Below, piece by piece: positions 1-64,000 of a stretch of 64,000 nucleotides of DNA. The stretch lies in contig NZ_LR134266.1 of the NCBI RefSeq assembly GCF_900636365.1, positions 323,501-387,500 of the forward strand. The letters run 5' to 3'. The notes under the pieces are model-generated. The model was not told the origin of the DNA and made no database searches. It saw only the letters and a program-made list of their open reading frames with translations. The translations under genes were made by a program, and so were the position numbers. Numbering within the stretch: the first letter of the stretch is position 1; each line of letters begins with the position of its first letter. The DNA is from Streptococcus viridans. GTDB lineage: Bacteria > Bacillota > Bacilli > Lactobacillales > Streptococcaceae.

Positions 1-1
1 G

Positions 2-1948
2 ACACGAGCAGAAGCCAAAGAACTGATTGCTTCTCTCAAAGCCGCTCAAGAGGCCTTAGTCCATACAGAAAGCTATGCCAAAGAGTTGGCAGACAAGGAA
101 GCTGCTGAAAAACTAGCCAAGAGCAAGGTAATTTCCATTGATGCAGGACGCAAATACTTCTCGCTGGATCAATTGAAACGAATCGTGGATAAGGCTAGTG
201 AGCTAGGCTACACTGACTTGCACCTCCTTGTCGGAAATGATGGCATGCGCTTTGTGCTCGATGATATGACCCTGGAAGCCAATGGCAAGACTTATGCCAG
301 CGACGATGTGAAACAGGCGCTTCTCGAAGGTACCAAGGCCTACTATGACGATCCAAATGGTCAAGCTTTGACACAAGCAGAAATGGATGAGTTACTGGCT
401 TATGCTAGCTCAAAAGGGATTGGCTTGATCCCAGCAGTCAATAGTCCAGGTCATATGGATGCCATATTGGTAGCGATGGAAAAACTGGGTATTGAACATC
501 CACAAGCAACCTTTGATACGGTTTCCAAGACAACCATGGATCTAACCAACGAAGAAGCCGTCAACTTCACCAAGGCCCTAATTGGCAAGTACATGGACTA
601 TTTCAAAGGCAAGTCTAAGATCTTTAACTATGGAACAGACGAATACGCCAATGATGCTACCAATGCCCAAGGCTGGTACTATCTCAAATGGTATGAGCTC
701 TATGGTAAGTTTGCGGACTATTCCAATAGTCTCGCAGCTATGGCTCGTGAAAAAGGCTTGCAACCAATGGCCTTTAACGATGGCTTCTACTATGGAGATG
801 AAGATGATGTTGCCTTTGACAAGGATGTCTTGATTTCATACTGGTCTAAAGGATGGTGGGGCTATAACCTCGCATCACCACAGTACCTAGCAGACAAGGG
901 CTACAAATTCCTCAATACCAACGGTGACTGGTACTATGTTTTGGGCCATAGAGGAGAGCAAAGCTATCCACTCGATAAAGCTATCCAACATTCAGAAACC
1001 GTTCCATTTGAACAATTAGCTTCAACCAAATACCCTGATGTGAAATTACCAGTGTCCGGAAGTATGTTGGGAATCTGGGCAGATGAACCAGCCAATGAAT
1101 ACAAGGAAGAAGAAGTCTTCCAGGTCATGGAAGCATTTGCCAACCATAACAAAGACTATTTCAAAGCTGACTATACAGCCCTTCGTGCGGCCCTTGCAAG
1201 TGTTCCAACAGATCTTTCCATCTATACAGAGGAATCTCGTTTAGCTCTTGCAAAAGTCTTGGATACATTGAACTGGACTGTCAGTCGTGCCCATCAAGAA
1301 AAGGTAGATGAGCAAGTGACAAGCCTAACACAAGCTCTCAGCCAGTTGAAACCAATCACCCAAGTGGGAAGTCAAGCAGAAAATGATGTCAGAGCCTTGG
1401 TAGAAGACAAACCAAGCTTGGAAATTGTTGAAACAGAACTAGATTTTGAAGTCGTCGAACGGACCAATCCAGACTTGGCCAAGGGTGAACGAAAAGTGGT
1501 TCAAGTAGGTGCCAAAGGCCAGCATCGTGAATTTGTTGCGGTCTCTGCTCTTGATAAGAGCCGCCAAGTGGTAGGAACAGAAGTTACGAAAGAAGCTGTT
1601 TCTGAGATTGTGGAAGTGGGCACCAAGGAGGCAGAAGTGATCACTCCGACTCCAGGTTTACAGGATGGTCCAAGTCCTCAACCAGACTTACCTCAAGTTG
1701 ATCAAGGAGGTCATCATCAAGTAAGACCAGTAGCTCCTGAAGTGAAGCCACTTGTGAATGCTCAACCAGCTCCAGTCGCTTCAGAGCAAAAACCAGTGGA
1801 AGAGGCTAAGCCAGCACCGGTGCAAGACCAAACACCGTCTAGCCATCAACTTCCTGAGACTGGACAAGAGTCTATCTTAGGTTTGGCCTTACTTGGAGCT
1901 GTTCTTGGTGCAACAGGGATGGGTCTCAAGGGACGGAAAGAAGACTAA
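2..1948 (+). CDS. strH: Cell-wall-anchored beta-N-acetylhexosaminidase, 3' part (StrH-like)
   Basis: The reading frame is open from the first bases, so the 5' end lies outside the window. The visible part has a GH20 catalytic domain with the Asp-Glu pair in GTDEY (codons 638-643). A G5-type domain follows (about 1400-1640), then a Pro-rich wall-spanning stretch. The sorting signal is LPETG (about 1850-1864) plus a hydrophobic segment and a basic tail. StrH-type enzymes sit on the cell wall and remove terminal beta-linked GlcNAc from host N-glycans, after sialidase and galactosidase have acted. Pneumococcal StrH has two GH20 domains. Only one is seen here, and another may lie upstream. A TTG at 86 is an internal codon, not the start. 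Family assignment is firm; the exact orthology is inferred. Confidence 0.92.
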   Translation, partial: TRAEAKELIASLKAAQEALVHTESYAKELADKEAAEKLAKSKVISIDAGRKYFSLDQLKRIVDKASELGYTDLHLLVGNDGMRFVLDDMTLEANGKTYASDDVKQALLEGTKAYYDDPNGQALTQAEMDELLAYASSKGIGLIPAVNSPGHMDAILVAMEKLGIEHPQATFDTVSKTTMDLTNEEAVNFTKALIGKYMDYFKGKSKIFNYGTDEYANDATNAQGWYYLKWYELYGKFADYSNSLAAMAREKGLQPMAFNDGFYYGDEDDVAFDKDVLISYWSKGWWGYNLASPQYLADKGYKFLNTNGDWYYVLGHRGEQSYPLDKAIQHSETVPFEQLASTKYPDVKLPVSGSMLGIWADEPANEYKEEEVFQVMEAFANHNKDYFKADYTALRAALASVPTDLSIYTEESRLALAKVLDTLNWTVSRAHQEKVDEQVTSLTQALSQLKPITQVGSQAENDVRALVEDKPSLEIVETELDFEVVERTNPDLAKGERKVVQVGAKGQHREFVAVSALDKSRQVVGTEVTKEAVSEIVEVGTKEAEVITPTPGLQDGPSPQPDLPQVDQGGHHQVRPVAPEVKPLVNAQPAPVASEQKPVEEAKPAPVQDQTPSSHQLPETGQESILGLALLGAVLGATGMGLKGRKED

Positions 1949-1963
1949 TCAGCCCCCCGATTG

Positions 1964-2019
1964 AACTAAGTTTTTCTATTTTCCAGAGATGGAAAAGGAA
2001 AGACTTGGTTCTTTTTTTG
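1964..2019 (+). terminator. Intrinsic terminator after strH
   Basis: A long imperfect hairpin (arms 1964-1984 and 1991-2010, six-base loop) is followed by a T-rich run at 2011-2017. It lies 16 bases after the strH stop. Confidence 0.8.
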
Positions 2020-2093
2020 ACCTCAAAACTGTACCCGGACAGTCATGGCTTTTCTGCCTTGTTCAGCTTGGATGAACTTGATAAAATAAAAAC

Positions 2094-2843
2094 ATGACAC
2101 GATACAAAGCAACTATTTCTTACGATGGAACGCTATTTGCAGGTTTCCAACGCCAACCGCATGCGCGTAGTGTACAAAAAGAAATCGAGAAGACCTTAAT
2201 GCGTCTCAATCAAGGAAATCCCGTGACCATCCATGGCGCGGGCCGGACGGATGCAGGCGTCCATGCCCTTGGGCAGGTCATCCATTTTGATCTCCCTCAG
2301 CCACGGGATGAGGAGAAGCTCCGCTTCGCTCTGGATACCCAGACCCCAGAGGATATTGACTTTATCCAGGTGGAGCAAGTAGCAGATGACTTTCACTCAC
2401 GTTACAAGAAGCACAGCAAGACCTATGAATTCATCGTGGATTATGGTCGCCCCAAGAACCCCATGATGCGCCATTATGCCACCCACTATCCCTACCCCTT
2501 GGATGTGGCCAAGATGCAAGTAGCCATCCAAAAGTTGGAGGGAACCCATGATTTCACCGGATTTACTGCTTCGGGTACTAGTGTGGAAGATAAGGTTCGC
2601 ACGATTACAGAGGCTCGCTTGGTTGAGGATAGGGCAAATCATCGCCTTCTCTTTACCTTTTCAGGTAATGGCTTTCTCTACAAGCAAATCCGCAATATGG
2701 TGGGAACCTTGCTAAAGATTGGCAATGGACGAATGCCGGTTGAGCAAATTGACTTGATTTTAGAAAAAAAGGACCGCAATCTAGCAGGTCCTACAGCAGC
2801 GCCAAATGGCTTATATTTAAAGGAGATTCGGTATGAGCAATGA
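2094..2843 (+). CDS. truA: tRNA pseudouridine synthase A
   Basis: The product isomerises uridines 38-40 in the anticodon arm of tRNAs. At 249 aa it has the normal family length. The catalytic Asp is in GRTDAGVHA, and the C-terminal motif [14 protein letters not shown] is typical of TruA. Its stop overlaps the start of the next kinase gene by 11 bases, so the two are probably translationally coupled. It heads a four-gene run (truA, kinase, ECF S component, TIGR01440 protein) ending in a terminator at 4631. Confidence 0.96.
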
Positions 2844-3594
2844 ATTGATTCTAGCTATTTCAGGAAATGATATTTTTAGTGGAGGAGGTCTTCATGCAGA
2901 CCTTGCGACCTATACAACCAATAAGCAGCATGGTTTTGTAGCGGTGACTTGTTTGACAGCCATGACCGAGCACGGTTTTGAAGTCATTCCGGTGGATCCG
3001 ATGACCTTTGCCCAACAGCTCAACTCTCTCAAGGATGTTCCTTTTTCTGCTATTAAACTCGGCCTCTTGCCAAATGTTGAAGTGGCAGACCTGGCCTTGG
3101 ACTACGTCAAGGCCCATGCGGATATCCCTGTAGTTTTAGACCCTGTCTTGGTCTGCAAGGAAACCCATGATGTGGAAGTGTCAGCTCTTCGAGATGAATT
3201 GATTAAGTTCTTCCCTTATGTGACCATCATCACACCAAACTTACCAGAGGCTGAGATCTTGATCCAAAGCAAGATTCAATCGCTCGATGATATGAAGGAA
3301 GCTGCTCGTAAGCTCCATGAATTGGGAGCGGCCAACGTCGTGGTCAAAGGGGGCAATCGCCTCAACAAGGAAAAAGCCATTGATGTCTTTTATGATGGCC
3401 AAGACTTTACGGTCTTCGAAGAAGACGTTTTAGAGAAGAATAATACAGGAGCTGGTTGTACCTTTGCCTCTAGCATTGCAAGCCAGTTAGTTCAAGGGAA
3501 GGCAACGTTAGAAGCTGTTAAGGCTTCAAAAGCGTTCGTCTACCAAGCCATTCAAAAATCAGATCAATATGGAGTAGTTCAATATGACCAATAA
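2833..3594 (+). CDS. ThiD/PdxK-family pyrimidine or pyridoxine kinase
   Basis: This is a 253-aa ribokinase-fold kinase. The N-terminal substrate loop has [14 protein letters not shown]. The C-terminal anion hole and catalytic base are in NNTGAGCTF, the signature of ThiD and of the ThiD-like pyridoxal kinases. It phosphorylates hydroxymethylpyrimidine (thiamin salvage) or pyridoxine/pyridoxal (B6 salvage). The sequence alone does not decide which. The downstream overlapping ECF S component supports a vitamin salvage role. No thiE or thiM is nearby, which slightly favours the vitamin B6 reading. Confidence 0.85.
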
Positions 3595-4054
3595 CCGTAC
3601 CCAAGTAATCGCGCATTTAGCCATTTTAACCGCCTTGACAGTTGTGCTGGGCTATTACACCAAGTTGCCAACTCCAACCGGGATGGTGACCTTGCTGGAT
3701 TTAGGCGTTTATTTTACCGCCTTTTATCTGGGGCGCAAAGAAGGAGCAGTGGTCGGTGGTCTTGGAGCCTTTCTCTTAGACCTCCTCTCTGGCTATCCTC
3801 AATGGATGTTCTTTAGTCTCCTTTTCCACGGAGCTCAAGGCTACTTTGCTGGCTTTAAAGGAAAAGCCCGTTACATCGGTCTGCTTCTAGGAACGGTTAT
3901 CATGGTAGGCGGCTATGCCCTAGCATCAGCGCTCTTTTTAGGAAATACCTGGGTAGCGGCCATTGAAGAGGTTCCTCATAATCTGGTTCAAAACTTCGTT
4001 GGGATGGCTCTGGGATATGCTCTGTACCATTTCTTGCCAAAGAAGGGGAATTAG
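3584..4054 (+). CDS. ECF transporter S component (vitamin uptake, substrate unassigned)
   Basis: A 156-aa integral membrane protein with about five to six helices. It has the N-terminal AHLAILTALTVVLG segment typical of energy-coupling-factor S components. It would bind a vitamin and dock to a shared EcfA1A2T module encoded elsewhere. It overlaps the kinase gene by 11 bases, so the transported compound is probably the kinase substrate (a B6 vitamer or HMP, inferred). No ATPase or T component is encoded here. Confidence 0.8.
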   Translation: MTNNRTQVIAHLAILTALTVVLGYYTKLPTPTGMVTLLDLGVYFTAFYLGRKEGAVVGGLGAFLLDLLSGYPQWMFFSLLFHGAQGYFAGFKGKARYIGLLLGTVIMVGGYALASALFLGNTWVAAIEEVPHNLVQNFVGMALGYALYHFLPKKGN

Positions 4055-4057
4055 AGG

Positions 4058-4621
4058 ATGGAGTTAGAACAATTAAAAAGAGAAACCCAGGAGATTTTGC
4101 TGGATCTTTTATCCAAGGCCAATCTGCATCAGGGACAAATCCTCGTATTAGGCCTGTCCACCAGTGAAGTCGCTGGCGCAAGTATCGGGAAGAACTCAAG
4201 CCTAGAGATTGGGCAAGCCATTGTGAAAACCATCCTAGATACCCTAACTCCCAAAGGGATTTACTTAGCTGTCCAAGGATGTGAGCATCTTAACCGCGCT
4301 CTGGTGGTCGAACGTGAACTAGCAGAAAAGAAAGACTTAGAAATCGTCAATGTACTACCGAGCCTCCATGCGGGTGGTGCCGGACAGTTGGCAGCCTTCG
4401 GTTATATGAAAGACCCAGTCGAAGTTGAATTTATCACAGCTCAGGCTGGTTTGGACATCGGGGACACTTCTATTGGGATGCATGTCAAGCATGTGCAAGT
4501 ACCCGTTCGCCCAGTCTTGAAAGAACTGGGTGGTGCTCATGTGACGGCTCTAGCCAGTCGTCCCAAGTTAATCGGTGGGGCGCGTGCTACTTACCAAGAT
4601 GATCCGCTTCGAAAATCCTAA
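4058..4621 (+). CDS. TIGR01440/DUF436 family protein
   Basis: A 187-aa conserved Firmicutes protein of unknown biochemical function. It contains glycine-rich turns and the conserved stretches [14 protein letters not shown] and [18 protein letters not shown]. It starts three bases after the S component and is the last gene of the run. I recognise the family but know of no established activity. Confidence 0.8.
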
Positions 4622-4630
4622 TAGGAAGGA

Positions 4631-4659
4631 AACTAGTTCAGGCACGGACTAGTTTTTTT
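4631..4659 (+). terminator. Intrinsic terminator of the truA operon
   Basis: Hairpin with arms AACTAGTTC (4631-4639) and GGACTAGTT (4646-4654), followed by T residues. Confidence 0.85.
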
Positions 4660-4774
4660 ATTCCGGGACAATTTTTGAGATAGGAAAGAGATTTTTAATC
4701 TTTTGGTCTCCAGAAACGACTATAAAATTCCTCTAAAAAGAAGCAGTTTCTACAAAACCAAGATGCCCAAAAAC

Positions 4775-4802
4775 TTGCATTTTCGAAGTTTTATGGTAAA
4801 AT
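4775..4802 (+). promoter_or_regulatory. Promoter of tig
   Basis: TTGCAT at 4775-4780 and TAAAAT at 4797-4802, 16-base spacer, 38 bases before the tig start codon. Confidence 0.7.
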
Positions 4803-4839
4803 TATTAGGAATGACTATATTATTTTAAGGAGAGACAGA

Positions 4840-6123
4840 ATGTCTGTATCATTTGAAAACAAAGAAACAAACCGCGGAGTATTGACTTTTACCATCAGTC
4901 AAGACCAAATTAAACCAGCTTTAGACCGCGTGTTTGAGTCTGTTAAGAAAAACTTGAACGTACCAGGATTCCGTAAAGGTCACCTTCCACGTCCGATCTT
5001 CAACCAACGTTTTGGTGAAGAATCACTTTATCAAGATGCTTTGAACGATCTTCTTCCAGCAGCTTATGAAGCAGCAGTAAAAGAAGCAGGTCTTGAAGTG
5101 GTTGCTCAACCAACTTTTGACGTTGTATCAATGGAAAAAGGTCAAGATTGGACATTGACAGCAAATGTTGTTACAAAACCAGAAGTAAAATTGGGTGCTT
5201 ACAAAGACCTTGAAGTATCTGTAGAAGTTTCTAAAGAAGTAACAGATGAAGATGTAGATGCACGTATCGAACGCGAACGCAACAACTTGGCTGAATTGGT
5301 AATCAAAGAAGGACCAGCAGCTGAAGGTGATACCGTTGTGATCGACTTTGTAGGTTCTGTTGACGGTGTTGAGTTTGACGGAGGAAAAGGAGATAACTTC
5401 TCACTTGGACTTGGTTCAGGTCAATTCATCCCAGGTTTCGAAGACCAATTGGTTGGACACTCAGCTGGTGAAACAGTTGATGTCATCGTAACTTTCCCAG
5501 AAAACTACCAAGCAACTGACCTTGCAGGTAAAGAAGCAAAATTCGTGACAACCATCCACGAAGTAAAAGCAAAAGAAGTACCAGCTCTTGACGATGAATT
5601 GGCAAAAGACATCGACGAAGAAGTTGAAACTCTTGCTGAATTGAAAGAAAAATACCGCAAAGAGTTGGCTGAAGCGAAAGAAGAAGCTTACAAAGATGCA
5701 GTTGAGTCAGCAGCGATTGACCTTGCAGTAGAAAATGCAGAAATCGTTGACCTTCCAGAAGAAATGATCCACGAAGAAGTACACCGTGCTGTCAATGAAT
5801 TCCTTGGAAACATGCAACGTCAAGGAATCTCTCCAGACATGTACTTCCAAATCACTGGTACAACTCAAGAAGATCTTCACAAACAATATGAAGCAGATGC
5901 AGCAGCACGTACTAAGACAAACCTTGTCGTAGAAGCGGTTGCTAAAGCAGAAGGCTTCGAAGCAACTGACGAAGAAGTAACTGCAGAAATCGAACAATTG
6001 GCAGCAGACTACAACATGCCAGTTGAACAAGTTCGTAGCTTGCTTTCACCAGAAATGTTGAAACACGACATCGCTGTGAAGAAAGCTGTTGAAGTGATCA
6101 CAAGTACTGCAAAAGTAAAATAA
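4840..6123 (+). CDS. tig: Trigger factor (ribosome-associated chaperone)
   Basis: At 427 aa it has the normal length. The N-terminal ribosome-binding domain carries the signature GFRKGHLPR (about residues 44-52). The FKBP-like peptidyl-prolyl isomerase domain covers about 155-245. The rest is the helical substrate-cradling C-terminal domain. It binds at the tunnel exit near L23 and shields nascent chains. A GGAGAGA ribosome-binding site precedes the ATG. It is monocistronic between its own promoter and a hairpin at 6160. Confidence 0.97.
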
Positions 6124-6159
6124 AAAAGACAATCTTCCATCTTGATGGAAACAAGTCAT

Positions 6160-6202
6160 AAGAAGAAAAGCTGAGGCCATGTGTCCCGGCTTTTCTCTTC
6201 TT
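6160..6202 (+). terminator. Probable terminator after tig
   Basis: Inverted repeat AAGAAGAAAAGC (6160-6171) and GCTTTTCTCTTCTT (6189-6202). The second arm is T-rich, but no separate T tract follows. Confidence 0.6.
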
Positions 6203-6221
6203 CTTGGCGCGGAATTTTCCT

Positions 6222-6250
6222 TTGACGAAAGGGGAAAATTATCGTACAAT
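6222..6250 (+). promoter_or_regulatory. Promoter of rpoE
   Basis: TTGACG at 6222-6227 and TACAAT at 6245-6250 with a 17-base spacer. This leaves a leader of about 85 bases before the rpoE start. Confidence 0.8.
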
Positions 6251-6340
6251 AGAGTGTAACGATAAATGATGTATTTTAGGGGTATCCTCTTTTTTAATGA
6301 AAAGAGTGTTGCCTTGAGATAAAAATGAAGGAGATCTACC

Positions 6341-6919
6341 TTGGAATTAGAAGTATTTGCTGGACAAGAAAAAAGTGAACTTTCAATGATTGAAGTAGCC
6401 CGTGCAATCTTAGAGTCACGTGGCCGTGATCATGAAATGTATTTCAATGACCTGGTCAATGAAATTCAAAACTACCTTGAAAAATCAAACAGTGAAATTC
6501 GTGAAGCTCTTCCATTGTTCTATACGGAATTGAATGTGGACGGAAGCTTTATCCCACTAGGAGACAACAAATGGGGACTTCGCTCATGGTATGCGATCGA
6601 TGAGGTAGATGAAGAAATCATCGCTCTTGAAGAAACAGATGAAGATGAAGAGCCTAAGAAACGTAAGAAAAAACGTGTCAACGCCTTTATGGATGGAGAC
6701 GAAGACGCGATCGATTACAATGCGGATGATCCAGAAGACGAAGATGTCTATGAAGCAGATCCAGCGCTTACTTACGATGATGAAAACCCAGAAGATGAGA
6801 AGGATGAAGTGGAAGCCTATGACGCTGAAATTAATGAAATCTCACCAGATGAGTTGGATGAAGAAGTTGAGTTAAGTGACGAAGAAGACGAAGAAGAGTC
6901 TTACGAAGAAGAAGAATAA
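6341..6919 (+). CDS. rpoE: DNA-directed RNA polymerase delta subunit
   Basis: The N-terminal HARE-HTH globular domain (about residues 1-85, ending at [13 protein letters not shown]) is followed by a KKRKKKR basic patch. After that comes a very acidic Asp/Glu tail of about 80 residues. Delta binds RNA polymerase, lowers nonspecific nucleic acid binding and helps enzyme recycling in Gram-positives. The start is TTG, supported by the AAGGAG at 6328 and by the family N-terminus. The 192-aa length is usual for streptococci. Confidence 0.95.
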
Positions 6920-6922
6920 TCC

Positions 6923-6954
6923 AAAGAGGCTGGGACAAAATTCCTAGCCTCTTT
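6923..6954 (+). terminator. Intrinsic terminator of rpoE
   Basis: Arms AAAGAGGCT (6923-6931) and AGCCTCTTT (6946-6954), four bases after the stop. The GAGGCTGGGACAAAA type of hairpin is common in streptococci. It also begins the structured region that follows. Confidence 0.85.
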
Positions 6955-6980
6955 CTATGTTTATTTGGATTGTCGAGCAA

Positions 6981-7099
6981 GACGCAGTGGTTGAGTGGAC
7001 TCTACTACGCTGATTTCATCAGCTTTTATAGCCCTACTCAACTGTGCGGAGGTTGGACGACGAAATCGAATTCTAACGAATTACCGATTTCTGTCCAAC
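6981..7099. repeat. Non-coding element with two nested hairpins
   Basis: Two long inverted repeats lie side by side in the 260-base gap. The first pairs GTTGAGT (6990-6996) with ACTCAAC (7036-7042), with an inner hairpin GCTGAT/ATCAGC (7009-7023). The second pairs GTTGGAC (7052-7058) and GAAATCG (7062-7068) with CGATTTC (7085-7091) and GTCCAAC (7093-7099). With the rpoE terminator this looks like a dispersed streptococcal intergenic repeat. I see no second copy in the window. Confidence 0.55.
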
Positions 7100-7182
7100 T
7101 CTCTTTCTTTACTTGAAGGATGGTTCTCGGAGGAGTATAATAAGGGTGTAAGCCTGAAGTAGTGCAGAAGGAGGAAGAGCAT

Positions 7183-7878
7183 ATGGACTGGATACTGAAT
7201 CAAAGTTTGGTTGACTTAGGGATTGAGACAGTTGTAATCGGAGTGGCCAAACAGGTGGATCCACAAGCTCACCTGTCTGCAACTTTTCTAGCTAAAAAGA
7301 AGGAGATGGAAAATTGGGCCTTAAATTGTGATCTCAGCTTGGTGAAAGAGGAGGCAGTTGTACAAGGCTATATGGACTTGTTGAAGGAATCGGGGCGTAG
7401 TGTCAAGAAGAACCCGCCGACAATTCTTGCTTTGATTAAGAATATCCAAAGTCGTGGCTTCCTTCCGACGATCAATAGTGTGATTGATATCTATAATGTC
7501 GAATGTCTCCGTTCCTTTTTAGCCATTGGAGGGCATGATTTGGATAAGATCCAAGGACCAATCGAGTTTACGATTAGTCAAAGAGAGGATACCTTTTTGC
7601 CCATCTTATCAACAGAAAAGCATGTTAGTGAAACCGATCCGGTCTACCGAGATCAAGAGGGTATTATGGCCTGGCTAGATGTGAGAGATGGTGAGCGCTA
7701 TAAGATGGAGGAGACTACCCGCAATGCCCTCTTTATCATCCAGGGAAACAGAGCGACCTCTGTAGAGATGCGCTTGGAAGCACTGGAGCGGATTAGAGAA
7801 GATATGGCCTCTTGTATGCCTGATTTAGAATTTGAAAAATATCTGGTTACCCCCAGTGAGACAATTCCAGTCCCTTAA
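7183..7878 (+). CDS. B3/B4 tRNA-binding domain protein (PheRS beta-like)
   Basis: A 231-aa stand-alone protein of the B3/B4 family, COG3382. It is homologous to the editing region of the phenylalanyl-tRNA synthetase beta subunit. Conserved features include NSVIDIYNVECLRSFLAIGGHDLDKI and the C-terminal GNRATS segment. Such proteins are proposed to edit mischarged tRNA, but substrates are not settled. ATG 7183 is chosen because AAGGAGG lies at 7168-7174 with eight bases of spacing. An upstream GTG at 7162 would put this ribosome-binding site inside the gene. Confidence 0.75.
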   Translation: MDWILNQSLVDLGIETVVIGVAKQVDPQAHLSATFLAKKKEMENWALNCDLSLVKEEAVVQGYMDLLKESGRSVKKNPPTILALIKNIQSRGFLPTINSVIDIYNVECLRSFLAIGGHDLDKIQGPIEFTISQREDTFLPILSTEKHVSETDPVYRDQEGIMAWLDVRDGERYKMEETTRNALFIIQGNRATSVEMRLEALERIREDMASCMPDLEFEKYLVTPSETIPVP

Positions 7879-7996
7879 AGGAGCCCTTCTGTAATAGGGA
7901 TGAATCCTCATTTGAACAGGAGAGACAAGTGAAGCTGCCGACGCTCTGCTTAACCTGTGAAAATCTGCAACCTTTGAAAAAAGTTTGAAAAAAATC

Positions 7997-8025
7997 TTGA
8001 CAAGAAAGTAGAAGATTGATATACT
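7997..8025 (+). promoter_or_regulatory. Promoter of tRNA-Leu
   Basis: TTGACA (7997-8002) and TATACT (8020-8025), 17-base spacer, 16 bases before the mature tRNA 5' end. It is near consensus, as usual for stable RNA genes. Confidence 0.85.
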
Positions 8026-8041
8026 AGTAAGGTACTCAATC

Positions 8042-8127
8042 GCGGGGATGGCGGAATTGGCAGACGCGCAGGACTAAGGATCCTGTGACCGCTTTAGGTC
8101 GTGAGGGTTCAAGTCCCTCTCTCCGCA
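8042..8127 (+). tRNA. tRNA-Leu, anticodon AAG
   Basis: This 86-nt sequence folds as a class II tRNA. The acceptor arm is GCGGGGA with TCTCCGC plus discriminator A at 8127. It has a long variable arm and a T arm GAGGG-TTCAAGT-CCCTC. The anticodon loop CTAAGGA gives anticodon AAG. The CCA end is not encoded. The gene stands alone with its own promoter and a weak hairpin after it. Confidence 0.95.
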
Positions 8128-8137
8128 TCGGATGATC

Positions 8138-8163
8138 AAGACAGCTTCGGCTATCTTTTTTGT
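8138..8163 (+). terminator. Probable terminator after tRNA-Leu
   Basis: AAGACAGC, TTCG loop, GCTATCTT with one mismatch, followed by a run of T. Confidence 0.65.
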
Positions 8164-8208
8164 TTTTCAAAACTTTATGATAGAATAGGTGTGAGATGAG
8201 GTGTGAAC

Positions 8209-8661
8209 ATGAAGAAGCACTATCTGGTTTTGATCAATGGGCTCCTAGCGCTCATAGGAAGTGCCATTAATTTTTTTGCTCCAGTCATGATTTTGGCCAT
8301 GGGGCTCGCTGCTCATGAAGATTTCGGAAGTGCCTTGATGGCTTTAATTAGCTGGAACTTCTTTGTCTGTATTCTAGCCATCGCTTCTAGGTGGCTCCTA
8401 AAAGATGAAAAGAGGATTCATAAGTGGATTTCCAATCTCTTTCTGGTAGCGGGTCTCATTCTTTTATTTGCGAATCTCCTTATTTTGTCCTGGAGTTTTT
8501 CGTATCTTGAAAGTCCCTTGATGTGGCTATTTGGAAAAATCTTTGGGAAAGTTCATGAATTTACTTATTTCTTCTATTCTCAATGGGTCGCAGGAGGATT
8601 CCTAGTGATTTCCGGGATTGCATTTTTAGTTTCATTAAAAAATTTTAAAGCAGAGGATTAA
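8209..8661 (+). CDS. Small polytopic membrane protein, function unknown
   Basis: A 150-aa protein with four hydrophobic helices (about residues 5-35, 42-60, 75-97 and 124-143) and short polar loops. I recognise no family. ATG 8209 is chosen because GAGG at 8198-8201 lies seven bases upstream. It is followed at once by a strong hairpin, so it is a single-gene unit between tRNA-Leu and fba. Confidence 0.65.
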   Translation: MKKHYLVLINGLLALIGSAINFFAPVMILAMGLAAHEDFGSALMALISWNFFVCILAIASRWLLKDEKRIHKWISNLFLVAGLILLFANLLILSWSFSYLESPLMWLFGKIFGKVHEFTYFFYSQWVAGGFLVISGIAFLVSLKNFKAED

Positions 8662-8662
8662 A

Positions 8663-8689
8663 AAGAGGGAGCTTGGGCTCCCTTCTTTT
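8663..8689 (+). terminator. Intrinsic terminator
   Basis: AAGAGGGAGC, TTGG loop, GCTCCCTTCTTTT, immediately after the stop codon at 8661. Confidence 0.9.
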
Positions 8690-8746
8690 GCGTTTCTATG
8701 GGCTGTAGAAGTCTTGGGAAAGTAAGCATTCCTCCTCATTTATAAT

Positions 8747-8762
8747 AAGAAAGCGCTTAAAG
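8747..8762. promoter_or_regulatory. Possible cre (CcpA) site upstream of fba
   Basis: AAGAAAGCGCTTAAAG resembles the cre consensus around the central GCGCTT, with mismatches at the outer T and C positions. Its place 37 bases upstream of the -10 suits regulation of a glycolytic gene. This is inference only. Confidence 0.35.
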
Positions 8763-8795
8763 CTACAGGAAAAGCTAGCATTTTCATCTAAAAAG

Positions 8796-8804
8796 TGATA
8801 AAAT
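8796..8804 (+). promoter_or_regulatory. Extended -10 promoter of fba
   Basis: TGATAAAAT at 8796-8804 fits an extended -10 element (TGn plus TAAAAT). The -35 region is poor. The leader is about 45 bases. Confidence 0.65.
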
Positions 8805-8854
8805 AAACAATGTAAGTGGTTTAACCACAATAAATTAGAGGAGGCCTACTACTA

Positions 8855-9736
8855 ATGGCAATCGTTTCAGCAGAAAAATTTGTCCAAGCAGCTCGTGACA
8901 ATGGTTACGCAGTTGGTGGATTTAACACAAACAACCTTGAGTGGACTCAAGCTATCTTGCGTGCAGCAGAAGCTAAAAAAGCTCCAGTTTTGATCCAAAC
9001 TTCTATGGGTGCTGCTAAATACATGGGTGGTTACAAAGTAGCTCGCAACATGATCGCTAACCTTGTTGAAGCAATGGGTATCACTGTACCAGTTGCAATC
9101 CACCTTGACCATGGTCACTACGAAGATGCTCTTGAATGTATCGAAGTTGGTTACACTTCAATCATGTTCGACGGATCACACCTTCCAGTTGAAGAAAACC
9201 TTAAATTGGCGAAAGAAGTTGTAGAAAAAGCTCACGCTAAAGGTATCTCAGTTGAAGCTGAAGTTGGTACAATCGGTGGTGAAGAAGACGGTATCGTTGG
9301 TAAAGGTGAATTGGCACCAATCGAAGATGCTAAAGCAATGGTTGCTACAGGAATCGACTTCTTGGCAGCAGGTATTGGTAACATCCACGGTCCATACCCA
9401 GCAAACTGGGAAGGTCTTGACCTTGACCACTTGAAGAAATTGACAGAAGCTCTTCCAGGATTCCCAATCGTATTGCACGGTGGTTCAGGTATCCCTGATG
9501 AGCAAATCAAAGAAGCTATCAAACTTGGTGTTGCGAAAGTTAACGTTAACACTGAGTGCCAAATCGCATTCGCTAATGCAACTCGTCAATTCGTACGTGA
9601 ATACGATGCAAACGAAGCAGAATACGACAAGAAGAAACTCTTCGACCCACGTAAATTCTTGAAACCAGGATTCGAAGCAATCACAGCTTCAGTTGAAGAA
9701 CGTATCGACGTATTTGGTAGCGAAAACAAAGCTTAA
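8855..9736 (+). CDS. fba: Class II fructose-bisphosphate aldolase
   Basis: A 293-aa zinc-dependent aldolase of glycolysis. It cleaves fructose 1,6-bisphosphate to dihydroxyacetone phosphate and glyceraldehyde 3-phosphate. Class II hallmarks are HLDHGHYEDALECI (metal-binding His and catalytic Asp), FDGSHLP, and the glycine loop HGGSGIPDEQ. Codon use is that of a highly expressed gene. The same gene is called fda in the ICE literature. Its 3' end is a recognised integration target in streptococci, and here its last 15 bases and terminator are duplicated at 14962. Confidence 0.97.
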   Translation: MAIVSAEKFVQAARDNGYAVGGFNTNNLEWTQAILRAAEAKKAPVLIQTSMGAAKYMGGYKVARNMIANLVEAMGITVPVAIHLDHGHYEDALECIEVGYTSIMFDGSHLPVEENLKLAKEVVEKAHAKGISVEAEVGTIGGEEDGIVGKGELAPIEDAKAMVATGIDFLAAGIGNIHGPYPANWEGLDLDHLKKLTEALPGFPIVLHGGSGIPDEQIKEAIKLGVAKVNVNTECQIAFANATRQFVREYDANEAEYDKKKLFDPRKFLKPGFEAITASVEERIDVFGSENKA

Positions 9737-9791
9737 TTTTGCTTGAAACGTTATTAACCAGAGGTTTATCCGCAAGGATAAGCCTTTTTTG
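9722..9791 (+). repeat. Direct repeat, fba-proximal copy (att-like)
   Basis: Seventy bases run from the last codons of fba through its terminator. The copy at 14962-15031 matches at 67 of 70 positions. The repeat encodes the final Glu-Asn-Lys-Ala-stop in both places. This is what integration by a site-specific recombinase into the gene's 3' end would leave behind. Confidence 0.85.
9762..9790 (+). terminator. Intrinsic terminator of fba
   Basis: AGGTTTATCC, GCAA loop, GGATAAGCC and a T run. It is duplicated, with a single base change in the loop, at 15002-15030. Confidence 0.9.
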
Positions 9792-9925
9792 GTTCTCTTA
9801 TTTGGAAAAGTATTTATTGTAAACAAAACAATTTACTCATTTTTAGTAATAATTTTTAGTTTGAAGGGCCAATATAGTTTTTACATGATATAATTAAATT
9901 GTTGAGTTAATATTAGGAGATTATA

Positions 9926-10252
9926 ATGGAGATTGATAATCGGAGTATTCGTCTAGGAGATGAATTAAAGAAAGAAATAAAGCCTGGAAGCAAGGTGAAG
10001 ATTGCTGCTGCAACGTTTTCGATGTTTGCCTTTCAACAGTTAAAGGAAGAACTTGAAACGATCGAGGAGTTGAACTTTATCTTTACAAATTCAACCTTCA
10101 ATGAAATCCTAAAAATACAGACAAATAAGAATGATGGATTCAACATAACTTTTGAAGATGAAGGTAAAAATCGATCACAAAATATTCAGGAATTGCCAAG
10201 AAACTCGATTTTGAAAAAATACAGAAAGCAAAAAGTAAAATCGGTGCTTTAG
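9926..10252 (+). pseudogene. N-terminal fragment of a PLD-like/helicase-type protein
   Basis: The 108 codons start after AGGAG with good spacing. The first 55 residues or so (IDNRSIRLGDELKKEI, SKVKIAAATFSMFAFQQLK, LNFIFTNSTF) resemble the N-terminal phospholipase-D-like domain that opens many SNF2/DEAD-type helicases of defence islands. Those proteins run to many hundreds of residues, so this is a stub. The last residues are out of frame with the nuclease-like fragment that follows. The assignment is from remembered family features and is moderate. Confidence 0.55.
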
Positions 10253-10611
10253 GGGAAGAAATAGTTTTTGATTATTTAATGGAATCAGCTCAGCAAGAAG
10301 GATTAGCTACTCCAGTACATCTCTCTATAGAAGAAGGTGATGGTCTAGGTTACGATATTCGGTATTGGGACAAGGATGGAAAGGAGATCCATGTCGAAGT
10401 AAAAACAACAACGAGTAGATATGTAGATGGTTTTGAGATGACTCGAAATGAAATAGAAGCGTCATTGAACACAAACTATGATTATCAAATTTATAGAGTC
10501 TATGATCTTCAGGTTAAAACAAAAGACTGTAAAATTAAAATATATAAGGTGCCTGTAGATGATGAGAAGTTTATACTTGAAACAACGAAGGTAGTAGTGT
10601 TTCAAAAATAG
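10168..10611 (+). pseudogene. DUF3883-type PD-(D/E)XK nuclease-like fragment
   Basis: This frame is open from 10168 but the only ATG is at 10279, in the middle of the domain. The conserved DFEKIQKAKSKIGALGEE stretch lies upstream of that ATG, so the real start is lost. The domain core has GDGLGYDI and EVKTT, the GYD...E-x-K arrangement of Mrr-like restriction nucleases. DUF3883 domains usually sit at the C-terminus of large DNA-defence proteins. It probably belonged to the same or a neighbouring gene as the fragment at 9926, joined by deletion plus a frameshift between 10168 and 10252. Confidence 0.6.
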
Positions 10612-10718
10612 CAGTTTTAAGTGATTGTGTATAGAGCCATTTTAGGTTTTGTCATTGTTTTAATATTTAAATTGAAATAGTATCATAGACTGCTAATTTA
10701 AAAGATAGGGATAATATA

Positions 10719-12407
10719 ATGAATTTTTTCAAAAAAACTTTTATAACTCAACCAATGTTACCAAATTTCTTTTTAACAATATGTGTCAATGGTATTGTAA
10801 TATACATAACATTAATGTTAATGTCATTATTATTATTTAAATTTTTGATATATAACAATATAGAGTTGGTCATGGCGACTATGATCAACCTAGTTCTTAT
10901 GATTAATCTAGTCCTTTTCCTTTTCTTTTATTTTATTCGTGTCAATGCTCAAACGGATAGGGAAGAGCTTGGAAACATATTTCAACAGTTAAAAAGACCC
11001 GCCATAATCTTTTCAAAAAAGAAGTTTATAAATATTTTAATTTGTTTTCTATATTATATATCAATTGGACTGTTAATTGTAGAGGATTTCAAAGTAATAA
11101 ATAATAACTTACATTTAATAGAAATTTTTATATTGAACGTAGAAACAATAGTAACTATTATAATTGGACTTTTAATTTGTTCAGTTCTTTTATTTCTATT
11201 TCGATTTGTATATCAATTTATTGGAATTTCTCCATGGATAGTGATTGGCTTTTCTTCAATATTAATAATTTTCAGTTCATTAATCGGTATAGAAAACTCA
11301 CCTTTGGGTTGGACATTTTTAATGTTAATATTTGGAACGATTACGACTCAATTTACAAGTATAGATATAAAATATTTTTTTCCAGAAAAATATAGGGATA
11401 AAATAGAAAATAATGAAAAGATCAAGGAAAAATTGAGTAGAATTAAATATTCAACTATTATATATATTCCAATTTTATATATTTCATTATTATTTTCGGA
11501 AAAAATTTCAGTGAGTAATAATTTTATTTACTTACTTAATAAAATGACCTCCTCTCATTACGAGGAGGCTTCTCAAGAATTTTTTTCGATCTATACTTTC
11601 TCTTCTGGATTATTAAAACTAATTTTTATTACTTTAGGTTGGATTGTTTTTATAGAATACAAAGATATATTTTTAACTAAAGTTACAAGAAGTCTGATAG
11701 GAAAAGTTAAGGAGATTGAAAATTTATCGATTAGTAATGGGAAATATTATAAAATAAGGTGTAGCAAAAGGAAATGGAATATTGATAAAAGTGTTTTTTT
11801 ATTGAAAAAACAAAATAGTAGTACTGAAAATGAATCTCAAAAGATACGTGATAAATTTATATTGTCAAAAGAGTCATGGCTCTCTTTAAACACTAATAGA
11901 TCAATTAAAGTGATTTCTAATGATATAGTGAAAGTAGATAATGATTACTTTATACATAATGAATCAAATATTTTAAATAAGTTTGAAAAAATAGATAAAC
12001 GTACAAGAAAGGAAACACTTGGGCAACTAGATTTAACAGCTTTAATTATTGTTACTATATTTTTTTCATTTCTTGTTTTATCAAATTTGCTCTTGGATGT
12101 AGATATGAAAAAAGTACCAAATGGTGTTTTTTACTACAAAAATAGTGAACAGACTTATTTACCTACGGATAGGATTTATTTCTGTGAGGATAAAATAAGC
12201 CACGTAAAAGATAATATTCAGTACTTTAATTCTACCAGATCACTTAAAAAAGTTATTCCTAAAGTTACGAATTATAAATATGATAAAGTTTCCATGACGA
12301 TTAAAGATGAAAAACATAATATAGTTGGTGAGCTTAATAAAATGACAAAAATTATAGATATGAAAGATGAGGATGGAAATAAAAAAACATATATTGAGAT
12401 TAAGTAG
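10719..12407 (+). CDS. Large multi-pass membrane protein, unknown
   Basis: The 562 aa are very AT-rich in codon use. About seven hydrophobic helices lie in residues 15-325 (for example near 20-45, 52-75, 104-125, 140-165, 172-192, 247-265 and 293-315). A charged cytoplasmic-type segment covers about 325-440. One more helix is at about 444-466, and a soluble C-terminal part ends rich in Lys and Asp. I recognise no family. It has the length and regularity of an intact gene. It stands alone, with terminator hairpins downstream, between the decayed nuclease gene and the HTH regulator. Confidence 0.7.
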   Translation: MNFFKKTFITQPMLPNFFLTICVNGIVIYITLMLMSLLLFKFLIYNNIELVMATMINLVLMINLVLFLFFYFIRVNAQTDREELGNIFQQLKRPAIIFSKKKFINILICFLYYISIGLLIVEDFKVINNNLHLIEIFILNVETIVTIIIGLLICSVLLFLFRFVYQFIGISPWIVIGFSSILIIFSSLIGIENSPLGWTFLMLIFGTITTQFTSIDIKYFFPEKYRDKIENNEKIKEKLSRIKYSTIIYIPILYISLLFSEKISVSNNFIYLLNKMTSSHYEEASQEFFSIYTFSSGLLKLIFITLGWIVFIEYKDIFLTKVTRSLIGKVKEIENLSISNGKYYKIRCSKRKWNIDKSVFLLKKQNSSTENESQKIRDKFILSKESWLSLNTNRSIKVISNDIVKVDNDYFIHNESNILNKFEKIDKRTRKETLGQLDLTALIIVTIFFSFLVLSNLLLDVDMKKVPNGVFYYKNSEQTYLPTDRIYFCEDKISHVKDNIQYFNSTRSLKKVIPKVTNYKYDKVSMTIKDEKHNIVGELNKMTKIIDMKDEDGNKKTYIEIK

Positions 12408-12495
12408 TTATTCAATCATATAATATCCAATTATTTATAATTGTTCTGCAAAATTGTCGGTAATATACATGAAAAATAGATACGATAATGGCTAA

Positions 12496-12529
12496 AACTT
12501 TCCGGAAAAGATACATTTTTCGGAAAGTT
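12496..12529. repeat. Inverted repeat, copy A
   Basis: AACTTTCCGGAAAA (12496-12509) and TTTTCGGAAAGTT (12517-12529) form a near-perfect hairpin. A related, less perfect hairpin is at 19845-19883, also just upstream of sequence shared by both regions. Confidence 0.7.
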
Positions 12530-12560
12530 AATTTACAATAACTCTCAATATAAAGTTATA

Positions 12561-12598
12561 AAATACGCAAGATCTATTAAAATTGCGTATTTTTTATT
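12561..12598 (+). terminator. Terminator-type hairpin
   Basis: AAATACGCAA (12561-12570) and TTGCGTATTT (12583-12592), followed by TTTATTT. Its right arm starts the 50-bp repeat also found at 22946. Confidence 0.7.
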
Positions 12599-12625
12599 TA
12601 AAATGTATTAGAATAAAATTCATAT
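12576..12625. repeat. 50-bp direct repeat, copy A
   Basis: Matches 22946-22995 at 49 of 50 positions. In copy A the upstream sequence is continuous with the AACTTTCC hairpin. In copy B the copper cassette sits directly against it. Confidence 0.85.
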
Positions 12626-12702
12626 TTACATTTATTAAAAGCATTTCGTATCAAAAATACGGGATGCTTTTTCTGTCTAGCTTAATTTGACAATCTAGGA
12701 AA

Positions 12703-12749
12703 AAAAGCTCCTCTATTAACTGTTTTTTACAGCAAGAAGAGGAGCTTTT
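12703..12749 (-). terminator. Terminator of the HTH regulator gene (bidirectional)
   Basis: AAAAGCTCCTCT (12703-12714) and AGAGGAGCTTTT (12738-12749), flanked by A and T runs on both sides. Confidence 0.85.
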
Positions 12750-12787
12750 ATTCAGAGAGTTTGTTCAGTGTTCCAATTTACTAATTT

Positions 12788-13210
12788 CTATTTTTTTTTA
12801 TTGAGACCAATTAAAAGGATTGGTACTAACGCACCAATAATTTTACCTGCAATAGCAGCAGACTTAGAGGATACAATTAATTTAGAAGCCTGAGAGATTT
12901 CATCAAAATCTAGATTTTCTGCTTCAGCTTTGGACAATACTTCTAATAACATTTCAGCACGCTTAGCTCTATCAGAGTCGGCTGACTTTAGTTGTTCAAT
13001 TTCAAAATCAACTACTGTTCGTATTGCAATATAATGTAGTTTGGTTAGTTTGCTATTTTTTGTTTCTAGATTACTAATAGTTTGTTTAGTGACACCAATA
13101 AGATTACCTAAATCTTCACTAGTCCAATTTAAGATTTCTCTGATAGACTTTAAATTATCTTGCAGTATTTGTCTTGTTTTCTCATTTGAGGGATATTTTT
13201 CTTTTTTCAT
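12788..13210 (-). CDS. HTH (XRE-type) regulator with C-terminal membrane tail
   Basis: A 140-aa protein. An XRE-type helix-turn-helix covers about residues 17-55, with TSEDLGNLIGVTKQTISNLE as turn and recognition helix. A charged helical linker spans about 60-115. The C-terminal hydrophobic segment IAGKIIGALVPILLIGL (about 120-136) is capped by KKK, which should anchor the protein in the membrane. A DNA-binding domain tied to the membrane suggests it senses an event at the envelope or the products of the divergent operon. It is transcribed away from that operon and ends in its own terminator. Regulation of the operon is inferred from position. Confidence 0.75.
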   Translation of the reverse strand: MKKEKYPSNEKTRQILQDNLKSIREILNWTSEDLGNLIGVTKQTISNLETKNSKLTKLHYIAIRTVVDFEIEQLKSADSDRAKRAEMLLEVLSKAEAENLDFDEISQASKLIVSSKSAAIAGKIIGALVPILLIGLNKKK

Positions 13211-13307
13211 TTCACAACACCTACAATTCTGTATTTACATTATAACAGAAATTTGGGACATAAAAAAGCATTGTTTTGGTCAAAAATATAATTTAAGTAA
13301 AAAATAT

Positions 13308-13336
13308 TTGACAAAATAAAAATTATGGATTATAAT
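13308..13336 (+). promoter_or_regulatory. Perfect-consensus promoter of the small-protein operon
   Basis: TTGACA (13308-13313), a 17-base spacer and TATAAT (13331-13336). Both hexamers and the spacing are ideal, so the promoter must normally be kept in check or drive strong expression. The leader to the first gene is about 150 bases. Confidence 0.85.
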
Positions 13337-13369
13337 ATCGATATTCTTAAGAAAGTGAGGAATGAAGTT

Positions 13370-13396
13370 ATGATTAGCTTATTAAAAATAAAGTGA
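13370..13396 (+). CDS. Possible 8-codon leader peptide
   Basis: ATG 13370 to TGA 13394-13396 encodes MISLLKIK, with GAGG at 13357-13360 as a possible ribosome-binding site. It lies in the long leader just upstream of an inverted repeat (13397-13435). The arrangement resembles a translational or transcriptional attenuator. It could equally be chance. Confidence 0.3.
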   Translation: MISLLKIK

Positions 13397-13463
13397 GTCA
13401 TATGTTTGTTCTAGATTCTGTGTCAGAAACATGACCAGAAGTTTTTTGGTGTAGTATACACCG
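13397..13463. promoter_or_regulatory. Leader inverted repeats (attenuator or operator)
   Basis: GTCATATGTTT (13397-13407) pairs with AAACATGAC (13427-13435). A perfect small palindrome GGTGTA-GTA-TACACC follows at 13449-13463. The first could be an RNA attenuator after the leader peptide. The second looks like a repressor half-site pair, since ACACC also occurs upstream of the HTH gene. Confidence 0.4.
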
Positions 13464-13492
13464 TGCCGTGCCATTATAGGAGGAAAGTCAGA

Positions 13493-13732
13493 ATGGATTT
13501 ACAAGTAATACTTAATATTGTGTTGATTTTTGGAATGATTTATTTCGTTGTTAGAAGATATATTATTGCCTCAAAATTTGCAGACTATATGATTAAGAAT
13601 GGCGGGGAAGAAATTGAATTTATAAAGGAAAATAAATTGAGTTTCTCTGAATGCGTGAAATTGATTAACAAAAAATATAACATTGGGTTAGTTAATTCAT
13701 TTTCTGTCGTGAATTGTATAAGAGAAATGTAA
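13493..13732 (+). CDS. Small single-helix membrane protein, L7/L12-CTD-like tail
   Basis: A 79-aa protein. An N-terminal transmembrane helix (about residues 4-27) is followed by a soluble tail. The last 30 residues (ECVKLINKKYNIGL, then VVNCI) resemble the helix-turn-helix pattern of the ribosomal L7/L12 C-terminal domain, which also occurs in small non-ribosomal proteins. ATG 13493 has TAGGAGGA just upstream. An upstream GTG at 13463 has no ribosome-binding site and overlaps the palindrome. First gene of the operon; function unknown. Confidence 0.6.
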   Translation: MDLQVILNIVLIFGMIYFVVRRYIIASKFADYMIKNGGEEIEFIKENKLSFSECVKLINKKYNIGLVNSFSVVNCIREM

Positions 13733-13759
13733 GCTACACTAATAAAGGAGAGAATTATT

Positions 13760-14101
13760 ATGGACGCAATTGTTAAGAAATTAGCAGGTTTTGGTTTGCC
13801 AGCTGTAGTCTTGTTAGTAGCAATGAGTACAACAGGTTTAGCAGGTGCTGCAGCATTAACTACAGCATTGGCTGCTCTTGGACCATTTGGCATGTTAGGT
13901 GGAATTGCTTTATTAGTTTTTTTAGGTTTAGCTGCAGATTCAATTGCTGGATACGGTTATGAAGAAGTGGCAAAGCGCGTAGTTAAAGAACAATTAAAAA
14001 CTACGTCTAAGTCTGAAATGATTAAAAATATTAGAAAACAACCAATTACAAAAGCAATGAAATTAAAAATTATTGACTTTGTTGAACATATAGATATCTA
14101 A
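13760..14101 (+). CDS. Gly/Ala-rich two-helix membrane protein
   Basis: A 113-aa protein. Two hydrophobic segments (about residues 8-42 and 43-65), rich in Gly and Ala with GxxxG-like spacing (GLAGAAALTTALAALGPFGM), form a probable membrane hairpin. A basic amphipathic C-terminal half follows. The composition recalls glycine-zipper, pore-forming or holin-like proteins and some bacteriocins, but there is no leader cleavage site. GGAG precedes the ATG. It could be an effector of the module; this is speculative. The nearest partners are the membrane-tailed regulator and the zinc-ribbon protein. Confidence 0.6.
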   Translation: MDAIVKKLAGFGLPAVVLLVAMSTTGLAGAAALTTALAALGPFGMLGGIALLVFLGLAADSIAGYGYEEVAKRVVKEQLKTTSKSEMIKNIRKQPITKAMKLKIIDFVEHIDI

Positions 14102-14122
14102 TTTGAAATAGGAGTTAATATT

Positions 14123-14329
14123 ATGTCAAAATTATACGAATGTAGTGAGTGTGGTGAGTTGTTTACCAAGCATGAAATTGATTGGGAAGGTAGCGATGAA
14201 AGCTATGAGTCTTATTATTGTCATGACTGTTCTAGGTTTCTAGAGCAATGTGGAATTGATGCAATGGATCCTGATGGATTTGGGTATGACGAATATGGAA
14301 ACTGGGATTCGGAACGATTAGGATTATAA
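14123..14329 (+). CDS. Small zinc-ribbon protein
   Basis: The 68 aa carry two Cys pairs, CSEC near residue 7 and CHDC near residue 34, spaced as in a zinc ribbon. The rest is rich in Asp, Glu and aromatic residues. A TAGGAG site precedes the ATG. It follows the glycine-rich protein gene by 21 bases, in the same operon. No family beyond the zinc ribbon is recognised. Confidence 0.6.
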   Translation: MSKLYECSECGELFTKHEIDWEGSDESYESYYCHDCSRFLEQCGIDAMDPDGFGYDEYGNWDSERLGL

Positions 14330-14420
14330 ATACCTTAGAAAAACTCCTATTGCCTCTTCGCCCGTACTCTTGTTAGATGTTTATAACAGTCTTAAAAAAA
14401 TCATATAAGGAAGTGTAAGA

Positions 14421-14732
14421 ATGAAGCTAATACCGTACATTTTTATAAATAGAAATTTATTGTCTGTTAGCGGCTCAAAAAAAGAAGTGTTTTCTAAATG
14501 TCTCAAAATTGCAAGTAAATATGGAGAAGTGATAGGCAGTGATGAAATATTTGGGGAAATTTATCTCAAAACAAAACTAAATCTGCGCCAGTTACATTTT
14601 CCAAGAGAAATAAAAATATCGGTTGCTGCCACTGAGGTTCAAGATTTGACTATTATAAGGTTTGGTGATAGGTTTGATTATACTAGTTCATGGCTTAGGG
14701 ACGTTTTTGGGAAAGAATTCTTTAAAAAATGA
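14421..14732 (+). CDS. Hypothetical protein at end of the small-protein operon
   Basis: A 103-aa soluble, basic protein without recognisable motif. AAGGAAGTG lies just upstream of the ATG. It is separated from the zinc-ribbon gene by 91 bases without a clear terminator, so it may be the last gene of the operon. Its AT-rich codon use matches the island. Confidence 0.5.
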   Translation: MKLIPYIFINRNLLSVSGSKKEVFSKCLKIASKYGEVIGSDEIFGEIYLKTKLNLRQLHFPREIKISVAATEVQDLTIIRFGDRFDYTSSWLRDVFGKEFFKK

Positions 14733-14883
14733 AGCCCTGTATATAGTTATAATGAAGCGCTTCAAAACCATACTGGAACTTCCCTAAATTATCAAGCTAA
14801 TATCAATTTTTTGAAATTTTAGTTGCGTAAGGATGCCCTTAAATACTGTTATGAAGCTATTTTTAAATCAATTGAAAATAATG

Positions 14884-14902
14884 CTTTCCAAACCAGGTCT
14901 TA
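14884..14902 (+). repeat. 19-base att-like core, copy 1
   Basis: CTTTCCAAACCAGGTCTTA, identical to 24964-24982 (where it forms part of an rpsI 3' ghost). CAAACCAGGTCTTACGA here matches 28490-28506 at 16 of 17 bases. Confidence 0.7.
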
Positions 14903-14961
14903 CGATAATATAGAGGTTTACAATGTAATGGGAAGTACGGCGATTAAATCAACTATATTCA

Positions 14962-15031
14962 GAAAACAAAGCATAATCTTGCTTGAAACGTTATTAACCA
15001 GAGGTTTATCCGTAAGGATAAGCCTTTTTTG
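14962..15031 (+). repeat. Direct repeat, distal copy (att-like)
   Basis: Second copy of the fba 3' end and terminator, with three differences from 9722-9791. It still reads Glu-Asn-Lys-Ala-stop and keeps the terminator hairpin. It marks the far end of the island. Confidence 0.85.
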
Positions 15032-15091
15032 TTGGTGTTGGAGGTGATTATTTATCTCTTTTATTATTGCAACAAAAATATCTAAGTCATA

Positions 15092-15120
15092 TTGATAAAA
15101 CACTCTAAAATTTGTACAAT
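15092..15120 (+). promoter_or_regulatory. Promoter of the hydrolase remnant
   Basis: TTGATA (15092-15097) and TACAAT (15115-15120), 17-base spacer. The ATG at 15127 lies where transcription should start, so the message would be leaderless. Confidence 0.6.
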
Positions 15121-15126
15121 AACGCT

Positions 15127-16059
15127 ATGAAAAAATTTAAACAGTGGAGTTGGATCCTTTGTGGCTTTCTTATCCTCTTTTTAGGTGCTACATTTATGTT
15201 TCACCAAGTCAGTTTGCAAAAAGAAAGGAAGCTACTCACACCCATAGGTAAACAGGTTACGGTCAATGGCCATCAAATGAATGTCTCGATTACTGGAGAA
15301 GGGCCTGAAACAATCGTGTTACTTTCAGGTGCTGGCATCGCCTCCCCTATCCTAGACTTTAAGAATCTATCAGATTCCCTATCCAAAAAATACAAAGTTG
15401 TTGTCGTGGAGCGAGCAGGATATGGTTTTAGTGAAGATAATGATCGTTCAAGAGATGTGATGGAGGTCCTTTCTGAGACCCGTCAAGCTTTGGCGCAAGC
15501 TCATGTTTCAGGTCCTTATGTGATTATTTCGCATTCTATGGCTAGTTTAGAGAGTCTTGCTTGGCAAGAGAAATATCCGAATGAAGTGAAGACTTTGATT
15601 GGCCTGGATTGGGCCTTGCCAGCGAGTTATGAAGATTTAAAGGATAATCAGGCCTTGCTTACTGTGGCTTATTGGAGCAGTAAGATTGGCTTATTACGCT
15701 ATTTCCCTGAGTCCTTTTATATAAAAAATCCAACTCTGACTGAAACTGAATGACAACAATATAAATTACTAGCATATAAGCAGTTGATGTCACAAGCCAT
15801 GCTTCATGAATCCCGTTTGGCAAAGGAAAATGCCAAGAAAGTTCCATCTAGCATTAATCCGAAAATTCCAGCCTTACTCCTGGTTTCTAACGGTGAAGGC
15901 ACGACCTTTAGCCAATCAGAGTGGCAACGTTATGCAGAGAGATTTGCAAGCGACCAGTCTAATGTTCAAGTCGACTATATGGATGCGCCTCACGACCTCT
16001 ATCATTATCAAAGCGATGCTATTGTTTCTCGTATTAAAGAATTTTTAGAGAATAATTGA
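15127..16059 (+). pseudogene. Alpha/beta hydrolase, interrupted by an in-frame stop
   Basis: One reading frame of about 310 codons is broken by TGA at 15751-15753 after codon 208. An N-terminal membrane anchor (residues 9-30) is followed by a hydrolase fold with an oxyanion strand (VVVVERAGYGFS) and the nucleophile elbow SHSMAS. The His region (DAPHDLYHY) lies after the stop, so the catalytic triad is split. Both halves keep the same frame and family similarity, so the stop is recent. It was the original downstream neighbour of fba before the island arrived. Confidence 0.8.
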
Positions 16060-16165
16060 GGGCTTAAAAATCCATTGAGACTGATGATAATAATTAAATG
16101 CTGAAGGATTAACAGTAGAATCGTTAATTTTCTCGATTAAAAAAATTCTTTTTCTTAACAAGAAG

Positions 16166-16189
16166 CCTGCCCCTAAGGGCAGGTTTTTT
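16166..16189 (+). terminator. Intrinsic terminator
   Basis: CCTGCCC, loop CTAA, GGGCAGG, then six T. Confidence 0.9.
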
Positions 16190-16270
16190 GGTGTCTTAAG
16201 GAAACTATTTAACAGAATTCTTGATTAAAAGTTTCATTTTAAGAGAGAAATCTCTAATTTCATACTCAAT

Positions 16271-16309
16271 AAGCAAACGCTTGCATTCCTTTTTTTATTA
16301 GATTATAAT
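16271..16309 (+). promoter_or_regulatory. Promoter of ABC exporter with cre-like site
   Basis: TTGCAT (16281-16286) and TATAAT (16304-16309), 17-base spacer. AAGCAAACGCTTGCAT at 16271-16286 is one outer mismatch from a cre consensus and covers the -35. CcpA repression is plausible but inferred. Confidence 0.6.
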
Positions 16310-16418
16310 AGGTTGGTATAAAGCCTTCTGTAATAATATTGAAAAAGTGTAGAAAGTAAGGATTTAGAATACTTGTAGTCAAAAATACAATGTTGCTTCT
16401 TACGATAGGGAGATAGAT

Positions 16419-17411
16419 ATGGCAATGATAGAAGTGCAACATCTTCAGAAAAATTTTGTGAAGACAGTTAAGGAGCCGGGGTTAAAGGGAGCCTTGCGCT
16501 CCTTTGTTCATCCTGAAAAGCAGACTTTTGAAGCGGTCAAGGATTTAACATTTGAAGTTCCAAAAGGGCAGATTCTAGGATTTATCGGGGCAAATGGTGC
16601 TGGGAAGTCAACCACCATCAAAATGCTGACAGGGATTTTGAAACCGACATCTGGTTTTTGTCGGATTAATGGCAAGATTCCGCAGGACAATCGCCAAGAT
16701 TATGTCAAGGATATTGGGGTTGTTTTTGGGCAACGCACCCAGCTATGGTGGGATTTGGCTCTGCAAGAGACCTACACGGTTTTGAAAGAGATCTATGATG
16801 TACCGGACTCGCTTTTCCATAAGCGCATGGACTTTTTGAATGAAGTTTTGGATTTGAAGGAATTTATCAAGGATCCTGTGCGGACTCTTTCACTAGGTCA
16901 ACGGATGCGGGCGGATATTGCAGCTTCCTTACTTCACAATCCCAAAGTTCTCTTTTTAGATGAACCGACTATTGGTTTGGATGTGTCGGTCAAGGACAAC
17001 ATTCGTCGGGCCATTACTCAGATTAATCAGGAGGAAGAGACAACTATTCTCTTGACCACTCATGATTTGAGTGATATTGAGCAACTCTGTGATCGGATTT
17101 TTATGATTGATAAGGGGCAAGAGATTTTTGATGGAACGGTGAGTCAGCTCAAGGAGACCTTTGGCAAGATGAAGACTCTCTCCTTTGAACTGGTACCAGG
17201 TCAAGGTCATCTTGTCTCTCATTATGAAGGCTTACCTGATATGTCCATTGATAGACAAGGAAATACTCTCAATATTGAATTCGATAGTTCCCGCTACCAG
17301 TCGGCCGATATTATCAAGCAAACCTTATCTGATTTTGAAGTCCGTGATTTGAAGATGGTAGATACGGATATTGAAGATATTATCCGTCGCTTCTATCGAA
17401 AGGAGCTCTAA
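16419..17411 (+). CDS. ABC-2 exporter ATPase (COG4586 type)
   Basis: A 330-aa ATPase. Walker A is GANGAGKST, the signature is LSLGQ, Walker B is LFLDEPTIGLD and the switch His is in TTHD. The long N-terminal extension (about 40 residues before the first core strand) and the C-terminal domain are typical of the COG4586/4587/3694 exporters, which work with two dissimilar six-helix permeases. The substrate is unknown. The gene is followed directly by both permease genes. A divergent AT-rich paralogous set is at 25671-28235. Confidence 0.85.
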   Translation: MAMIEVQHLQKNFVKTVKEPGLKGALRSFVHPEKQTFEAVKDLTFEVPKGQILGFIGANGAGKSTTIKMLTGILKPTSGFCRINGKIPQDNRQDYVKDIGVVFGQRTQLWWDLALQETYTVLKEIYDVPDSLFHKRMDFLNEVLDLKEFIKDPVRTLSLGQRMRADIAASLLHNPKVLFLDEPTIGLDVSVKDNIRRAITQINQEEETTILLTTHDLSDIEQLCDRIFMIDKGQEIFDGTVSQLKETFGKMKTLSFELVPGQGHLVSHYEGLPDMSIDRQGNTLNIEFDSSRYQSADIIKQTLSDFEVRDLKMVDTDIEDIIRRFYRKEL

Positions 17412-17412
17412 G

Positions 17413-18231
17413 ATGGTCAAATTGTGGAGACGTTATAAACCCTTTATCAATGCAGGGATTCAGGAGTTGATTAGCTATCGAGTCAACTTTATTCTCTATC
17501 GGATTGGTGATGTCATGGGGGCTTTTGTGGCATTTTATCTCTGGAAGGCAGTCTTTGACTCCTCCCAGGAGCCTTTGATTCAGGGCTTCAGTATGGCAGA
17601 TATCACTCTCTACATCATCATGAGTTTTGTGACCAATCTTTTGACTAGGTCTGATAGCTCCTTTATGATTGGGGAGGAGGTCAAGGATGGCTCCATTATC
17701 ATGCGCTTGCTGAGACCAGTGCATTTTGCGGCTTCTTACCTCTTTACGGAGCTTGGTTCCAAGTGGTTGATTTTTATCTCTGTTGGGCTGCCATTTTTAA
17801 GTGTCATTGTTTTGATGAAAATCTTATCTGGGCAAGGTATTGTAGAAGTGCTGGGATTAACTGTCCTTTATCTCTTTAGCTTAACTCTGGCTTATCTGAT
17901 TAACTTTTTCTTTAATATCTGCTTTGGATTTTCAGCCTTTGTCTTTAAAAACCTATGGGGTTCCAATCTACTCAAGACTTCAATAGTGGCCTTTATGTCT
18001 GGCAGTTTGATTCCCTTGACATTTTTTCCAAAGGTGGTTTCAGATATTCTCTCCTTATTGCCATTTTCATCCTTGATTTACACTCCGGTTATGATCATTG
18101 TTGGGAAATACGATGCCAGTCAGATTCTTCAAGCACTTTTGCTTCAGCTTTTCTGGCTTATAGTGATGGTGGGCTTGTCTCAGTTGATTTGGAAACGAGT
18201 CCAGTCATTTATCACCATTCAGGGAGGTTAG
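17413..18231 (+). CDS. ABC-2 exporter permease 1 (COG4587 type)
   Basis: A 272-aa protein with six predicted helices, the first beginning near residue 18. It is one half of the heteromeric channel of the exporter. ATG 17413 is chosen because it lies one base after the ATPase stop, with AAGGAG at 17400-17405. A longer in-frame extension (from 17371) would overlap the ATPase gene without a ribosome-binding site. Confidence 0.82.
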   Translation: MVKLWRRYKPFINAGIQELISYRVNFILYRIGDVMGAFVAFYLWKAVFDSSQEPLIQGFSMADITLYIIMSFVTNLLTRSDSSFMIGEEVKDGSIIMRLLRPVHFAASYLFTELGSKWLIFISVGLPFLSVIVLMKILSGQGIVEVLGLTVLYLFSLTLAYLINFFFNICFGFSAFVFKNLWGSNLLKTSIVAFMSGSLIPLTFFPKVVSDILSLLPFSSLIYTPVMIIVGKYDASQILQALLLQLFWLIVMVGLSQLIWKRVQSFITIQGG

Positions 18232-18232
18232 T

Positions 18233-19018
18233 ATGAAAAAATATCAACGCATGCATCTGATTTTTATCAGACAATACATCAAGCAAATCATGGAATACAA
18301 GGTGGATTTTGTGGTAGGTGTGTTGGGAGTCTTTCTGACTCAAGGCCTAAACCTCTTGTTTCTCAATGTACTCTTTCAACACATCCCCTCGCTAGAAGGT
18401 TGGACCTTTCAAGAGATTGCCTTTATCTATGGATTTTCCTTAATTCCAAAGGGATTAGATCATCTCTTTTTTGACAATCTCTGGGCTTTAGGTCAACGAC
18501 TAGTTCGAAAAGGGGAGTTTGACAAGTATCTGACCCGTCCTATCAGTCCTCTCTTTCACATCCTCGTTGAGACCTTTCAGATTGATGCCTTGGGCGAACT
18601 TTTGGTCGGTGGAATCTTACTAACGACAACGGCGACTAGCATTGCTTGGACTCTTCCCAAATTCCTGATTTTTCTAGTTTGTATTCCTTTTGCGACCTTG
18701 ATCTATACTTCCCTGAAAATTGCAACAGCCAGCATCGCTTTTTGGACCAAGCAGTCAGGTGCCATGATTTACATTTTTTATATGTTTAATGATTTTGCCA
18801 AGTACCCGATTTCCATTTATAATTCCCTCCTTCGTTGGTTAATTAGCTTTATTGTGCCCTTTGCTTTTACGGCCTACTATCCTGCCAGCTATTTCTTGCA
18901 GGACAAGGATGTCTTCTTTAATATTGGTGGTTTGATTCTGATTTCTCTTATCTTCTTTTGCATCTCTCTGAAACTTTGGGACAGGGGGTTAGATGCCTAC
19001 GAAAGTGCTGGTTCGTAA
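18233..19018 (+). CDS. ABC-2 exporter permease 2 (COG3694 type)
   Basis: A 261-aa six-helix membrane protein pairing with the preceding permease. Conserved features of the family include GWTFQEIAFIYGFSLI near residue 55, the RPISPLF turn near 103 and the C-terminal WDRGLDAYESAGS. The AGGGAGG site overlaps the end of permease 1. The same C-terminal RKGLKKYESAGR pattern is found in the paralogue at 27450. Confidence 0.82.
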   Translation: MKKYQRMHLIFIRQYIKQIMEYKVDFVVGVLGVFLTQGLNLLFLNVLFQHIPSLEGWTFQEIAFIYGFSLIPKGLDHLFFDNLWALGQRLVRKGEFDKYLTRPISPLFHILVETFQIDALGELLVGGILLTTTATSIAWTLPKFLIFLVCIPFATLIYTSLKIATASIAFWTKQSGAMIYIFYMFNDFAKYPISIYNSLLRWLISFIVPFAFTAYYPASYFLQDKDVFFNIGGLILISLIFFCISLKLWDRGLDAYESAGS

Positions 19019-19056
19019 GAGCTAGAGTAAGACTAAAACCAAGAAAAGATTTTGTA

Positions 19057-19518
19057 ATGTTTGTTATTGAAGAAGTCAAGAGTGAAGATCAAAAAATGGC
19101 AGTTGTCGCTGAGATTTTAAGGGATTTGCCAGAATGGTTTGGAATACCAGAAAGCACGCAAGCCTACATCGAAGGAGCCAAGGACTTGAAGGTGTGGACC
19201 GCCTTTTAGGAGAGTAATTTGCTTGGCTTTGTAAGCTTGTCCTATTCCAGTGAAGATTGTGCAGAAATTGATTGTCTCGGTGTAAAAAAAGCTCATCAAG
19301 GTAGAGGAATTGGTAGTCAATTGCTTGCTACTTTAGAGAGTGAAGCTGGCAAAAATGTTGATTTTTTGCAGGTGAAAATAGTGGCAGAAGGCTCTAATAA
19401 AGATTATGACCGAACCAATGTCTTTTATCGCAGTCTTGGCTTTAAAAAACTAGAGATTTTTCCGCAACTGTGGGGGCCTCAAAATCCTTGTCAGATTTTG
19501 ATTAAAAAGATGAATTAA
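19057..19518 (+). pseudogene. GNAT acetyltransferase with an amber stop
   Basis: A single frame of about 153 codons contains TAG at 19207-19209. The N-terminal half (IEEVKSEDQKMAVVAEILRDLPEWFGI) and the C-terminal half with the acetyl-CoA loop HQGRGIGSQLL and the FYRSLGFKKLE strand belong to one GNAT enzyme. A single base change would restore it. Without readthrough neither half should be active. Confidence 0.8.
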
Positions 19519-19525
19519 GAATCCC

Positions 19526-19553
19526 TTGACATCCTTCCTTATAGTGCTATACT
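19526..19553 (+). promoter_or_regulatory. Promoter of tRNA-Thr
   Basis: TTGACA (19526-19531) and TATACT (19548-19553), 16-base spacer, 12 bases before the tRNA. Confidence 0.85.
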
Positions 19554-19565
19554 ATAAGGGTAATC

Positions 19566-19638
19566 GCCGATTTAGCTCAGTTGGTAGAGCAACGCACTCG
19601 TAACGCGTAGGTCACAGGTTCGATCCCTGCAATCGGCA
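19566..19638 (+). tRNA. tRNA-Thr, anticodon CGT
   Basis: A 73-nt cloverleaf. The acceptor arm is GCCGATT with AATCGGC and discriminator A at 19638. D arm GCTC/GAGC; anticodon loop CTCGTAA; T arm CAGG-TTCGATC-CCTG. The bottom pair of the anticodon stem is A-C. The CCA end is not encoded. Accessory DNA starts right after its terminator. Confidence 0.95.
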
Positions 19639-19653
19639 TCAAATGATACAAGA

Positions 19654-19680
19654 AAAAGCCTATTGTGATAGGCTTTTTTT
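19654..19680 (+). terminator. Terminator of tRNA-Thr
   Basis: AAAAGCCTAT, loop TGTG, ATAGGCTTTTTTT. Confidence 0.9.
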
Positions 19681-19844
19681 GATGTTGAATCATTTTTTGT
19701 ACCAAAATTTGTACCAAATTATTATAAAAGTTTTCGGATGTTTTCAAACTCATCGTTAATATTCTCTTGTAATGTATAATCGAGTCTTAGCTAATATGGG
19801 AATGACTTTATCAATATTCTAGAGCTATTTTAGAAATGCTCAAA

Positions 19845-19883
19845 ACTATCTTTCCAGAAAATAGTTGTTTTTCGGAAAGTTAG
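19845..19883. repeat. Inverted repeat, copy B
   Basis: TTTCCAGAAAA and TTTTTCGGAAAG form a hairpin related to that at 12496-12529. It is followed by an AT-rich stretch that also resembles 12530-12570, up to the point where the copper cassette begins. Confidence 0.5.
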
Positions 19884-19960
19884 CTATTAATATTTATCAA
19901 TGATAAAAATAGCATGTTTTAAGGGACTGACCCCAAAAAGTGAGAATTTAATAAAAAGAC

Positions 19961-19989
19961 TTGACATAATTCGTTTACAATGGTAAACT
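19961..19989 (+). promoter_or_regulatory. Promoter of the cop operon
   Basis: TTGACA (19961-19966) and TAAACT (19984-19989), 17-base spacer. The -10 is covered by the first CopY operator. Confidence 0.8.
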
Positions 19990-20018
19990 TACTTTAAACA
20001 TATTCGTTTACATCTGTA
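19973..20018. promoter_or_regulatory. Two CopY operators (cop boxes)
   Basis: Box 1 is the palindrome GTTTACAATGGTAAAC (19973-19988). Box 2 is TACATCTGTA (20009-20018), a perfect TACAnnTGTA cop box. CopY-Zn binding here blocks the promoter, and copper releases it. Confidence 0.85.
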
Positions 20019-20039
20019 GACAACTAGGGAGGAAGGAGA

Positions 20040-20489
20040 ATGAGCACGATAGAATTTAATACTTATATCACAGATGCAGAATGGGAAGTCATGCGTGTAG
20101 TTTGGGCAAATGATCGAGTAACTAGTAAAAAAGTCATTTCCGTATTGCAAGAAAAAATGGACTGGACACAATCCACTATCAAAACGATCTTAGGTCGATT
20201 AGTTGGAAAAGGCGTACTAAATACAGAGCATGAAGGTAGAAAGTTTATTTACACTGCCAATATTGAAGAGACAGAAGCCGTAAGGGATTATGCAGAAGAT
20301 ATTTTTAACCGTATTTGCAATAAGAAAGTCGGAAATGTAATAGGAAGCATCATTGAAGATCATGTTTTAAGCTTCGATGATATAGATCGACTAGAAAAAA
20401 TATTAGAGATGAAAAAATCTTTCGCAGTAGAAGAAGTGGATTGCAATTGTCCAGAAGGACAATGCGAATGTCATTTACATCATCATTAA
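20040..20489 (+). CDS. copY: CopY-type copper-responsive repressor
   Basis: A 149-aa BlaI/MecI/CopY-family winged-helix repressor. The HTH covers about residues 10-75 (LQEKMDWTQSTIKTILGRLVGKG). The C-terminal metal site has the CxC...CxC motif (CNCPEGQCEC). Zn(II) keeps it on the cop boxes, and Cu(I) displaces the zinc and frees the DNA. It lies 19 bases upstream of the ATPase gene, as in enterococcal cop and tcr operons. Confidence 0.93.
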   Translation: MSTIEFNTYITDAEWEVMRVVWANDRVTSKKVISVLQEKMDWTQSTIKTILGRLVGKGVLNTEHEGRKFIYTANIEETEAVRDYAEDIFNRICNKKVGNVIGSIIEDHVLSFDDIDRLEKILEMKKSFAVEEVDCNCPEGQCECHLHHH

Positions 20490-20508
20490 GCATAAGGAGG
20501 AATTTAAA

Positions 20509-22662
20509 ATGAATAATGACAACATGGATAAGTTAAAACACGAGCATGGAATCACAGATGAACATGGATACCATAAGGATCAACATCAAGTACATCATGC
20601 TGGGCATGATCACAGCGGTCACAGTGGACATAATCACAGCGGTCACAGTGGACATAATCACAGCGGGCACAGTGGACATGATCACAGCGGGCATAATCAC
20701 AGCGGACACAGTGGGCATGCCCACCATCATCACGGAAGCTTTAAGGAACTTTTCTTAAAGTCATTGCCACTAGGAATCATTATTATGCTCCTAGTCCCTT
20801 TGCATGGATTTGAACTACCATTCCAGTTTACTTTTCCATATTCTGATATTGTAGTAGCTATTTTATCTACTATATTAATTATTTATGGTGGACGTCCATT
20901 CTATCAAGGTGCAGTTGACGAATTTAAACAAAAAGAACCTGGAATGATGGCACTCGTTTCTTTAGGTTTAAGTGTTTCATATTTATACAGTATTTATGCT
21001 GTGATCATTACCTACGTAACGGGTGAACACGTGATGGACTTTTTCTTTGAATTTGCTTCATTACTATTAATCATGCTATTAGGTCACTGGATTGAGATGA
21101 AAGCTATTGGAGAAGCAGGAGACGCACAAGCAGAATTGGCTAAGTTAGTGCCGAAAGATGCTCACGTTGTATTAGAAGACGATTCAATTGAAACACGTCC
21201 AGTTGCTGACTTACAGGTAGGTGATTTAATTCGTGTTCAAGCCGGAGAAAATGTGCCAGCAGACGGGATTATCGAGCGTGGCGAATCACGTTTAAATGAA
21301 GCTCTTTTGACTGGAGAATCAAAAGCAGTTAAAAAAGGCCCTGGCGATGAAGTAATCGGGGGCTCAACAAATGGAGAAGGGGTTCTTTATATTAAAGTGA
21401 ATGAGACAGGTGATCAATCCTTCATCTCTCAAGTTCAGAATTTAATCAGCCAAGCTCAAAGTCAGCCTTCCAGAGCAGAAAATATTGCGCAAAAGGTTGC
21501 AGGGTGGCTCTTCTATATTGCTGTTATTGTCGCGCTAATTGCTTTTGTAGTGTGGATGATTATTGGAGATATCCCAACGGCAGTTATATTTACTATTACT
21601 ACATTAGTTATTGCTTGTCCGCACGCATTGGGTCTGGCTATTCCATTGGTAACCGCCCGTAGCACAAGCTTAGGAGCTAGCCGTGGCTTACTAGTAAAAG
21701 ACCGCCAAGCCTTAGAAATAGCTCAAGATGCAGATGTGATCATTTTAGATAAAACGGGTACTTTAACAACTGGTGAATTTAAAGTATTAGATGTAAAACT
21801 TCTTAATGACAAATATACAAAAGAGGAAATCATTGCCTTATTGGCAGGTATTGAAGGAGGATCTAGCCACCCAATTGCTCAATCAATTATAAGTTTCGCC
21901 GAGCAGCAAAATATACGTCCAGCATCTTTTGATTCGATTGATGTGATTTCCGGTTCTGGAGTAGAGGGTAAAGCAGGTGGGCACCGTTACCAATTAATCA
22001 GTCAAAAAGCCTATGGACGTAATCTTGATATGGATATTCCAAAAGGAGCAACTCTTAGTGTCTTAGTAGAAAACGATGATGCCATTGGTGCTGTAGCTTT
22101 AGGGGACGAATTAAAACCAACGAGTAAAGCGTTAATTAAAGCTCTTAAAAAGAACAATATTCAACCAATTATGGCAACAGGTGATAATGAAAAAGCGGCT
22201 CAAGGCGCGGCAGAAGTTTTAGGGATTGAATATAGATCAAATCAATCTCCACAAGATAAATATGAGTTGGTTAAAACACTTAAAGATGAAGGAAAGAAAG
22301 TTATCATGGTAGGTGATGGTGTAAATGATGCTCCTTCTCTTGCCTTAGCAGATGTTGGTATAGCTATAGGTGCTGGAACTCAAGTTGCATTGGATTCAGC
22401 TGATGTCATATTGACTCAATCCGATCCAGGAGATATTGAATCATTCATTGAATTAGCACACAAAACAACTCGTAAAATGAAACAAAACCTATTTTGGGGA
22501 GCTGGTTATAACTTTATAGCTATCCCTCTAGCTGCAGGAATTTTGGCTCCTATTGGTATCACATTAAGCCCTGCATTAGGAGCAATCCTAATGTCTGTGT
22601 CAACAGTCATCGTCGCCATTAATGCGATGTTGTTAAGTTTAGATCCAAAAAATAACGGTTAA
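20509..22662 (+). CDS. copB: Copper-translocating P-type ATPase, CPH (CopB/TcrB) type
   Basis: A 717-aa P1B-type ATPase exporting copper across the membrane. The N-terminus is a His/Gly/Ser repeat (about residues 20-75) instead of CxxC metal domains. The transmembrane metal site is CPH (VIACPHALGLA), which marks the CopB/TcrB class rather than CopA. Also seen are the actuator loop LLTGES, the phosphorylation site ILDKTGTLTTG and the hinge VGDGVNDAPSLALADVG. It is closest in type to the transferable tcrB/copB genes of Gram-positives. An early copZ position downstream is lost (see 22713-22746). Confidence 0.92.
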   Translation: MNNDNMDKLKHEHGITDEHGYHKDQHQVHHAGHDHSGHSGHNHSGHSGHNHSGHSGHDHSGHNHSGHSGHAHHHHGSFKELFLKSLPLGIIIMLLVPLHGFELPFQFTFPYSDIVVAILSTILIIYGGRPFYQGAVDEFKQKEPGMMALVSLGLSVSYLYSIYAVIITYVTGEHVMDFFFEFASLLLIMLLGHWIEMKAIGEAGDAQAELAKLVPKDAHVVLEDDSIETRPVADLQVGDLIRVQAGENVPADGIIERGESRLNEALLTGESKAVKKGPGDEVIGGSTNGEGVLYIKVNETGDQSFISQVQNLISQAQSQPSRAENIAQKVAGWLFYIAVIVALIAFVVWMIIGDIPTAVIFTITTLVIACPHALGLAIPLVTARSTSLGASRGLLVKDRQALEIAQDADVIILDKTGTLTTGEFKVLDVKLLNDKYTKEEIIALLAGIEGGSSHPIAQSIISFAEQQNIRPASFDSIDVISGSGVEGKAGGHRYQLISQKAYGRNLDMDIPKGATLSVLVENDDAIGAVALGDELKPTSKALIKALKKNNIQPIMATGDNEKAAQGAAEVLGIEYRSNQSPQDKYELVKTLKDEGKKVIMVGDGVNDAPSLALADVGIAIGAGTQVALDSADVILTQSDPGDIESFIELAHKTTRKMKQNLFWGAGYNFIAIPLAAGILAPIGITLSPALGAILMSVSTVIVAINAMLLSLDPKNNG
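20603..20720 (+). repeat. Tandem repeats encoding the His-rich N-terminus of the copper ATPase
   Basis: Units of 24 bases and shorter derivatives encode HxHSGHSG repeats (at least five). Such arrays change length by replication slippage, which would vary the metal-binding tail. Confidence 0.8.
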
Positions 22663-22747
22663 CAGATTGAGTGATTGAAACTCCTTAAAGTATCAAGATA
22701 CAATAGTTTTACAGGAGAAAAAGAGATGTAAGTACCGGCTCTTTGTA

Positions 22748-22793
22748 AAATCGTGTTGGTAGAAGTAGACGATTTTTCTACCAACACGATTTT
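22748..22793 (+). terminator. Terminator of the cop operon
   Basis: Perfect 17-bp arms (22748-22764 and 22777-22793) followed by TTAATTT. The length suggests it derives from an IS end. Confidence 0.75.
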
Positions 22794-22945
22794 TAATTTA
22801 TTATAGAACTGATTTCTTTTAAAATCCTAAAAGCCACCTATTTCGACAGTTTTATAGCTTGTTATTCTATTTTCTTGACAATAATACCACCGTCTCCAAC
22901 TTGGAGGTGTTTTTATTTAATTCTCATTTACGGGGGTCAGTGCCA

Positions 22946-22995
22946 ATTAAAATTGCGTATTTTTTATTTAAAATGTATTAGAATTAAATTCATAT
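22946..22995. repeat. 50-bp direct repeat, copy B
   Basis: Matches 12576-12625 with one difference. It abuts the right end of the copper cassette. Confidence 0.85.
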
Positions 22996-23246
22996 AAAAT
23001 ATGCACGAAAAATAAATCAAATTTAAAAAGTACAAATTAATGAAGTGATTATTGATAAAAATAGTTAATAATTGGTTAAACAAAATATATAACTCGTTTA
23101 TAAATTTATAGAAATGAACCATTATAAATCTCCTCTTAAATATTGAAAAAACCATTGGCAGTGGACATACTTTAAGACTATATATTTCTGAAACTAGTTT
23201 CACAACACAAATATTGACATGCAATTATTAATTGGTGGATTTTAAG

Positions 23247-23275
23247 TTGACATCTACAGAGGTTAATGTTAGAAT
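23247..23275 (+). promoter_or_regulatory. Promoter of cadDC
   Basis: TTGACA (23247-23252) and TAGAAT (23270-23275), 17-base spacer. Confidence 0.85.
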
Positions 23276-23277
23276 AA

Positions 23278-23297
23278 ATTCAAAAATATATTTGAAT
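23278..23297. promoter_or_regulatory. CadC/CadX operator
   Basis: Perfect inverted repeat ATTCAAA-AATATA-TTTGAAT just downstream of the -10. It matches the form of the known cad operator of staphylococcal plasmids (TCAAATA...TATTTGA). Binding would block transcription until Cd, Zn or Pb is present. Confidence 0.8.
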
Positions 23298-23307
23298 GAG
23301 GTGTTTT

Positions 23308-23922
23308 ATGATTCAAAATATTGTTACTTCAATAATCCTGTATTCTGGGACAGCCGTAGACTTACTTATTATCCTAATGTTATTTTTTGCCAAAAGAAAA
23401 AGCAGAAAGGACATCATTAACATCTATTTAGGACAATTTCTAGGCTCTGTTAGTCTAATATTCCTAAGTTTGCTTTTTGCATTTGTCTTAAATTATATTC
23501 CTAGTAAAGAGATTTTAGGTTTACTAGGTTTGATTCCAATTTTCCTAGGCCTCAAAGTTTTGCTTTTAGGAGATTCTGATGGAGAAGCTATTGCAAAAGA
23601 TGGTTTGCGAAAAGACAATAAAAACCTGATTTTTCTAGTCGCTATGATTACTTTTGCAAGTTGTGGCGCTGACAATATAGGTGTCTTTGTCCCATATTTT
23701 ACCACCTTAAATTTAGCGAATTTGATAGTGACTTTACTTACTTTTCTAGTCATGATTTATCTCTTGGTTTTTTCTGCCCAAAAATTAGCACAAGTCCCTT
23801 CTGTTGGAGAAACTTTGGAGAAATATAGCAGATGGTTTATTGCCGTTGTCTATTTAGGATTGGGGATGTATATCCTGATTGAAAACAACAGCTTTGACAT
23901 GCTATGGGCTGTGTTAGGCTAG
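23308..23922 (+). CDS. cadD: CadD-family cadmium resistance transporter
   Basis: A 204-aa membrane protein with about five helices. It has the CadD hallmarks: an early TAVDLLIILMLFFAK segment, the GLIPIFLGLKVLL helix and the Cys-containing FASCGADNIGVFVPYF motif. It lowers cellular cadmium and perhaps zinc. ATG 23308 is preferred to the in-frame ATG 23296, because GAGG at 23298-23301 lies six bases upstream and the operator covers the earlier ATG. Its stop overlaps the ribosome-binding site of the regulator gene. Confidence 0.88.
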   Translation: MIQNIVTSIILYSGTAVDLLIILMLFFAKRKSRKDIINIYLGQFLGSVSLIFLSLLFAFVLNYIPSKEILGLLGLIPIFLGLKVLLLGDSDGEAIAKDGLRKDNKNLIFLVAMITFASCGADNIGVFVPYFTTLNLANLIVTLLTFLVMIYLLVFSAQKLAQVPSVGETLEKYSRWFIAVVYLGLGMYILIENNSFDMLWAVLG

Positions 23923-23933
23923 GAGAAAAAATT

Positions 23934-24272
23934 ATGAAAAAAGATAGTATCTGTCAAGTGGATGTTATAAATCAACAAAATGTTACAACCGCAACGAACT
24001 ACCTTGAAAAGGAAAAAGTCCAAAAATCACTTCGCATTTTATCAAAATTTACCGATAATAAACAGATAAATATCATCTTTTATCTCCTTGCCGTCGAAGA
24101 ACTCTGTGTCTGCGATATAGCCTGTTTATTAAATCTCAGTATGGCATCTGCCTCCCACCATCTTCGTAAACTAGCCAATCAAAACATCTTGGACACTAGA
24201 AGAGAGGGGAAAATTATATATTATTTTATAAAAGATGAGGAAATCAGAGTTTTTTTTAATCAACTAGGATAA
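23934..24272 (+). CDS. cadC: ArsR/SmtB-type metal sensor (CadC/CadX)
   Basis: A 112-aa winged-helix repressor. The metal site is the N-terminal Cys (DSICQV) together with ELCVCDIA in helix 3. The recognition helix is SMASASHHLRKLANQNIL, and the beta wing (REGKIIYYFI) follows. The ELCVCD motif is diagnostic for Cd/Pb/Zn sensors. The start at 23934 follows AGGAGAAAAA. It should autoregulate cadDC from the palindrome at 23278. Confidence 0.9.
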   Translation: MKKDSICQVDVINQQNVTTATNYLEKEKVQKSLRILSKFTDNKQINIIFYLLAVEELCVCDIACLLNLSMASASHHLRKLANQNILDTRREGKIIYYFIKDEEIRVFFNQLG

Positions 24273-24315
24273 CAACTATTTTTACTACTTTTCCATGATT
24301 ATAGGGAGATTATAT

Positions 24316-24450
24316 ATGAAATTTTTTGATGAAAATTACTCACAAGAAATACCTACTCGTATCAAATGTTTAAGAAAAAAGTATAATTTAAAGCAAAGCG
24401 ACCTAGGTAATGCAGGTCAAGTTAGCCAAGTTGAAAAGGGAGAAATTTGA
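24316..24450 (+). pseudogene. Truncated XRE-type HTH fragment
   Basis: Forty-four codons with a GGGAG site: an HTH begins (RIKCLRKKYNLKQSDLG, VSQVEKGEI) and stops at TGA right after the recognition helix. The following frame (24457) is in phase but encodes the end of a membrane protein. The gene has therefore been cut and joined to unrelated sequence. Confidence 0.65.
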
Positions 24451-24456
24451 AAGAAT

Positions 24457-24804
24457 TTGTATCTTTTATTTTTTGTTTCATTTATGCCCTATGCTACTGG
24501 AATAGTTAGTAGTCATTTCATGAATCATACGGCACAGCTCTTTTATGGACTGATCGTTATTGTTTCAACGGTAGCAAACTGGTTTTTACATAAAGTAATT
24601 GATAAACCCAATATAGATCAGAAAGAATTACTTGAAGCTACCGCACAATATAGGAAGTTATTGATACCTGACCTAATAATTAAAGGAGTGGGATTGATTC
24701 TATCCTTAATTGTCTATCCTCTGATTATGATGTATAGTGTTTTAATTGCGGCATTTTACATCATAACTTTAAAAACACTATCCGAAAAAAGAGTGAATAA
24801 CTAA
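24457..24804 (+). pseudogene. C-terminal part of a TMEM175/DUF1211-like membrane protein
   Basis: About 115 codons encode three or four helices. LLFFVSFMPYATGIVSSHF, then a helix near IVIVSTVANWFLHK, resembles the second half of bacterial TMEM175-family potassium channels. The first repeat, with its FSDAVFAIAIT signature, is missing. The frame has no ribosome-binding site and continues from the truncated HTH fragment across a TGA. It is a relic. Confidence 0.55.
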
Positions 24805-24963
24805 AAAACGGTGACCAAAGTTAGGTGTATTATTTTAATGCTTAGAGACCTAAACTATTCCCCTATTTTAAAAATATTGATTCAGATTTTATGAAATTAA
24901 TCAGTAGATATCGTTCTGAAAAGCCTTGATAATACGCTGTTTTTAGTCCAACTGAAACCCATA

Positions 24964-24982
24964 CTTTCCAAACCAGGTCTTA
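24964..24982 (+). repeat. 19-base att-like core, copy 2
   Basis: Identical to 14884-14902. It continues into the rpsI ghost, which explains its origin as a ribosomal protein gene 3' end. Confidence 0.75.
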
Positions 24983-25020
24983 AGAAAGCTCGTAAAGCAT
25001 CACAATTATCAAAACGTTAA
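24970..25020 (+). pseudogene. Ghost of the rpsI (ribosomal protein S9) 3' end
   Basis: Reads KPGLKKARKASQLSKR-stop, essentially the C-terminal tail of streptococcal S9 (PGLKKARKASQFSKR). No other part of rpsI is present. The 3' end of rpsI is a known ICE integration site in streptococci, so this piece should be an att site left by, or carried with, an element of that specificity. Confidence 0.8.
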
Positions 25021-25044
25021 TCAACACGCTTATATCAACGTTTA

Positions 25045-25080
25045 CAGACATTTAAGAAATTTCTCTTGGATGTCTTTTTT
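25045..25080 (+). terminator. Hairpin after the rpsI ghost
   Basis: AGACAT (25046-25051) and ATGTCT (25070-25075) with inner AGAAATTTCT and a T run. Probably the rpsI terminator copied with the ghost. Confidence 0.65.
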
Positions 25081-25320
25081 TGTCTAGCTAAATTTTACAA
25101 ATTGGGCAATTTAGGTTACTCAATAATATAAAAAAGATAAAAATTTAAAGTTCGAATTTTAATTTTAAAAAAAGTAATTATTATTGAATATCTGTTCAAA
25201 CATTTTTTCTTTTCTAAGGTTAATATAAGTATATATACTTTAAAAAAGGAAGTCAAACATCTTGCTCATAGATTTTTGCATTTTTAAAAAATACATTTTG
25301 TCATATAATAATGTGGAAAA

Positions 25321-25349
25321 TTGACGGATTCCTTAAATAATCATACAAT
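25321..25349 (+). promoter_or_regulatory. Promoter upstream of the second ABC exporter
   Basis: TTGACG (25321-25326) and TACAAT (25344-25349), 17-base spacer, about 120 bases before the small gene at 25475. Confidence 0.65.
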
Positions 25350-25474
25350 ATGAATATGTAAACCCTTACATACTATTCTACTTATACTTGATAAAATGCA
25401 AGTTCTTGAGGATCTATAAATATATAGACACTCTTCTATTTATAAAGTGAAATAAAGAATCACGGAGAAAGTTT

Positions 25475-25678
25475 ATGGATATTAAAGAGACATTCAACCA
25501 GCTAGACAATACAAAATTTAATGATTTCAATAATCGCCTTGAAGGTTTTGAGAAACTTTTTAAAGACAAATATTATTTTACCCATCCCGAAGATTTTAGC
25601 TCAATCTTTAGCATTTTGGTAAAGTATGGAAAAAGTACAAGTAAATATATTTTATCGAAAGGAGAGATATATGAGTGA
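25475..25678 (+). CDS. Small soluble protein preceding the ABC exporter
   Basis: A 67-aa charged peptide starting after CGGAGAA. It has no membrane segment and no clear family. Its stop overlaps the start of the ABC ATPase gene (ATG 25671), so the two are translationally coupled. Its position suggests an exporter substrate, a regulator or a leader frame. The sequence does not decide. Confidence 0.5.
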   Translation: MDIKETFNQLDNTKFNDFNNRLEGFEKLFKDKYYFTHPEDFSSIFSILVKYGKSTSKYILSKGEIYE

Positions 25679-26657
25679 AATAGTTATTAATGCTCAGAAT
25701 TTATCTAAAAATTTTTATAATTTTGATTCAAGACTCCCATTTATCAAGAGATTTTTGAAACGTAATCAAATAACGATTCGAGCTGTTCAAGATATTAGTT
25801 TTACGATTAAGAGAGGGAGTATAGTTGGCTTTATTGGGAGTAATGGAGCTGGTAAATCCACAACGATTAAAATGTTGACTGGGACTCTTTATCCTAGTTC
25901 CGGAAAATTAGAAGTGAATGGAGAAATTCCATTTAAAAGAAGTATAAATTTTAGAAAAAAAATTTCAATAGTAGTAGGAAATAAATTACAGTTATTTCAA
26001 GATGTTTCGGCTATGGATTATTTTCAATTGATTGGTACTTTATATGAGGTAGAACCGGCGATTTTACAAGAACGAATTCAGGAATTAAGCAATTTGTTGA
26101 ATGTAAAAGATCAGCTTTACCAGCAGGTCCGGACCCTCTCTCTTGGACAAAAAATGAAAATGGAGTTTATCGCGGCATCTTTAACAAGTCCGGAAATATT
26201 ATTTTTAGACGAGCCTACTATAGGGTTAGATATACAGTCTAAAAAAGATATCAGAACATTTTTAAAGAAAATGAATGAAGAATGTCATACTACTATTATT
26301 TTAACGAGTCATGATATGGATGATATTTCGTCTGTTTGTGACGAATTAATCGTCATTGACAAAGGAAAAATTATTTTGCAGGAGTCAATGGATGTTATTT
26401 TATCTAAATTTTCTGATTTTAAATATTTAAAGATAAAAATGACATTAGATTTGGTACCAGAGTTATGCTCTGTTAAAGGAGTAGTAGTCATTTCTCAAAC
26501 AAAATCGGAATGTATACTAAAAATACCTAGAGATTTTGTCTTTGAGACATTAGAATCAATCAATAAGCTTGTAGATATAGAAGATTTTGAAATATCAAAT
26601 CTTTCTTTAGAAGAAATTATTTTACAAAACTATTTTACAAAAAAGGAGCACAATTGA
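25671..26657 (+). CDS. ABC-2 exporter ATPase, accessory paralogue
   Basis: A 328-aa ATPase with Walker A GSNGAGKST, signature LSLGQ, Walker B LFLDEPTIGLD and switch TSHD. It is of the same COG4586 type as the protein at 16419 but much diverged and encoded by AT-rich codons. ATG 25671 has AAAGGAGAG at 25658-25666. The permease genes follow with overlaps, giving a complete second exporter. It lies between the two att-like cores at 24964 and 28490, so it was probably acquired as a unit. Confidence 0.83.
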   Translation: MSEIVINAQNLSKNFYNFDSRLPFIKRFLKRNQITIRAVQDISFTIKRGSIVGFIGSNGAGKSTTIKMLTGTLYPSSGKLEVNGEIPFKRSINFRKKISIVVGNKLQLFQDVSAMDYFQLIGTLYEVEPAILQERIQELSNLLNVKDQLYQQVRTLSLGQKMKMEFIAASLTSPEILFLDEPTIGLDIQSKKDIRTFLKKMNEECHTTIILTSHDMDDISSVCDELIVIDKGKIILQESMDVILSKFSDFKYLKIKMTLDLVPELCSVKGVVVISQTKSECILKIPRDFVFETLESINKLVDIEDFEISNLSLEEIILQNYFTKKEHN

Positions 26658-27448
26658 AAAAAGAAATGTCTATTATTCTGATATCATTTCGATCTATTTT
26701 GAACTATAAATCAAGTGTACTATTGTTAATGTTACAGGCAAGTATACAAATTATGATATCAGTATTTTTATGGACGTATATATATCAGAGTAACCAGATA
26801 AATATAGCAGGATATGATTTTACCTCAATGGTTCAATACTATTTGGGGACTATAATTTTTTCATATTTTGTTTTTTATCCAGTTGATTGGGAAATCAATG
26901 ACGATGTTCATTCAGGAAATTTTTTTAGCATATTAATAAAACCTGTTACTTTTTATAAGTATTATTTTTGTAAAATGCTTGGAGATAGGCTTGCTCATTT
27001 ATTATTTATCATCATTCCTGTCATTTTATTCTCCAGTGTTTATTACAAGAATGAGTTATTAACCATTGAAATTCTTATTTTAGGAAGTATTGCAATTATT
27101 CTATCTATGGTTCTATGGTTTTTAATATCATGTTGTGTAGGTATGCTTTCTTTTTGGTTAGAAAATATATTTTTTGTCCTTACTGTTAAAGAAATAGTAA
27201 TTCAGTTTTTATCAGGAATATTATTGCCTTTAAGTTTTTTTTCAAATAATTTTCGTCTGTTTTTAGATGTATTACCTTTTAAATACTTAGTATATGAACC
27301 GCTTCAGATGTTTAGTAATGATACATATAAATTAATAGACTATTTGAGAATTATTTGTATTCAATTGATTTGGTGCATCATTTTTTATATTATATCAAGA
27401 TTCATATTGAGAAAAGGAGTGGAGCACTTCTCAAATGTGGGAGGATAA
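26654..27448 (+). CDS. ABC-2 exporter permease 1, accessory paralogue
   Basis: A 264-aa six-helix permease of COG4587 type. It starts at TTG 26654 with AAGGAG at 26643-26648, overlapping the ATPase stop by four bases. An in-frame ATG at 26666 is the alternative start. The ending (RFILRKGVEHFSNVGG) follows the family pattern. Confidence 0.8.
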   Translation: MKKEMSIILISFRSILNYKSSVLLLMLQASIQIMISVFLWTYIYQSNQINIAGYDFTSMVQYYLGTIIFSYFVFYPVDWEINDDVHSGNFFSILIKPVTFYKYYFCKMLGDRLAHLLFIIIPVILFSSVYYKNELLTIEILILGSIAIILSMVLWFLISCCVGMLSFWLENIFFVLTVKEIVIQFLSGILLPLSFFSNNFRLFLDVLPFKYLVYEPLQMFSNDTYKLIDYLRIICIQLIWCIIFYIISRFILRKGVEHFSNVGG

Positions 27449-27449
27449 A

Positions 27450-28235
27450 ATGTTTAGAATAAAAGTAATTTTTAGGCTACTTCATTTTGGTTTTAAATCT
27501 GATATGAATTTTCATTTTGACTTCTTTTGTGGTCTATTTTCGTCGATACTGTGGATTGGTTTACCTATTGTATTTTTTAGATTGATTTTCTTAAACATAG
27601 ACTCTTTTAATGGTTGGGACTATTATCAAATTTTATTTTTGGTAGGTTCCTACACTATTGTAGATGGAGTTATGATGGGATTGTTAATTAGAAGTATGGG
27701 AATTTTAGAATCAGATATTTTGAGTGGTAACTTGGATCAAATTTTATTGAGGCCGTTTGATACTCAGTTGTTCTATATTTTTAGATCATTTAATTTAGTT
27801 CAATTCGTGAATACTTTTTTTGGTCTTGCGATCATTTTTATAAGTTATGGAAATTTAAATGTACATTTAAATTCATTAAAAATATTATTTTATATCCTTT
27901 CTTTAATGTGTGGTTGTATTATATATTATTCAATTTGGTTTCTAATAACGATTAGTTCATTTTGGTTCCCAACTAAATTTTCAAAAGTAGATGTATTTTT
28001 GAATTATATTGGAATTTCTAAGTATCCATATAATATTTTTACAGGTATTAACAGATTGATCACTATGTTATTTGTTCCCAATTTATTAATTGCCAATCCT
28101 GCAGTATTAATATTTTTAGGGAAAGATACATTGAACCTATTTTTCTATCAAATAGTTTTTACAGTTTTTTTGATTATTATCAGTCGTACAATTTTTAGAA
28201 AAGGATTGAAAAAATATGAAAGTGCAGGAAGATAA
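27450..28235 (+). CDS. ABC-2 exporter permease 2, accessory paralogue
   Basis: A 261-aa six-helix permease of COG3694 type. It shares the central GWDYYQILFLVGSYTIVDG and RPFDTQLFYIF motifs and the C-terminal RKGLKKYESAGR with the core paralogue. ATG 27450 follows GGGAGG at 27439-27444. The earlier ATG 27435 has no site and overlaps the previous gene. Confidence 0.8.
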   Translation: MFRIKVIFRLLHFGFKSDMNFHFDFFCGLFSSILWIGLPIVFFRLIFLNIDSFNGWDYYQILFLVGSYTIVDGVMMGLLIRSMGILESDILSGNLDQILLRPFDTQLFYIFRSFNLVQFVNTFFGLAIIFISYGNLNVHLNSLKILFYILSLMCGCIIYYSIWFLITISSFWFPTKFSKVDVFLNYIGISKYPYNIFTGINRLITMLFVPNLLIANPAVLIFLGKDTLNLFFYQIVFTVFLIIISRTIFRKGLKKYESAGR

Positions 28236-28489
28236 ACAATGTTGTTCAGTTATATGTTTGACTAAAGGAAGTGATTCGCTGTACTTTGTTTTGTGGTCAT
28301 TGAAACATCAGATAATTATAAACTATAATTTAAAGAATAGTATTATTAACTTATAGGTGCTAAGAAAAAATTTAAAGAAATTCCCTCATTCAATCAAACT
28401 TATTCATATTTTTTAAAATAAGAAAATAGTTGGATTTTGATGATGGTTGATATAAAGCTAAACTGAAAGTACCTGAAATCCAACTGTGT

Positions 28490-28506
28490 CAAACCAGGTT
28501 TTACGA
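28490..28506 (+). repeat. Att-like core, copy 3
   Basis: CAAACCAGGTTTTACGA, 16 of 17 bases as in 14889-14905. TCCAACTG precedes both this copy (28479) and copy 2 (24942). Confidence 0.65.
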
Positions 28507-28630
28507 AAAGTTTTATTTGTACCAAAAATGACAAAGCATCCAAAACCTTTTCTCCATCTCTACGGTAATTCATTGACCTTCCGTTATCCTCGAATATTGT
28601 CTTCTAACGCCTAGGAATGAACGGAGATTT

Positions 28631-28660
28631 GACCAGATAGTCCGATAATTCGACCACTTA
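28631..28660 (+). promoter_or_regulatory. LytTR-type direct repeat upstream of 28755 gene
   Basis: GACCAGATA (28631-28639) and GACCACTTA (28652-28660), starts exactly 21 bases apart. The second site ends 11 bases before the -35. The geometry is identical to that at 29145-29174. Confidence 0.65.
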
Positions 28661-28671
28661 TCCAAATTTCC

Positions 28672-28700
28672 TTGTCACTCTTGCCTCTGTTTGTTATAGT
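28672..28700 (+). promoter_or_regulatory. Promoter of the 28755 gene
   Basis: TTGTCA (28672-28677) and TATAGT (28695-28700), 17-base spacer. Confidence 0.65.
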
Positions 28701-28754
28701 AGGATTATCAAAAGAAGCTAGTCTTCTGATAACATTACAAAAAAAGGTAGTATC

Positions 28755-29066
28755 ATGAAAAAATTAATTGGTTTTGGATTTATCCTTGCAGCTCTCGCCG
28801 TCATCACCTTTAGTATCATTGGTTACCCGAAAATAGATGCCAATCTTTGGCCCTTGCTTCCAGTTGTCTTGTTTGCTTTCTTTACGCTTGAAAATGCACT
28901 CAAGAAAGACTACAAGTCCAGCTTGATTTGTGCAGTGATTGGCTTCATCATTGCCAATGCCATCTATGATCTTCTTCCGATTTCAAATGGGGTCGTGATT
29001 ACTTCGGGTGTCTTGGCTTGTCTTGGTCTTGGTTTTCTCTTTCCAGACGCACCAAAAGAAAAATAA
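28755..29066 (+). CDS. LiaF/LiaI-type small membrane protein
   Basis: A 103-aa protein with four hydrophobic helices and short loops. It resembles the N-terminal membrane domain of LiaF-like proteins and of the neighbouring protein at 29695 (shared pattern: KLIG..., then LLPISN/FLPVSN-VVI...GLGFLF). The soluble LiaF domain is absent. AAAAAGG precedes the ATG. The operator pair upstream suggests control by the LytTR protein at 29244. Confidence 0.65.
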   Translation: MKKLIGFGFILAALAVITFSIIGYPKIDANLWPLLPVVLFAFFTLENALKKDYKSSLICAVIGFIIANAIYDLLPISNGVVITSGVLACLGLGFLFPDAPKEK

Positions 29067-29144
29067 TGCTTCTAATTTTATTCGTTCCAGGGGCTTGGCA
29101 TGAAGAGATTTCTTCAGACCAAGTCCTTTTTAGCTGTCTGAAAG

Positions 29145-29174
29145 AACCACTTAGGGGCTGAAAATAACCACTTA
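29145..29174 (+). promoter_or_regulatory. LytTR-type direct repeat (autoregulation)
   Basis: AACCACTTA occurs at 29145-29153 and 29166-29174. The spacing is 21 bases, two helical turns, as expected for LytTR dimers. The second site ends 11 bases before the -35 at 29186. Confidence 0.7.
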
Positions 29175-29185
29175 CTGAAAAGGAC

Positions 29186-29213
29186 TTGTAAGATTTTGAA
29201 CAGCTGTTATAAT
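29186..29213 (+). promoter_or_regulatory. Promoter of the LytTR operon
   Basis: TTGTAA (29186-29191) and TATAAT (29208-29213), 16-base spacer. Confidence 0.7.
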
Positions 29214-29243
29214 GTTACTAACAAAGGTTAAGAAAGGAGTCAT

Positions 29244-29690
29244 ATGAAAGTTCGCATCGAATTAGATCCTCAGATGGATGAGCCAGAAATGATCATTCGG
29301 GCTCCTCGATTGACGGAAGATGTCGCCCGCTTGCAACAGTTGATCTTGGAGCAAAAAATGACGCCCTTGACCTTTTACAAGGATCGAAGTGAGTACTTCG
29401 TGGATGTGTCAGAAATTCTCTTTTTTGAGACAGATGGTGAAAAGATCTATGGGCATACCAGAGAAGAGGCTTATGAGGTTCGTCAAAAACTCTATGAGTT
29501 GGAAGAGATCTTACCAATTGCTTTCTGTCGCATCTCCAAGTCGACCATTGTCAATACCAAGCAGATTTATTCTATCGAAAAATCTTTTTCGGGAACCAGT
29601 ACAGTGAATTTTTATCAAACCCACAAACAGGTACACGTGTCCCGACACTACTATCAACTCTTAAAAGAACGGTTAAAGGAAATGAGGTAA
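29244..29690 (+). CDS. LytTR-domain transcriptional regulator
   Basis: A 148-aa protein. A short N-terminal region is followed by a LytTR DNA-binding domain (about residues 45-145) with EYFVDVSEILFFETDGEKIY, FCRISKSTIVN and VSRHYYQLLKERL. There is no receiver domain, so it is not a classical response regulator. Partner membrane proteins often control such stand-alone LytTR regulators. The next gene, four bases away, encodes a LiaF-like membrane protein. The direct repeats upstream of this gene and of 28755 are likely its targets. Confidence 0.85.
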   Translation: MKVRIELDPQMDEPEMIIRAPRLTEDVARLQQLILEQKMTPLTFYKDRSEYFVDVSEILFFETDGEKIYGHTREEAYEVRQKLYELEEILPIAFCRISKSTIVNTKQIYSIEKSFSGTSTVNFYQTHKQVHVSRHYYQLLKERLKEMR

Positions 29691-29694
29691 CGAG

Positions 29695-30390
29695 ATGAAA
29701 AATAAATTAATTGGGATTTTCTTAATCCTCCTAGCAGCTCTAGTGCTCTTACAAGGCTATTTTGTAAAATGGGAAATCAGTATTTGGACGCTGGCTTGGG
29801 TTGTTTTGCTAGCAGTCCTTTCTCTCTCAAGTTTTTTGAAGCGGCACTTTGGCTGGGGCTTCCTATATGGGATCTTGGCCCTGTTCTCCCTTAATGGCCA
29901 ATATCATTTTCTTCCGGTATCCAACTCGGTGGTCATCTTTTCTTCTATTTTAGCGGTGATTGGTCTGAATATTCTCTTTAAGCCCTCTAAAAAAGCAAAA
30001 GCGACTTGGAACTCCTACTCAGCAGGATCATCTTCCCAAACTGCTGGCAATGACATCGATGTCTCCTTCTCTACAGTGACCAAGTATTTGAATGACCAGA
30101 ATTTTACGGGCGGAAGTGCCGATGTGAGCTTAGGAGAAGCTTCTATCTATTTTGACAATTGCCGGATCGAAGGGCCGTCAGCTCAGTTTGCGGTGGATGT
30201 TTCCCTTGGAAGTTTGAGTCTCTATGTCCCGAGCGACTGGCGGGTTCATGTCAATGTAGAAAGTTCTCTGTCAGCTATCCAACACCAGGAAAATCCTAGC
30301 AATTTAACCAGCAAGGACTTTTACATCGTCGGAGAGGTCTCACTGGGGAACCTAGAAATCATCTATGTAGGTGAGAATTCCTTTTCATAA
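29695..30390 (+). CDS. LiaF-like membrane protein with C-terminal toastrack-type domain
   Basis: A 231-aa protein. Four N-terminal helices (residues about 5-100) are followed by a linker rich in Ser/Gly. The soluble beta domain (about 120-230) has repeated VSLG motifs (ADVSLGEASIYFD, VDVSLGSLSLYVP, GEVSLGNLEIIYVG) typical of LiaF/DUF2154 C-terminal domains. It probably senses envelope state and modulates the LytTR protein with which it is co-transcribed. Confidence 0.75.
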   Translation: MKNKLIGIFLILLAALVLLQGYFVKWEISIWTLAWVVLLAVLSLSSFLKRHFGWGFLYGILALFSLNGQYHFLPVSNSVVIFSSILAVIGLNILFKPSKKAKATWNSYSAGSSSQTAGNDIDVSFSTVTKYLNDQNFTGGSADVSLGEASIYFDNCRIEGPSAQFAVDVSLGSLSLYVPSDWRVHVNVESSLSAIQHQENPSNLTSKDFYIVGEVSLGNLEIIYVGENSFS

Positions 30391-30420
30391 GCCGATCTAA
30401 GAAAAACTTATTCAAAGGTC

Positions 30421-30449
30421 TTGCCAAGAGAAAGTTTTTTTGGTAATAT
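30421..30449 (+). promoter_or_regulatory. Promoter of rpmB
   Basis: TTGCCA (30421-30426) and TAATAT (30444-30449), 17-base spacer. Confidence 0.65.
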
Positions 30450-30480
30450 AGTACGGTATGTGGTGCTAGCACATCCGTAA

Positions 30481-30494
30481 TATTAGATCTAATA
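30481..30494. promoter_or_regulatory. Palindrome at the rpmB ribosome-binding site
   Basis: TATTAGATCTAATA is a perfect 14-base palindrome directly adjoining AGGAGG. Another palindrome, GTGCTAGCAC, lies 12 bases upstream (30463-30472). They may control rpmB translation. Confidence 0.4.
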
Positions 30495-30508
30495 GGAGGC
30501 AAAACAGA

Positions 30509-30697
30509 ATGGCTAAAGTATGTTATTTTACTGGTCGTAAGACTGTATCAGGAAACAACCGTTCACACGCGATGAACCAAACCAAACGTGCCGTAAAACC
30601 AAACCTTCAAAAAGTAACTGTCCTTATCGATGGTAAACCTAAAAAAGTTTGGGCTTCAGCTCGTGCATTGAAATCTGGTAAAGTAGAACGCGTTTAA
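30509..30697 (+). CDS. rpmB: 50S ribosomal protein L28
   Basis: A 62-aa basic protein of the normal length. [21 protein letters not shown] at the N-terminus is the L28 signature, lacking the zinc-binding Cys set of the other paralogue type. It has its own promoter and terminator. A strong AGGAGG lies 13 bases from the start. Confidence 0.97.
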
Positions 30698-30705
30698 TCA
30701 GAAAT

Positions 30706-30730
30706 GAGGATCTCTTGGAGGTCCTTTTCT
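30706..30730 (+). terminator. Terminator of rpmB
   Basis: AGGATCTC, short loop, GAGGTCCT then a T-rich tract. Confidence 0.8.
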
Positions 30731-30793
30731 TTTTTCTTTATTTTTTCTCTTTTTGGACATTTGTATCAACCGATAGGAGAAAGATGTATCCCT

Positions 30794-30822
30794 TTTACAC
30801 GCGCCCTCTTTTATGGTAAAAT
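30794..30822 (+). promoter_or_regulatory. Promoter of the asp23-fakA operon
   Basis: TTTACA (30794-30799) and TAAAAT (30817-30822), 17-base spacer. Confidence 0.7.
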
Positions 30823-30852
30823 AGAATATAAAATACTTTTGAGGTAGAAATT

Positions 30853-31218
30853 ATGACAGTAAAAATCAATACAAAAGATGGTCAAATTGAATTGACTGAT
30901 GATGTCATCGCAACTGTTGTAGGCGGTGCAGCCACTGAAATTTTTGGAGTGGTTGGGATGGCTAGCAAAAACGCGATTAAAGATAATTTCCAAGCTCTCT
31001 TAGGTAAGGAAAACTACTCTAAGGGTGTCGTTGTGAAAACAGCGGAAGCAGGAAGTATTGCGGTTGATGTTTACACTGTTTTGAGCTATGGTACAAAAAT
31101 TAGCGAAGTCTCAAAAAATATTCAAGAGCGTGTCAAATTCAGTCTAGAAAATCAACTTGGAATCACAACGGATACAGTCAACGTCTATATCCAAAACATT
31201 AAAATTGTGGGAGAATAA
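30853..31218 (+). CDS. Asp23/Gls24 family protein (YloU-like)
   Basis: A 121-aa protein with the Asp23 pattern: GQIELTDDVIATVVGGAATEIFGVVGMASK near the N-terminus and a VNVYIQNIKIV end. Such proteins act in envelope stress. This YloU-type member is regularly paired with the fatty acid kinase gene, as here (two-base gap). Its biochemical role is not known. Confidence 0.9.
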   Translation: MTVKINTKDGQIELTDDVIATVVGGAATEIFGVVGMASKNAIKDNFQALLGKENYSKGVVVKTAEAGSIAVDVYTVLSYGTKISEVSKNIQERVKFSLENQLGITTDTVNVYIQNIKIVGE

Positions 31219-31220
31219 TC

Positions 31221-32885
31221 GTGTCTAAAATTACAACTAGTTTATTTCAAGAAATGGTCCAAGCAGGGGCTACTCGCTTAAATAAACAAGCCGAGTATGT
31301 CAATTCATTGAACGTTTTTCCTGTACCAGACGGTGATACTGGAACCAATATGGGGATGACCATTGAAAATGGTGCAAAAGAAGTAGCCGATCGCTCTGCT
31401 TCAACTGTTGGAGAAGCAGCAAATATCTTTGCGAAGGGGCTTTTGATGGGAGCGCGTGGAAACTCAGGAGTCATTACTTCTCAGTTGTTCCGCGGATTTT
31501 CTCAAAGTGTCAAAGACAAGGATGAATTGGATGGAGCAGCTCTTGCGGCAGCCTTCCAAGCAGGGGTTGAAGTAGCTTATAAAGCGGTAATGAAGCCTGT
31601 AGAAGGAACCATCTTGACCGTTTCTCGTGGTGCTGCCATCGGTGCCAAGAAAAAAGCAGAATCTACCAATGATGCTGTCGAAGTCATGCGTGCGGCCCTT
31701 GAAGGAGCTAAGACAGCTCTTGCCAAAACACCAGATATGCTTCCTGTACTGAAGGAAGTTGGTGTAGTGGACTCTGGTGGTCAAGGTTTGGTCTTCATTT
31801 ATGAAGGGTTCCTATCAGCTTTGACAGGAGAATTTATCGCTTCTGAAGAATTTGTGGCGACTCCAGCAACCATGTCAGAAATGATCAACGCAGAGCACCA
31901 CAAGTCAGTAGCAGGTCATGTGGCAACCGAAGATATCACCTTTGGTTACTGTACAGAAATCATGGTCGCTTTGAAACAAGGCCCAACCTATGTGAAAGAC
32001 TTTGACTACGACGAATTCCGTAACTATTTGAACAATCTTGGGGATTCTCTATTAGTGGTTAATGATGACGAAATCGTCAAAGTCCATGTCCATACTGAAG
32101 ATCCAGGTCTTGTTATGCAAGAAGGATTGAAATATGGTAGCTTGGTCAAGGTAAAAGTCGACAACATGCGCAACCAGCACGAAGCACAAGTTGAAAAAGA
32201 AGAGCGTCAAGCGAAACCAGCTGAAGCAAAAGAATATGCTATCATCGCAGTCGTTGCGGGTGACGGATTAGCGGATATCTTCAAAGCGCAAGGTGTGGAT
32301 TACATCATCTCTGGTGGTCAAACTATGAACCCATCAACAGAAGACTTTGTCAAAGCTGTTGAAGAGTTGAATGCGCGCAACATCATTATCTTGCCAAATA
32401 ACAAAAATATCTTGATGGCCGCTCAATCAGCAGCAGAAGTCATTGAACAACCTGCAGCTGTCGTAGAGACCAAGACCATCCCTCAAGGATTGACCAGTCT
32501 TCTTGCCTTTGATGAGAGCAAGTCTATTGAAGAAAACCATGATCGAATGGCAGCAGCGATTGAAGATGTGGTGTCAGGTAGTGTGACGACAGCCGTTCGT
32601 GATACAACCATTGATGGCCTTGAAATCCATGAAAGCGACAATCTTGGAATGGTCGATGGCAAAATCGTTGTTTCCAATCCAGATATGATGGAAACCTTGA
32701 TAGCAACCTTTGATAAGATGTTGGACGAAGATAGTGAAATTGTTACGATCTATATCGGTGAAGATGGTCAAGAAGATCTAGCCAATGAGTTGGCTCAAAA
32801 CTTGATGGCTAAATATGAGGACGTTGAAGTCGAAATTCATCAAGGAAATCAACCAGTTTACCCATATTTGTTTAGCGTTGAATAA
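31221..32885 (+). CDS. fakA: Fatty acid kinase catalytic subunit (DAK2 domain)
   Basis: A 554-aa protein. The N-terminal DhaL/DAK2 nucleotide-binding domain has NVFPVPDGDTGTNMGMT and GARGNSGVITSQLFRG. The middle and C-terminal regions match YloV/FakA. With a FakB carrier (encoded elsewhere) it phosphorylates exogenous fatty acids for phospholipid synthesis. The start codon is GTG, two bases after the Asp23 gene. A terminator follows. Confidence 0.93.
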   Translation: MSKITTSLFQEMVQAGATRLNKQAEYVNSLNVFPVPDGDTGTNMGMTIENGAKEVADRSASTVGEAANIFAKGLLMGARGNSGVITSQLFRGFSQSVKDKDELDGAALAAAFQAGVEVAYKAVMKPVEGTILTVSRGAAIGAKKKAESTNDAVEVMRAALEGAKTALAKTPDMLPVLKEVGVVDSGGQGLVFIYEGFLSALTGEFIASEEFVATPATMSEMINAEHHKSVAGHVATEDITFGYCTEIMVALKQGPTYVKDFDYDEFRNYLNNLGDSLLVVNDDEIVKVHVHTEDPGLVMQEGLKYGSLVKVKVDNMRNQHEAQVEKEERQAKPAEAKEYAIIAVVAGDGLADIFKAQGVDYIISGGQTMNPSTEDFVKAVEELNARNIIILPNNKNILMAAQSAAEVIEQPAAVVETKTIPQGLTSLLAFDESKSIEENHDRMAAAIEDVVSGSVTTAVRDTTIDGLEIHESDNLGMVDGKIVVSNPDMMETLIATFDKMLDEDSEIVTIYIGEDGQEDLANELAQNLMAKYEDVEVEIHQGNQPVYPYLFSVE

Positions 32886-32914
32886 TCAAAAAATTTCAAA
32901 AATAGCAGGAAAAA

Positions 32915-32947
32915 GAGCCAAAAAAATGATTTTTTGGCCCTTTTTTT
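32915..32947 (+). terminator. Terminator of the asp23-fakA operon
   Basis: GAGCCAAAAAA, loop, TTTTTTGGCCC then seven T. Confidence 0.85.
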
Positions 32948-32987
32948 GATAAAAAAAACTTTATGAAAGCGATTAGATAGGTGTTTT

Positions 32988-33016
32988 TAGACAATTTTTA
33001 TTTGATATGTTATACT
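32988..33016 (+). promoter_or_regulatory. Promoter of the DUF1307 lipoprotein gene
   Basis: TAGACA (32988-32993) and TATACT (33011-33016), 17-base spacer. Confidence 0.7.
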
Positions 33017-33046
33017 TTAGAAAAATAGAAATAGGAGAAAAAGCAA

Positions 33047-33616
33047 ATGAAAAAGGTAATCTGCTTTTTAGGAGCTTTGCTTTTTGTGATGACGGGGTGT
33101 GCTACTAAGTCTCAGTCCACAGAAACATCAAAAAGCTCAACCACTACTTCGATAGAAAAAAGTGAAACTGGTACTAGTGAGGCAAAGGAAGAAACCAAGG
33201 TTCTCACTGCAGAAATCAATGGCAATCAACATCGCTACACCATCACGACAAAAGGTGATAAGGTTCAGAAATTAAAGTTAGATGTTTTATCAGCCTTGCC
33301 AGAAAAAATCGCCACTAATTCAGCTAATCTAAGTCCTGAAGAGATGACAAAAATTATTAATGAAGGCTTGCAGTCAGATTCAGAATACAAGGCTCTGAAA
33401 GACATGGCTGGCTTCAGTATCGAATATAAGGTCACTCCAGAGAAAAAATTAGCCTCAACGGTCTCTGTTGATATGGAAACCATTGATTGGGACAAGGTTA
33501 AAGACCTATCTTACTTTAAAGATCTTGGTATCGGTGACCTAAAAGACATCAAGGCATCGACTGTTTTCACAGGATTAAAACTCCACGGTTTTAAAGAAGA
33601 AACGCCAGCACCATAG
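33047..33616 (+). CDS. DUF1307 lipoprotein (YehR-like)
   Basis: A 189-aa protein. The signal peptide ends in the lipobox MTGC (Cys about residue 19), then comes a Ser/Thr linker. The DUF1307 domain covers about 50-185. Members are surface lipoproteins of unknown function. Single-gene unit between a promoter and a hairpin terminator. Confidence 0.85.
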   Translation: MKKVICFLGALLFVMTGCATKSQSTETSKSSTTTSIEKSETGTSEAKEETKVLTAEINGNQHRYTITTKGDKVQKLKLDVLSALPEKIATNSANLSPEEMTKIINEGLQSDSEYKALKDMAGFSIEYKVTPEKKLASTVSVDMETIDWDKVKDLSYFKDLGIGDLKDIKASTVFTGLKLHGFKEETPAP

Positions 33617-33642
33617 GTTCGGACTCTTGTCCGGCCTTTTTT
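33615..33642 (+). terminator. Terminator of the lipoprotein gene
   Basis: GGTTCGGAC, loop TCTT, GTCCGGCC then six T, overlapping the stop codon. Confidence 0.85.
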
Positions 33643-33648
33643 ATTTTC

Positions 33649-33677
33649 CATGACATTTGTCATGTCAGCCAGTGACA
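33649..33677. promoter_or_regulatory. Operator-like inverted repeats of the ABC/two-component operon
   Basis: CATGACA-TT-TGTCATG (33649-33664) overlaps TGTCA-GCCAG-TGACA (33663-33677). They lie directly upstream of a promoter with a good -10 (TATAAT, 33709-33714) but no usable -35. That is the pattern of an activator site. The LuxR-type regulator at the end of the operon is the obvious candidate. Confidence 0.55.
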
Positions 33678-33742
33678 AAATCATCTAGTAGCCTGTTATT
33701 CCTTTCGCTATAATGAAGTCAGAAAGTAAGAGGTAAGGAAAA

Positions 33743-33934
33743 ATGAAACAATGGTTCTATAAAGTGTTTACGTTAACAGTGGTTGGGATGGTCGTCTATT
33801 TGATCTTTTCAAAGGATGATAGCCTCTATTACCATTTCCCTTGGGAATTATTTGCGGGGATTGGCATCATGAGCTGGGCAGTCCAAGAAGGGCTAAAAAT
33901 GGTCAAGGCTGTTAAAAAGGAGATGGAGCAATGA
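33743..33934 (+). CDS. Small two-helix membrane protein
   Basis: A 63-aa protein with two hydrophobic segments (about 8-22 and 35-52) and a charged C-terminus. It is the first gene of a six-gene operon encoding an ABC exporter and a two-component system. It overlaps the next gene by four bases. No family recognised; it may be an accessory subunit or a sensor partner. Confidence 0.6.
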   Translation: MKQWFYKVFTLTVVGMVVYLIFSKDDSLYYHFPWELFAGIGIMSWAVQEGLKMVKAVKKEMEQ

Positions 33935-34128
33935 AAAAGAAAATTGAAATTGGATTGGTAGCTGCTCTGTGTTTGGTCCTTTGGGCAACAGAGGTTATGA
34001 CGGGATGGTTTTCTGCCCATTTTCCTAGCTGGTTTTTCCAAACGGTTTGGGGAGTGACCTTGGTCGTCTATGTCATCATTCCAGCTGGCCAAGCCTGGTT
34101 GAAAGGAGAGTCTCATGAGTGTCATTAG
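33931..34128 (+). CDS. Small two-helix membrane protein
   Basis: A 65-aa protein with two hydrophobic segments (about 5-24 and 34-54). It is coupled by overlaps to both neighbours (ATG inside the previous stop, its end overlapping the ATPase start by 14 bases). AAGGAG precedes it. Function unknown. Confidence 0.6.
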   Translation: MKKKIEIGLVAALCLVLWATEVMTGWFSAHFPSWFFQTVWGVTLVVYVIIPAGQAWLKGESHECH

Positions 34129-35032
34129 AGTTGAGAACTTGAAGAAAAGTATTAAAGGAAAAGGGATTCTAGAAGATCTTTCTTTCGCAGTCGAACGAGG
34201 GGATTGCCTGGCTTTGATTGGCCCTAACGGAGCAGGGAAGACGACCTTGCTGAATTGCCTCCTAGGAGATAGGAAGGCAACTTCTGGAACCATTGAAATA
34301 GAGGGAAAAGCTCCTGGTCATCCTCAATTGAAGACTAGTATCTCTTATCTCCCTCAAGAGAATGCTATCGTGCAAAAGTTAACCGTGCAGGAACTAATTA
34401 GTTTCTTTCGCTCCATCTATCCCAATCCCTTAACGGTCTGTGAAATCGATGAGCTATTGCGTTTTAGTCTAGAACAAAAGAAACAATTGGCCAGTAAGCT
34501 GTCTGGTGGGCAAAAACGTCTCCTATCCTTTGTCCTGACCTTGATTGGTCGTCCGTCTCTTCTCTTTTTGGATGAGCCAACGGCTGCCATGGATACGTCC
34601 ACTCGCCAACGCTTTTGGGAGATTGTCGGGGATTTAAAGGAACAAGGCGTCACTATTGTCTATTCTTCCCATTACATTGAGGAAGTCGAGCATACGGCTG
34701 ATCGGATCCTGGTCTTGCATCAGGGACGTTTGCTTCGAGATACGACGCCACTAGCTATGAGAAGTGAAGAGGTAGAAAAACATTTTACCCTGCCTTTGCG
34801 ATACCAAGCTCTAGTGGCAGGGATGGACGGAATTGGTCAAGTGACGGTCAAACCTGATGCCCTTCAAGTTGTGACAGGCGATGCCAATCGTTTGTGGACT
34901 CGATTGCAAGAAGAAGGCTGTTCGATCCAAGAGATCGAAGTGACCAATCGAAGTTTATTGGATTCTATTTTTGAAAATACAAAGGAAGTAGGTAGAGAAG
35001 ATGAAACGCATGAAAGCTCTCGGCGTGGTTGA
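34115..35032 (+). CDS. ABC transporter ATPase (bacitracin/drug exporter type)
   Basis: A 305-aa ATPase. Walker A is GPNGAGKTT, Q loop YLPQE, signature LSGGQ, Walker B LLFLDEPTAAMD and switch SSH. The C-terminal extension of about 80 residues is typical of CcmA/YhaQ-type exporters. It works with the permease encoded by the overlapping next gene. Linkage to a DesK/LuxR-type two-component system suggests export of, or resistance to, an envelope-active compound. Confidence 0.85.
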   Translation: MSVIRVENLKKSIKGKGILEDLSFAVERGDCLALIGPNGAGKTTLLNCLLGDRKATSGTIEIEGKAPGHPQLKTSISYLPQENAIVQKLTVQELISFFRSIYPNPLTVCEIDELLRFSLEQKKQLASKLSGGQKRLLSFVLTLIGRPSLLFLDEPTAAMDTSTRQRFWEIVGDLKEQGVTIVYSSHYIEEVEHTADRILVLHQGRLLRDTTPLAMRSEEVEKHFTLPLRYQALVAGMDGIGQVTVKPDALQVVTGDANRLWTRLQEEGCSIQEIEVTNRSLLDSIFENTKEVGREDETHESSRRG

Positions 35033-35741
35033 GTGGCATTTGACCAGACGCCAAGCCATTTATTATTTATTATCAATAGGGATGCCCACGGCTTTTTATC
35101 TCTTCTTTTCAGGGATGTACCAGGATACACCAGGGGCACCCGCTCACTTTATGAGGGATTATCTCCTCTCCATGACGGCTTTTTCCATGATGTCTACGGC
35201 TCTATTTTCCTTTCCAACAGTTCTTGAAACTGATCGACTCAATAATTGGCAAAAAGTCTTGCGCCATACCCCGGTATCTATGGTAGAATATTATCTAATA
35301 AAGGTTGCGGGTCTCTTTGTAGACTTTCTCCTATCCATTGGGGTCGTCTTTACCGTGGGTCATGTGGTGCGCCATGTGAACATGTCTCTACAGGATTGGG
35401 TCTTAGCGGCCTTCCTTCTCATCCTAGGAAGTCTAGCTTTTGTAGCTATCGGTCTGGTCTTGACCTTGCTTCCTTCCAGTCAATTGATGTCGGTTGCGGG
35501 CAATCTCCTCTATATGGGACTGGCTGTTATGGGTGGCCTATGGATGCCTATTAGTGTCTTTCCGGAATGGATGCAAGCTATTGGCAAATGCCTGCCAACC
35601 TATCAATTGATGGAACTGATCAAGACCTTTTTAAATAAGGGGCAGGTCAATGGCTTTGCTAGTCTCTATTTAACCTTGTTTACTTTGGTCTTGTTTACCC
35701 TTGTCATCGTCTATCGTCGTCATTCTGAGGTTCGTTCATGA
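35001..35741 (+). CDS. ABC-2 type permease
   Basis: A 246-aa protein with six helices and the ABC2_membrane pattern (LLYMGLAVMGGLWMPISVFPEWMQ). It overlaps the ATPase gene by 32 bases and the kinase gene by four. The ATG at 35010 is an alternative start with similar spacing to GTAGAGAAG. Confidence 0.82.
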   Translation: MKRMKALGVVEWHLTRRQAIYYLLSIGMPTAFYLFFSGMYQDTPGAPAHFMRDYLLSMTAFSMMSTALFSFPTVLETDRLNNWQKVLRHTPVSMVEYYLIKVAGLFVDFLLSIGVVFTVGHVVRHVNMSLQDWVLAAFLLILGSLAFVAIGLVLTLLPSSQLMSVAGNLLYMGLAVMGGLWMPISVFPEWMQAIGKCLPTYQLMELIKTFLNKGQVNGFASLYLTLFTLVLFTLVIVYRRHSEVRS

Positions 35742-36835
35742 TTGAAAAACTCAAGCGTATTCATTATATGTTTTACGCTAGCCTAGTCTTTATGGGATTC
35801 CCATTTATCTCTATTTTATTGGGTGAGGTTCCCTACTGGCACTTCTTTTTAGCCCTCTTGTTTATTGCTTCCTATCTAGGAATCTTGATTACTGAAAACA
35901 AAAAGCTGATCTGGATTTGTTGGCTGTACCTCCTAGCCTATGTAGCAGGAAATACTCTTTTTATTAACGCCAACTATTTTTGGTTTTATTTCTTCATCAG
36001 TAACCTGTTAGTCTATCACTTTGAGATTCGCAATTTTCGCTCTCCTTATCTTTGGACAGTTTTTCTATCGCAATTTCTACTTTTTGGAGTTATCTTTTTC
36101 AAACAGAATGCGATGGAGTATGAATGGGTATTTTTAATCATCATTTTCTTCTTTACCCATGCCATGACTTACGGCATGGTTCGGATTCGGATGATGGAAG
36201 AGTTGAAAGCTGACCATGCCAAGCAAAATGCCCAGATCAATCTCTTGCTGGCAGAAAACGAGCGCCATCGGATTGGCCGTGATCTACATGACAGTCTGGG
36301 GCACACCTTTGCTATGCTCAGTGTCAAGGCAGACCTGGCTGATCAATTCTTAGCATTGGGTCAGGTTGAGAAGGCGCAGGAGCAGGTGCAAGAGATCCAA
36401 GCCATTAGTCAAGAGTCTATGCACCAAGTCCGAGAGATTGTGGAGAACTTGAAACAGCGAACCCTGGCAAGAGAGTTGGAAACCGTCAAGCAAATGCTGG
36501 AAGTAGCTCAAGTCAAAGTAGAGATTCAAAACGAGCTCGATACAGCTAGCATCTCGCCGGTCCTAGAGTCTGCTCTGGCCATGGTGTCTCTGGAACTAGC
36601 CACCAATATGATCAAACATGCCAAAGCGACGCAAGCCCTTCTCACTTATCGCTCCACCGAAACAGGGGTGGAAATGGTCGCAGAAGACAATGGTATCGGC
36701 TTTGATAAGGTCTCCGATAAGGACCTGCACTCGATCCGCGAACGGATTGCCTTGTTGGGAGGAGAGCTGGAGATCAGTCATCAATACAAGCCGACCCGGA
36801 TAGAAATACGGATCCCCTATCAAGAAAGGAAATAA
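35738..36835 (+). CDS. Sensor histidine kinase (HisKA_3, DesK/YvfT type)
   Basis: A 365-aa protein. Five or six N-terminal helices (to about residue 155) without a large outside domain indicate sensing within the membrane. The dimerisation helix has the phospho-acceptor His in [12 protein letters not shown], and the HATPase part has EDNGIGFD. It pairs with the response regulator two bases downstream. Confidence 0.88.
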
Positions 36836-36836
36836 A

Positions 36837-37436
36837 ATGCGCTTATTAGTTGCAGAAGACCAAAGTATGTTGCGCGATGCCCTCTGCCAGCTCTTGCTTT
36901 TGCAAGAGGATGTAGAAGAAGTCTTGCAAGCTGGAGATGGGCAAGAAGCCATTCGCTTACTCGAAACCCATCCAGTTGATATTGCTATTTTAGATATTGA
37001 GATGCCTATCAAAACAGGACTAGAAGTGTTGGAATGGGCCAAAAGTCAACAACCCCAGCTCAAGGTTGTCATCGTTACCACCTTTAAGCGGCCGGGTTAC
37101 TTTGAGCGGGCCCTGAAGGCTGGAGTCGATGCCTATGTCTTAAAAGAACGCCGCATCACGGACTTGATGGGCACCCTGCATACCGTTTTGGCAGGTCAAA
37201 AAGAATATTCTCCTGAATTAATGGAGGGAATCTTGACCCATCCCAATCCTCTAAGTTCTCAGGAGCAAGCAGTCCTAAAAGAAGTCGCCAAAGGAGCTTC
37301 CAACCAAGAAATTGCTGATCGTTTATTTCTCTCTAACGGGACCATCCGCAATTATATGTCAGCGATTCTGACTAAATTGGATGCAGAGAACCGGACCGAG
37401 GCAGCAAAGATTGCCCAAGAAAGGGGCTGGCTATAA
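36837..37436 (+). CDS. LuxR/NarL-type response regulator
   Basis: A 199-aa protein. The receiver has AEDQ, the phospho-acceptor Asp in ILDIEMP, and Lys in VLKERR. The C-terminal LuxR HTH is [22 protein letters not shown]. Last gene of the ABC exporter operon; it probably acts on the inverted repeats at 33649-33677. Confidence 0.9.
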
Positions 37437-37445
37437 GCAAGCAAA

Positions 37446-37472
37446 GTTTCTAGGATTCCTAGAGACTTTTTT
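37446..37472 (+). terminator. Terminator of the ABC/two-component operon
   Basis: AAGTTTCTAGG and CCTAGAGACTTTTTT form a hairpin just after the regulator gene. Confidence 0.85.
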
Positions 37473-37523
37473 GATTGGATTGTTCTTTTTTCAGGAAATA
37501 TCTCATTATTCGGATTTGGATAG

Positions 37524-37538
37524 AAAATTCAGAAAATT
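37524..37538. promoter_or_regulatory. CodY box upstream of ilvB
   Basis: AAAATTCAGAAAATT differs from the CodY consensus AATTTTCWGAAAATT at two positions. It lies 13 bases before the -35. Branched-chain amino acid genes are classic CodY targets. Confidence 0.7.
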
Positions 37539-37550
37539 TGTGATTTTTAC

Positions 37551-37578
37551 TTGAAATATTTTCCAAAAATGATATGAT
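37551..37578 (+). promoter_or_regulatory. Promoter of ilvBNC
   Basis: TTGAAA (37551-37556) and TATGAT (37573-37578), 16-base spacer. No T-box or leader peptide is visible in the 45-base leader. Confidence 0.7.
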
Positions 37579-37622
37579 AGTAGCATGCTCATTTGATAAT
37601 CAAAGAAACAGAAAGGAGAGAC

Positions 37623-39323
37623 ATGGAGAAAATTACCTTAGAAACTGCAAAGACAGGTTCAGAGCTTGTGCTAGAAACGCTTCGAGATCTTGGGATTGAT
37701 ACCATTTTTGGCTACCCAGGTGGAGCGGTTTTGCCCCTTTACGATGCTATTTATAGTTTTAAAGGGATCAAACACATTCTTGGTCGACATGAACAAGGGT
37801 GCTTGCATGAAGCGGAAGGCTACGCCAAATCAACTGGAAAGTTGGGTGTCGCAGTCGTCACTAGTGGACCTGGAGCAACCAATGCCATTACAGGGATTGC
37901 GGATGCCATGAGTGATAGTGTTCCTCTTCTTGTGTTTACTGGTCAGGTCAACCGTTCTGGGATCGGGAAAGATGCCTTCCAAGAGGCAGATATTGTTGGG
38001 ATTACCATGCCGATTACCAAGTACAATTACCAAGTACGTGAGACAGCGGATATTCCACGGGTTATCACGGAAGCAGTTCATATTGCGACAACTGGGCGTC
38101 CAGGCCCCGTCGTCATTGACCTTCCAAAAGATGTCTCTGCCCTAGAAACTGATTATATTTACAATCCGGCCATTAACATTCCAAGTTACCAGCCGACTAT
38201 TGAACCAAATGAATTACAGATTAAGAAAATCTTGAAGCAACTTGGCAAGGCTAAGAAACCAGTCCTCTTGGCTGGAGGTGGCGTCAGCTATGCAGAAGCG
38301 GCGGATGAATTGGTAGCCTTGGCAGAACGCTATCAGATTCCTGTGGTAACTAGTCTTCTAGGACAGGGAACGATTGCAACCAGCCACCCTCTCTTCCTTG
38401 GGATGGGAGGCATGCACGGTTCTTTTGCGGCCAACATTGCTATGACAGAAGCAGATTTTATGATTAGCATCGGTTGTCGTTTTGATGATCGTCTGACGGG
38501 AAATCCAAAGACCTTTGCGAAGAATGCCAAAGTCGCTCACATTGATATTGACCCAGCAGAGATTGGTAAAATCATTGCAGTCGATATTCCAGTCGTTGGC
38601 GATGCCAAAAAAGCCTTAAAACAATTGTTAGCAGAGCCAGTGGTTCATACCAATACGGAGAAATGGGTTGAGAAAGTTACCCAAGATAAAAATCGGGTTC
38701 GTTCTTACGATAAGAAAGAACGCGTGGTCCAACCCCAAGCAGTTATTGAACGCGTGGGTGAGTTGACCAAGGGGGATGCCATCGTCGTGACAGACGTTGG
38801 CCAACACCAAATGTGGGCTGCTCAGTACTACCCGTACCAAAACGAACGGCAGTTGGTGACTTCTGGTGGTCTAGGAACCATGGGATTCGGTGTGCCAGCA
38901 GCCATTGGTGCTAAGATTGCCAATCCAGATAAAGAAGTCGTGCTCTTTGTCGGCGATGGTGGCTTCCAGATGACCAACCAAGAGTTGGCAATCTTGAATG
39001 TTTACAAGGTTCCAATCAAGGTCATCATGCTCAACAACCATTCACTTGGAATGGTTCGGCAGTGGCAAGAAGCCTTCTATGATGGACGAACATCAGAGTC
39101 TGTCTTTGAAACCTTGCCAGACTTCCAATTGATGGCGCAAGCCTATGGGATTAAGAATTACAAATTTGATAATCCCGAAACCTTAGAGAAGGATTTGGAA
39201 GTTATTACCGAAGATGTACCAATGTTCATCGAGATCGACATTTCTCGGAAAGAGCACGTTTTACCAATGGTACCAGCTGGTAAGAGCAATCATGAGATGT
39301 TGGGGGTGAAGTTTAATGCGTAG
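37623..39323 (+). CDS. ilvB: Acetolactate synthase large subunit
   Basis: A 566-aa thiamin-diphosphate enzyme catalysing the first common step of valine, leucine and isoleucine synthesis. Seen are the ThDP Glu region GRHEQGCLHEAEGYAK, GPGATNAITGIADA, and the ThDP/Mg motif GDGGFQMTNQELAI with NNHSLGMV. ATG 37623 follows GAAAGGAGAG. It overlaps ilvN by eight bases. Confidence 0.96.
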   Translation: MEKITLETAKTGSELVLETLRDLGIDTIFGYPGGAVLPLYDAIYSFKGIKHILGRHEQGCLHEAEGYAKSTGKLGVAVVTSGPGATNAITGIADAMSDSVPLLVFTGQVNRSGIGKDAFQEADIVGITMPITKYNYQVRETADIPRVITEAVHIATTGRPGPVVIDLPKDVSALETDYIYNPAINIPSYQPTIEPNELQIKKILKQLGKAKKPVLLAGGGVSYAEAADELVALAERYQIPVVTSLLGQGTIATSHPLFLGMGGMHGSFAANIAMTEADFMISIGCRFDDRLTGNPKTFAKNAKVAHIDIDPAEIGKIIAVDIPVVGDAKKALKQLLAEPVVHTNTEKWVEKVTQDKNRVRSYDKKERVVQPQAVIERVGELTKGDAIVVTDVGQHQMWAAQYYPYQNERQLVTSGGLGTMGFGVPAAIGAKIANPDKEVVLFVGDGGFQMTNQELAILNVYKVPIKVIMLNNHSLGMVRQWQEAFYDGRTSESVFETLPDFQLMAQAYGIKNYKFDNPETLEKDLEVITEDVPMFIEIDISRKEHVLPMVPAGKSNHEMLGVKFNA

Positions 39324-39792
39324 AATGTTAACAGCCAAACTTCAAAACCGGTCTGGGGTTCTCAATCGCTTTACTGGTGTCTTGTCTAGACGCCAAGTCA
39401 ACATTGAGAGTATCTCGGTAGGGGCGACAGAAAATCCCAATGTGTCACGGATTACTATTATCATTGACGTCGCGTCTCATGATGAAGTGGAACAAATCAT
39501 CAAGCAACTCAACCGCCAGGTCGATGTGATTCGCGTTCGAGATATTACAGATAAACCTCACCTCGAGCGTGAAGTGATTCTGATCAAGGTCTCAGCGCCT
39601 GCAGAGAAACGGGCAGAATTGCTAGCCATTATCCAGCCCTTCCGCGCGACTGTGGTAGACGTGGCTCCAAGCTCCATCACCGTGCAGATGACAGGAAATG
39701 CAGAGAAGAACGAAGCTCTCTTGCGTGTCATTCGTCCTTATGGGATTAAGAATGTTGCACGGACGGGTGCAACTGGCTTTACCCGCGATTAA
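39316..39792 (+). CDS. ilvN: Acetolactate synthase small (regulatory) subunit
   Basis: A 158-aa protein. The N-terminal ACT domain (LQNRSGVLNRFTGVLSRRQVNIESISVG) should bind valine for feedback control. The C-terminal half is conserved. It is translationally coupled to ilvB by overlap. Confidence 0.96.
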   Translation: MRRMLTAKLQNRSGVLNRFTGVLSRRQVNIESISVGATENPNVSRITIIIDVASHDEVEQIIKQLNRQVDVIRVRDITDKPHLEREVILIKVSAPAEKRAELLAIIQPFRATVVDVAPSSITVQMTGNAEKNEALLRVIRPYGIKNVARTGATGFTRD

Positions 39793-39841
39793 AGCCCACC
39801 ATTCAAAATAGTTACTACCGCCTAAGAGGCAATAAAAATAG

Positions 39842-40882
<1,041 letters not shown>

Positions 40883-40891
40883 TGAGGTGAT

Positions 40892-40922
40892 GGTGAAGTT
40901 GGGAGAAATCCCAACTTCTTTT
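40892..40922 (+). terminator. Terminator after ilvC
   Basis: GAAGTTGGGA, GAAA loop, TCCCAACTTC then five T. Confidence 0.88.
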
Positions 40923-41057
40923 TCATCAATAGCAGAGATGGATTGGAAGGTATTTTCAACCATTTAGCAGAATCTGTATGAAGAGACGTGCCGTATCGAG
41001 CATTTTGGGTGATTTTTCTGAAAATTTGGGAAACACGCTGAAATTTTTGCAGTCTTT

Positions 41058-41066
41058 TGATATAAT
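41058..41066 (+). promoter_or_regulatory. Extended -10 promoter of ilvA
   Basis: TGATATAAT (41058-41066) with a weak -35, 32 bases before the ilvA start. Confidence 0.6.
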
Positions 41067-41097
41067 TAGATGAAATAAGGAGAAGAAGAGGAAGACT

Positions 41098-42348
41098 ATG
41101 ATAACATCGAAAGATATCATAAAAGCCCACAAGGTCTTAAAGGGTGTGGTTGTTGAGACTCCCTTAGATTATGATCATTATTTATCCGAAAAGTATGGAG
41201 CGAAAATCTACTTAAAGAAGGAAAATGCTCAGCGTGTTCGTTCCTTTAAGATTCGTGGAGCCTACTACGCGATTTCTCAGTTGAATGAGAAAGAGAGAGA
41301 GCGAGGAGTCGTCTGTGCTTCGGCGGGCAACCACGCTCAAGGAGTTGCCTACACCTGCCGGGAAATGAAAATCCCAGCGACCATCTTTATGCCGATTACA
41401 ACACCTCAGCAAAAGATTAGCCAGGTTCGTTTCTTCGGTGGAGAGTATGTGACCATTAAATTAGTAGGAGATACCTTTGATGCTTCTTCTAAGGCGGCGC
41501 AGGAATATACCGAGCTTAAAAACTGTACCTTCATTGATCCATTTGATGATGCCAATGTCCAAGCGGGTCAAGGAACTGTAGCCTATGAAATTCTTGAGGA
41601 AGCAAAAAAAGAGTCAATTGATTTTGATGCTGTCTTAGTACCAGTTGGTGGGGGTGGTCTCATCGCTGGAGTATCCACCTACATTAAGGAACAAGCGCCG
41701 GAAATCGAGGTGATTGGGATCGAAGCAGATGGCGCTCGGTCGATGAAGGCAGCCTTTGAAGCCGGAGGTCCAGTAAAACTCAAACAGATTGATAAGTTTG
41801 CGGATGGGATTGCTGTTCAAAAGGTTGGTCAGCTGACTTATGAAGCAACGAAAAAAAATGTTGAGACCTTGATTGGCGTCAACGAGGGCTTGATCTCTGA
41901 GACCTTGATTGATCTATACTCCAAGCAAGGCTTGGTTGCAGAACCAGCTGGAGCTGCCAGTGTTGCAGCTTTGGAAGTATTGAGAGAGTATATCAAAGGG
42001 AAGACCATTTGTTGTGTGATTTCTGGTGGGAACAATGACATTAACCGGATGCCAGAGATGGAAGAGCGAGCCTTAATCTATGATGGTATCAAACACTACT
42101 TCATCGTCAACTTCCCGCAACGTCCAGGAGCCTTGAGAGAGTTTGTAAATGATATCTTAGGTCCAAATGACGATATCACGCGGTTTGAGTACATCAAACG
42201 GGCAAGTAAAGGGACTGGGCCAGTCTTGATTGGTGTCGCTTTGGCAGATAAGCATGACTATGCAGGACTGATCAATCGGATTGAACAATTCGACCCTTCT
42301 TTCATTAACTTGAATGGAAATGAAACCCTCTATAACATGTTGGTATGA
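41098..42348 (+). CDS. ilvA: Threonine deaminase (threonine ammonia-lyase)
   Basis: A 416-aa PLP enzyme making 2-oxobutanoate for isoleucine synthesis. The PLP Lys is in RVRSFKIRGAYYA. Further hallmarks are SAGNHAQGVAY and the glycine loop VPVGGGGLIAG. A single C-terminal ACT-like domain (about residues 335-416) provides isoleucine control, the short Gram-positive form. It has its own promoter after ilvC. Confidence 0.94.
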   Translation: MITSKDIIKAHKVLKGVVVETPLDYDHYLSEKYGAKIYLKKENAQRVRSFKIRGAYYAISQLNEKERERGVVCASAGNHAQGVAYTCREMKIPATIFMPITTPQQKISQVRFFGGEYVTIKLVGDTFDASSKAAQEYTELKNCTFIDPFDDANVQAGQGTVAYEILEEAKKESIDFDAVLVPVGGGGLIAGVSTYIKEQAPEIEVIGIEADGARSMKAAFEAGGPVKLKQIDKFADGIAVQKVGQLTYEATKKNVETLIGVNEGLISETLIDLYSKQGLVAEPAGAASVAALEVLREYIKGKTICCVISGGNNDINRMPEMEERALIYDGIKHYFIVNFPQRPGALREFVNDILGPNDDITRFEYIKRASKGTGPVLIGVALADKHDYAGLINRIEQFDPSFINLNGNETLYNMLV

Positions 42349-42409
42349 TGGATTCTTTAACAAAGAATCACTTCTAAAAAGTAAATAAAATATAAAGGAG
42401 AATCAGGAA

Positions 42410-43297
42410 ATGATTTGGATTTTTCTATTGGCTATTCTAGTAATTGGAGCTACTGTATTCATTAGCTCGCTCTATGTGGTGAAACAACAATCTGTTGCGA
42501 TTATTGAGCGTTTTGGACGCTATCAAAAGATCAGCAACAGTGGGATTCATGTCCGTGCACCATTTGGAATCGATAAAATTGCGGCGCGTGTGCAATTGCG
42601 TCTCTTGCAAAGCGAGATTGTGGTCGAAACTAAGACACAAGATAACGTATTCGTTACCATGAATGTAGCGACACAATACCGCGTAAATGAAAACAATGTA
42701 ACGGATGCTTACTACAAATTGATGCGTCCAGAAGCTCAGATCAAATCATACATCGAAGATGCCTTGCGCTCATCTGTTCCAAAGTTGACCTTGGATGAAC
42801 TGTTCGAGAAAAAAGATGAAATCGCCCTTGAGGTTCAAAAACAAGTAGCTGAAGAAATGTCGACCTATGGTTACATTATCGTAAAAACCTTGATTACTAA
42901 AGTTGAACCAGATGCTGAAGTGAAGCAGTCAATGAATGAAATCAACGCTGCTCAACGGAAACGTGTGGCTGCCCAAGAATTGGCTGAAGCTGATAAGATT
43001 AAGATTGTTACCGCAGCCGAAGCAGAAGCTGAAAAAGATCGCCTTCACGGGGTCGGGATTGCAGAGCAACGGAAGGCTATCGTAGATGGTTTGGCAGATT
43101 CTATCAAGGAATTGAAAGACACCAATGTGAATTTGACAGAAGAACAGATTATGTCGATTCTTTTGACTAACCAGTATTTGGATACTTTGAATAACTTTGC
43201 AGAAAAACAAGGCACCAATACCCTCTTCTTACCAGCAAATCCGGATGGCGTAGAAAATATTCGCACCCAAATCCTCTCAGCTTTAAAAGCTAAATAA
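42410..43297 (+). CDS. SPFH-domain protein (stomatin/QmcA family)
   Basis: A 295-aa protein. An N-terminal membrane anchor (residues 2-24) is followed by the SPFH/Band 7 domain (QQSVAIIERFGRYQKISNSGIH) to about 200. A coiled-coil region rich in Ala/Glu covers about 180-235. It forms membrane-associated oligomers that organise membrane domains or proteases. No NfeD partner is adjacent. Single-gene unit with an AAAGGAG site. Confidence 0.88.
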   Translation: MIWIFLLAILVIGATVFISSLYVVKQQSVAIIERFGRYQKISNSGIHVRAPFGIDKIAARVQLRLLQSEIVVETKTQDNVFVTMNVATQYRVNENNVTDAYYKLMRPEAQIKSYIEDALRSSVPKLTLDELFEKKDEIALEVQKQVAEEMSTYGYIIVKTLITKVEPDAEVKQSMNEINAAQRKRVAAQELAEADKIKIVTAAEAEAEKDRLHGVGIAEQRKAIVDGLADSIKELKDTNVNLTEEQIMSILLTNQYLDTLNNFAEKQGTNTLFLPANPDGVENIRTQILSALKAK

Positions 43298-43345
43298 CAA
43301 AATATCTGACTTTTTTAAAATTGTTCGTATTTTCAGCTATTATGG

Positions 43346-43374
43346 TTGACAAAATATGCAAAAAATTTTATATT
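43346..43374 (+). promoter_or_regulatory. Promoter of the orphan HTH gene
   Basis: TTGACA (43346-43351) and TATATT (43369-43374), 17-base spacer. Confidence 0.75.
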
Positions 43375-43406
43375 AGTATTGGAAATAATAATATAGGAGA
43401 AGAATC

Positions 43407-43622
43407 ATGGCTAAATCGAACTTCGAAAAAGTGGAATCAGTTGTTGGTTGGGTACGTGATAAAAAAATCACTGGCTATCGTATTAGTAAAGAAACGAACG
43501 CCCGTGAAATGTCTATCATTGCACTTGCGCAAGGTCGTGCAAAAGTGAAGAACATCTCGTTTGAAACTGCGCTTGGCTTAATAGATTTTTATGATAAGAA
43601 TCATCAAAAATTCGAAAATTAA
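43407..43622 (+). CDS. Small orphan HTH protein
   Basis: A 71-aa protein. GYRISKETNAREMSIIALAQG followed by VKNISFETALGLIDFY has the pattern of a minimal Cro/C1-type helix-turn-helix without further domains. ATAGGAGAAG precedes the ATG, and it has its own strong promoter and terminator. Target unknown. An overlapping frame starting at 43321 begins upstream of the promoter and is not considered real. Confidence 0.6.
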   Translation: MAKSNFEKVESVVGWVRDKKITGYRISKETNAREMSIIALAQGRAKVKNISFETALGLIDFYDKNHQKFEN

Positions 43623-43635
43623 AATGAGTTATAAA

Positions 43636-43664
43636 AAAGAAGGGAAAAAATTTCCCTTCTTTTT
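43636..43664 (+). terminator. Terminator of the orphan HTH gene
   Basis: AAGAAGGGAAA and TTTCCCTTCTTTTT form a strong hairpin with T run. Confidence 0.9.
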
Positions 43665-43775
43665 ATATAGTATAAATCAGGATATCGTAGGAAAGTATCA
43701 CTAGCTTTCTTCATATCTATCAAAGGATTTCAACAAGTTTATGTGTGGAATCTTTCTTTTAATTGATGGTATTTA

Positions 43776-43815
43776 AAAACTCCCTCATCGGAAGGATTTC
43801 CAGTGAGGGAGTTTG
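43776..43815 (-). terminator. Terminator of the amino acid ABC operon
   Basis: AAACTCCCTCA and TGAGGGAGTTT flank an 18-base loop, directly after the minus-strand ATPase gene. Confidence 0.8.
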
Positions 43816-43817
43816 TT

Positions 43818-44558
43818 TTAGTTTAAGAAACGTTGTAAGAATTCTTTCGTCCGTTCTTCTTTTGGATTGGTAAAGATTTCTTTTGGATCACCTTGTTCAG
43901 CGATGACCCCCTTGTCCATAAAGATCACACGACTTGAGACGTCTCGTGCAAATTCCATTTCGTGTGTTACCACAATCATGGTTAAGCCTTCTTTGGCTAA
44001 GTCTTGCATAATTTTAAGAACTTCTCCGACCATTTCAGGGTCCAGAGCAGAGGTTGGCTCATCGAAGAGAATAGCATCTGGATCCATAGAGAGGGCCCGA
44101 GCGATAGCTACCCGTTGTTTTTGACCCCCAGAAAGTTGTTTTGGACGAGCAGCCCAATAAGGTTCTCCCATGCCAACTTTCTCTAAATTCGCTTTAGCAA
44201 TCTTTTCTGCCGTTTCTCGGTCCCGTTTTAGGACAGTTGTTTGAGCGACAATGGTGTTTTCTAAGACATTTAAGTTTTCAAAGAGGTTGAAGCTTTGGAA
44301 CACCATGCCCAATTTTTCCCGATAGTGGGTGAGATCGTAATCTGGATTGAGAACGTTTTGCCCCCGATAGAGGATTTCTCCATCAGTCGGCGTTTCTAAG
44401 AGATTAATGGAGCGAAGGAAGGTAGATTTCCCGCTACCAGAGCTCCCGATGATGGAGATCACTTCGCCTTTCTCAACAGAAAGAGAGATGTCCTTCAAAA
44501 CTTCGTTTTGACCGTAGGATTTTTTTAAGTGTTTGATTTCAAGTATTTTTTCTGCCAT
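43818..44558 (-). CDS. glnQ: Polar amino acid ABC transporter ATPase (GlnQ-like)
   Basis: A 246-aa ATPase with Walker [10 protein letters not shown], signature [15 protein letters not shown], Walker [14 protein letters not shown] and switch THE. It belongs to the His/Gln family of amino acid importers. Its start overlaps the stop of the fused binding-permease gene by one base. The exact amino acid is not determined by sequence. Confidence 0.9.
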
Positions 44559-46120
44559 TATTTCACCTCTTTGACTTGCATTTGATTGGCACCGGTTGTA
44601 TAGGTATCAGAATCTAAGCGACGTTCGATGTAACGAAGGATACGGGTGATAGTGAAAGTCAGGATAAAGTAAATAACCGCAATAATAGTAAAGGTTGGGA
44701 AGTATTGGTAGTTTTGAGTTGCGACCGTATTTCCTGTAAAGTAGAGTTCAACCACAGAGATAACATTCAAGACCGATGTATCCTTGATGTTGATAACAAA
44801 TTCATTACCTGTTGCTGGCAAGATATTGCGCACCACCTGAGGAAGAACGACCTTACGCATGGTTTGTCCATGGGTCATCCCCAGAGCGGTAGCTGCTTCA
44901 AATTGGCCAGTATCCACTGCTAAGATTCCTCCCCGAACAATCTCACTCATATAAGCCCCTGTATTGATCGAAACAATAAAGATGGCTGCCCAGGTACGAT
45001 CCAAGGAGATGTTGAAGGCTTGGGCGGAACCGTAGAAAATAACCATGGATTGAACAATCATCGGAGTCCCACGGAAGATTTCAATGTAGACATTGAGGAA
45101 CCAACCAAAGAATTTTTGCAAGGTGGCGAGGGCCTTGTTTTTAGACGTAGGAGCAGTCCGGAAGACACCGATTAACAAACCGATGATCAAACCAGCAATG
45201 GTCCCTGTCATGGAGATAAGGAGAGTCATACCCGTTCCACGTAAGAACTGTGGGCCATTATCTTTCAAAATCTTCATCATTTGGCTGAAGAAAGTCTGCT
45301 CATCATCGCTAGCATCACTGGAAGCGGGTTGCTTCTTGATCATATCATCCATGAGTTTGACTTGGTCTTCAGATGAAATCTTAGCTAGTGCCACATTGAC
45401 TTGGTCAATTCTAGTGTCACCTTTCTTCATCCCGATAGCAATGGTAGCATCTTCCTCCCCAACTTCAAAACCTTTTTTGAATTGGATCATCTTAAACTTT
45501 GAATTAGCGGATTCAGCTGTCAAGGCTTCGGGACGCTCAGAAACATAGGCATCGATAACGCCGGATTCTAATGCTTGACGCATTTGAGCAAAGTCTCCCA
45601 TTGCAGTTTCTTGTTTTGCACCCTTGAGTTGGGAGATGAGAGAGTAGAGGTAGACCCCTTGTTGAGAGGTGACCTTTGCATCCTTAAAGTCATCTAGACT
45701 AGTGGCATTCGCATAGTTTCCGTCTTTACGCACCAGCATGACCGGCTCACTGGTATAGTAGCTATTAGAGAAAGCGACTTCTTTCTTACGCTCAGCAGTA
45801 GGACTCATCCCAGCGATAATCATATCGATTTTCCCAGAAGTGAGGGCAGGGATTAAACCGTTCCAAGATGTTTTTACAATTAGAGGTTTTTTACCTAGTC
45901 CCTCAGCAACTTTTTTGGCGATTTGAACATCGTAGCCGTTGGCATATTGGTTGGTACCATCAATCTTTACAGCTCCATTTGAATCATCTTCTTGGGTCCA
46001 GTTGAAAGGGGCATAAGCAGCCTCCATTCCAATCCGGAGATATTCGTCTGCTTTGACAATGTGGCTCATTCCCAGGCACAAAAGAAGTCCTGTAAAGAGA
46101 GCATAAATTGTTTTTTTCAT
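44558..46120 (-). CDS. glnP: Amino acid ABC transporter, fused binding protein and permease (GlnP-like)
   Basis: A 520-aa protein. A signal peptide is followed by one substrate-binding domain (about residues 25-265, [15 protein letters not shown] through MDDMIKKQP). The permease domain (about 285-510) has the EAA loop [21 protein letters not shown]. The fused layout is common in lactic acid bacteria for glutamine/glutamate importers. Only one binding domain is present here, where lactococcal GlnP has two. Confidence 0.9.
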
Positions 46121-46155
46121 GTAGTCTCCTCTTCCTTTATAAATAGTATCATCTT

Positions 46156-46184
46156 ATTGTACAGGAAATTGGTCTACTTTTCAA
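46156..46184 (-). promoter_or_regulatory. Promoter of the amino acid ABC operon
   Basis: On the minus strand TTGAAA (46184-46179) and TACAAT (46161-46156) with a 17-base spacer. It lies back to back with the DUF2207 gene promoter. Confidence 0.78.
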
Positions 46185-46209
46185 ACCTGATAGCCTTTTC
46201 ATGAAAAAA

Positions 46210-46218
46210 TGCTATAAT
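46210..46218 (+). promoter_or_regulatory. Extended -10 promoter of the DUF2207 gene
   Basis: TGCTATAAT at 46210-46218. Transcription should start near 46225, so the in-frame ATG at 46201 cannot be used. Confidence 0.65.
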
Positions 46219-46239
46219 AAATCAAAGGAGTATAGGAAA

Positions 46240-48147
46240 ATGAAAAAAATTCTGTATGTTCTATTTGCAGTGATGGCCTGTCTATTTGTAACAGGTCTTG
46301 TAAAAGCGGATGGTCCTTCCTACGAGATTCAGTCTTATCGGGGGACTCTAACCTTGGACACTTGGGACGATGCTACTTATGAGGAAGAATTGGTCTATCA
46401 TTTTACAACTTCCTATAATGGTCAATATGTCACCTTGGGAAGTGCAGGTAAAATGCCTCAAGGTTTTGAAATAGTAATTCCTCCTTTGGTGGAAGTGGAA
46501 GGTAGAACCTTGTCGCAAGAACCAGAAGTTCAAAATTTAGGCGATGGTTATCAGGTAAAGATTTATAACGGCGGAAGCGCAGGGGATACTGTCAAGATAA
46601 AGGTTACCTGGCGCTTAAAAAACCTGCTCTATGTTCACCAGGATATCCTGTTGTTGAACTGGAAACCGATTAGTGATGGGGATCAAGAGGTCAAAAAAGT
46701 AGAGTTACAGGTTATCCCGAAATTTGCTACAGCCGCCTCGAAATCGGAACTGAATATCCATACGGCTTATATGGGGGCTGAGCCAACTGTTCAGAAAGAA
46801 GAAGCAAACTATAAGGCTACTCTAGAGAATCTGAAACGAAAAGAAGGTGTTGAGATTTATGCTTACTGGCGGAAATCGGATATAGCTTCCTTTGGGGAAT
46901 CAGATAGAGATACAGGCTTGATGGAGGAGTCCAACTATCATCGGACGGAAGCAGGAATTGTTCAAAAACGGACCTGGATTCGCCTATTTATGAAGGTCCT
47001 ACTCCCAATCCTTATTCTGTTCTTCCTTCTTCTCGCTATTTATTGTCGTCATCGATTCATGCAATCTGTGACTTCTACCAGAGTTTTTCCGAAAAATAGC
47101 CGCTTGTATGAGATTCCAAATGACGTTGCGCCTCTACTAATGGCCTCGATTGTATACTCTACAGAGCTAGATGAGATTTCTCCAACCAAAAAACACGCTC
47201 GGGGCGCCTTTAAATTTGATCAGTTGGTGCAAGCAACCTTACTTGATTTGATTGATCGAAAAAATATCATCTGTGAGCAATATGACACTCATACAGTTTT
47301 AACGATTCAAAATGAAGATACATTGGATGAATTTGAGCGAGAGTTTCTTAGACTTGCTTTCGGTTCTCAAAAATATTGTAGAACAGATGACTTGTTTTCA
47401 GATTATGAAATTTCGGATTCTCTCTATAAATATGCCTCTGAGAAAGAGCAAGATGCCATTCGCAAGCGAGGAAAACAAGCGCAAGATCGAATTGATGCAG
47501 CGATTTCTCGTGTTGCTCAGGCAGTTCAACAAAAGATCCAAACCTTTGCTCTTTCTCCTTACTACCGTCCTTTAGAGGTAGGGGAGGAACGTGCAGGCCG
47601 TATGTGTCTCTTCTTTGGATGGGCTGCGTGGAGCATTGCTTTGGTAGCCGGTCTAATTTCTTATTTCATCTTGAATTGGCTCTCTATCTTTTGTGTGATC
47701 TATGTGTTGGTAATGTGGATTCTTCCGGCATCCTTCCAAGGAAAGTTTAGCCTCTATCGACGGGATGGGGTCCCAACGGATATCGGTGCAGAACAGCGCT
47801 ATTACTGGGATAGCTTCCGTAATATGTTGCGGGATATCGCTCATTTGGAAGAAGCAGAAGTTCAATCACTGGTTTTATGGAACCGCTTATTAGTCTATGC
47901 TACTCTGTTCGGTTTTGCAGATCAAGTAAGTAAAGTGATGAAGCTTCGTCAAATCCACTTGGATAACCCAAGTATGGATGCCTATGTCTACACTCCATTT
48001 CGTAGTAATCTGATCCATTCCAGTCATCTCTTGTCTACTTATGGAACGACTGCGACAACCGCTAGTCATTTCACAGTGTCTTCAAGCGGTAGTTCTGGTG
48101 GTGGCTTCTCTGGCGGCGGTGGTGGCGGTGGCTTCGGTGCTTTTTAG
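46240..48147 (+). CDS. DUF2207 membrane protein
   Basis: A 635-aa protein: a signal peptide cleaved near VKADG, then an extracellular DUF2207 domain (to about residue 250). One helix is at about 258-280, then a cytoplasmic region. Two further helices lie at about 475-515. The Gly-rich C-terminus (SGGGFSGGGGGGGFGAF) is characteristic of the family. Function unknown. ATG 46240 is supported by AAAGGAG at 46224-46230. Confidence 0.85.
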   Translation: MKKILYVLFAVMACLFVTGLVKADGPSYEIQSYRGTLTLDTWDDATYEEELVYHFTTSYNGQYVTLGSAGKMPQGFEIVIPPLVEVEGRTLSQEPEVQNLGDGYQVKIYNGGSAGDTVKIKVTWRLKNLLYVHQDILLLNWKPISDGDQEVKKVELQVIPKFATAASKSELNIHTAYMGAEPTVQKEEANYKATLENLKRKEGVEIYAYWRKSDIASFGESDRDTGLMEESNYHRTEAGIVQKRTWIRLFMKVLLPILILFFLLLAIYCRHRFMQSVTSTRVFPKNSRLYEIPNDVAPLLMASIVYSTELDEISPTKKHARGAFKFDQLVQATLLDLIDRKNIICEQYDTHTVLTIQNEDTLDEFEREFLRLAFGSQKYCRTDDLFSDYEISDSLYKYASEKEQDAIRKRGKQAQDRIDAAISRVAQAVQQKIQTFALSPYYRPLEVGEERAGRMCLFFGWAAWSIALVAGLISYFILNWLSIFCVIYVLVMWILPASFQGKFSLYRRDGVPTDIGAEQRYYWDSFRNMLRDIAHLEEAEVQSLVLWNRLLVYATLFGFADQVSKVMKLRQIHLDNPSMDAYVYTPFRSNLIHSSHLLSTYGTTATTASHFTVSSSGSSGGGFSGGGGGGGFGAF

Positions 48148-48194
48148 AGTCGTACAAGTGCTAGCTAACCACAGTTGTATTTACAATTTTATAG

Positions 48195-48222
48195 AAGTGA
48201 GGTAGGATCTACCTCACTTTTT
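48195..48222 (+). terminator. Terminator of the DUF2207 gene
   Basis: Perfect arms AAGTGAGGTAG (48195-48205) and CTACCTCACTT (48209-48219) with T run. Confidence 0.9.
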
Positions 48223-48306
48223 TAGTCTACGCCTCCTTGCAAACGCATCTGGTTCTATGGCTAGAAATGTGTTATAATATAGCAAATGTAAGTTTAGGAG
48301 AAGAAG

Positions 48307-49143
48307 ATGTTTATCATTGAACTGATAAAAGCGATTCTTTTTGGAATCGTTGAAGGAGTCACCGAGTGGCTTCCAATCTCAAGTACAGGTCATTTGATTT
48401 TGATTCAAGACTTTATCCAGTTTAAGGATCAAAATCCTGCCTTTATGGAGATGTTTAATGTCGTGATTCAGCTTGGTGCCATTATGGCTGTTGTCGTGAT
48501 TTATTTCGACAAGCTTTATCCATTTAAGCCGGGGAAATCGAAAAAAGAGGTGAGACGGACTTGGCAATTGTGGGCCAAGGTTGCTGTGGCGACTCTACCC
48601 TTGCTCTTTGTCTTTAAATTGGATGATTGGTTTGAAGCTCATTTTCATAACTCTTTTTCTGTAGCCATCATGTTAATCACCTATGGTTGGGCCTTTATTT
48701 ACCTTGAAAAACGGGAGCAAGTAGAGCCGGAAGTGACAGAATTGCACAAGCTGCCTTATAAGACAGCTCTCTATATTGGTTTGTTCCAAGTCTTGTCACT
48801 TTTCCCAGGAACCAGTCGGTCAGGTGCAACGATTGTAGGTGGTTTGGTCAATGGAGTTAGCCGCTCAGTTGTGACAGAATTTACCTTCTATCTGGGGATT
48901 CCTGCCATGTTTGGAGCTAGCCTGTTAAAGGTCGCTAAGTTTGTCTTGGGAGGAAATGCTTTAAGCTTCAGCCAAGGAACGATTCTTTTGGTCGCTATGG
49001 CAGTTGCCTTCGGTGTCAGTATGGTAGCGATTCGCTTCTTGACAGATTATGTCAAAAGTCATGACTTCACGGTTTTTGGAAAATATCGGATTGTTTTGGG
49101 AGCGATTTTGCTGGTCTATGCAGTGATTAAAATCTTTATCTAA
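48307..49143 (+). CDS. uppP: Undecaprenyl-diphosphatase (BacA/UppP)
   Basis: A 278-aa membrane enzyme that dephosphorylates undecaprenyl pyrophosphate to recycle the lipid carrier. It gives basal bacitracin resistance. Motifs [17 protein letters not shown] (residue 16) and [10 protein letters not shown] (about 170) are the catalytic signatures. An AGGAG site precedes the ATG. Confidence 0.95.
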
Positions 49144-49253
49144 TCATGAGATAGGAGTGCTTCTTCTTTCTCTTCAAATGGCTATGTTTGAGGGGGAGAG
49201 GAAGTGCTCTTTTGTTTAAGTTTTTTTCATATCTGAGGTGGGGGAGTCATGTT

Positions 49254-49282
49254 TTGAAATATATGTCCCTTTTTAGTATAAT
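49254..49282 (+). promoter_or_regulatory. Promoter of mecA
   Basis: TTGAAA (49254-49259) and TATAAT (49277-49282), 17-base spacer. Confidence 0.8.
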
Positions 49283-49310
49283 AGAAAGACTAACAGTATG
49301 AGGTGCAATC

Positions 49311-50057
49311 ATGAAGATGAAGCAAATCAGTGATTCAACCATTAAAATCACGATTCAATTAGAGGATTTAGAAGAACGGGGCATGGAAATGGCCGATTTT
49401 TTGGTGCCTCAAGAAAAAACAGAAGAATTTTTCTATACCATCTTAGATGAATTGGAAATGCCAGAAAGCTTCTTAGACAGTGGCATGTTGAGTTTCCGAG
49501 TGACTCCTAAGCCAGATAAGCTCGATGTTTTTGTGACCAAATCAAAAATTGATCAACATCTAAATTTTGACGATTTTTCCGACTTGCCTGATATGGAAGA
49601 ATTGTCGCAAATGTCTCCGGACGAATTTATCAAGACCTTGGAAAAAACCATTTCTGAAAAAAGTAAGGGAGACGGTGATGCTATCCGTCATTTAGAAGCT
49701 GAGGAATTGGCTGATGAAAATCAGCTTTCAGAAGAAGATACACCGAATCATCCACTAGATACACGGTATATTTATTATATCCTCCAGTTTTCTCAGTTAG
49801 AAGAAGTGATTCGGTTTACAAAAACAGTTCATTATGCTGTCGAGACTTCGGAACTTTATAAAATGGACGGGATTTACTATTTAACCATCCTGATCGATTT
49901 GGAAGGGTGTCCGCAAGATTATCCAGGTTGGCTCTTGGCGACCATGCGTGAATATGCGGAAGATACAGATACTACTAGAGCTGTCCTCCAGGAACATGGT
50001 CATCTCTTGCTCGTCTCAGATGCTATTCACGAACTTCAAAAGGTTAATTTGGTATGA
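49311..50057 (+). CDS. mecA: MecA adaptor protein
   Basis: A 248-aa ClpC adaptor. The N-terminal substrate-binding domain starts MKMKQISDSTIKITIQLEDLEERG. The linker is acidic. The C-terminal ClpC-binding domain includes the conserved DTRYIYYILQF-type segment. In streptococci it targets ComW/ComX-type regulators and so limits competence. It overlaps the next gene by four bases. Confidence 0.93.
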   Translation: MKMKQISDSTIKITIQLEDLEERGMEMADFLVPQEKTEEFFYTILDELEMPESFLDSGMLSFRVTPKPDKLDVFVTKSKIDQHLNFDDFSDLPDMEELSQMSPDEFIKTLEKTISEKSKGDGDAIRHLEAEELADENQLSEEDTPNHPLDTRYIYYILQFSQLEEVIRFTKTVHYAVETSELYKMDGIYYLTILIDLEGCPQDYPGWLLATMREYAEDTDTTRAVLQEHGHLLLVSDAIHELQKVNLV

Positions 50058-51211
50058 TTACTTTTCCATTACAATTTATCCTGGTCCTCATTGCAACTTT
50101 TTTGATCAGTTTGATTCTAACTCCTTTTGTGAAGTTATTGGCGTTTAAAATAGATGCTGTAGACTATCCAAATGCGCGCCGAATTAATAAGAAACCCATG
50201 CCTAGCGCTGGTGGTTTAGCCATTCTTCTTGCTTTTACCATTGCGACTTTACTTTTGTTGCCGATGATTACAAAGGGGTATGTAGCTAAGACATCTTACC
50301 TGACCTATACCTTACCAGTTGTTGTCGGAGGATGGATCATTGGCCTGACTGGTTTGGTTGATGATATAAAAGAATTATCACCGCGGTTAAAGATGCTGGG
50401 GATTTTCATAGGGGCTAGTGTAATCTGGTTCTTTACAGATTTTCGCTTGGATGATTTTAAGATCCCTTTCGGGGGCCCATTTCTTCATTTTGATCCCTGG
50501 TTGTCCTATATTTTAACAGTCAGTTGGATTATTTCGATTACCAATGCGGTCAATTTGATTGATGGTTTGGATGGCCTGGTCAGTGGGGTTTCGATTATTT
50601 CCTTGGTGACGATGGGGATTGTTTCTCATTTCTTTCTTCCAGTGCCCAATCTCTTCCTGACCATGACGATTTTTGTCTTAGTCATGGCCATTGCTGGTTT
50701 CTTCCCCTTTAATTATCATCCAGCGATTCTTTATTTAGGGGATACAGGAGCCCTCTTCATTGGTTTTATGATTGCTGTTTTGTCCTTGCAAGGTCTTAAG
50801 AATGCGACGGCTGTTGCGGTGGTTACGCCGATGATTATCTTGGGAGTTCCAATTACGGATACCTTTTTAGCGATTGTTCGTCGGACTCTCTCTGGTCAGA
50901 AGTTTTATGTACCAGACCGGAATCACTTGCACCATCGCCTACTTTCTTTGGGCTTAACGCATCGTGGGACCGTTTTGGTCATCTATGGAATTTCGATGAT
51001 TTTTGCTATGATTTCTCTTCTGTTGAATATCTCTACTCGTATTGGTGGTGTTCTACTTGTTATTGGTTTGGTATTAGGAGTTGAGCTCTTAGCGGAATTG
51101 ATTGGAATCCTAGGCCCTCACCATAGTCCGCTCCTCAATTGCTTACGTTATATAGGAAATTCTGCCTATCGAGAGGAAGTTCGACAAAATAGAAAAAACA
51201 AGACTAAATAA
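50054..51211 (+). CDS. GlcNAc-1-phosphate transferase (TagO/WecA family)
   Basis: A 385-aa polytopic enzyme that transfers a sugar phosphate from UDP-GlcNAc to undecaprenyl phosphate. It starts wall polysaccharide or teichoic acid synthesis. Motifs are DDIKELSPRLKMLG, NLIDGLDGLVSG, YLGDTGALFIG and the HLHHR loop of the MraY/WecA family. It is coupled to mecA by overlap. A terminator follows at 51231. Confidence 0.92.
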   Translation: MITFPLQFILVLIATFLISLILTPFVKLLAFKIDAVDYPNARRINKKPMPSAGGLAILLAFTIATLLLLPMITKGYVAKTSYLTYTLPVVVGGWIIGLTGLVDDIKELSPRLKMLGIFIGASVIWFFTDFRLDDFKIPFGGPFLHFDPWLSYILTVSWIISITNAVNLIDGLDGLVSGVSIISLVTMGIVSHFFLPVPNLFLTMTIFVLVMAIAGFFPFNYHPAILYLGDTGALFIGFMIAVLSLQGLKNATAVAVVTPMIILGVPITDTFLAIVRRTLSGQKFYVPDRNHLHHRLLSLGLTHRGTVLVIYGISMIFAMISLLLNISTRIGGVLLVIGLVLGVELLAELIGILGPHHSPLLNCLRYIGNSAYREEVRQNRKNKTK

Positions 51212-51230
51212 GAACGATTCTAAACACCAG

Positions 51231-51254
51231 AAAAGCCTTTTAGGCTTTTTTTTG
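51231..51254 (+). terminator. Terminator of the mecA operon
   Basis: AAAAGCC, TTTT loop, AGGCTTTTTTTT. Confidence 0.85.
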
Positions 51255-51255
51255 T

Positions 51256-51261
51256 TATACT
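51256..51261 (+). promoter_or_regulatory. Likely -10 of the suf operon
   Basis: TATACT directly after the terminator. The -35 region overlaps the hairpin and is poor. Confidence 0.5.
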
Positions 51262-51297
51262 AGATAAGACAAAACTCTATAGCAGAAAGGAATACAA

Positions 51298-52068
51298 ATG
51301 TCAGTATTAGAGATTAAAGATCTTCATGTAGAAATTGAAGGCAAGGAAATTTTAAAAGGTGTGAACTTGACCCTTAAAACAGGAGAAATCGCAGCGATTA
51401 TGGGTCCTAACGGAACAGGGAAATCAACCCTATCTGCAGCTATCATGGGGAATCCAAACTATGAAGTCACCAAAGGTGAAATTCTATTTGATGGAGTAAA
51501 TATCCTTGAGTTGGAAGTGGATGAACGTGCGCGCATGGGACTCTTCTTGGCTATGCAATACCCATCAGAAATTCCAGGCATTACCAATGCTGAATTCCTT
51601 CGTGCTGCCATGAATGCAGGCAAAGAAGAGGATGAAAAAATTTCAGTTCGTGAGTTTATCACTAAATTGGATGAGAAAATGGAATTACTCAACATGAAAG
51701 AAGAAATGGCTGAGCGTTACCTCAATGAAGGTTTCTCAGGTGGTGAGAAGAAACGCAATGAAATTCTGCAATTGTTGATGTTGGAACCGAAGTTTGCCCT
51801 TCTTGATGAGATTGACTCTGGTTTGGATATTGATGCCCTTAAAGTGGTTTCAAAAGGGGTCAATGAAATGCGTGGCGAAGGTTTTGGTGCCATGATTATT
51901 ACCCACTACCAACGTCTTTTAAATTATATTACTCCTGATGTGGTTCACGTGATGATGGAAGGTCGTGTCGTCCTTTCAGGTGGTCCTGAACTTGCTGTGC
52001 GTTTGGAGCGTGAAGGGTACGCGAAATTAGCAGAAGAGTTAGGTTACGACTACAAAGAAGAACTCTAA
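51298..52068 (+). CDS. sufC: SUF system ATPase
   Basis: A 256-aa ABC-type ATPase of the Fe-S assembly scaffold SufBCD. Walker A GPNGTGKST, signature FSGGEKKRNE (SufC-specific), Walker B FALLDEIDSGLD. First gene of sufCDSUB. Confidence 0.96.
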   Translation: MSVLEIKDLHVEIEGKEILKGVNLTLKTGEIAAIMGPNGTGKSTLSAAIMGNPNYEVTKGEILFDGVNILELEVDERARMGLFLAMQYPSEIPGITNAEFLRAAMNAGKEEDEKISVREFITKLDEKMELLNMKEEMAERYLNEGFSGGEKKRNEILQLLMLEPKFALLDEIDSGLDIDALKVVSKGVNEMRGEGFGAMIITHYQRLLNYITPDVVHVMMEGRVVLSGGPELAVRLEREGYAKLAEELGYDYKEEL

Positions 52069-52109
52069 TCTTGTGTCCAAAACTGAACAGGATCTTTGAG
52101 GAGGAGTAA

Positions 52110-55022
<2,913 letters not shown>

Positions 55023-55167
55023 TGATGAATAAAAGTGATGAAGATTCAAGTCTGTTTTTTTAACCGAGCTTCTGGTGAGAAGTGATATCAACAATCGGGT
55101 GCTGATGGTCCAGACTAGAAGAGTAATCGCATGGAAAGAGTGCTAAAAAGAAAATGAAAGGAAAGAT

Positions 55168-56580
55168 ATGACAGAAGAAAGAGTAGAACCAAAACCAATT
55201 GATCTTGGTGAATATAAATTTGGCTTTCACGATGATGTAGACCCAATCCTGTCAACAGGAAAAGGGTTGAATGAATCGGTTATTCGCGAGTTGTCTGCTG
55301 CGAAAAATGAGCCGGAATGGATGTTGGAGTTCCGTTTGAAGTCTTATGAAGCATTTAAAAAAATGCCGATGCAAACTTGGGGAGCGGACTTGTCAGATAT
55401 TGATTTTGATGATTTGATTTATTATCAAAAACCATCTGATAAACCTGCACGTAGCTGGGATGAAGTGCCTGAAAAAATTAAGGAAACGTTTGAACGGATT
55501 GGTATTCCAGAAGCAGAGCGTGCTTACTTGGCCGGAGCAGCTGCTCAGTATGAGTCTGAAGTGGTTTACCATAACATGAAGGAGGAATTCCAAAAGCTCG
55601 GAATCATTTTTACCGATACAGATTCTGCCCTCAAGGAATACCCAGACTTGTTTAAGCAATACTTTGCTAAATTGGTACCTCCAACGGATAATAAGTTGGC
55701 GGCCCTCAACTCAGCTGTTTGGTCAGGTGGAACCTTTATCTATGTACCGAAGGGTGTAAAGGTTGATGTTCCTTTGCAGACCTACTTCCGGATTAATAAT
55801 GAGAATACAGGTCAGTTTGAACGGACCTTGATTATTGTGGATGAAGGCGCTAGCGTCCACTATGTAGAAGGATGTACAGCACCGACTTATTCAAGCAACA
55901 GCTTGCATGCGGCCATTGTCGAAATTTTTGCCTTGGATGGCGCTTATATGCGCTACACGACCATCCAAAACTGGTCAGACAATGTCTATAACTTGGTAAC
56001 CAAACGGGCCAAAGCGACCAAAGATGCGACGGTTGAATGGATCGATGGAAACCTCGGGGCTAAAACGACTATGAAATATCCATCTGTTTACCTAGATGGA
56101 GAAGGTGCGCGTGGGACCATGTTGTCGATTGCTTTTGCAAATGCGGGGCAACACCAAGATACAGGTGCTAAAATGATCCACAATGCTCCACATACCAGCT
56201 CTTCAATCGTCTCAAAATCCATCGCTAAAGGTGGAGGAAAGGTTGACTACCGTGGACAAGTGACCTTCAATAAAGATTCAGCGAAATCTGTCAGTCACAT
56301 TGAGTGTGATACCATTATCATGGATGACTTGTCTGCATCTGACACCATCCCATTTAATGAAATTCACAATTCACAAGTTGCCTTGGAGCACGAAGCTAAG
56401 GTTTCTAAGATTTCTGAAGAGCAACTCTATTACCTCATGAGCCGTGGCTTGTCAGAATCAGAAGCGACTGAGATGATCGTCATGGGATTTGTAGAGCCCT
56501 TCACTAAAGAACTTCCAATGGAATATGCGGTTGAGCTCAACCGCTTGATTAGCTATGAAATGGAAGGATCTGTCGGTTAA
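55168..56580 (+). CDS. sufB: SUF scaffold protein SufB
   Basis: A 470-aa Fe-S cluster scaffold subunit. [18 protein letters not shown] and the C-terminal [22 protein letters not shown] are the family signatures. It lies 145 bases after sufU with a GAAAGGAAAG site. No separate terminator is seen between them, so the operon is probably continuous. Confidence 0.95.
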
Positions 56581-56600
56581 GGGGATAAAAGGAGAAGCAA

Positions 56601-57173
56601 ATGGGATTCTTAAAGAAATTATTTGGTAATGTCGAAAAAGCGAATAAGGGCGAAATTCCTGCAGAAGAAATTATTCCGCCATTTACAAACGATTTAGCTG
56701 AAGAAGCAGATGATTATTGGAGACAGATGGAACAAAATCTCTTGATCAATGCTGTGAAGGCTGTTGGCGGTCCTGATAAAGCGGATCGTGCCTTTATGCT
56801 AGTGAATTTTAAGCCGGGTCAAGAAACATTTGACTTGTATTATCAAGTCGATGGGAAATTAATTTCTTGGCAAGAATTGGATCCAGAACTTGTAGAAAAA
56901 ATCCGCCTTCAACTCTTGCCTCAAGCACCAGCAGTGGCCCATGCAGTCAATGAAAATTACGAAGCTGCCAATGTTCCTGTGATTAGTTATGCCATGCTTC
57001 AATTAGAAACGGCGACCATGGCTTGGTTTGGTCGGAAGCTAACAACAGCTACACCTGAAGCTAGCTTATCTTTTGGAGAATTGGTAGCAGGTTGGCGTGC
57101 GGTGATTGAACAAGAAATCCCGACTCATCCAATAGACAGCGATACTGCTTTTCCTTATTTCGAAGTTCGATAG
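56601..57173 (+). CDS. Conserved hypothetical protein after sufB
   Basis: A 190-aa soluble protein with KKLFGNVEKANKGEIP at the N-terminus and a central FKPGQETFDLYYQVDGKLISW segment. No Cys pairs or known motifs are seen. It starts 20 bases after sufB with AAAGGAGAAG, so it is probably in the suf operon. A link to Fe-S assembly would be inference only. Confidence 0.65.
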   Translation: MGFLKKLFGNVEKANKGEIPAEEIIPPFTNDLAEEADDYWRQMEQNLLINAVKAVGGPDKADRAFMLVNFKPGQETFDLYYQVDGKLISWQELDPELVEKIRLQLLPQAPAVAHAVNENYEAANVPVISYAMLQLETATMAWFGRKLTTATPEASLSFGELVAGWRAVIEQEIPTHPIDSDTAFPYFEVR

Positions 57174-57194
57174 AAGTTCTATTGACGTAATTGA

Positions 57195-57232
57195 ATAAAC
57201 AAAAAAAGAGGGTGACCTCTTTTTTTGTTTAT
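57195..57232. terminator. Bidirectional terminator
   Basis: ATAAACAAAAAAAGAGG, GTGA loop, CCTCTTTTTTTGTTTAT. It serves the suf side and the minus-strand dacA-like gene. Confidence 0.9.
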
Positions 57233-57238
57233 GAGCAG

Positions 57239-58480
57239 TTATAGTTTTTCGTTGACGTAACGAACAAATTGATTCCACCACACCTTTAAGAAGAAACTTT
57301 TTTGGATATTTTCTCCGCTCACCATTTCCATACTAGGGGCTTTACCTTCGATATACCCTCGACCGATGGGTTCTGGATCAGTGTAGGTAAGGGTTCCGAG
57401 AGAAGTACCTTTCTTTATAGGGGCGCTAAATGAAGATTGGCTACTTTTAAAGGTGGTTTTAGGTTCTGCTTGGCTTCCTTGTCGTTCGATCACGATGAAG
57501 TCATCCTTGGCGACAGCAGTGGCGCTTGTTTTCTTGCCATCGAGAACTGTTGATTTGCTGTTATTGTAGGCTTCGCCTTTGCTGACAATGAGGCTTGGAA
57601 CGAAGTTTTGGCTAACGTAATTCATCAGATTGGCTGTTGCAACAAATCGTGCGTAAGGGTCACCATCGATTGCCTCAACACCAATGACAACGGTAATCAT
57701 GCGAATACCATTTTGATTAGTAGAGGCTACAAATGAAATCCCCCCTTTTTCGGAATTTCCGGTTTTTAGACCATCTACTCCTGCTCGATAGTTAGGCATA
57801 TTTTCCAACATATAATTGCCGCTCTCCAATTGAATTCCAGCAAATTCTGCATGGGAAAGGGAGGTAATTTTGGTAACGTCAGGATAGTCTTCTAGAAGGT
57901 GTTTTGCGATGACTGCCACATCATAAGCGCTCAACTTATTTTCGGTATTTTTCCTTTTATTTTCCTCATCACCATCAATGATAGATTGGTTCAATCCACT
58001 AGCATTCACAATCGTCGCATCTGTAATTCCCCAATCTTTGAGCTTTGCTTTCATGAGGAGGACGAATTTTTCTTCGCTACCAGCTACTTTTTCAGCTAAG
58101 GCAATGGCGGCACTATTGGCATTTGATACGAGGAGAGCAGTGAGCAGGTCCTTGACCTTGTATTTACGGGCTTCCATGGGGACGTTGCTGATACCTTCGA
58201 CGGCGGTCAATTGATAGGCTTTATCCGAAATATCCACGTCATCATTCAAAGAGATTTTCCCTTGCTGAATGGCTTCATAGACGAGATAAGTGGTCAAAAG
58301 GTTGCTGATTCCGCCAACCTCTTTTTTCTCATCACTATTTTTTTCGTAGAGTATTTTACCTGTTGTCCCATCAATCGCAATAGCATGCTGGGCTCCAAGG
58401 TCTAGGTCCTCCGCTTTTACAGGAGACGTACTGAGAAGCGCAAGCATTAGACAAAGAAGTAAGGTGATTATTTTTTTCAC
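57239..58480 (-). CDS. DacA/PBP3-like protein with degenerate active site
   Basis: A 413-aa protein. Signal peptide, peptidase S11 fold (to about residue 280), beta-rich C-terminal domain and amphipathic membrane anchor (SFFLKVWWNQFVRYVNEKL), just as in pneumococcal PBP3. The catalytic SxxK, expected in (A)SxxK-LLT-YLVYE, reads GISN here. The second motif, normally SAN, reads NAN within VSNANSAA. Only LKTG (near 245) is intact. Loss of the nucleophilic Ser and the general-base Lys predicts no D,D-carboxypeptidase activity. It may be a binding or regulatory pseudoenzyme. The frame is otherwise complete. Confidence 0.85.
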   Translation of the reverse strand: MKKIITLLLCLMLALLSTSPVKAEDLDLGAQHAIAIDGTTGKILYEKNSDEKKEVGGISNLLTTYLVYEAIQQGKISLNDDVDISDKAYQLTAVEGISNVPMEARKYKVKDLLTALLVSNANSAAIALAEKVAGSEEKFVLLMKAKLKDWGITDATIVNASGLNQSIIDGDEENKRKNTENKLSAYDVAVIAKHLLEDYPDVTKITSLSHAEFAGIQLESGNYMLENMPNYRAGVDGLKTGNSEKGGISFVASTNQNGIRMITVVIGVEAIDGDPYARFVATANLMNYVSQNFVPSLIVSKGEAYNNSKSTVLDGKKTSATAVAKDDFIVIERQGSQAEPKTTFKSSQSSFSAPIKKGTSLGTLTYTDPEPIGRGYIEGKAPSMEMVSGENIQKSFFLKVWWNQFVRYVNEKL

Positions 58481-58596
58481 GTTTGAATCCTCGATTGTTT
58501 TTTGTCTCTACTATTGTATCATAAAAGAAGGCAACTGCTCTAATCCTATTTTTGCTCTCTTAGGACTCGAAGGTCATAGGCAAATTTGAAAGATAG

Positions 58597-58625
58597 TTGG
58601 TAAAATGGAAGAAATAGTGTATAAT
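58597..58625 (+). promoter_or_regulatory. Promoter of the first AmiA-like gene
   Basis: TTGGTA (58597-58602) and TATAAT (58620-58625), 17-base spacer. Confidence 0.75.
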
Positions 58626-58654
58626 GGTAGAAAACCTAACATAAGGAGATAGTG

Positions 58655-60619
58655 ATGAAAGTAAATAAACGGTTCGTACTGGCCGGTGTTTCTCTAGCCA
58701 GCGCTCTTCTATTGACAGCCTGCGGTGGTGGAAGCAGCAATCAATCTACTTATTCTTATATTTATTCAACAGATCCAAATACATTGGACTACATTGCATC
58801 GACTCGTACAACGACGTCTGATATTACAAGTAACCTTGTTGATGGTTTGTTAGAAAATGATAAATATGGAAATTTAATCCCAAGTTTGGCAGAAGACTGG
58901 ACAGTTTCAGAAGATGGCTTGGTCTATACTTATAAACTTCGAAAAGATGCTAAATGGTACACCAGTGAAGGGGAAGAGTATGGTGCTGTAACAGCTCACG
59001 ATTTTGTGACAGGAATCAAACATGCTGTGGAATCAAAATCAGAAGGTCTCTTCTTAATCCAAAACTCCATTAAAGGTTTGGATGCCTATGCCAAGGGTGA
59101 AACAACAGATTTCAAGACAGTTGGCGTGAAAGCCCTAGATGATTACACCGTTCAATATACCTTGGAACGCCCAGAAAGCTTTTGGAATTCTAAGACGACA
59201 TCAGGCGTCCTTTTCCCAGTTAACGCAGCTTTCTTAGAATCTCAAGGAAAAGACTTTGGTTCTTTAAAACCAAGTAGTATTCTCTATAACGGTCCCTATT
59301 ATTTGAAGAATTTAACTTCAAAATCTCAAATTGAACTTGTAAAAAATAAAGAATACTATGATGAAAAGAATGTTCATATTGATAATGTGAAGTTGACCTA
59401 CAATGACGGATCAGATCCAGAATCGGTCATCAAGAAATTCGAAAATGGTCAATATTCATTTGCGACAGTAATGCCAAATAGCTCTACTTATAAGAGTGTG
59501 AAAAAGAAATTTGGTGATAATATTGTTTATGGTGTTCAATATGGTACATCTTACTACCTAGGCTTCAATATTGATCGTCAGAAGTATAACCATACAGCCA
59601 AAACGACAGATGCTCAAAAATCGTCTACAAAACAAGCGATTTTAAACAAGGATTTCCGTCAAGCCGTCAACTTTGCCTTTGACCGTGAAGCCTATGCAGC
59701 TCAAACATCTGGTGCAGATGCAGCGACCAAGATTCTTCGGAATACCTTGGTTCCACCGACTTTTGTTCAAGTAAATGGCGAAGAGTTCGGTAAGGTTGTC
59801 GAGAAACAATTGGTGACCTATGGGGATGAGTGGAAAGATGTAAATCTAGATGATGCCCAAACCACGCTCTACAATCAAGAAAAAGCCAAGGCTGAATTTG
59901 CAAAAGCTAAAGAACAACTGCAAAAAGAAGGGGTACAATTCCCAATTCATCTGGATTACGTTGTCAGTCAGACAGATAACAGCCAGGTGCAACAAGCTAG
60001 CTCCTTCAAACAATCCGTAGAAGCTGTTCTTGGTGCAGACAATGTTGTCGTAGATATTCAGAAATTATCTGATGATGACTTTAACAACATTACCTATTTC
60101 ACAGATACTGCTGCTGAGAAAGATTATGATCTTGCAGGCGGAGGATGGGTGCCAGACTACCAAGATCCATCTACTTATTTGGAGAGTTTAAGTCCTGTTA
60201 ACGGTTCTGTTTTCTACTATCTAGGTGTGGATGCAGGTTCGAACAGCCCTGCTATTTCAGCAGTTGACTTTGGTAAGTATGCAGAGCTCTTAAAAGATGC
60301 CAATGCAGAAGTGAGTGATCAAGCTGTACGCTATGAGAAATACGCAGCCGCTCAAGCATGGCTAACCGATAGTTCTTTGATCTTGCCAACTGTTTCAAAT
60401 GGTGGAACGCCAATGTTGCAACGGACTGTTCCGTATAGTCGTGCAGCTTCATGGGTTGGAACAAAAGGTACAGGAACCAACTATAAATATCTTGAACTTT
60501 CAGAAGAAGTCATCAAGACAAAGGATTACGATGCAAGTAAAGAAAAATGGTTGAAAGAAAAGGCTGAATCCAATAAAAAAGCCCAAGAAGAATTAAAGAA
60601 CCACATCGAATCTAAATAG
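58655..60619 (+). CDS. Oligopeptide-binding lipoprotein (AmiA/AliA/Hpp type)
   Basis: A 654-aa protein. The lipoprotein signal ends in LLTACGG, followed by the SBP_bac_5 fold. Seen are DPNTLDYIASTRTT, EDWTVSEDGLVYTYKLRKDAKW and a C-terminal KEKWLKEKAESNKKAQEELKNH tail. It delivers oligopeptides to the AmiCDEF channel and, in streptococci, to Rgg/competence signalling. It has its own promoter and a strong terminator. ATG 58655 (AAGGAG six bases upstream) is preferred to the adjacent GTG 58652. Confidence 0.93.
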   Translation: MKVNKRFVLAGVSLASALLLTACGGGSSNQSTYSYIYSTDPNTLDYIASTRTTTSDITSNLVDGLLENDKYGNLIPSLAEDWTVSEDGLVYTYKLRKDAKWYTSEGEEYGAVTAHDFVTGIKHAVESKSEGLFLIQNSIKGLDAYAKGETTDFKTVGVKALDDYTVQYTLERPESFWNSKTTSGVLFPVNAAFLESQGKDFGSLKPSSILYNGPYYLKNLTSKSQIELVKNKEYYDEKNVHIDNVKLTYNDGSDPESVIKKFENGQYSFATVMPNSSTYKSVKKKFGDNIVYGVQYGTSYYLGFNIDRQKYNHTAKTTDAQKSSTKQAILNKDFRQAVNFAFDREAYAAQTSGADAATKILRNTLVPPTFVQVNGEEFGKVVEKQLVTYGDEWKDVNLDDAQTTLYNQEKAKAEFAKAKEQLQKEGVQFPIHLDYVVSQTDNSQVQQASSFKQSVEAVLGADNVVVDIQKLSDDDFNNITYFTDTAAEKDYDLAGGGWVPDYQDPSTYLESLSPVNGSVFYYLGVDAGSNSPAISAVDFGKYAELLKDANAEVSDQAVRYEKYAAAQAWLTDSSLILPTVSNGGTPMLQRTVPYSRAASWVGTKGTGTNYKYLELSEEVIKTKDYDASKEKWLKEKAESNKKAQEELKNHIESK

Positions 60620-60654
60620 CTGGGATAGTGAGAACGCATAAGTTTATGTAGGGG

Positions 60655-60710
60655 AAGGAGCCACTAAAAAGGATTGATTTTTTAGACAGTCCTCCGCTTA
60701 GTGGCTCCTT
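60655..60710 (+). terminator. Terminator between the two peptide-binding genes
   Basis: AAGGAGCCACTAA (60655-60667) and TTAGTGGCTCCTT (60698-60710) with T-rich inner and outer sequence. Confidence 0.85.
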
Positions 60711-60720
60711 TCACTTGCCA

Positions 60721-60735
60721 AATATTCAGAAAATT
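60721..60735. promoter_or_regulatory. CodY box upstream of amiA
   Basis: AATATTCAGAAAATT, one mismatch from the CodY consensus, ends three bases before the -35 at 60739. CodY control of ami/opp operons is well known in streptococci. Confidence 0.75.
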
Positions 60736-60738
60736 TAG

Positions 60739-60767
60739 TTTACTTTTTTTCTCACTTATGCTATAAT
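60739..60767 (+). promoter_or_regulatory. Promoter of amiA
   Basis: TTTACT (60739-60744) and TATAAT (60762-60767), 17-base spacer, with TGC before the -10. Confidence 0.8.
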
Positions 60768-60799
60768 TCTATCTAAATTCAATAAAATGGAGACTCAAA

Positions 60800-62785
60800 A
60801 TGAAAAAAAGTAAAGTTTTTGCATTTGCCGGAGTAACATTACTCGCAGCAACTTTCCTTGCAGCATGTTCTGGCTCAAAAGATAGCAAGTCTGCATCAAA
60901 AAAAGATACAACATATGGCTATGTTTATACAGATGATCCAACAACTTTGGATTACACTGTATCTTCAAAAGCTTCCGTACACGATATTACAACAAACGGT
61001 GTAGATGGTTTGTTGGAAAACGACAAATACGGAAACCTTGTACCATCTATTGCTGAAGATTGGTCTGTTTCAAAAGACGGTTTGACTTATACTTACAAAA
61101 TCCGTAAGGGTGTTAAATGGTATGATGCTGACGGCGAAGAGCATGGTGAAGTAACAGCACATGACTTTGTTACTGGATTGAAGCATGCGGCAGACAAGAA
61201 ATCAGAATCTCTTCCATTGGTGAAAGACTCAATCAAAGGATTGAAAGACTACTCAGAAGGAAAAATTTCAGACTTCTCTGAGGTTGGGGTCAAAGCAGTA
61301 GATGATTATACGCTTGAATACACCTTGAATCAACCAGAAACTTTCTGGAATTCAAAAACAACTAATGGGGTTCTTTTCCCAATTAGTACAGAATTCTTGA
61401 AGAGCAAGGGTGATGAATTTGGTCAACCAGGTAATGTCAAATCAATCTTGTTCAATGGTCCATTCCTTTTGAAATCAATCACTTCTAAATCAGAAATCAC
61501 TTTTGAGAAGAACGAAGATTACTGGGATAAAGACAACGTTCATATCGACAAGATCAAATTCTCTTATTATGATGGATCAGATCAAGATTCATTGGCGCGT
61601 GGCTTTAGTGATGGATCGTACACAGTTGCTCGTCTCTTCCCAGCAAGTTCAAACTTTGCGTCTGTTGAAAAGAAATACAAAGACAATATCTACAACACAC
61701 AACCTGGAGCTGGTGTAGCAGTCTTTGGTTTCAACATTGACCGTCAAGCATACAACCATACTTCTAAGACGTCAGATGATCAGAAATCTTCTACTAAGAA
61801 AGCGATCTTAAACAAGAATTTCCGTCAAGCGATCACATTTGCCTTGAACCGCGAAAATTATTCAGCGCAAGTCAATGGTAAAGAATACGCTAAGGCTGCT
61901 ATTCGAAACATGTACACTGCACCTGCCTTTGTTCAAGTAAACGGTAAAGACTTTGGGGATGTAGTAGCAGACAAGTTGCAAACATATGGAGATCAATGGA
62001 GCGGTGTGAATCTTGCAGACGGTCAAAACGGCCTCTATAGCAAGGAAAAAGCAAAAGCTCAATTTGAAAAAGCAAAAGCTGAACTCCAAAAAGAAGGTGT
62101 TCAATTCCCAATCCACTTGGATGTTCCAGTTGCACAAAACTCAACAAACTTTGTGTCACGGATGCAATCCTTCAAACAATCAGTTGAAGAAACACTTGGT
62201 ACAGAAAACGTTGTTGTGGACCTTCAAATGATGGACCAAGATGAAGTCTTGAACATTACATTGAACGTACCATCAGCTGCAGAAACTGACTGGGATCTTC
62301 AAGGGCTTGTAGGATGGAATCCAGACTACGATGATCCATCTACTTACCTTGACACCTTGCAACCATCTTCACCAGACCAAACTAAGACTTACCTTGGATT
62401 TGCTGGTGGTGTCGATAATGCTTCTGCTAAAGCAGTCGGTTTAGATGAATTTGCGAAATTGCTTGATGATGCAGAAAAAGAAACGCAAGATGTAGTGACT
62501 CGTTACAACAAATTTGCAGCAGCTCAAGCTTGGTTAACAGATAGTGCATTAGTGATTCCAACTATGACAAGTTCAGGTGCTGGAACAGTTGTTTCAAAAG
62601 TAGTTCCATTCTCTGGACCTTCATCACAAACAGGTAACAAAGGATCAACTTATTTCAAATATGTTGAAGTTCAAGATGAACCTGTCACTAAAAAACAATA
62701 TGATCAAGCACGTGAAAAATGGTTGAAAGAAAAAGCTGATTCAAATAAAAAAGCTCAGCAAGAACTAGAAAAACACGTTAAATAA
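60800..62785 (+). CDS. amiA: Oligopeptide-binding lipoprotein AmiA
   Basis: A 661-aa protein. Lipobox LAAC (Cys about residue 23), SBP_bac_5 fold, with the same domain order and tail as the preceding paralogue. It is followed directly by amiC, so it is the receptor of the Ami importer. The two lipoproteins share many long identical stretches and arose by duplication. Confidence 0.93.
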   Translation: MKKSKVFAFAGVTLLAATFLAACSGSKDSKSASKKDTTYGYVYTDDPTTLDYTVSSKASVHDITTNGVDGLLENDKYGNLVPSIAEDWSVSKDGLTYTYKIRKGVKWYDADGEEHGEVTAHDFVTGLKHAADKKSESLPLVKDSIKGLKDYSEGKISDFSEVGVKAVDDYTLEYTLNQPETFWNSKTTNGVLFPISTEFLKSKGDEFGQPGNVKSILFNGPFLLKSITSKSEITFEKNEDYWDKDNVHIDKIKFSYYDGSDQDSLARGFSDGSYTVARLFPASSNFASVEKKYKDNIYNTQPGAGVAVFGFNIDRQAYNHTSKTSDDQKSSTKKAILNKNFRQAITFALNRENYSAQVNGKEYAKAAIRNMYTAPAFVQVNGKDFGDVVADKLQTYGDQWSGVNLADGQNGLYSKEKAKAQFEKAKAELQKEGVQFPIHLDVPVAQNSTNFVSRMQSFKQSVEETLGTENVVVDLQMMDQDEVLNITLNVPSAAETDWDLQGLVGWNPDYDDPSTYLDTLQPSSPDQTKTYLGFAGGVDNASAKAVGLDEFAKLLDDAEKETQDVVTRYNKFAAAQAWLTDSALVIPTMTSSGAGTVVSKVVPFSGPSSQTGNKGSTYFKYVEVQDEPVTKKQYDQAREKWLKEKADSNKKAQQELEKHVK

Positions 62786-62796
62786 TCACCTTCATC

Positions 62797-62829
62797 AGAA
62801 CTTTCTCTAATAGGGGAGAAAGTTCTTTT
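62797..62829 (+). terminator. Hairpin between amiA and amiC
   Basis: AGAACTTTCTC (62797-62807) and GAGAAAGTTCT (62815-62825) then TTT. Probably a leaky terminator giving more binding protein than permease. Confidence 0.75.
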
Positions 62830-62849
62830 GAACATTAAAGGAACGGAAT

Positions 62850-64000
62850 ATGAAAAAATATATATTTATGCGTATTTTACGTTCGTTGGTGTCGATCTTT
62901 TTGGTTACGACATTGACGTATACAATTATTTATACGCTAACCCCAAGAAATTTAATTTTCAAAAACGACCCTAACTACAATAAGATTGCAAAGACTAAGG
63001 ATTCTAAAATCAATTATGAAAACACAGTCTATGATCGTATGGGGTATATAGAATATCTTGATTCAAAAGCTTTGAAAGAAAAAGCAAGCAAGGAAGACTC
63101 ATCAGTAACTGTAGAGCCTACTAAAGAAAACGAAAAGATCTACAAAAAGTACATTTCTAATCTTGGAAATGGCTGGGTATTGAAACGATTCCCTGAAAAC
63201 AAAGGCTTTTACGCAACTCGTGAAGTCCCTGTCTTTGAACGTGTTATTGGATTCTACGGCAATCTGATTCAGATTGATCATCCAAATGTCATCAAAGATG
63301 CTTCAAATCCAAAACTTGAACGCTATATTCGCATTGAAAATGATCCAGCTATTGGTTGGTCAGTAGTTGGTTCGGGGACTAAACATAAATATCTTTTGTA
63401 TTTCAATGGTCAATTCCCGTTCATTCATCAAAATTTTGTATCGTTAAACTTGGGTGAATCTTATCCAACTTATTCAAATACGCCAGTTCTTCAGGTTATT
63501 ACACAAGGACAAGGAACTACCAAGAAGAGTGAAGTAAACTTCCCAACAGGGAAAAAAGAATCTTCTATCAATATCTACTCACGTACTTACAAATCACCAA
63601 GCAAGGCAGATGCTCAAGATATTGCCCGCTTTGGTGAAGGAGATGCTTATACAGCAACTTTGAGTAACTATGAAAATCCATCCATGATTGTGAGCTCTTC
63701 TATTATCGGCTTGATCGGGATTGCAATTGCTTACTTGATTGCAATTCCATTGGGATCATACATGGCCTTGTTGAAGAACACATGGTTTGATAGTGCCTCA
63801 ACAGCTGTCTTGACATTGATGATGGCTCTTCCAACGATTGCCTTGGTCTACATCGTCCGCTTGGTTGGTTCAACAATCGGTCTCCCAGATTCCTTCCCGG
63901 TTTTAGGAGCTCAGGATTGGAGATCGTATGTTCTTCCTTCTGTGATCTTGGGACTTTTGAGCGCGCCTGGTTTGGCTATTTGGATTCGCCGTTATATGAT
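62850..64000 (+). CDS. amiC: Oligopeptide ABC transporter permease AmiC, 5' part
   Basis: The frame is open to the window end (383 codons). It starts MKKYIFMRILRSLVSIFLVTT after AAAGGAACG. It has the large extracellular domain (about residues 40-280) typical of streptococcal AmiC, inserted between helix 1 and the permease core. The core follows (SSSIIGLIGIAIAYLIAIPLG; GLLSAPGLAIWIRRYM). The rest of the operon (amiD, E, F) should lie beyond. Confidence 0.94.
   Translation, partial: MKKYIFMRILRSLVSIFLVTTLTYTIIYTLTPRNLIFKNDPNYNKIAKTKDSKINYENTVYDRMGYIEYLDSKALKEKASKEDSSVTVEPTKENEKIYKKYISNLGNGWVLKRFPENKGFYATREVPVFERVIGFYGNLIQIDHPNVIKDASNPKLERYIRIENDPAIGWSVVGSGTKHKYLLYFNGQFPFIHQNFVSLNLGESYPTYSNTPVLQVITQGQGTTKKSEVNFPTGKKESSINIYSRTYKSPSKADAQDIARFGEGDAYTATLSNYENPSMIVSSSIIGLIGIAIAYLIAIPLGSYMALLKNTWFDSASTAVLTLMMALPTIALVYIVRLVGSTIGLPDSFPVLGAQDWRSYVLPSVILGLLSAPGLAIWIRRYM

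Follow-up and report, generated by a model that had tools for sequence, protein, structure and literature searches.

A probable relic of tyrosine-integrase elements, apparently with an rpsI-type element inside, behind the fba gene of an oral streptococcus

The 3' end of fda is the integration target of ICESt1, ICESt3 and their relatives in Streptococcus thermophilus and S. salivarius, and fda, rpsI and rpmG are the target genes of CIMEs in S. salivarius (PMC7563491); both target genes and the definition of a CIME have been described (PMC7563491, PMC3234194). The S. salivarius CIMEs are 1.2 to 13 kb in length, contain only cargo, are flanked by att sites, occur in tandem arrays and commonly carry cadmium genes, while solitary CIMEs were missed by the method used, as stated in that report (PMC7563491). 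We examined an island of ∼5.2 kb that lies directly behind fba (fda) in a 64,000-nucleotide stretch of the genome of an oral streptococcus, S. viridans, referred to here as the window. Like ICESt1 and ICESt3, the island is located at the 3' end of this gene, and its relatives at the fba site carry a tyrosine integrase; unlike those elements, it has no integrase, conjugation gene or arm repeat. As neither an integrase nor a conjugation module was found, the island was not assigned to the ICEs of the ICESt3 family, and as neither a relaxase nor an integrase was found, it was not assigned to the IMEs. Cores at 9718 to 9737 and 14958 to 14977 and a right terminus shared with relatives flank the island, and no functional integrase, relaxase, coupling or VirB4 gene was detected within it, as in a CIME. 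The S. salivarius CIMEs likewise have only cargo between att sites, but the island differs from them in lacking the presumed arm repeats, in standing alone rather than beside an intact element and in having an rpsI-type module inside fba-type ends.

The target gene (8855 to 9736, forward strand) encodes a class II fructose-bisphosphate aldolase of 293 amino acids, and proteins with 88 to 100% identity were found in 80 streptococcal loci. Judged by the fba region, the closest relatives are S. xiaochunlingii, S. australis and S. rubneri. A preliminary description of this DNA had reported a 70-bp duplication of the fba 3' end with three differences. This duplication was recovered at 9722 to 9791 and 14962 to 15031, with identity at 67 of 70 positions, a spacing of 5,240 bp and differences at repeat positions 12 (T/A), 17 (T/C) and 52 (C/T), and the Glu-Asn-Lys-Ala-stop end was legible in both copies. 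A search of the whole 1,998,575-bp genome detected these two copies (E values of 8e-31 and 1e-26) and no third, which excluded chance as their origin. The DNA between the copies was AT rich, as had been described, with a GC content of 0.23 to 0.34 versus about 0.40 to 0.45 in the flanks.

Comparison with integrase-bearing elements at fba confirmed that the repeats bounding the island are real and att-like but altered the view of what recombines. Only ∼20 bp were common to both ends of intact elements, and a 70-bp att core was therefore ruled out. The true attachment core consists of about 20 bp, namely, the end codons of fba plus TAAT, and the remainder of the repeat is a terminator segment that is present twice. 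The attL core, TAGCGAAAACAAAGCTTAAT (9718 to 9737, forward strand), comprises the final fba codons and the stop codon and matches TTCAGCAAACAAAGCTTAAT, the sequence common to both ends of the integrase-bearing elements. The same comparison placed the attR core, TTCAGAAAACAAAGCATAAT, at 14958 to 14977 on the forward strand; the two cores differ at one position within GAAAACAAAGC(T/A)TAAT, corresponding to repeat position 12. The bulk of the repeat (∼54 bp) is the terminator located between the core and the integrase gene of integrase-bearing fba elements. The left copy of this segment (9738 to 9791, forward strand) was 80% identical over 60 bp to the element of genome G010, in which the integrase gene comes straight after it. 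In those integrase-bearing elements, the right-hand core precedes another terminator, presumably that of the host. The second copy in the window (14978 to 15031, forward strand) is the right half of the pre-insertion fba site; it agrees with S. australis D40t1 at positions 17 and 52 and, in two genomes (G032 and G078), runs on without a break into the sequence at 15032 to 19000. A similar terminator was found behind fba in S. orisratti and S. caballi, where no island is present, so this terminator is not unique to elements; it may have started as a host terminator that was later acquired by elements.

The native fba terminator (CCTGCCCCTAAGGGCAGG plus a T run), which in L008 and other compact loci is directly 3' of fba, was detected at 16166 to 16189 (forward strand). 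This displacement indicates that positions 9738 to 16165, the abh gene included, were added in more than one step. A promoter-like segment at 9796 to 9937 (forward strand) had 92 to 94% identity to loci L003, L004, L006 and L083, and S. australis, S. xiaochunlingii and S. rubneri also retain a remnant of it beside the native terminator.

A tyrosine integrase of 449 to 450 amino acids (PF00589; 2e-23) was intact in five genomes (G249, G250, G010, G185 and G079), with its gene 80 to 103 bp past the fba stop codon and convergent with fba. The core TTCAGCAAACAAAGCTTAAT or a near variant was repeated 42.3 kb (G249), 8.7 kb (G010) and 8.0 kb (G185) downstream. The fba-integrated IMEs G010 and G185 closely resemble the island in core and left terminator but, unlike it, retain the integrase, a candidate relaxase of the REP_ORF2-G2P type and an FtsK-like coupling protein. 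The 42-kb G249 element (L132 to L134) contained a partial conjugation module and many insertion sequences and encoded a CHAP protein and an AAA_10 (VirB4-like) ATPase; apparent rRNA methylase and aminoglycoside-modifying enzyme genes were noted by eye in its translations. Only C-terminal stubs of the integrase were found in L034 (residues 338 to 449), L072 (307 to 449), L057 (410 to 448) and the first of the two elements that form a tandem composite at fba in G082 (405 to 450). The comparison of integrases across fba loci detected none behind fba in the window, L064, L125, L127 and others, and a search for a stub at 9792 to 9937 was also negative. Ancestry from an ICE or IME by deletion would fit the decay series in relatives, but the window itself has no integrase stub. 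The interval between fba and abc was 1.0 to 9.3 kb in 34 of 47 relatives and compact (0.2 to 0.5 kb) in the other 13.

The sequence preceding the attR core (14907 to 14957, forward strand), which has lost the presumed arm repeats, matched the right terminus of fba-targeted elements of the R1 family in G082, G003/L072, G014 and G120. Together with the core (∼72 bp), it showed 90% and 86% identity with the pair of right ends in the G082 composite, 85% with the right end in S. alactolyticus (G003, L072), 79% over part of its length with S. mitis SK608 (G014/L064) and ∼71% with G120, G121 and G132. The islands with a like right terminus hold different cargo, with an SduA/Shedu protein in L064 and N6 methylases in L057 and L034. 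A terminus common to islands of different species with unrelated cargo has the appearance of an integrase end.

A crossover between repeat positions 12 and 17, in TAAT, would give a pre-insertion site reading T, C, T at the three variable positions, and the empty site would be TAAT-CTTGCTTG...-abh. In S. australis D40t1 (L004), the end of fba agreed at 70 of 70 positions with the fused attB predicted from the two copies. L004 is not strictly empty because a lac operon comes next, and the exact junction of fba, terminator and abh was absent from all genomes compared.

Other insertions were observed behind fba. A complete lac operon (lacR, lacABCDTFEG) occupied this position in L003, L004, L006, L083 and L091; it was identified as such for S. 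xiaochunlingii and S. australis G1 and by matching layout for the others, including S. rubneri. In L004, L006 and L083, this operon lay between partial copies of the fba-element terminator. A cassette of ∼950 bp with a lipoprotein gene was located between two terminator copies behind fba in L083 (1585 to 2531), L084 and L085, and the second of these copies begins at repeat position 32. In S. gordonii and S. sanguinis (L007, 10890 to 14898; L031; L042), genes for a histidine-triad protein and a zinc-binding lipoprotein were recognized by eye behind fba, in an insert that is immediately followed by another copy of the fba end.

The cargo of the island begins with gene remnants (9926 to 10611, forward strand), in which the reading frames showed an N-terminal fragment joined out of frame to a C-terminal NOV_C (DUF3883) fragment (PF13020; 1.8e-15). 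The N-terminal fragment had a weak match to the start of a 1087-amino-acid phage family, phrog_26785 (6e-5). The next open reading frame (10719 to 12407, forward strand) encodes a membrane protein of 562 amino acids with a 31% identical relative beside type III restriction-modification genes. An XRE-type regulator (HTH_3, 7.7e-6; 12788 to 13210, reverse strand) and four small open reading frames of 79, 113, 68 and 103 amino acids (13493 to 14732, forward strand) are cargo of an rpsI-type module. The small open reading frames fall in a block that is 92 to 97% identical in G145, except for the 113-amino-acid gene, and the first three of them and the regulator were matched at 74 to 76% behind fba in S. 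infantis. The 113-amino-acid protein had a weak PADLOC match to BnzA (3e-5), which is only a hint; apart from NOV_C and XRE, no function could be assigned to the cargo with confidence from PADLOC, Pfam or NCBIfam. Rfam detected no family at 8600 to 16600, and the only two tRNAs of the window are both outside the island.

The module at 12623 to 14905 resembles the rpsI-integrated islands of G018 (L156) and G145 (L155) at both ends and in most of its genes; it differs from them in its position, downstream of fba, and in having an attR that is truncated after AAACCAGGTCTTACGA. The left-end terminator of rpsI-integrated elements (12623 to 12676, forward strand) was 92 to 94% identical to copies in L156, 5 nt past the rpsI stop codon, and in G250, where the match stands right after an rpsI-end copy. 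The truncated rpsI 3' end of an rpsI-type attR (AAACCAGGTCTTACGA) was found at 14890 to 14905 (forward strand), and in L155 and L156 a like right end continues into the entire 3' end of rpsI. Positions 12792 to 13736 and 14106 to 14905 were 92% and 97% identical, respectively, to L155, in which the matching block proceeds into a complete rpsI attR. Both the left-end terminator and a truncated attR are present in the window, and the left core is absent. Positions 14847 to 14905 had been considered as part of the fba terminus, a candidate that was dropped since this segment is the right end of rpsI-type elements and occurs in many streptococcal genomes. An rpsI-like right end also lay immediately internal to the fba-type one in L072 and the first G082 element and, less clearly, in the G249 ICE, with the two ends paired within about 200 bp of the core. 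This pairing suggested an exchange of recombination modules. The island thus appears to be chimeric, with an rpsI-type element inside, a feature missed by the preliminary description. We tentatively suggest that fba and rpsI elements exchange parts and that the island is an rpsI-type element inside fba-type ends, a fossil att site left by a swap of module and target, although this scenario is somewhat less favored than not.

Integrase-bearing elements at fba share the core, the right terminus and the left terminator with the island, and a relative has the predicted fused attB; the interpretation of the repeats as attL and attR, put forward in the preliminary description, therefore held. The island is probably what remains, in decayed and chimeric form, of tyrosine-integrase elements of the fda/fba ICE-IME-CIME family. 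In the order of events that we infer, the core of an element would have recombined with the fba end, with crossover within TAAT, such that fba kept its protein sequence and gained the terminator of the element while the old 3' end was shifted to the right. Later losses would have removed the integrase gene and the presumed arm-binding region at each end, and the interior would have been rebuilt from gene remnants, the membrane protein gene and the rpsI-type module. Local duplication of a segment at the end of fba, with unrelated DNA between the copies, would explain the repeat itself and nothing else; the terminus, core and decay series are found in many species, and the shared right terminus contradicts a local event, making this origin very improbable. 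An alternative origin of the mosaic would be natural transformation followed by homologous recombination across the interval from fba through its terminator to abc; the terminator copies would have provided short stretches of homology, and no site-specific recombination would have taken place here in this lineage. Terminator copies do flank the lipoprotein gene in L083 to L085 and the lac operon in L004 and L006, where the second copy has no core, but the right copy in the window opens with a core, and the R1 terminus of integrase-linked elements from other species lies immediately before it. A chance homologous junction would not produce this combination, and a mosaic of this type is thus rather improbable.

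The preliminary description had also regarded the island as a candidate for mobilization in cis by a related ICE. Its observation that no recombination gene remains was borne out by profile and integrase searches, which detected no integrase, relaxase or coupling protein in the island. Intact elements have tandem 11-bp repeats ∼60 to 84 bp inside attL and ∼115 to 138 bp inside attR, of the TTTTGCCCCC type in G249, G082, L072, L125 and L127 (the last two keeping only the right-hand repeats) and of the AAATACTCA type in G010 and G185. Their position and spacing suggest that they are integrase arm sites, an argument that rests on aligned positions, a 10-mer shuffle test being only moderately informative. 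Such repeats were absent from both ends in the window, where only 51 bp of the terminus are kept on the right side. With two cores in place, an fba-specific ICE or IME that entered the cell might need nothing more to integrate next to the island and carry it away in cis; both cores are present with one differing position, CIMEs next to ICEs at fda have been documented (PMC7563491), and the tandem composite of G082 represents accretion at the fba site. Against this, the presumed arm repeats are missing at both ends, the cores are unlike at repeat position 12 and this genome has no fba-type integrase, its five other tyrosine recombinases all being elsewhere. A still-mobilizable CIME is therefore unlikely. 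The loss of the arm repeats and of any fba-type integrase, together with cargo containing gene remnants, makes mobilization by a related ICE doubtful, and the island is probably a relic rather than a live cis-mobilizable element.

As a decayed remnant, the island extends the fda/fba hotspot of S. thermophilus and S. salivarius to oral streptococci, in which all stages of decay were seen, and suggests a route for transfer of cargo between elements of different target specificities. The core, the presumed arm repeats and both termini are features by which solitary CIMEs could be found. If the module swap is true, the fossil att site would mark a streptococcal element that exchanged its recombination module and hence its target gene.

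The rpsI gene itself is at 1.67 Mb of this genome, outside the window, and is adjoined by a tyrosine recombinase gene (1670509 to 1671452); the genome may therefore retain an active element that targets rpsI. A second rpsI-type module away from rpsI was observed in the window at 22946 to 25020; it terminates in a full-length copy of the 3' end of rpsI (24970 to 25017). This module contains the cadmium transporter gene cadD (PF03596; 23296 to 23922) and an ArsR-type regulator gene (23904 to 24272), and its first positions (22946 to 22995) were 98% identical to 12576 to 12625. In G145 (L155), the cadD module and the module of the fba island are arranged in tandem.
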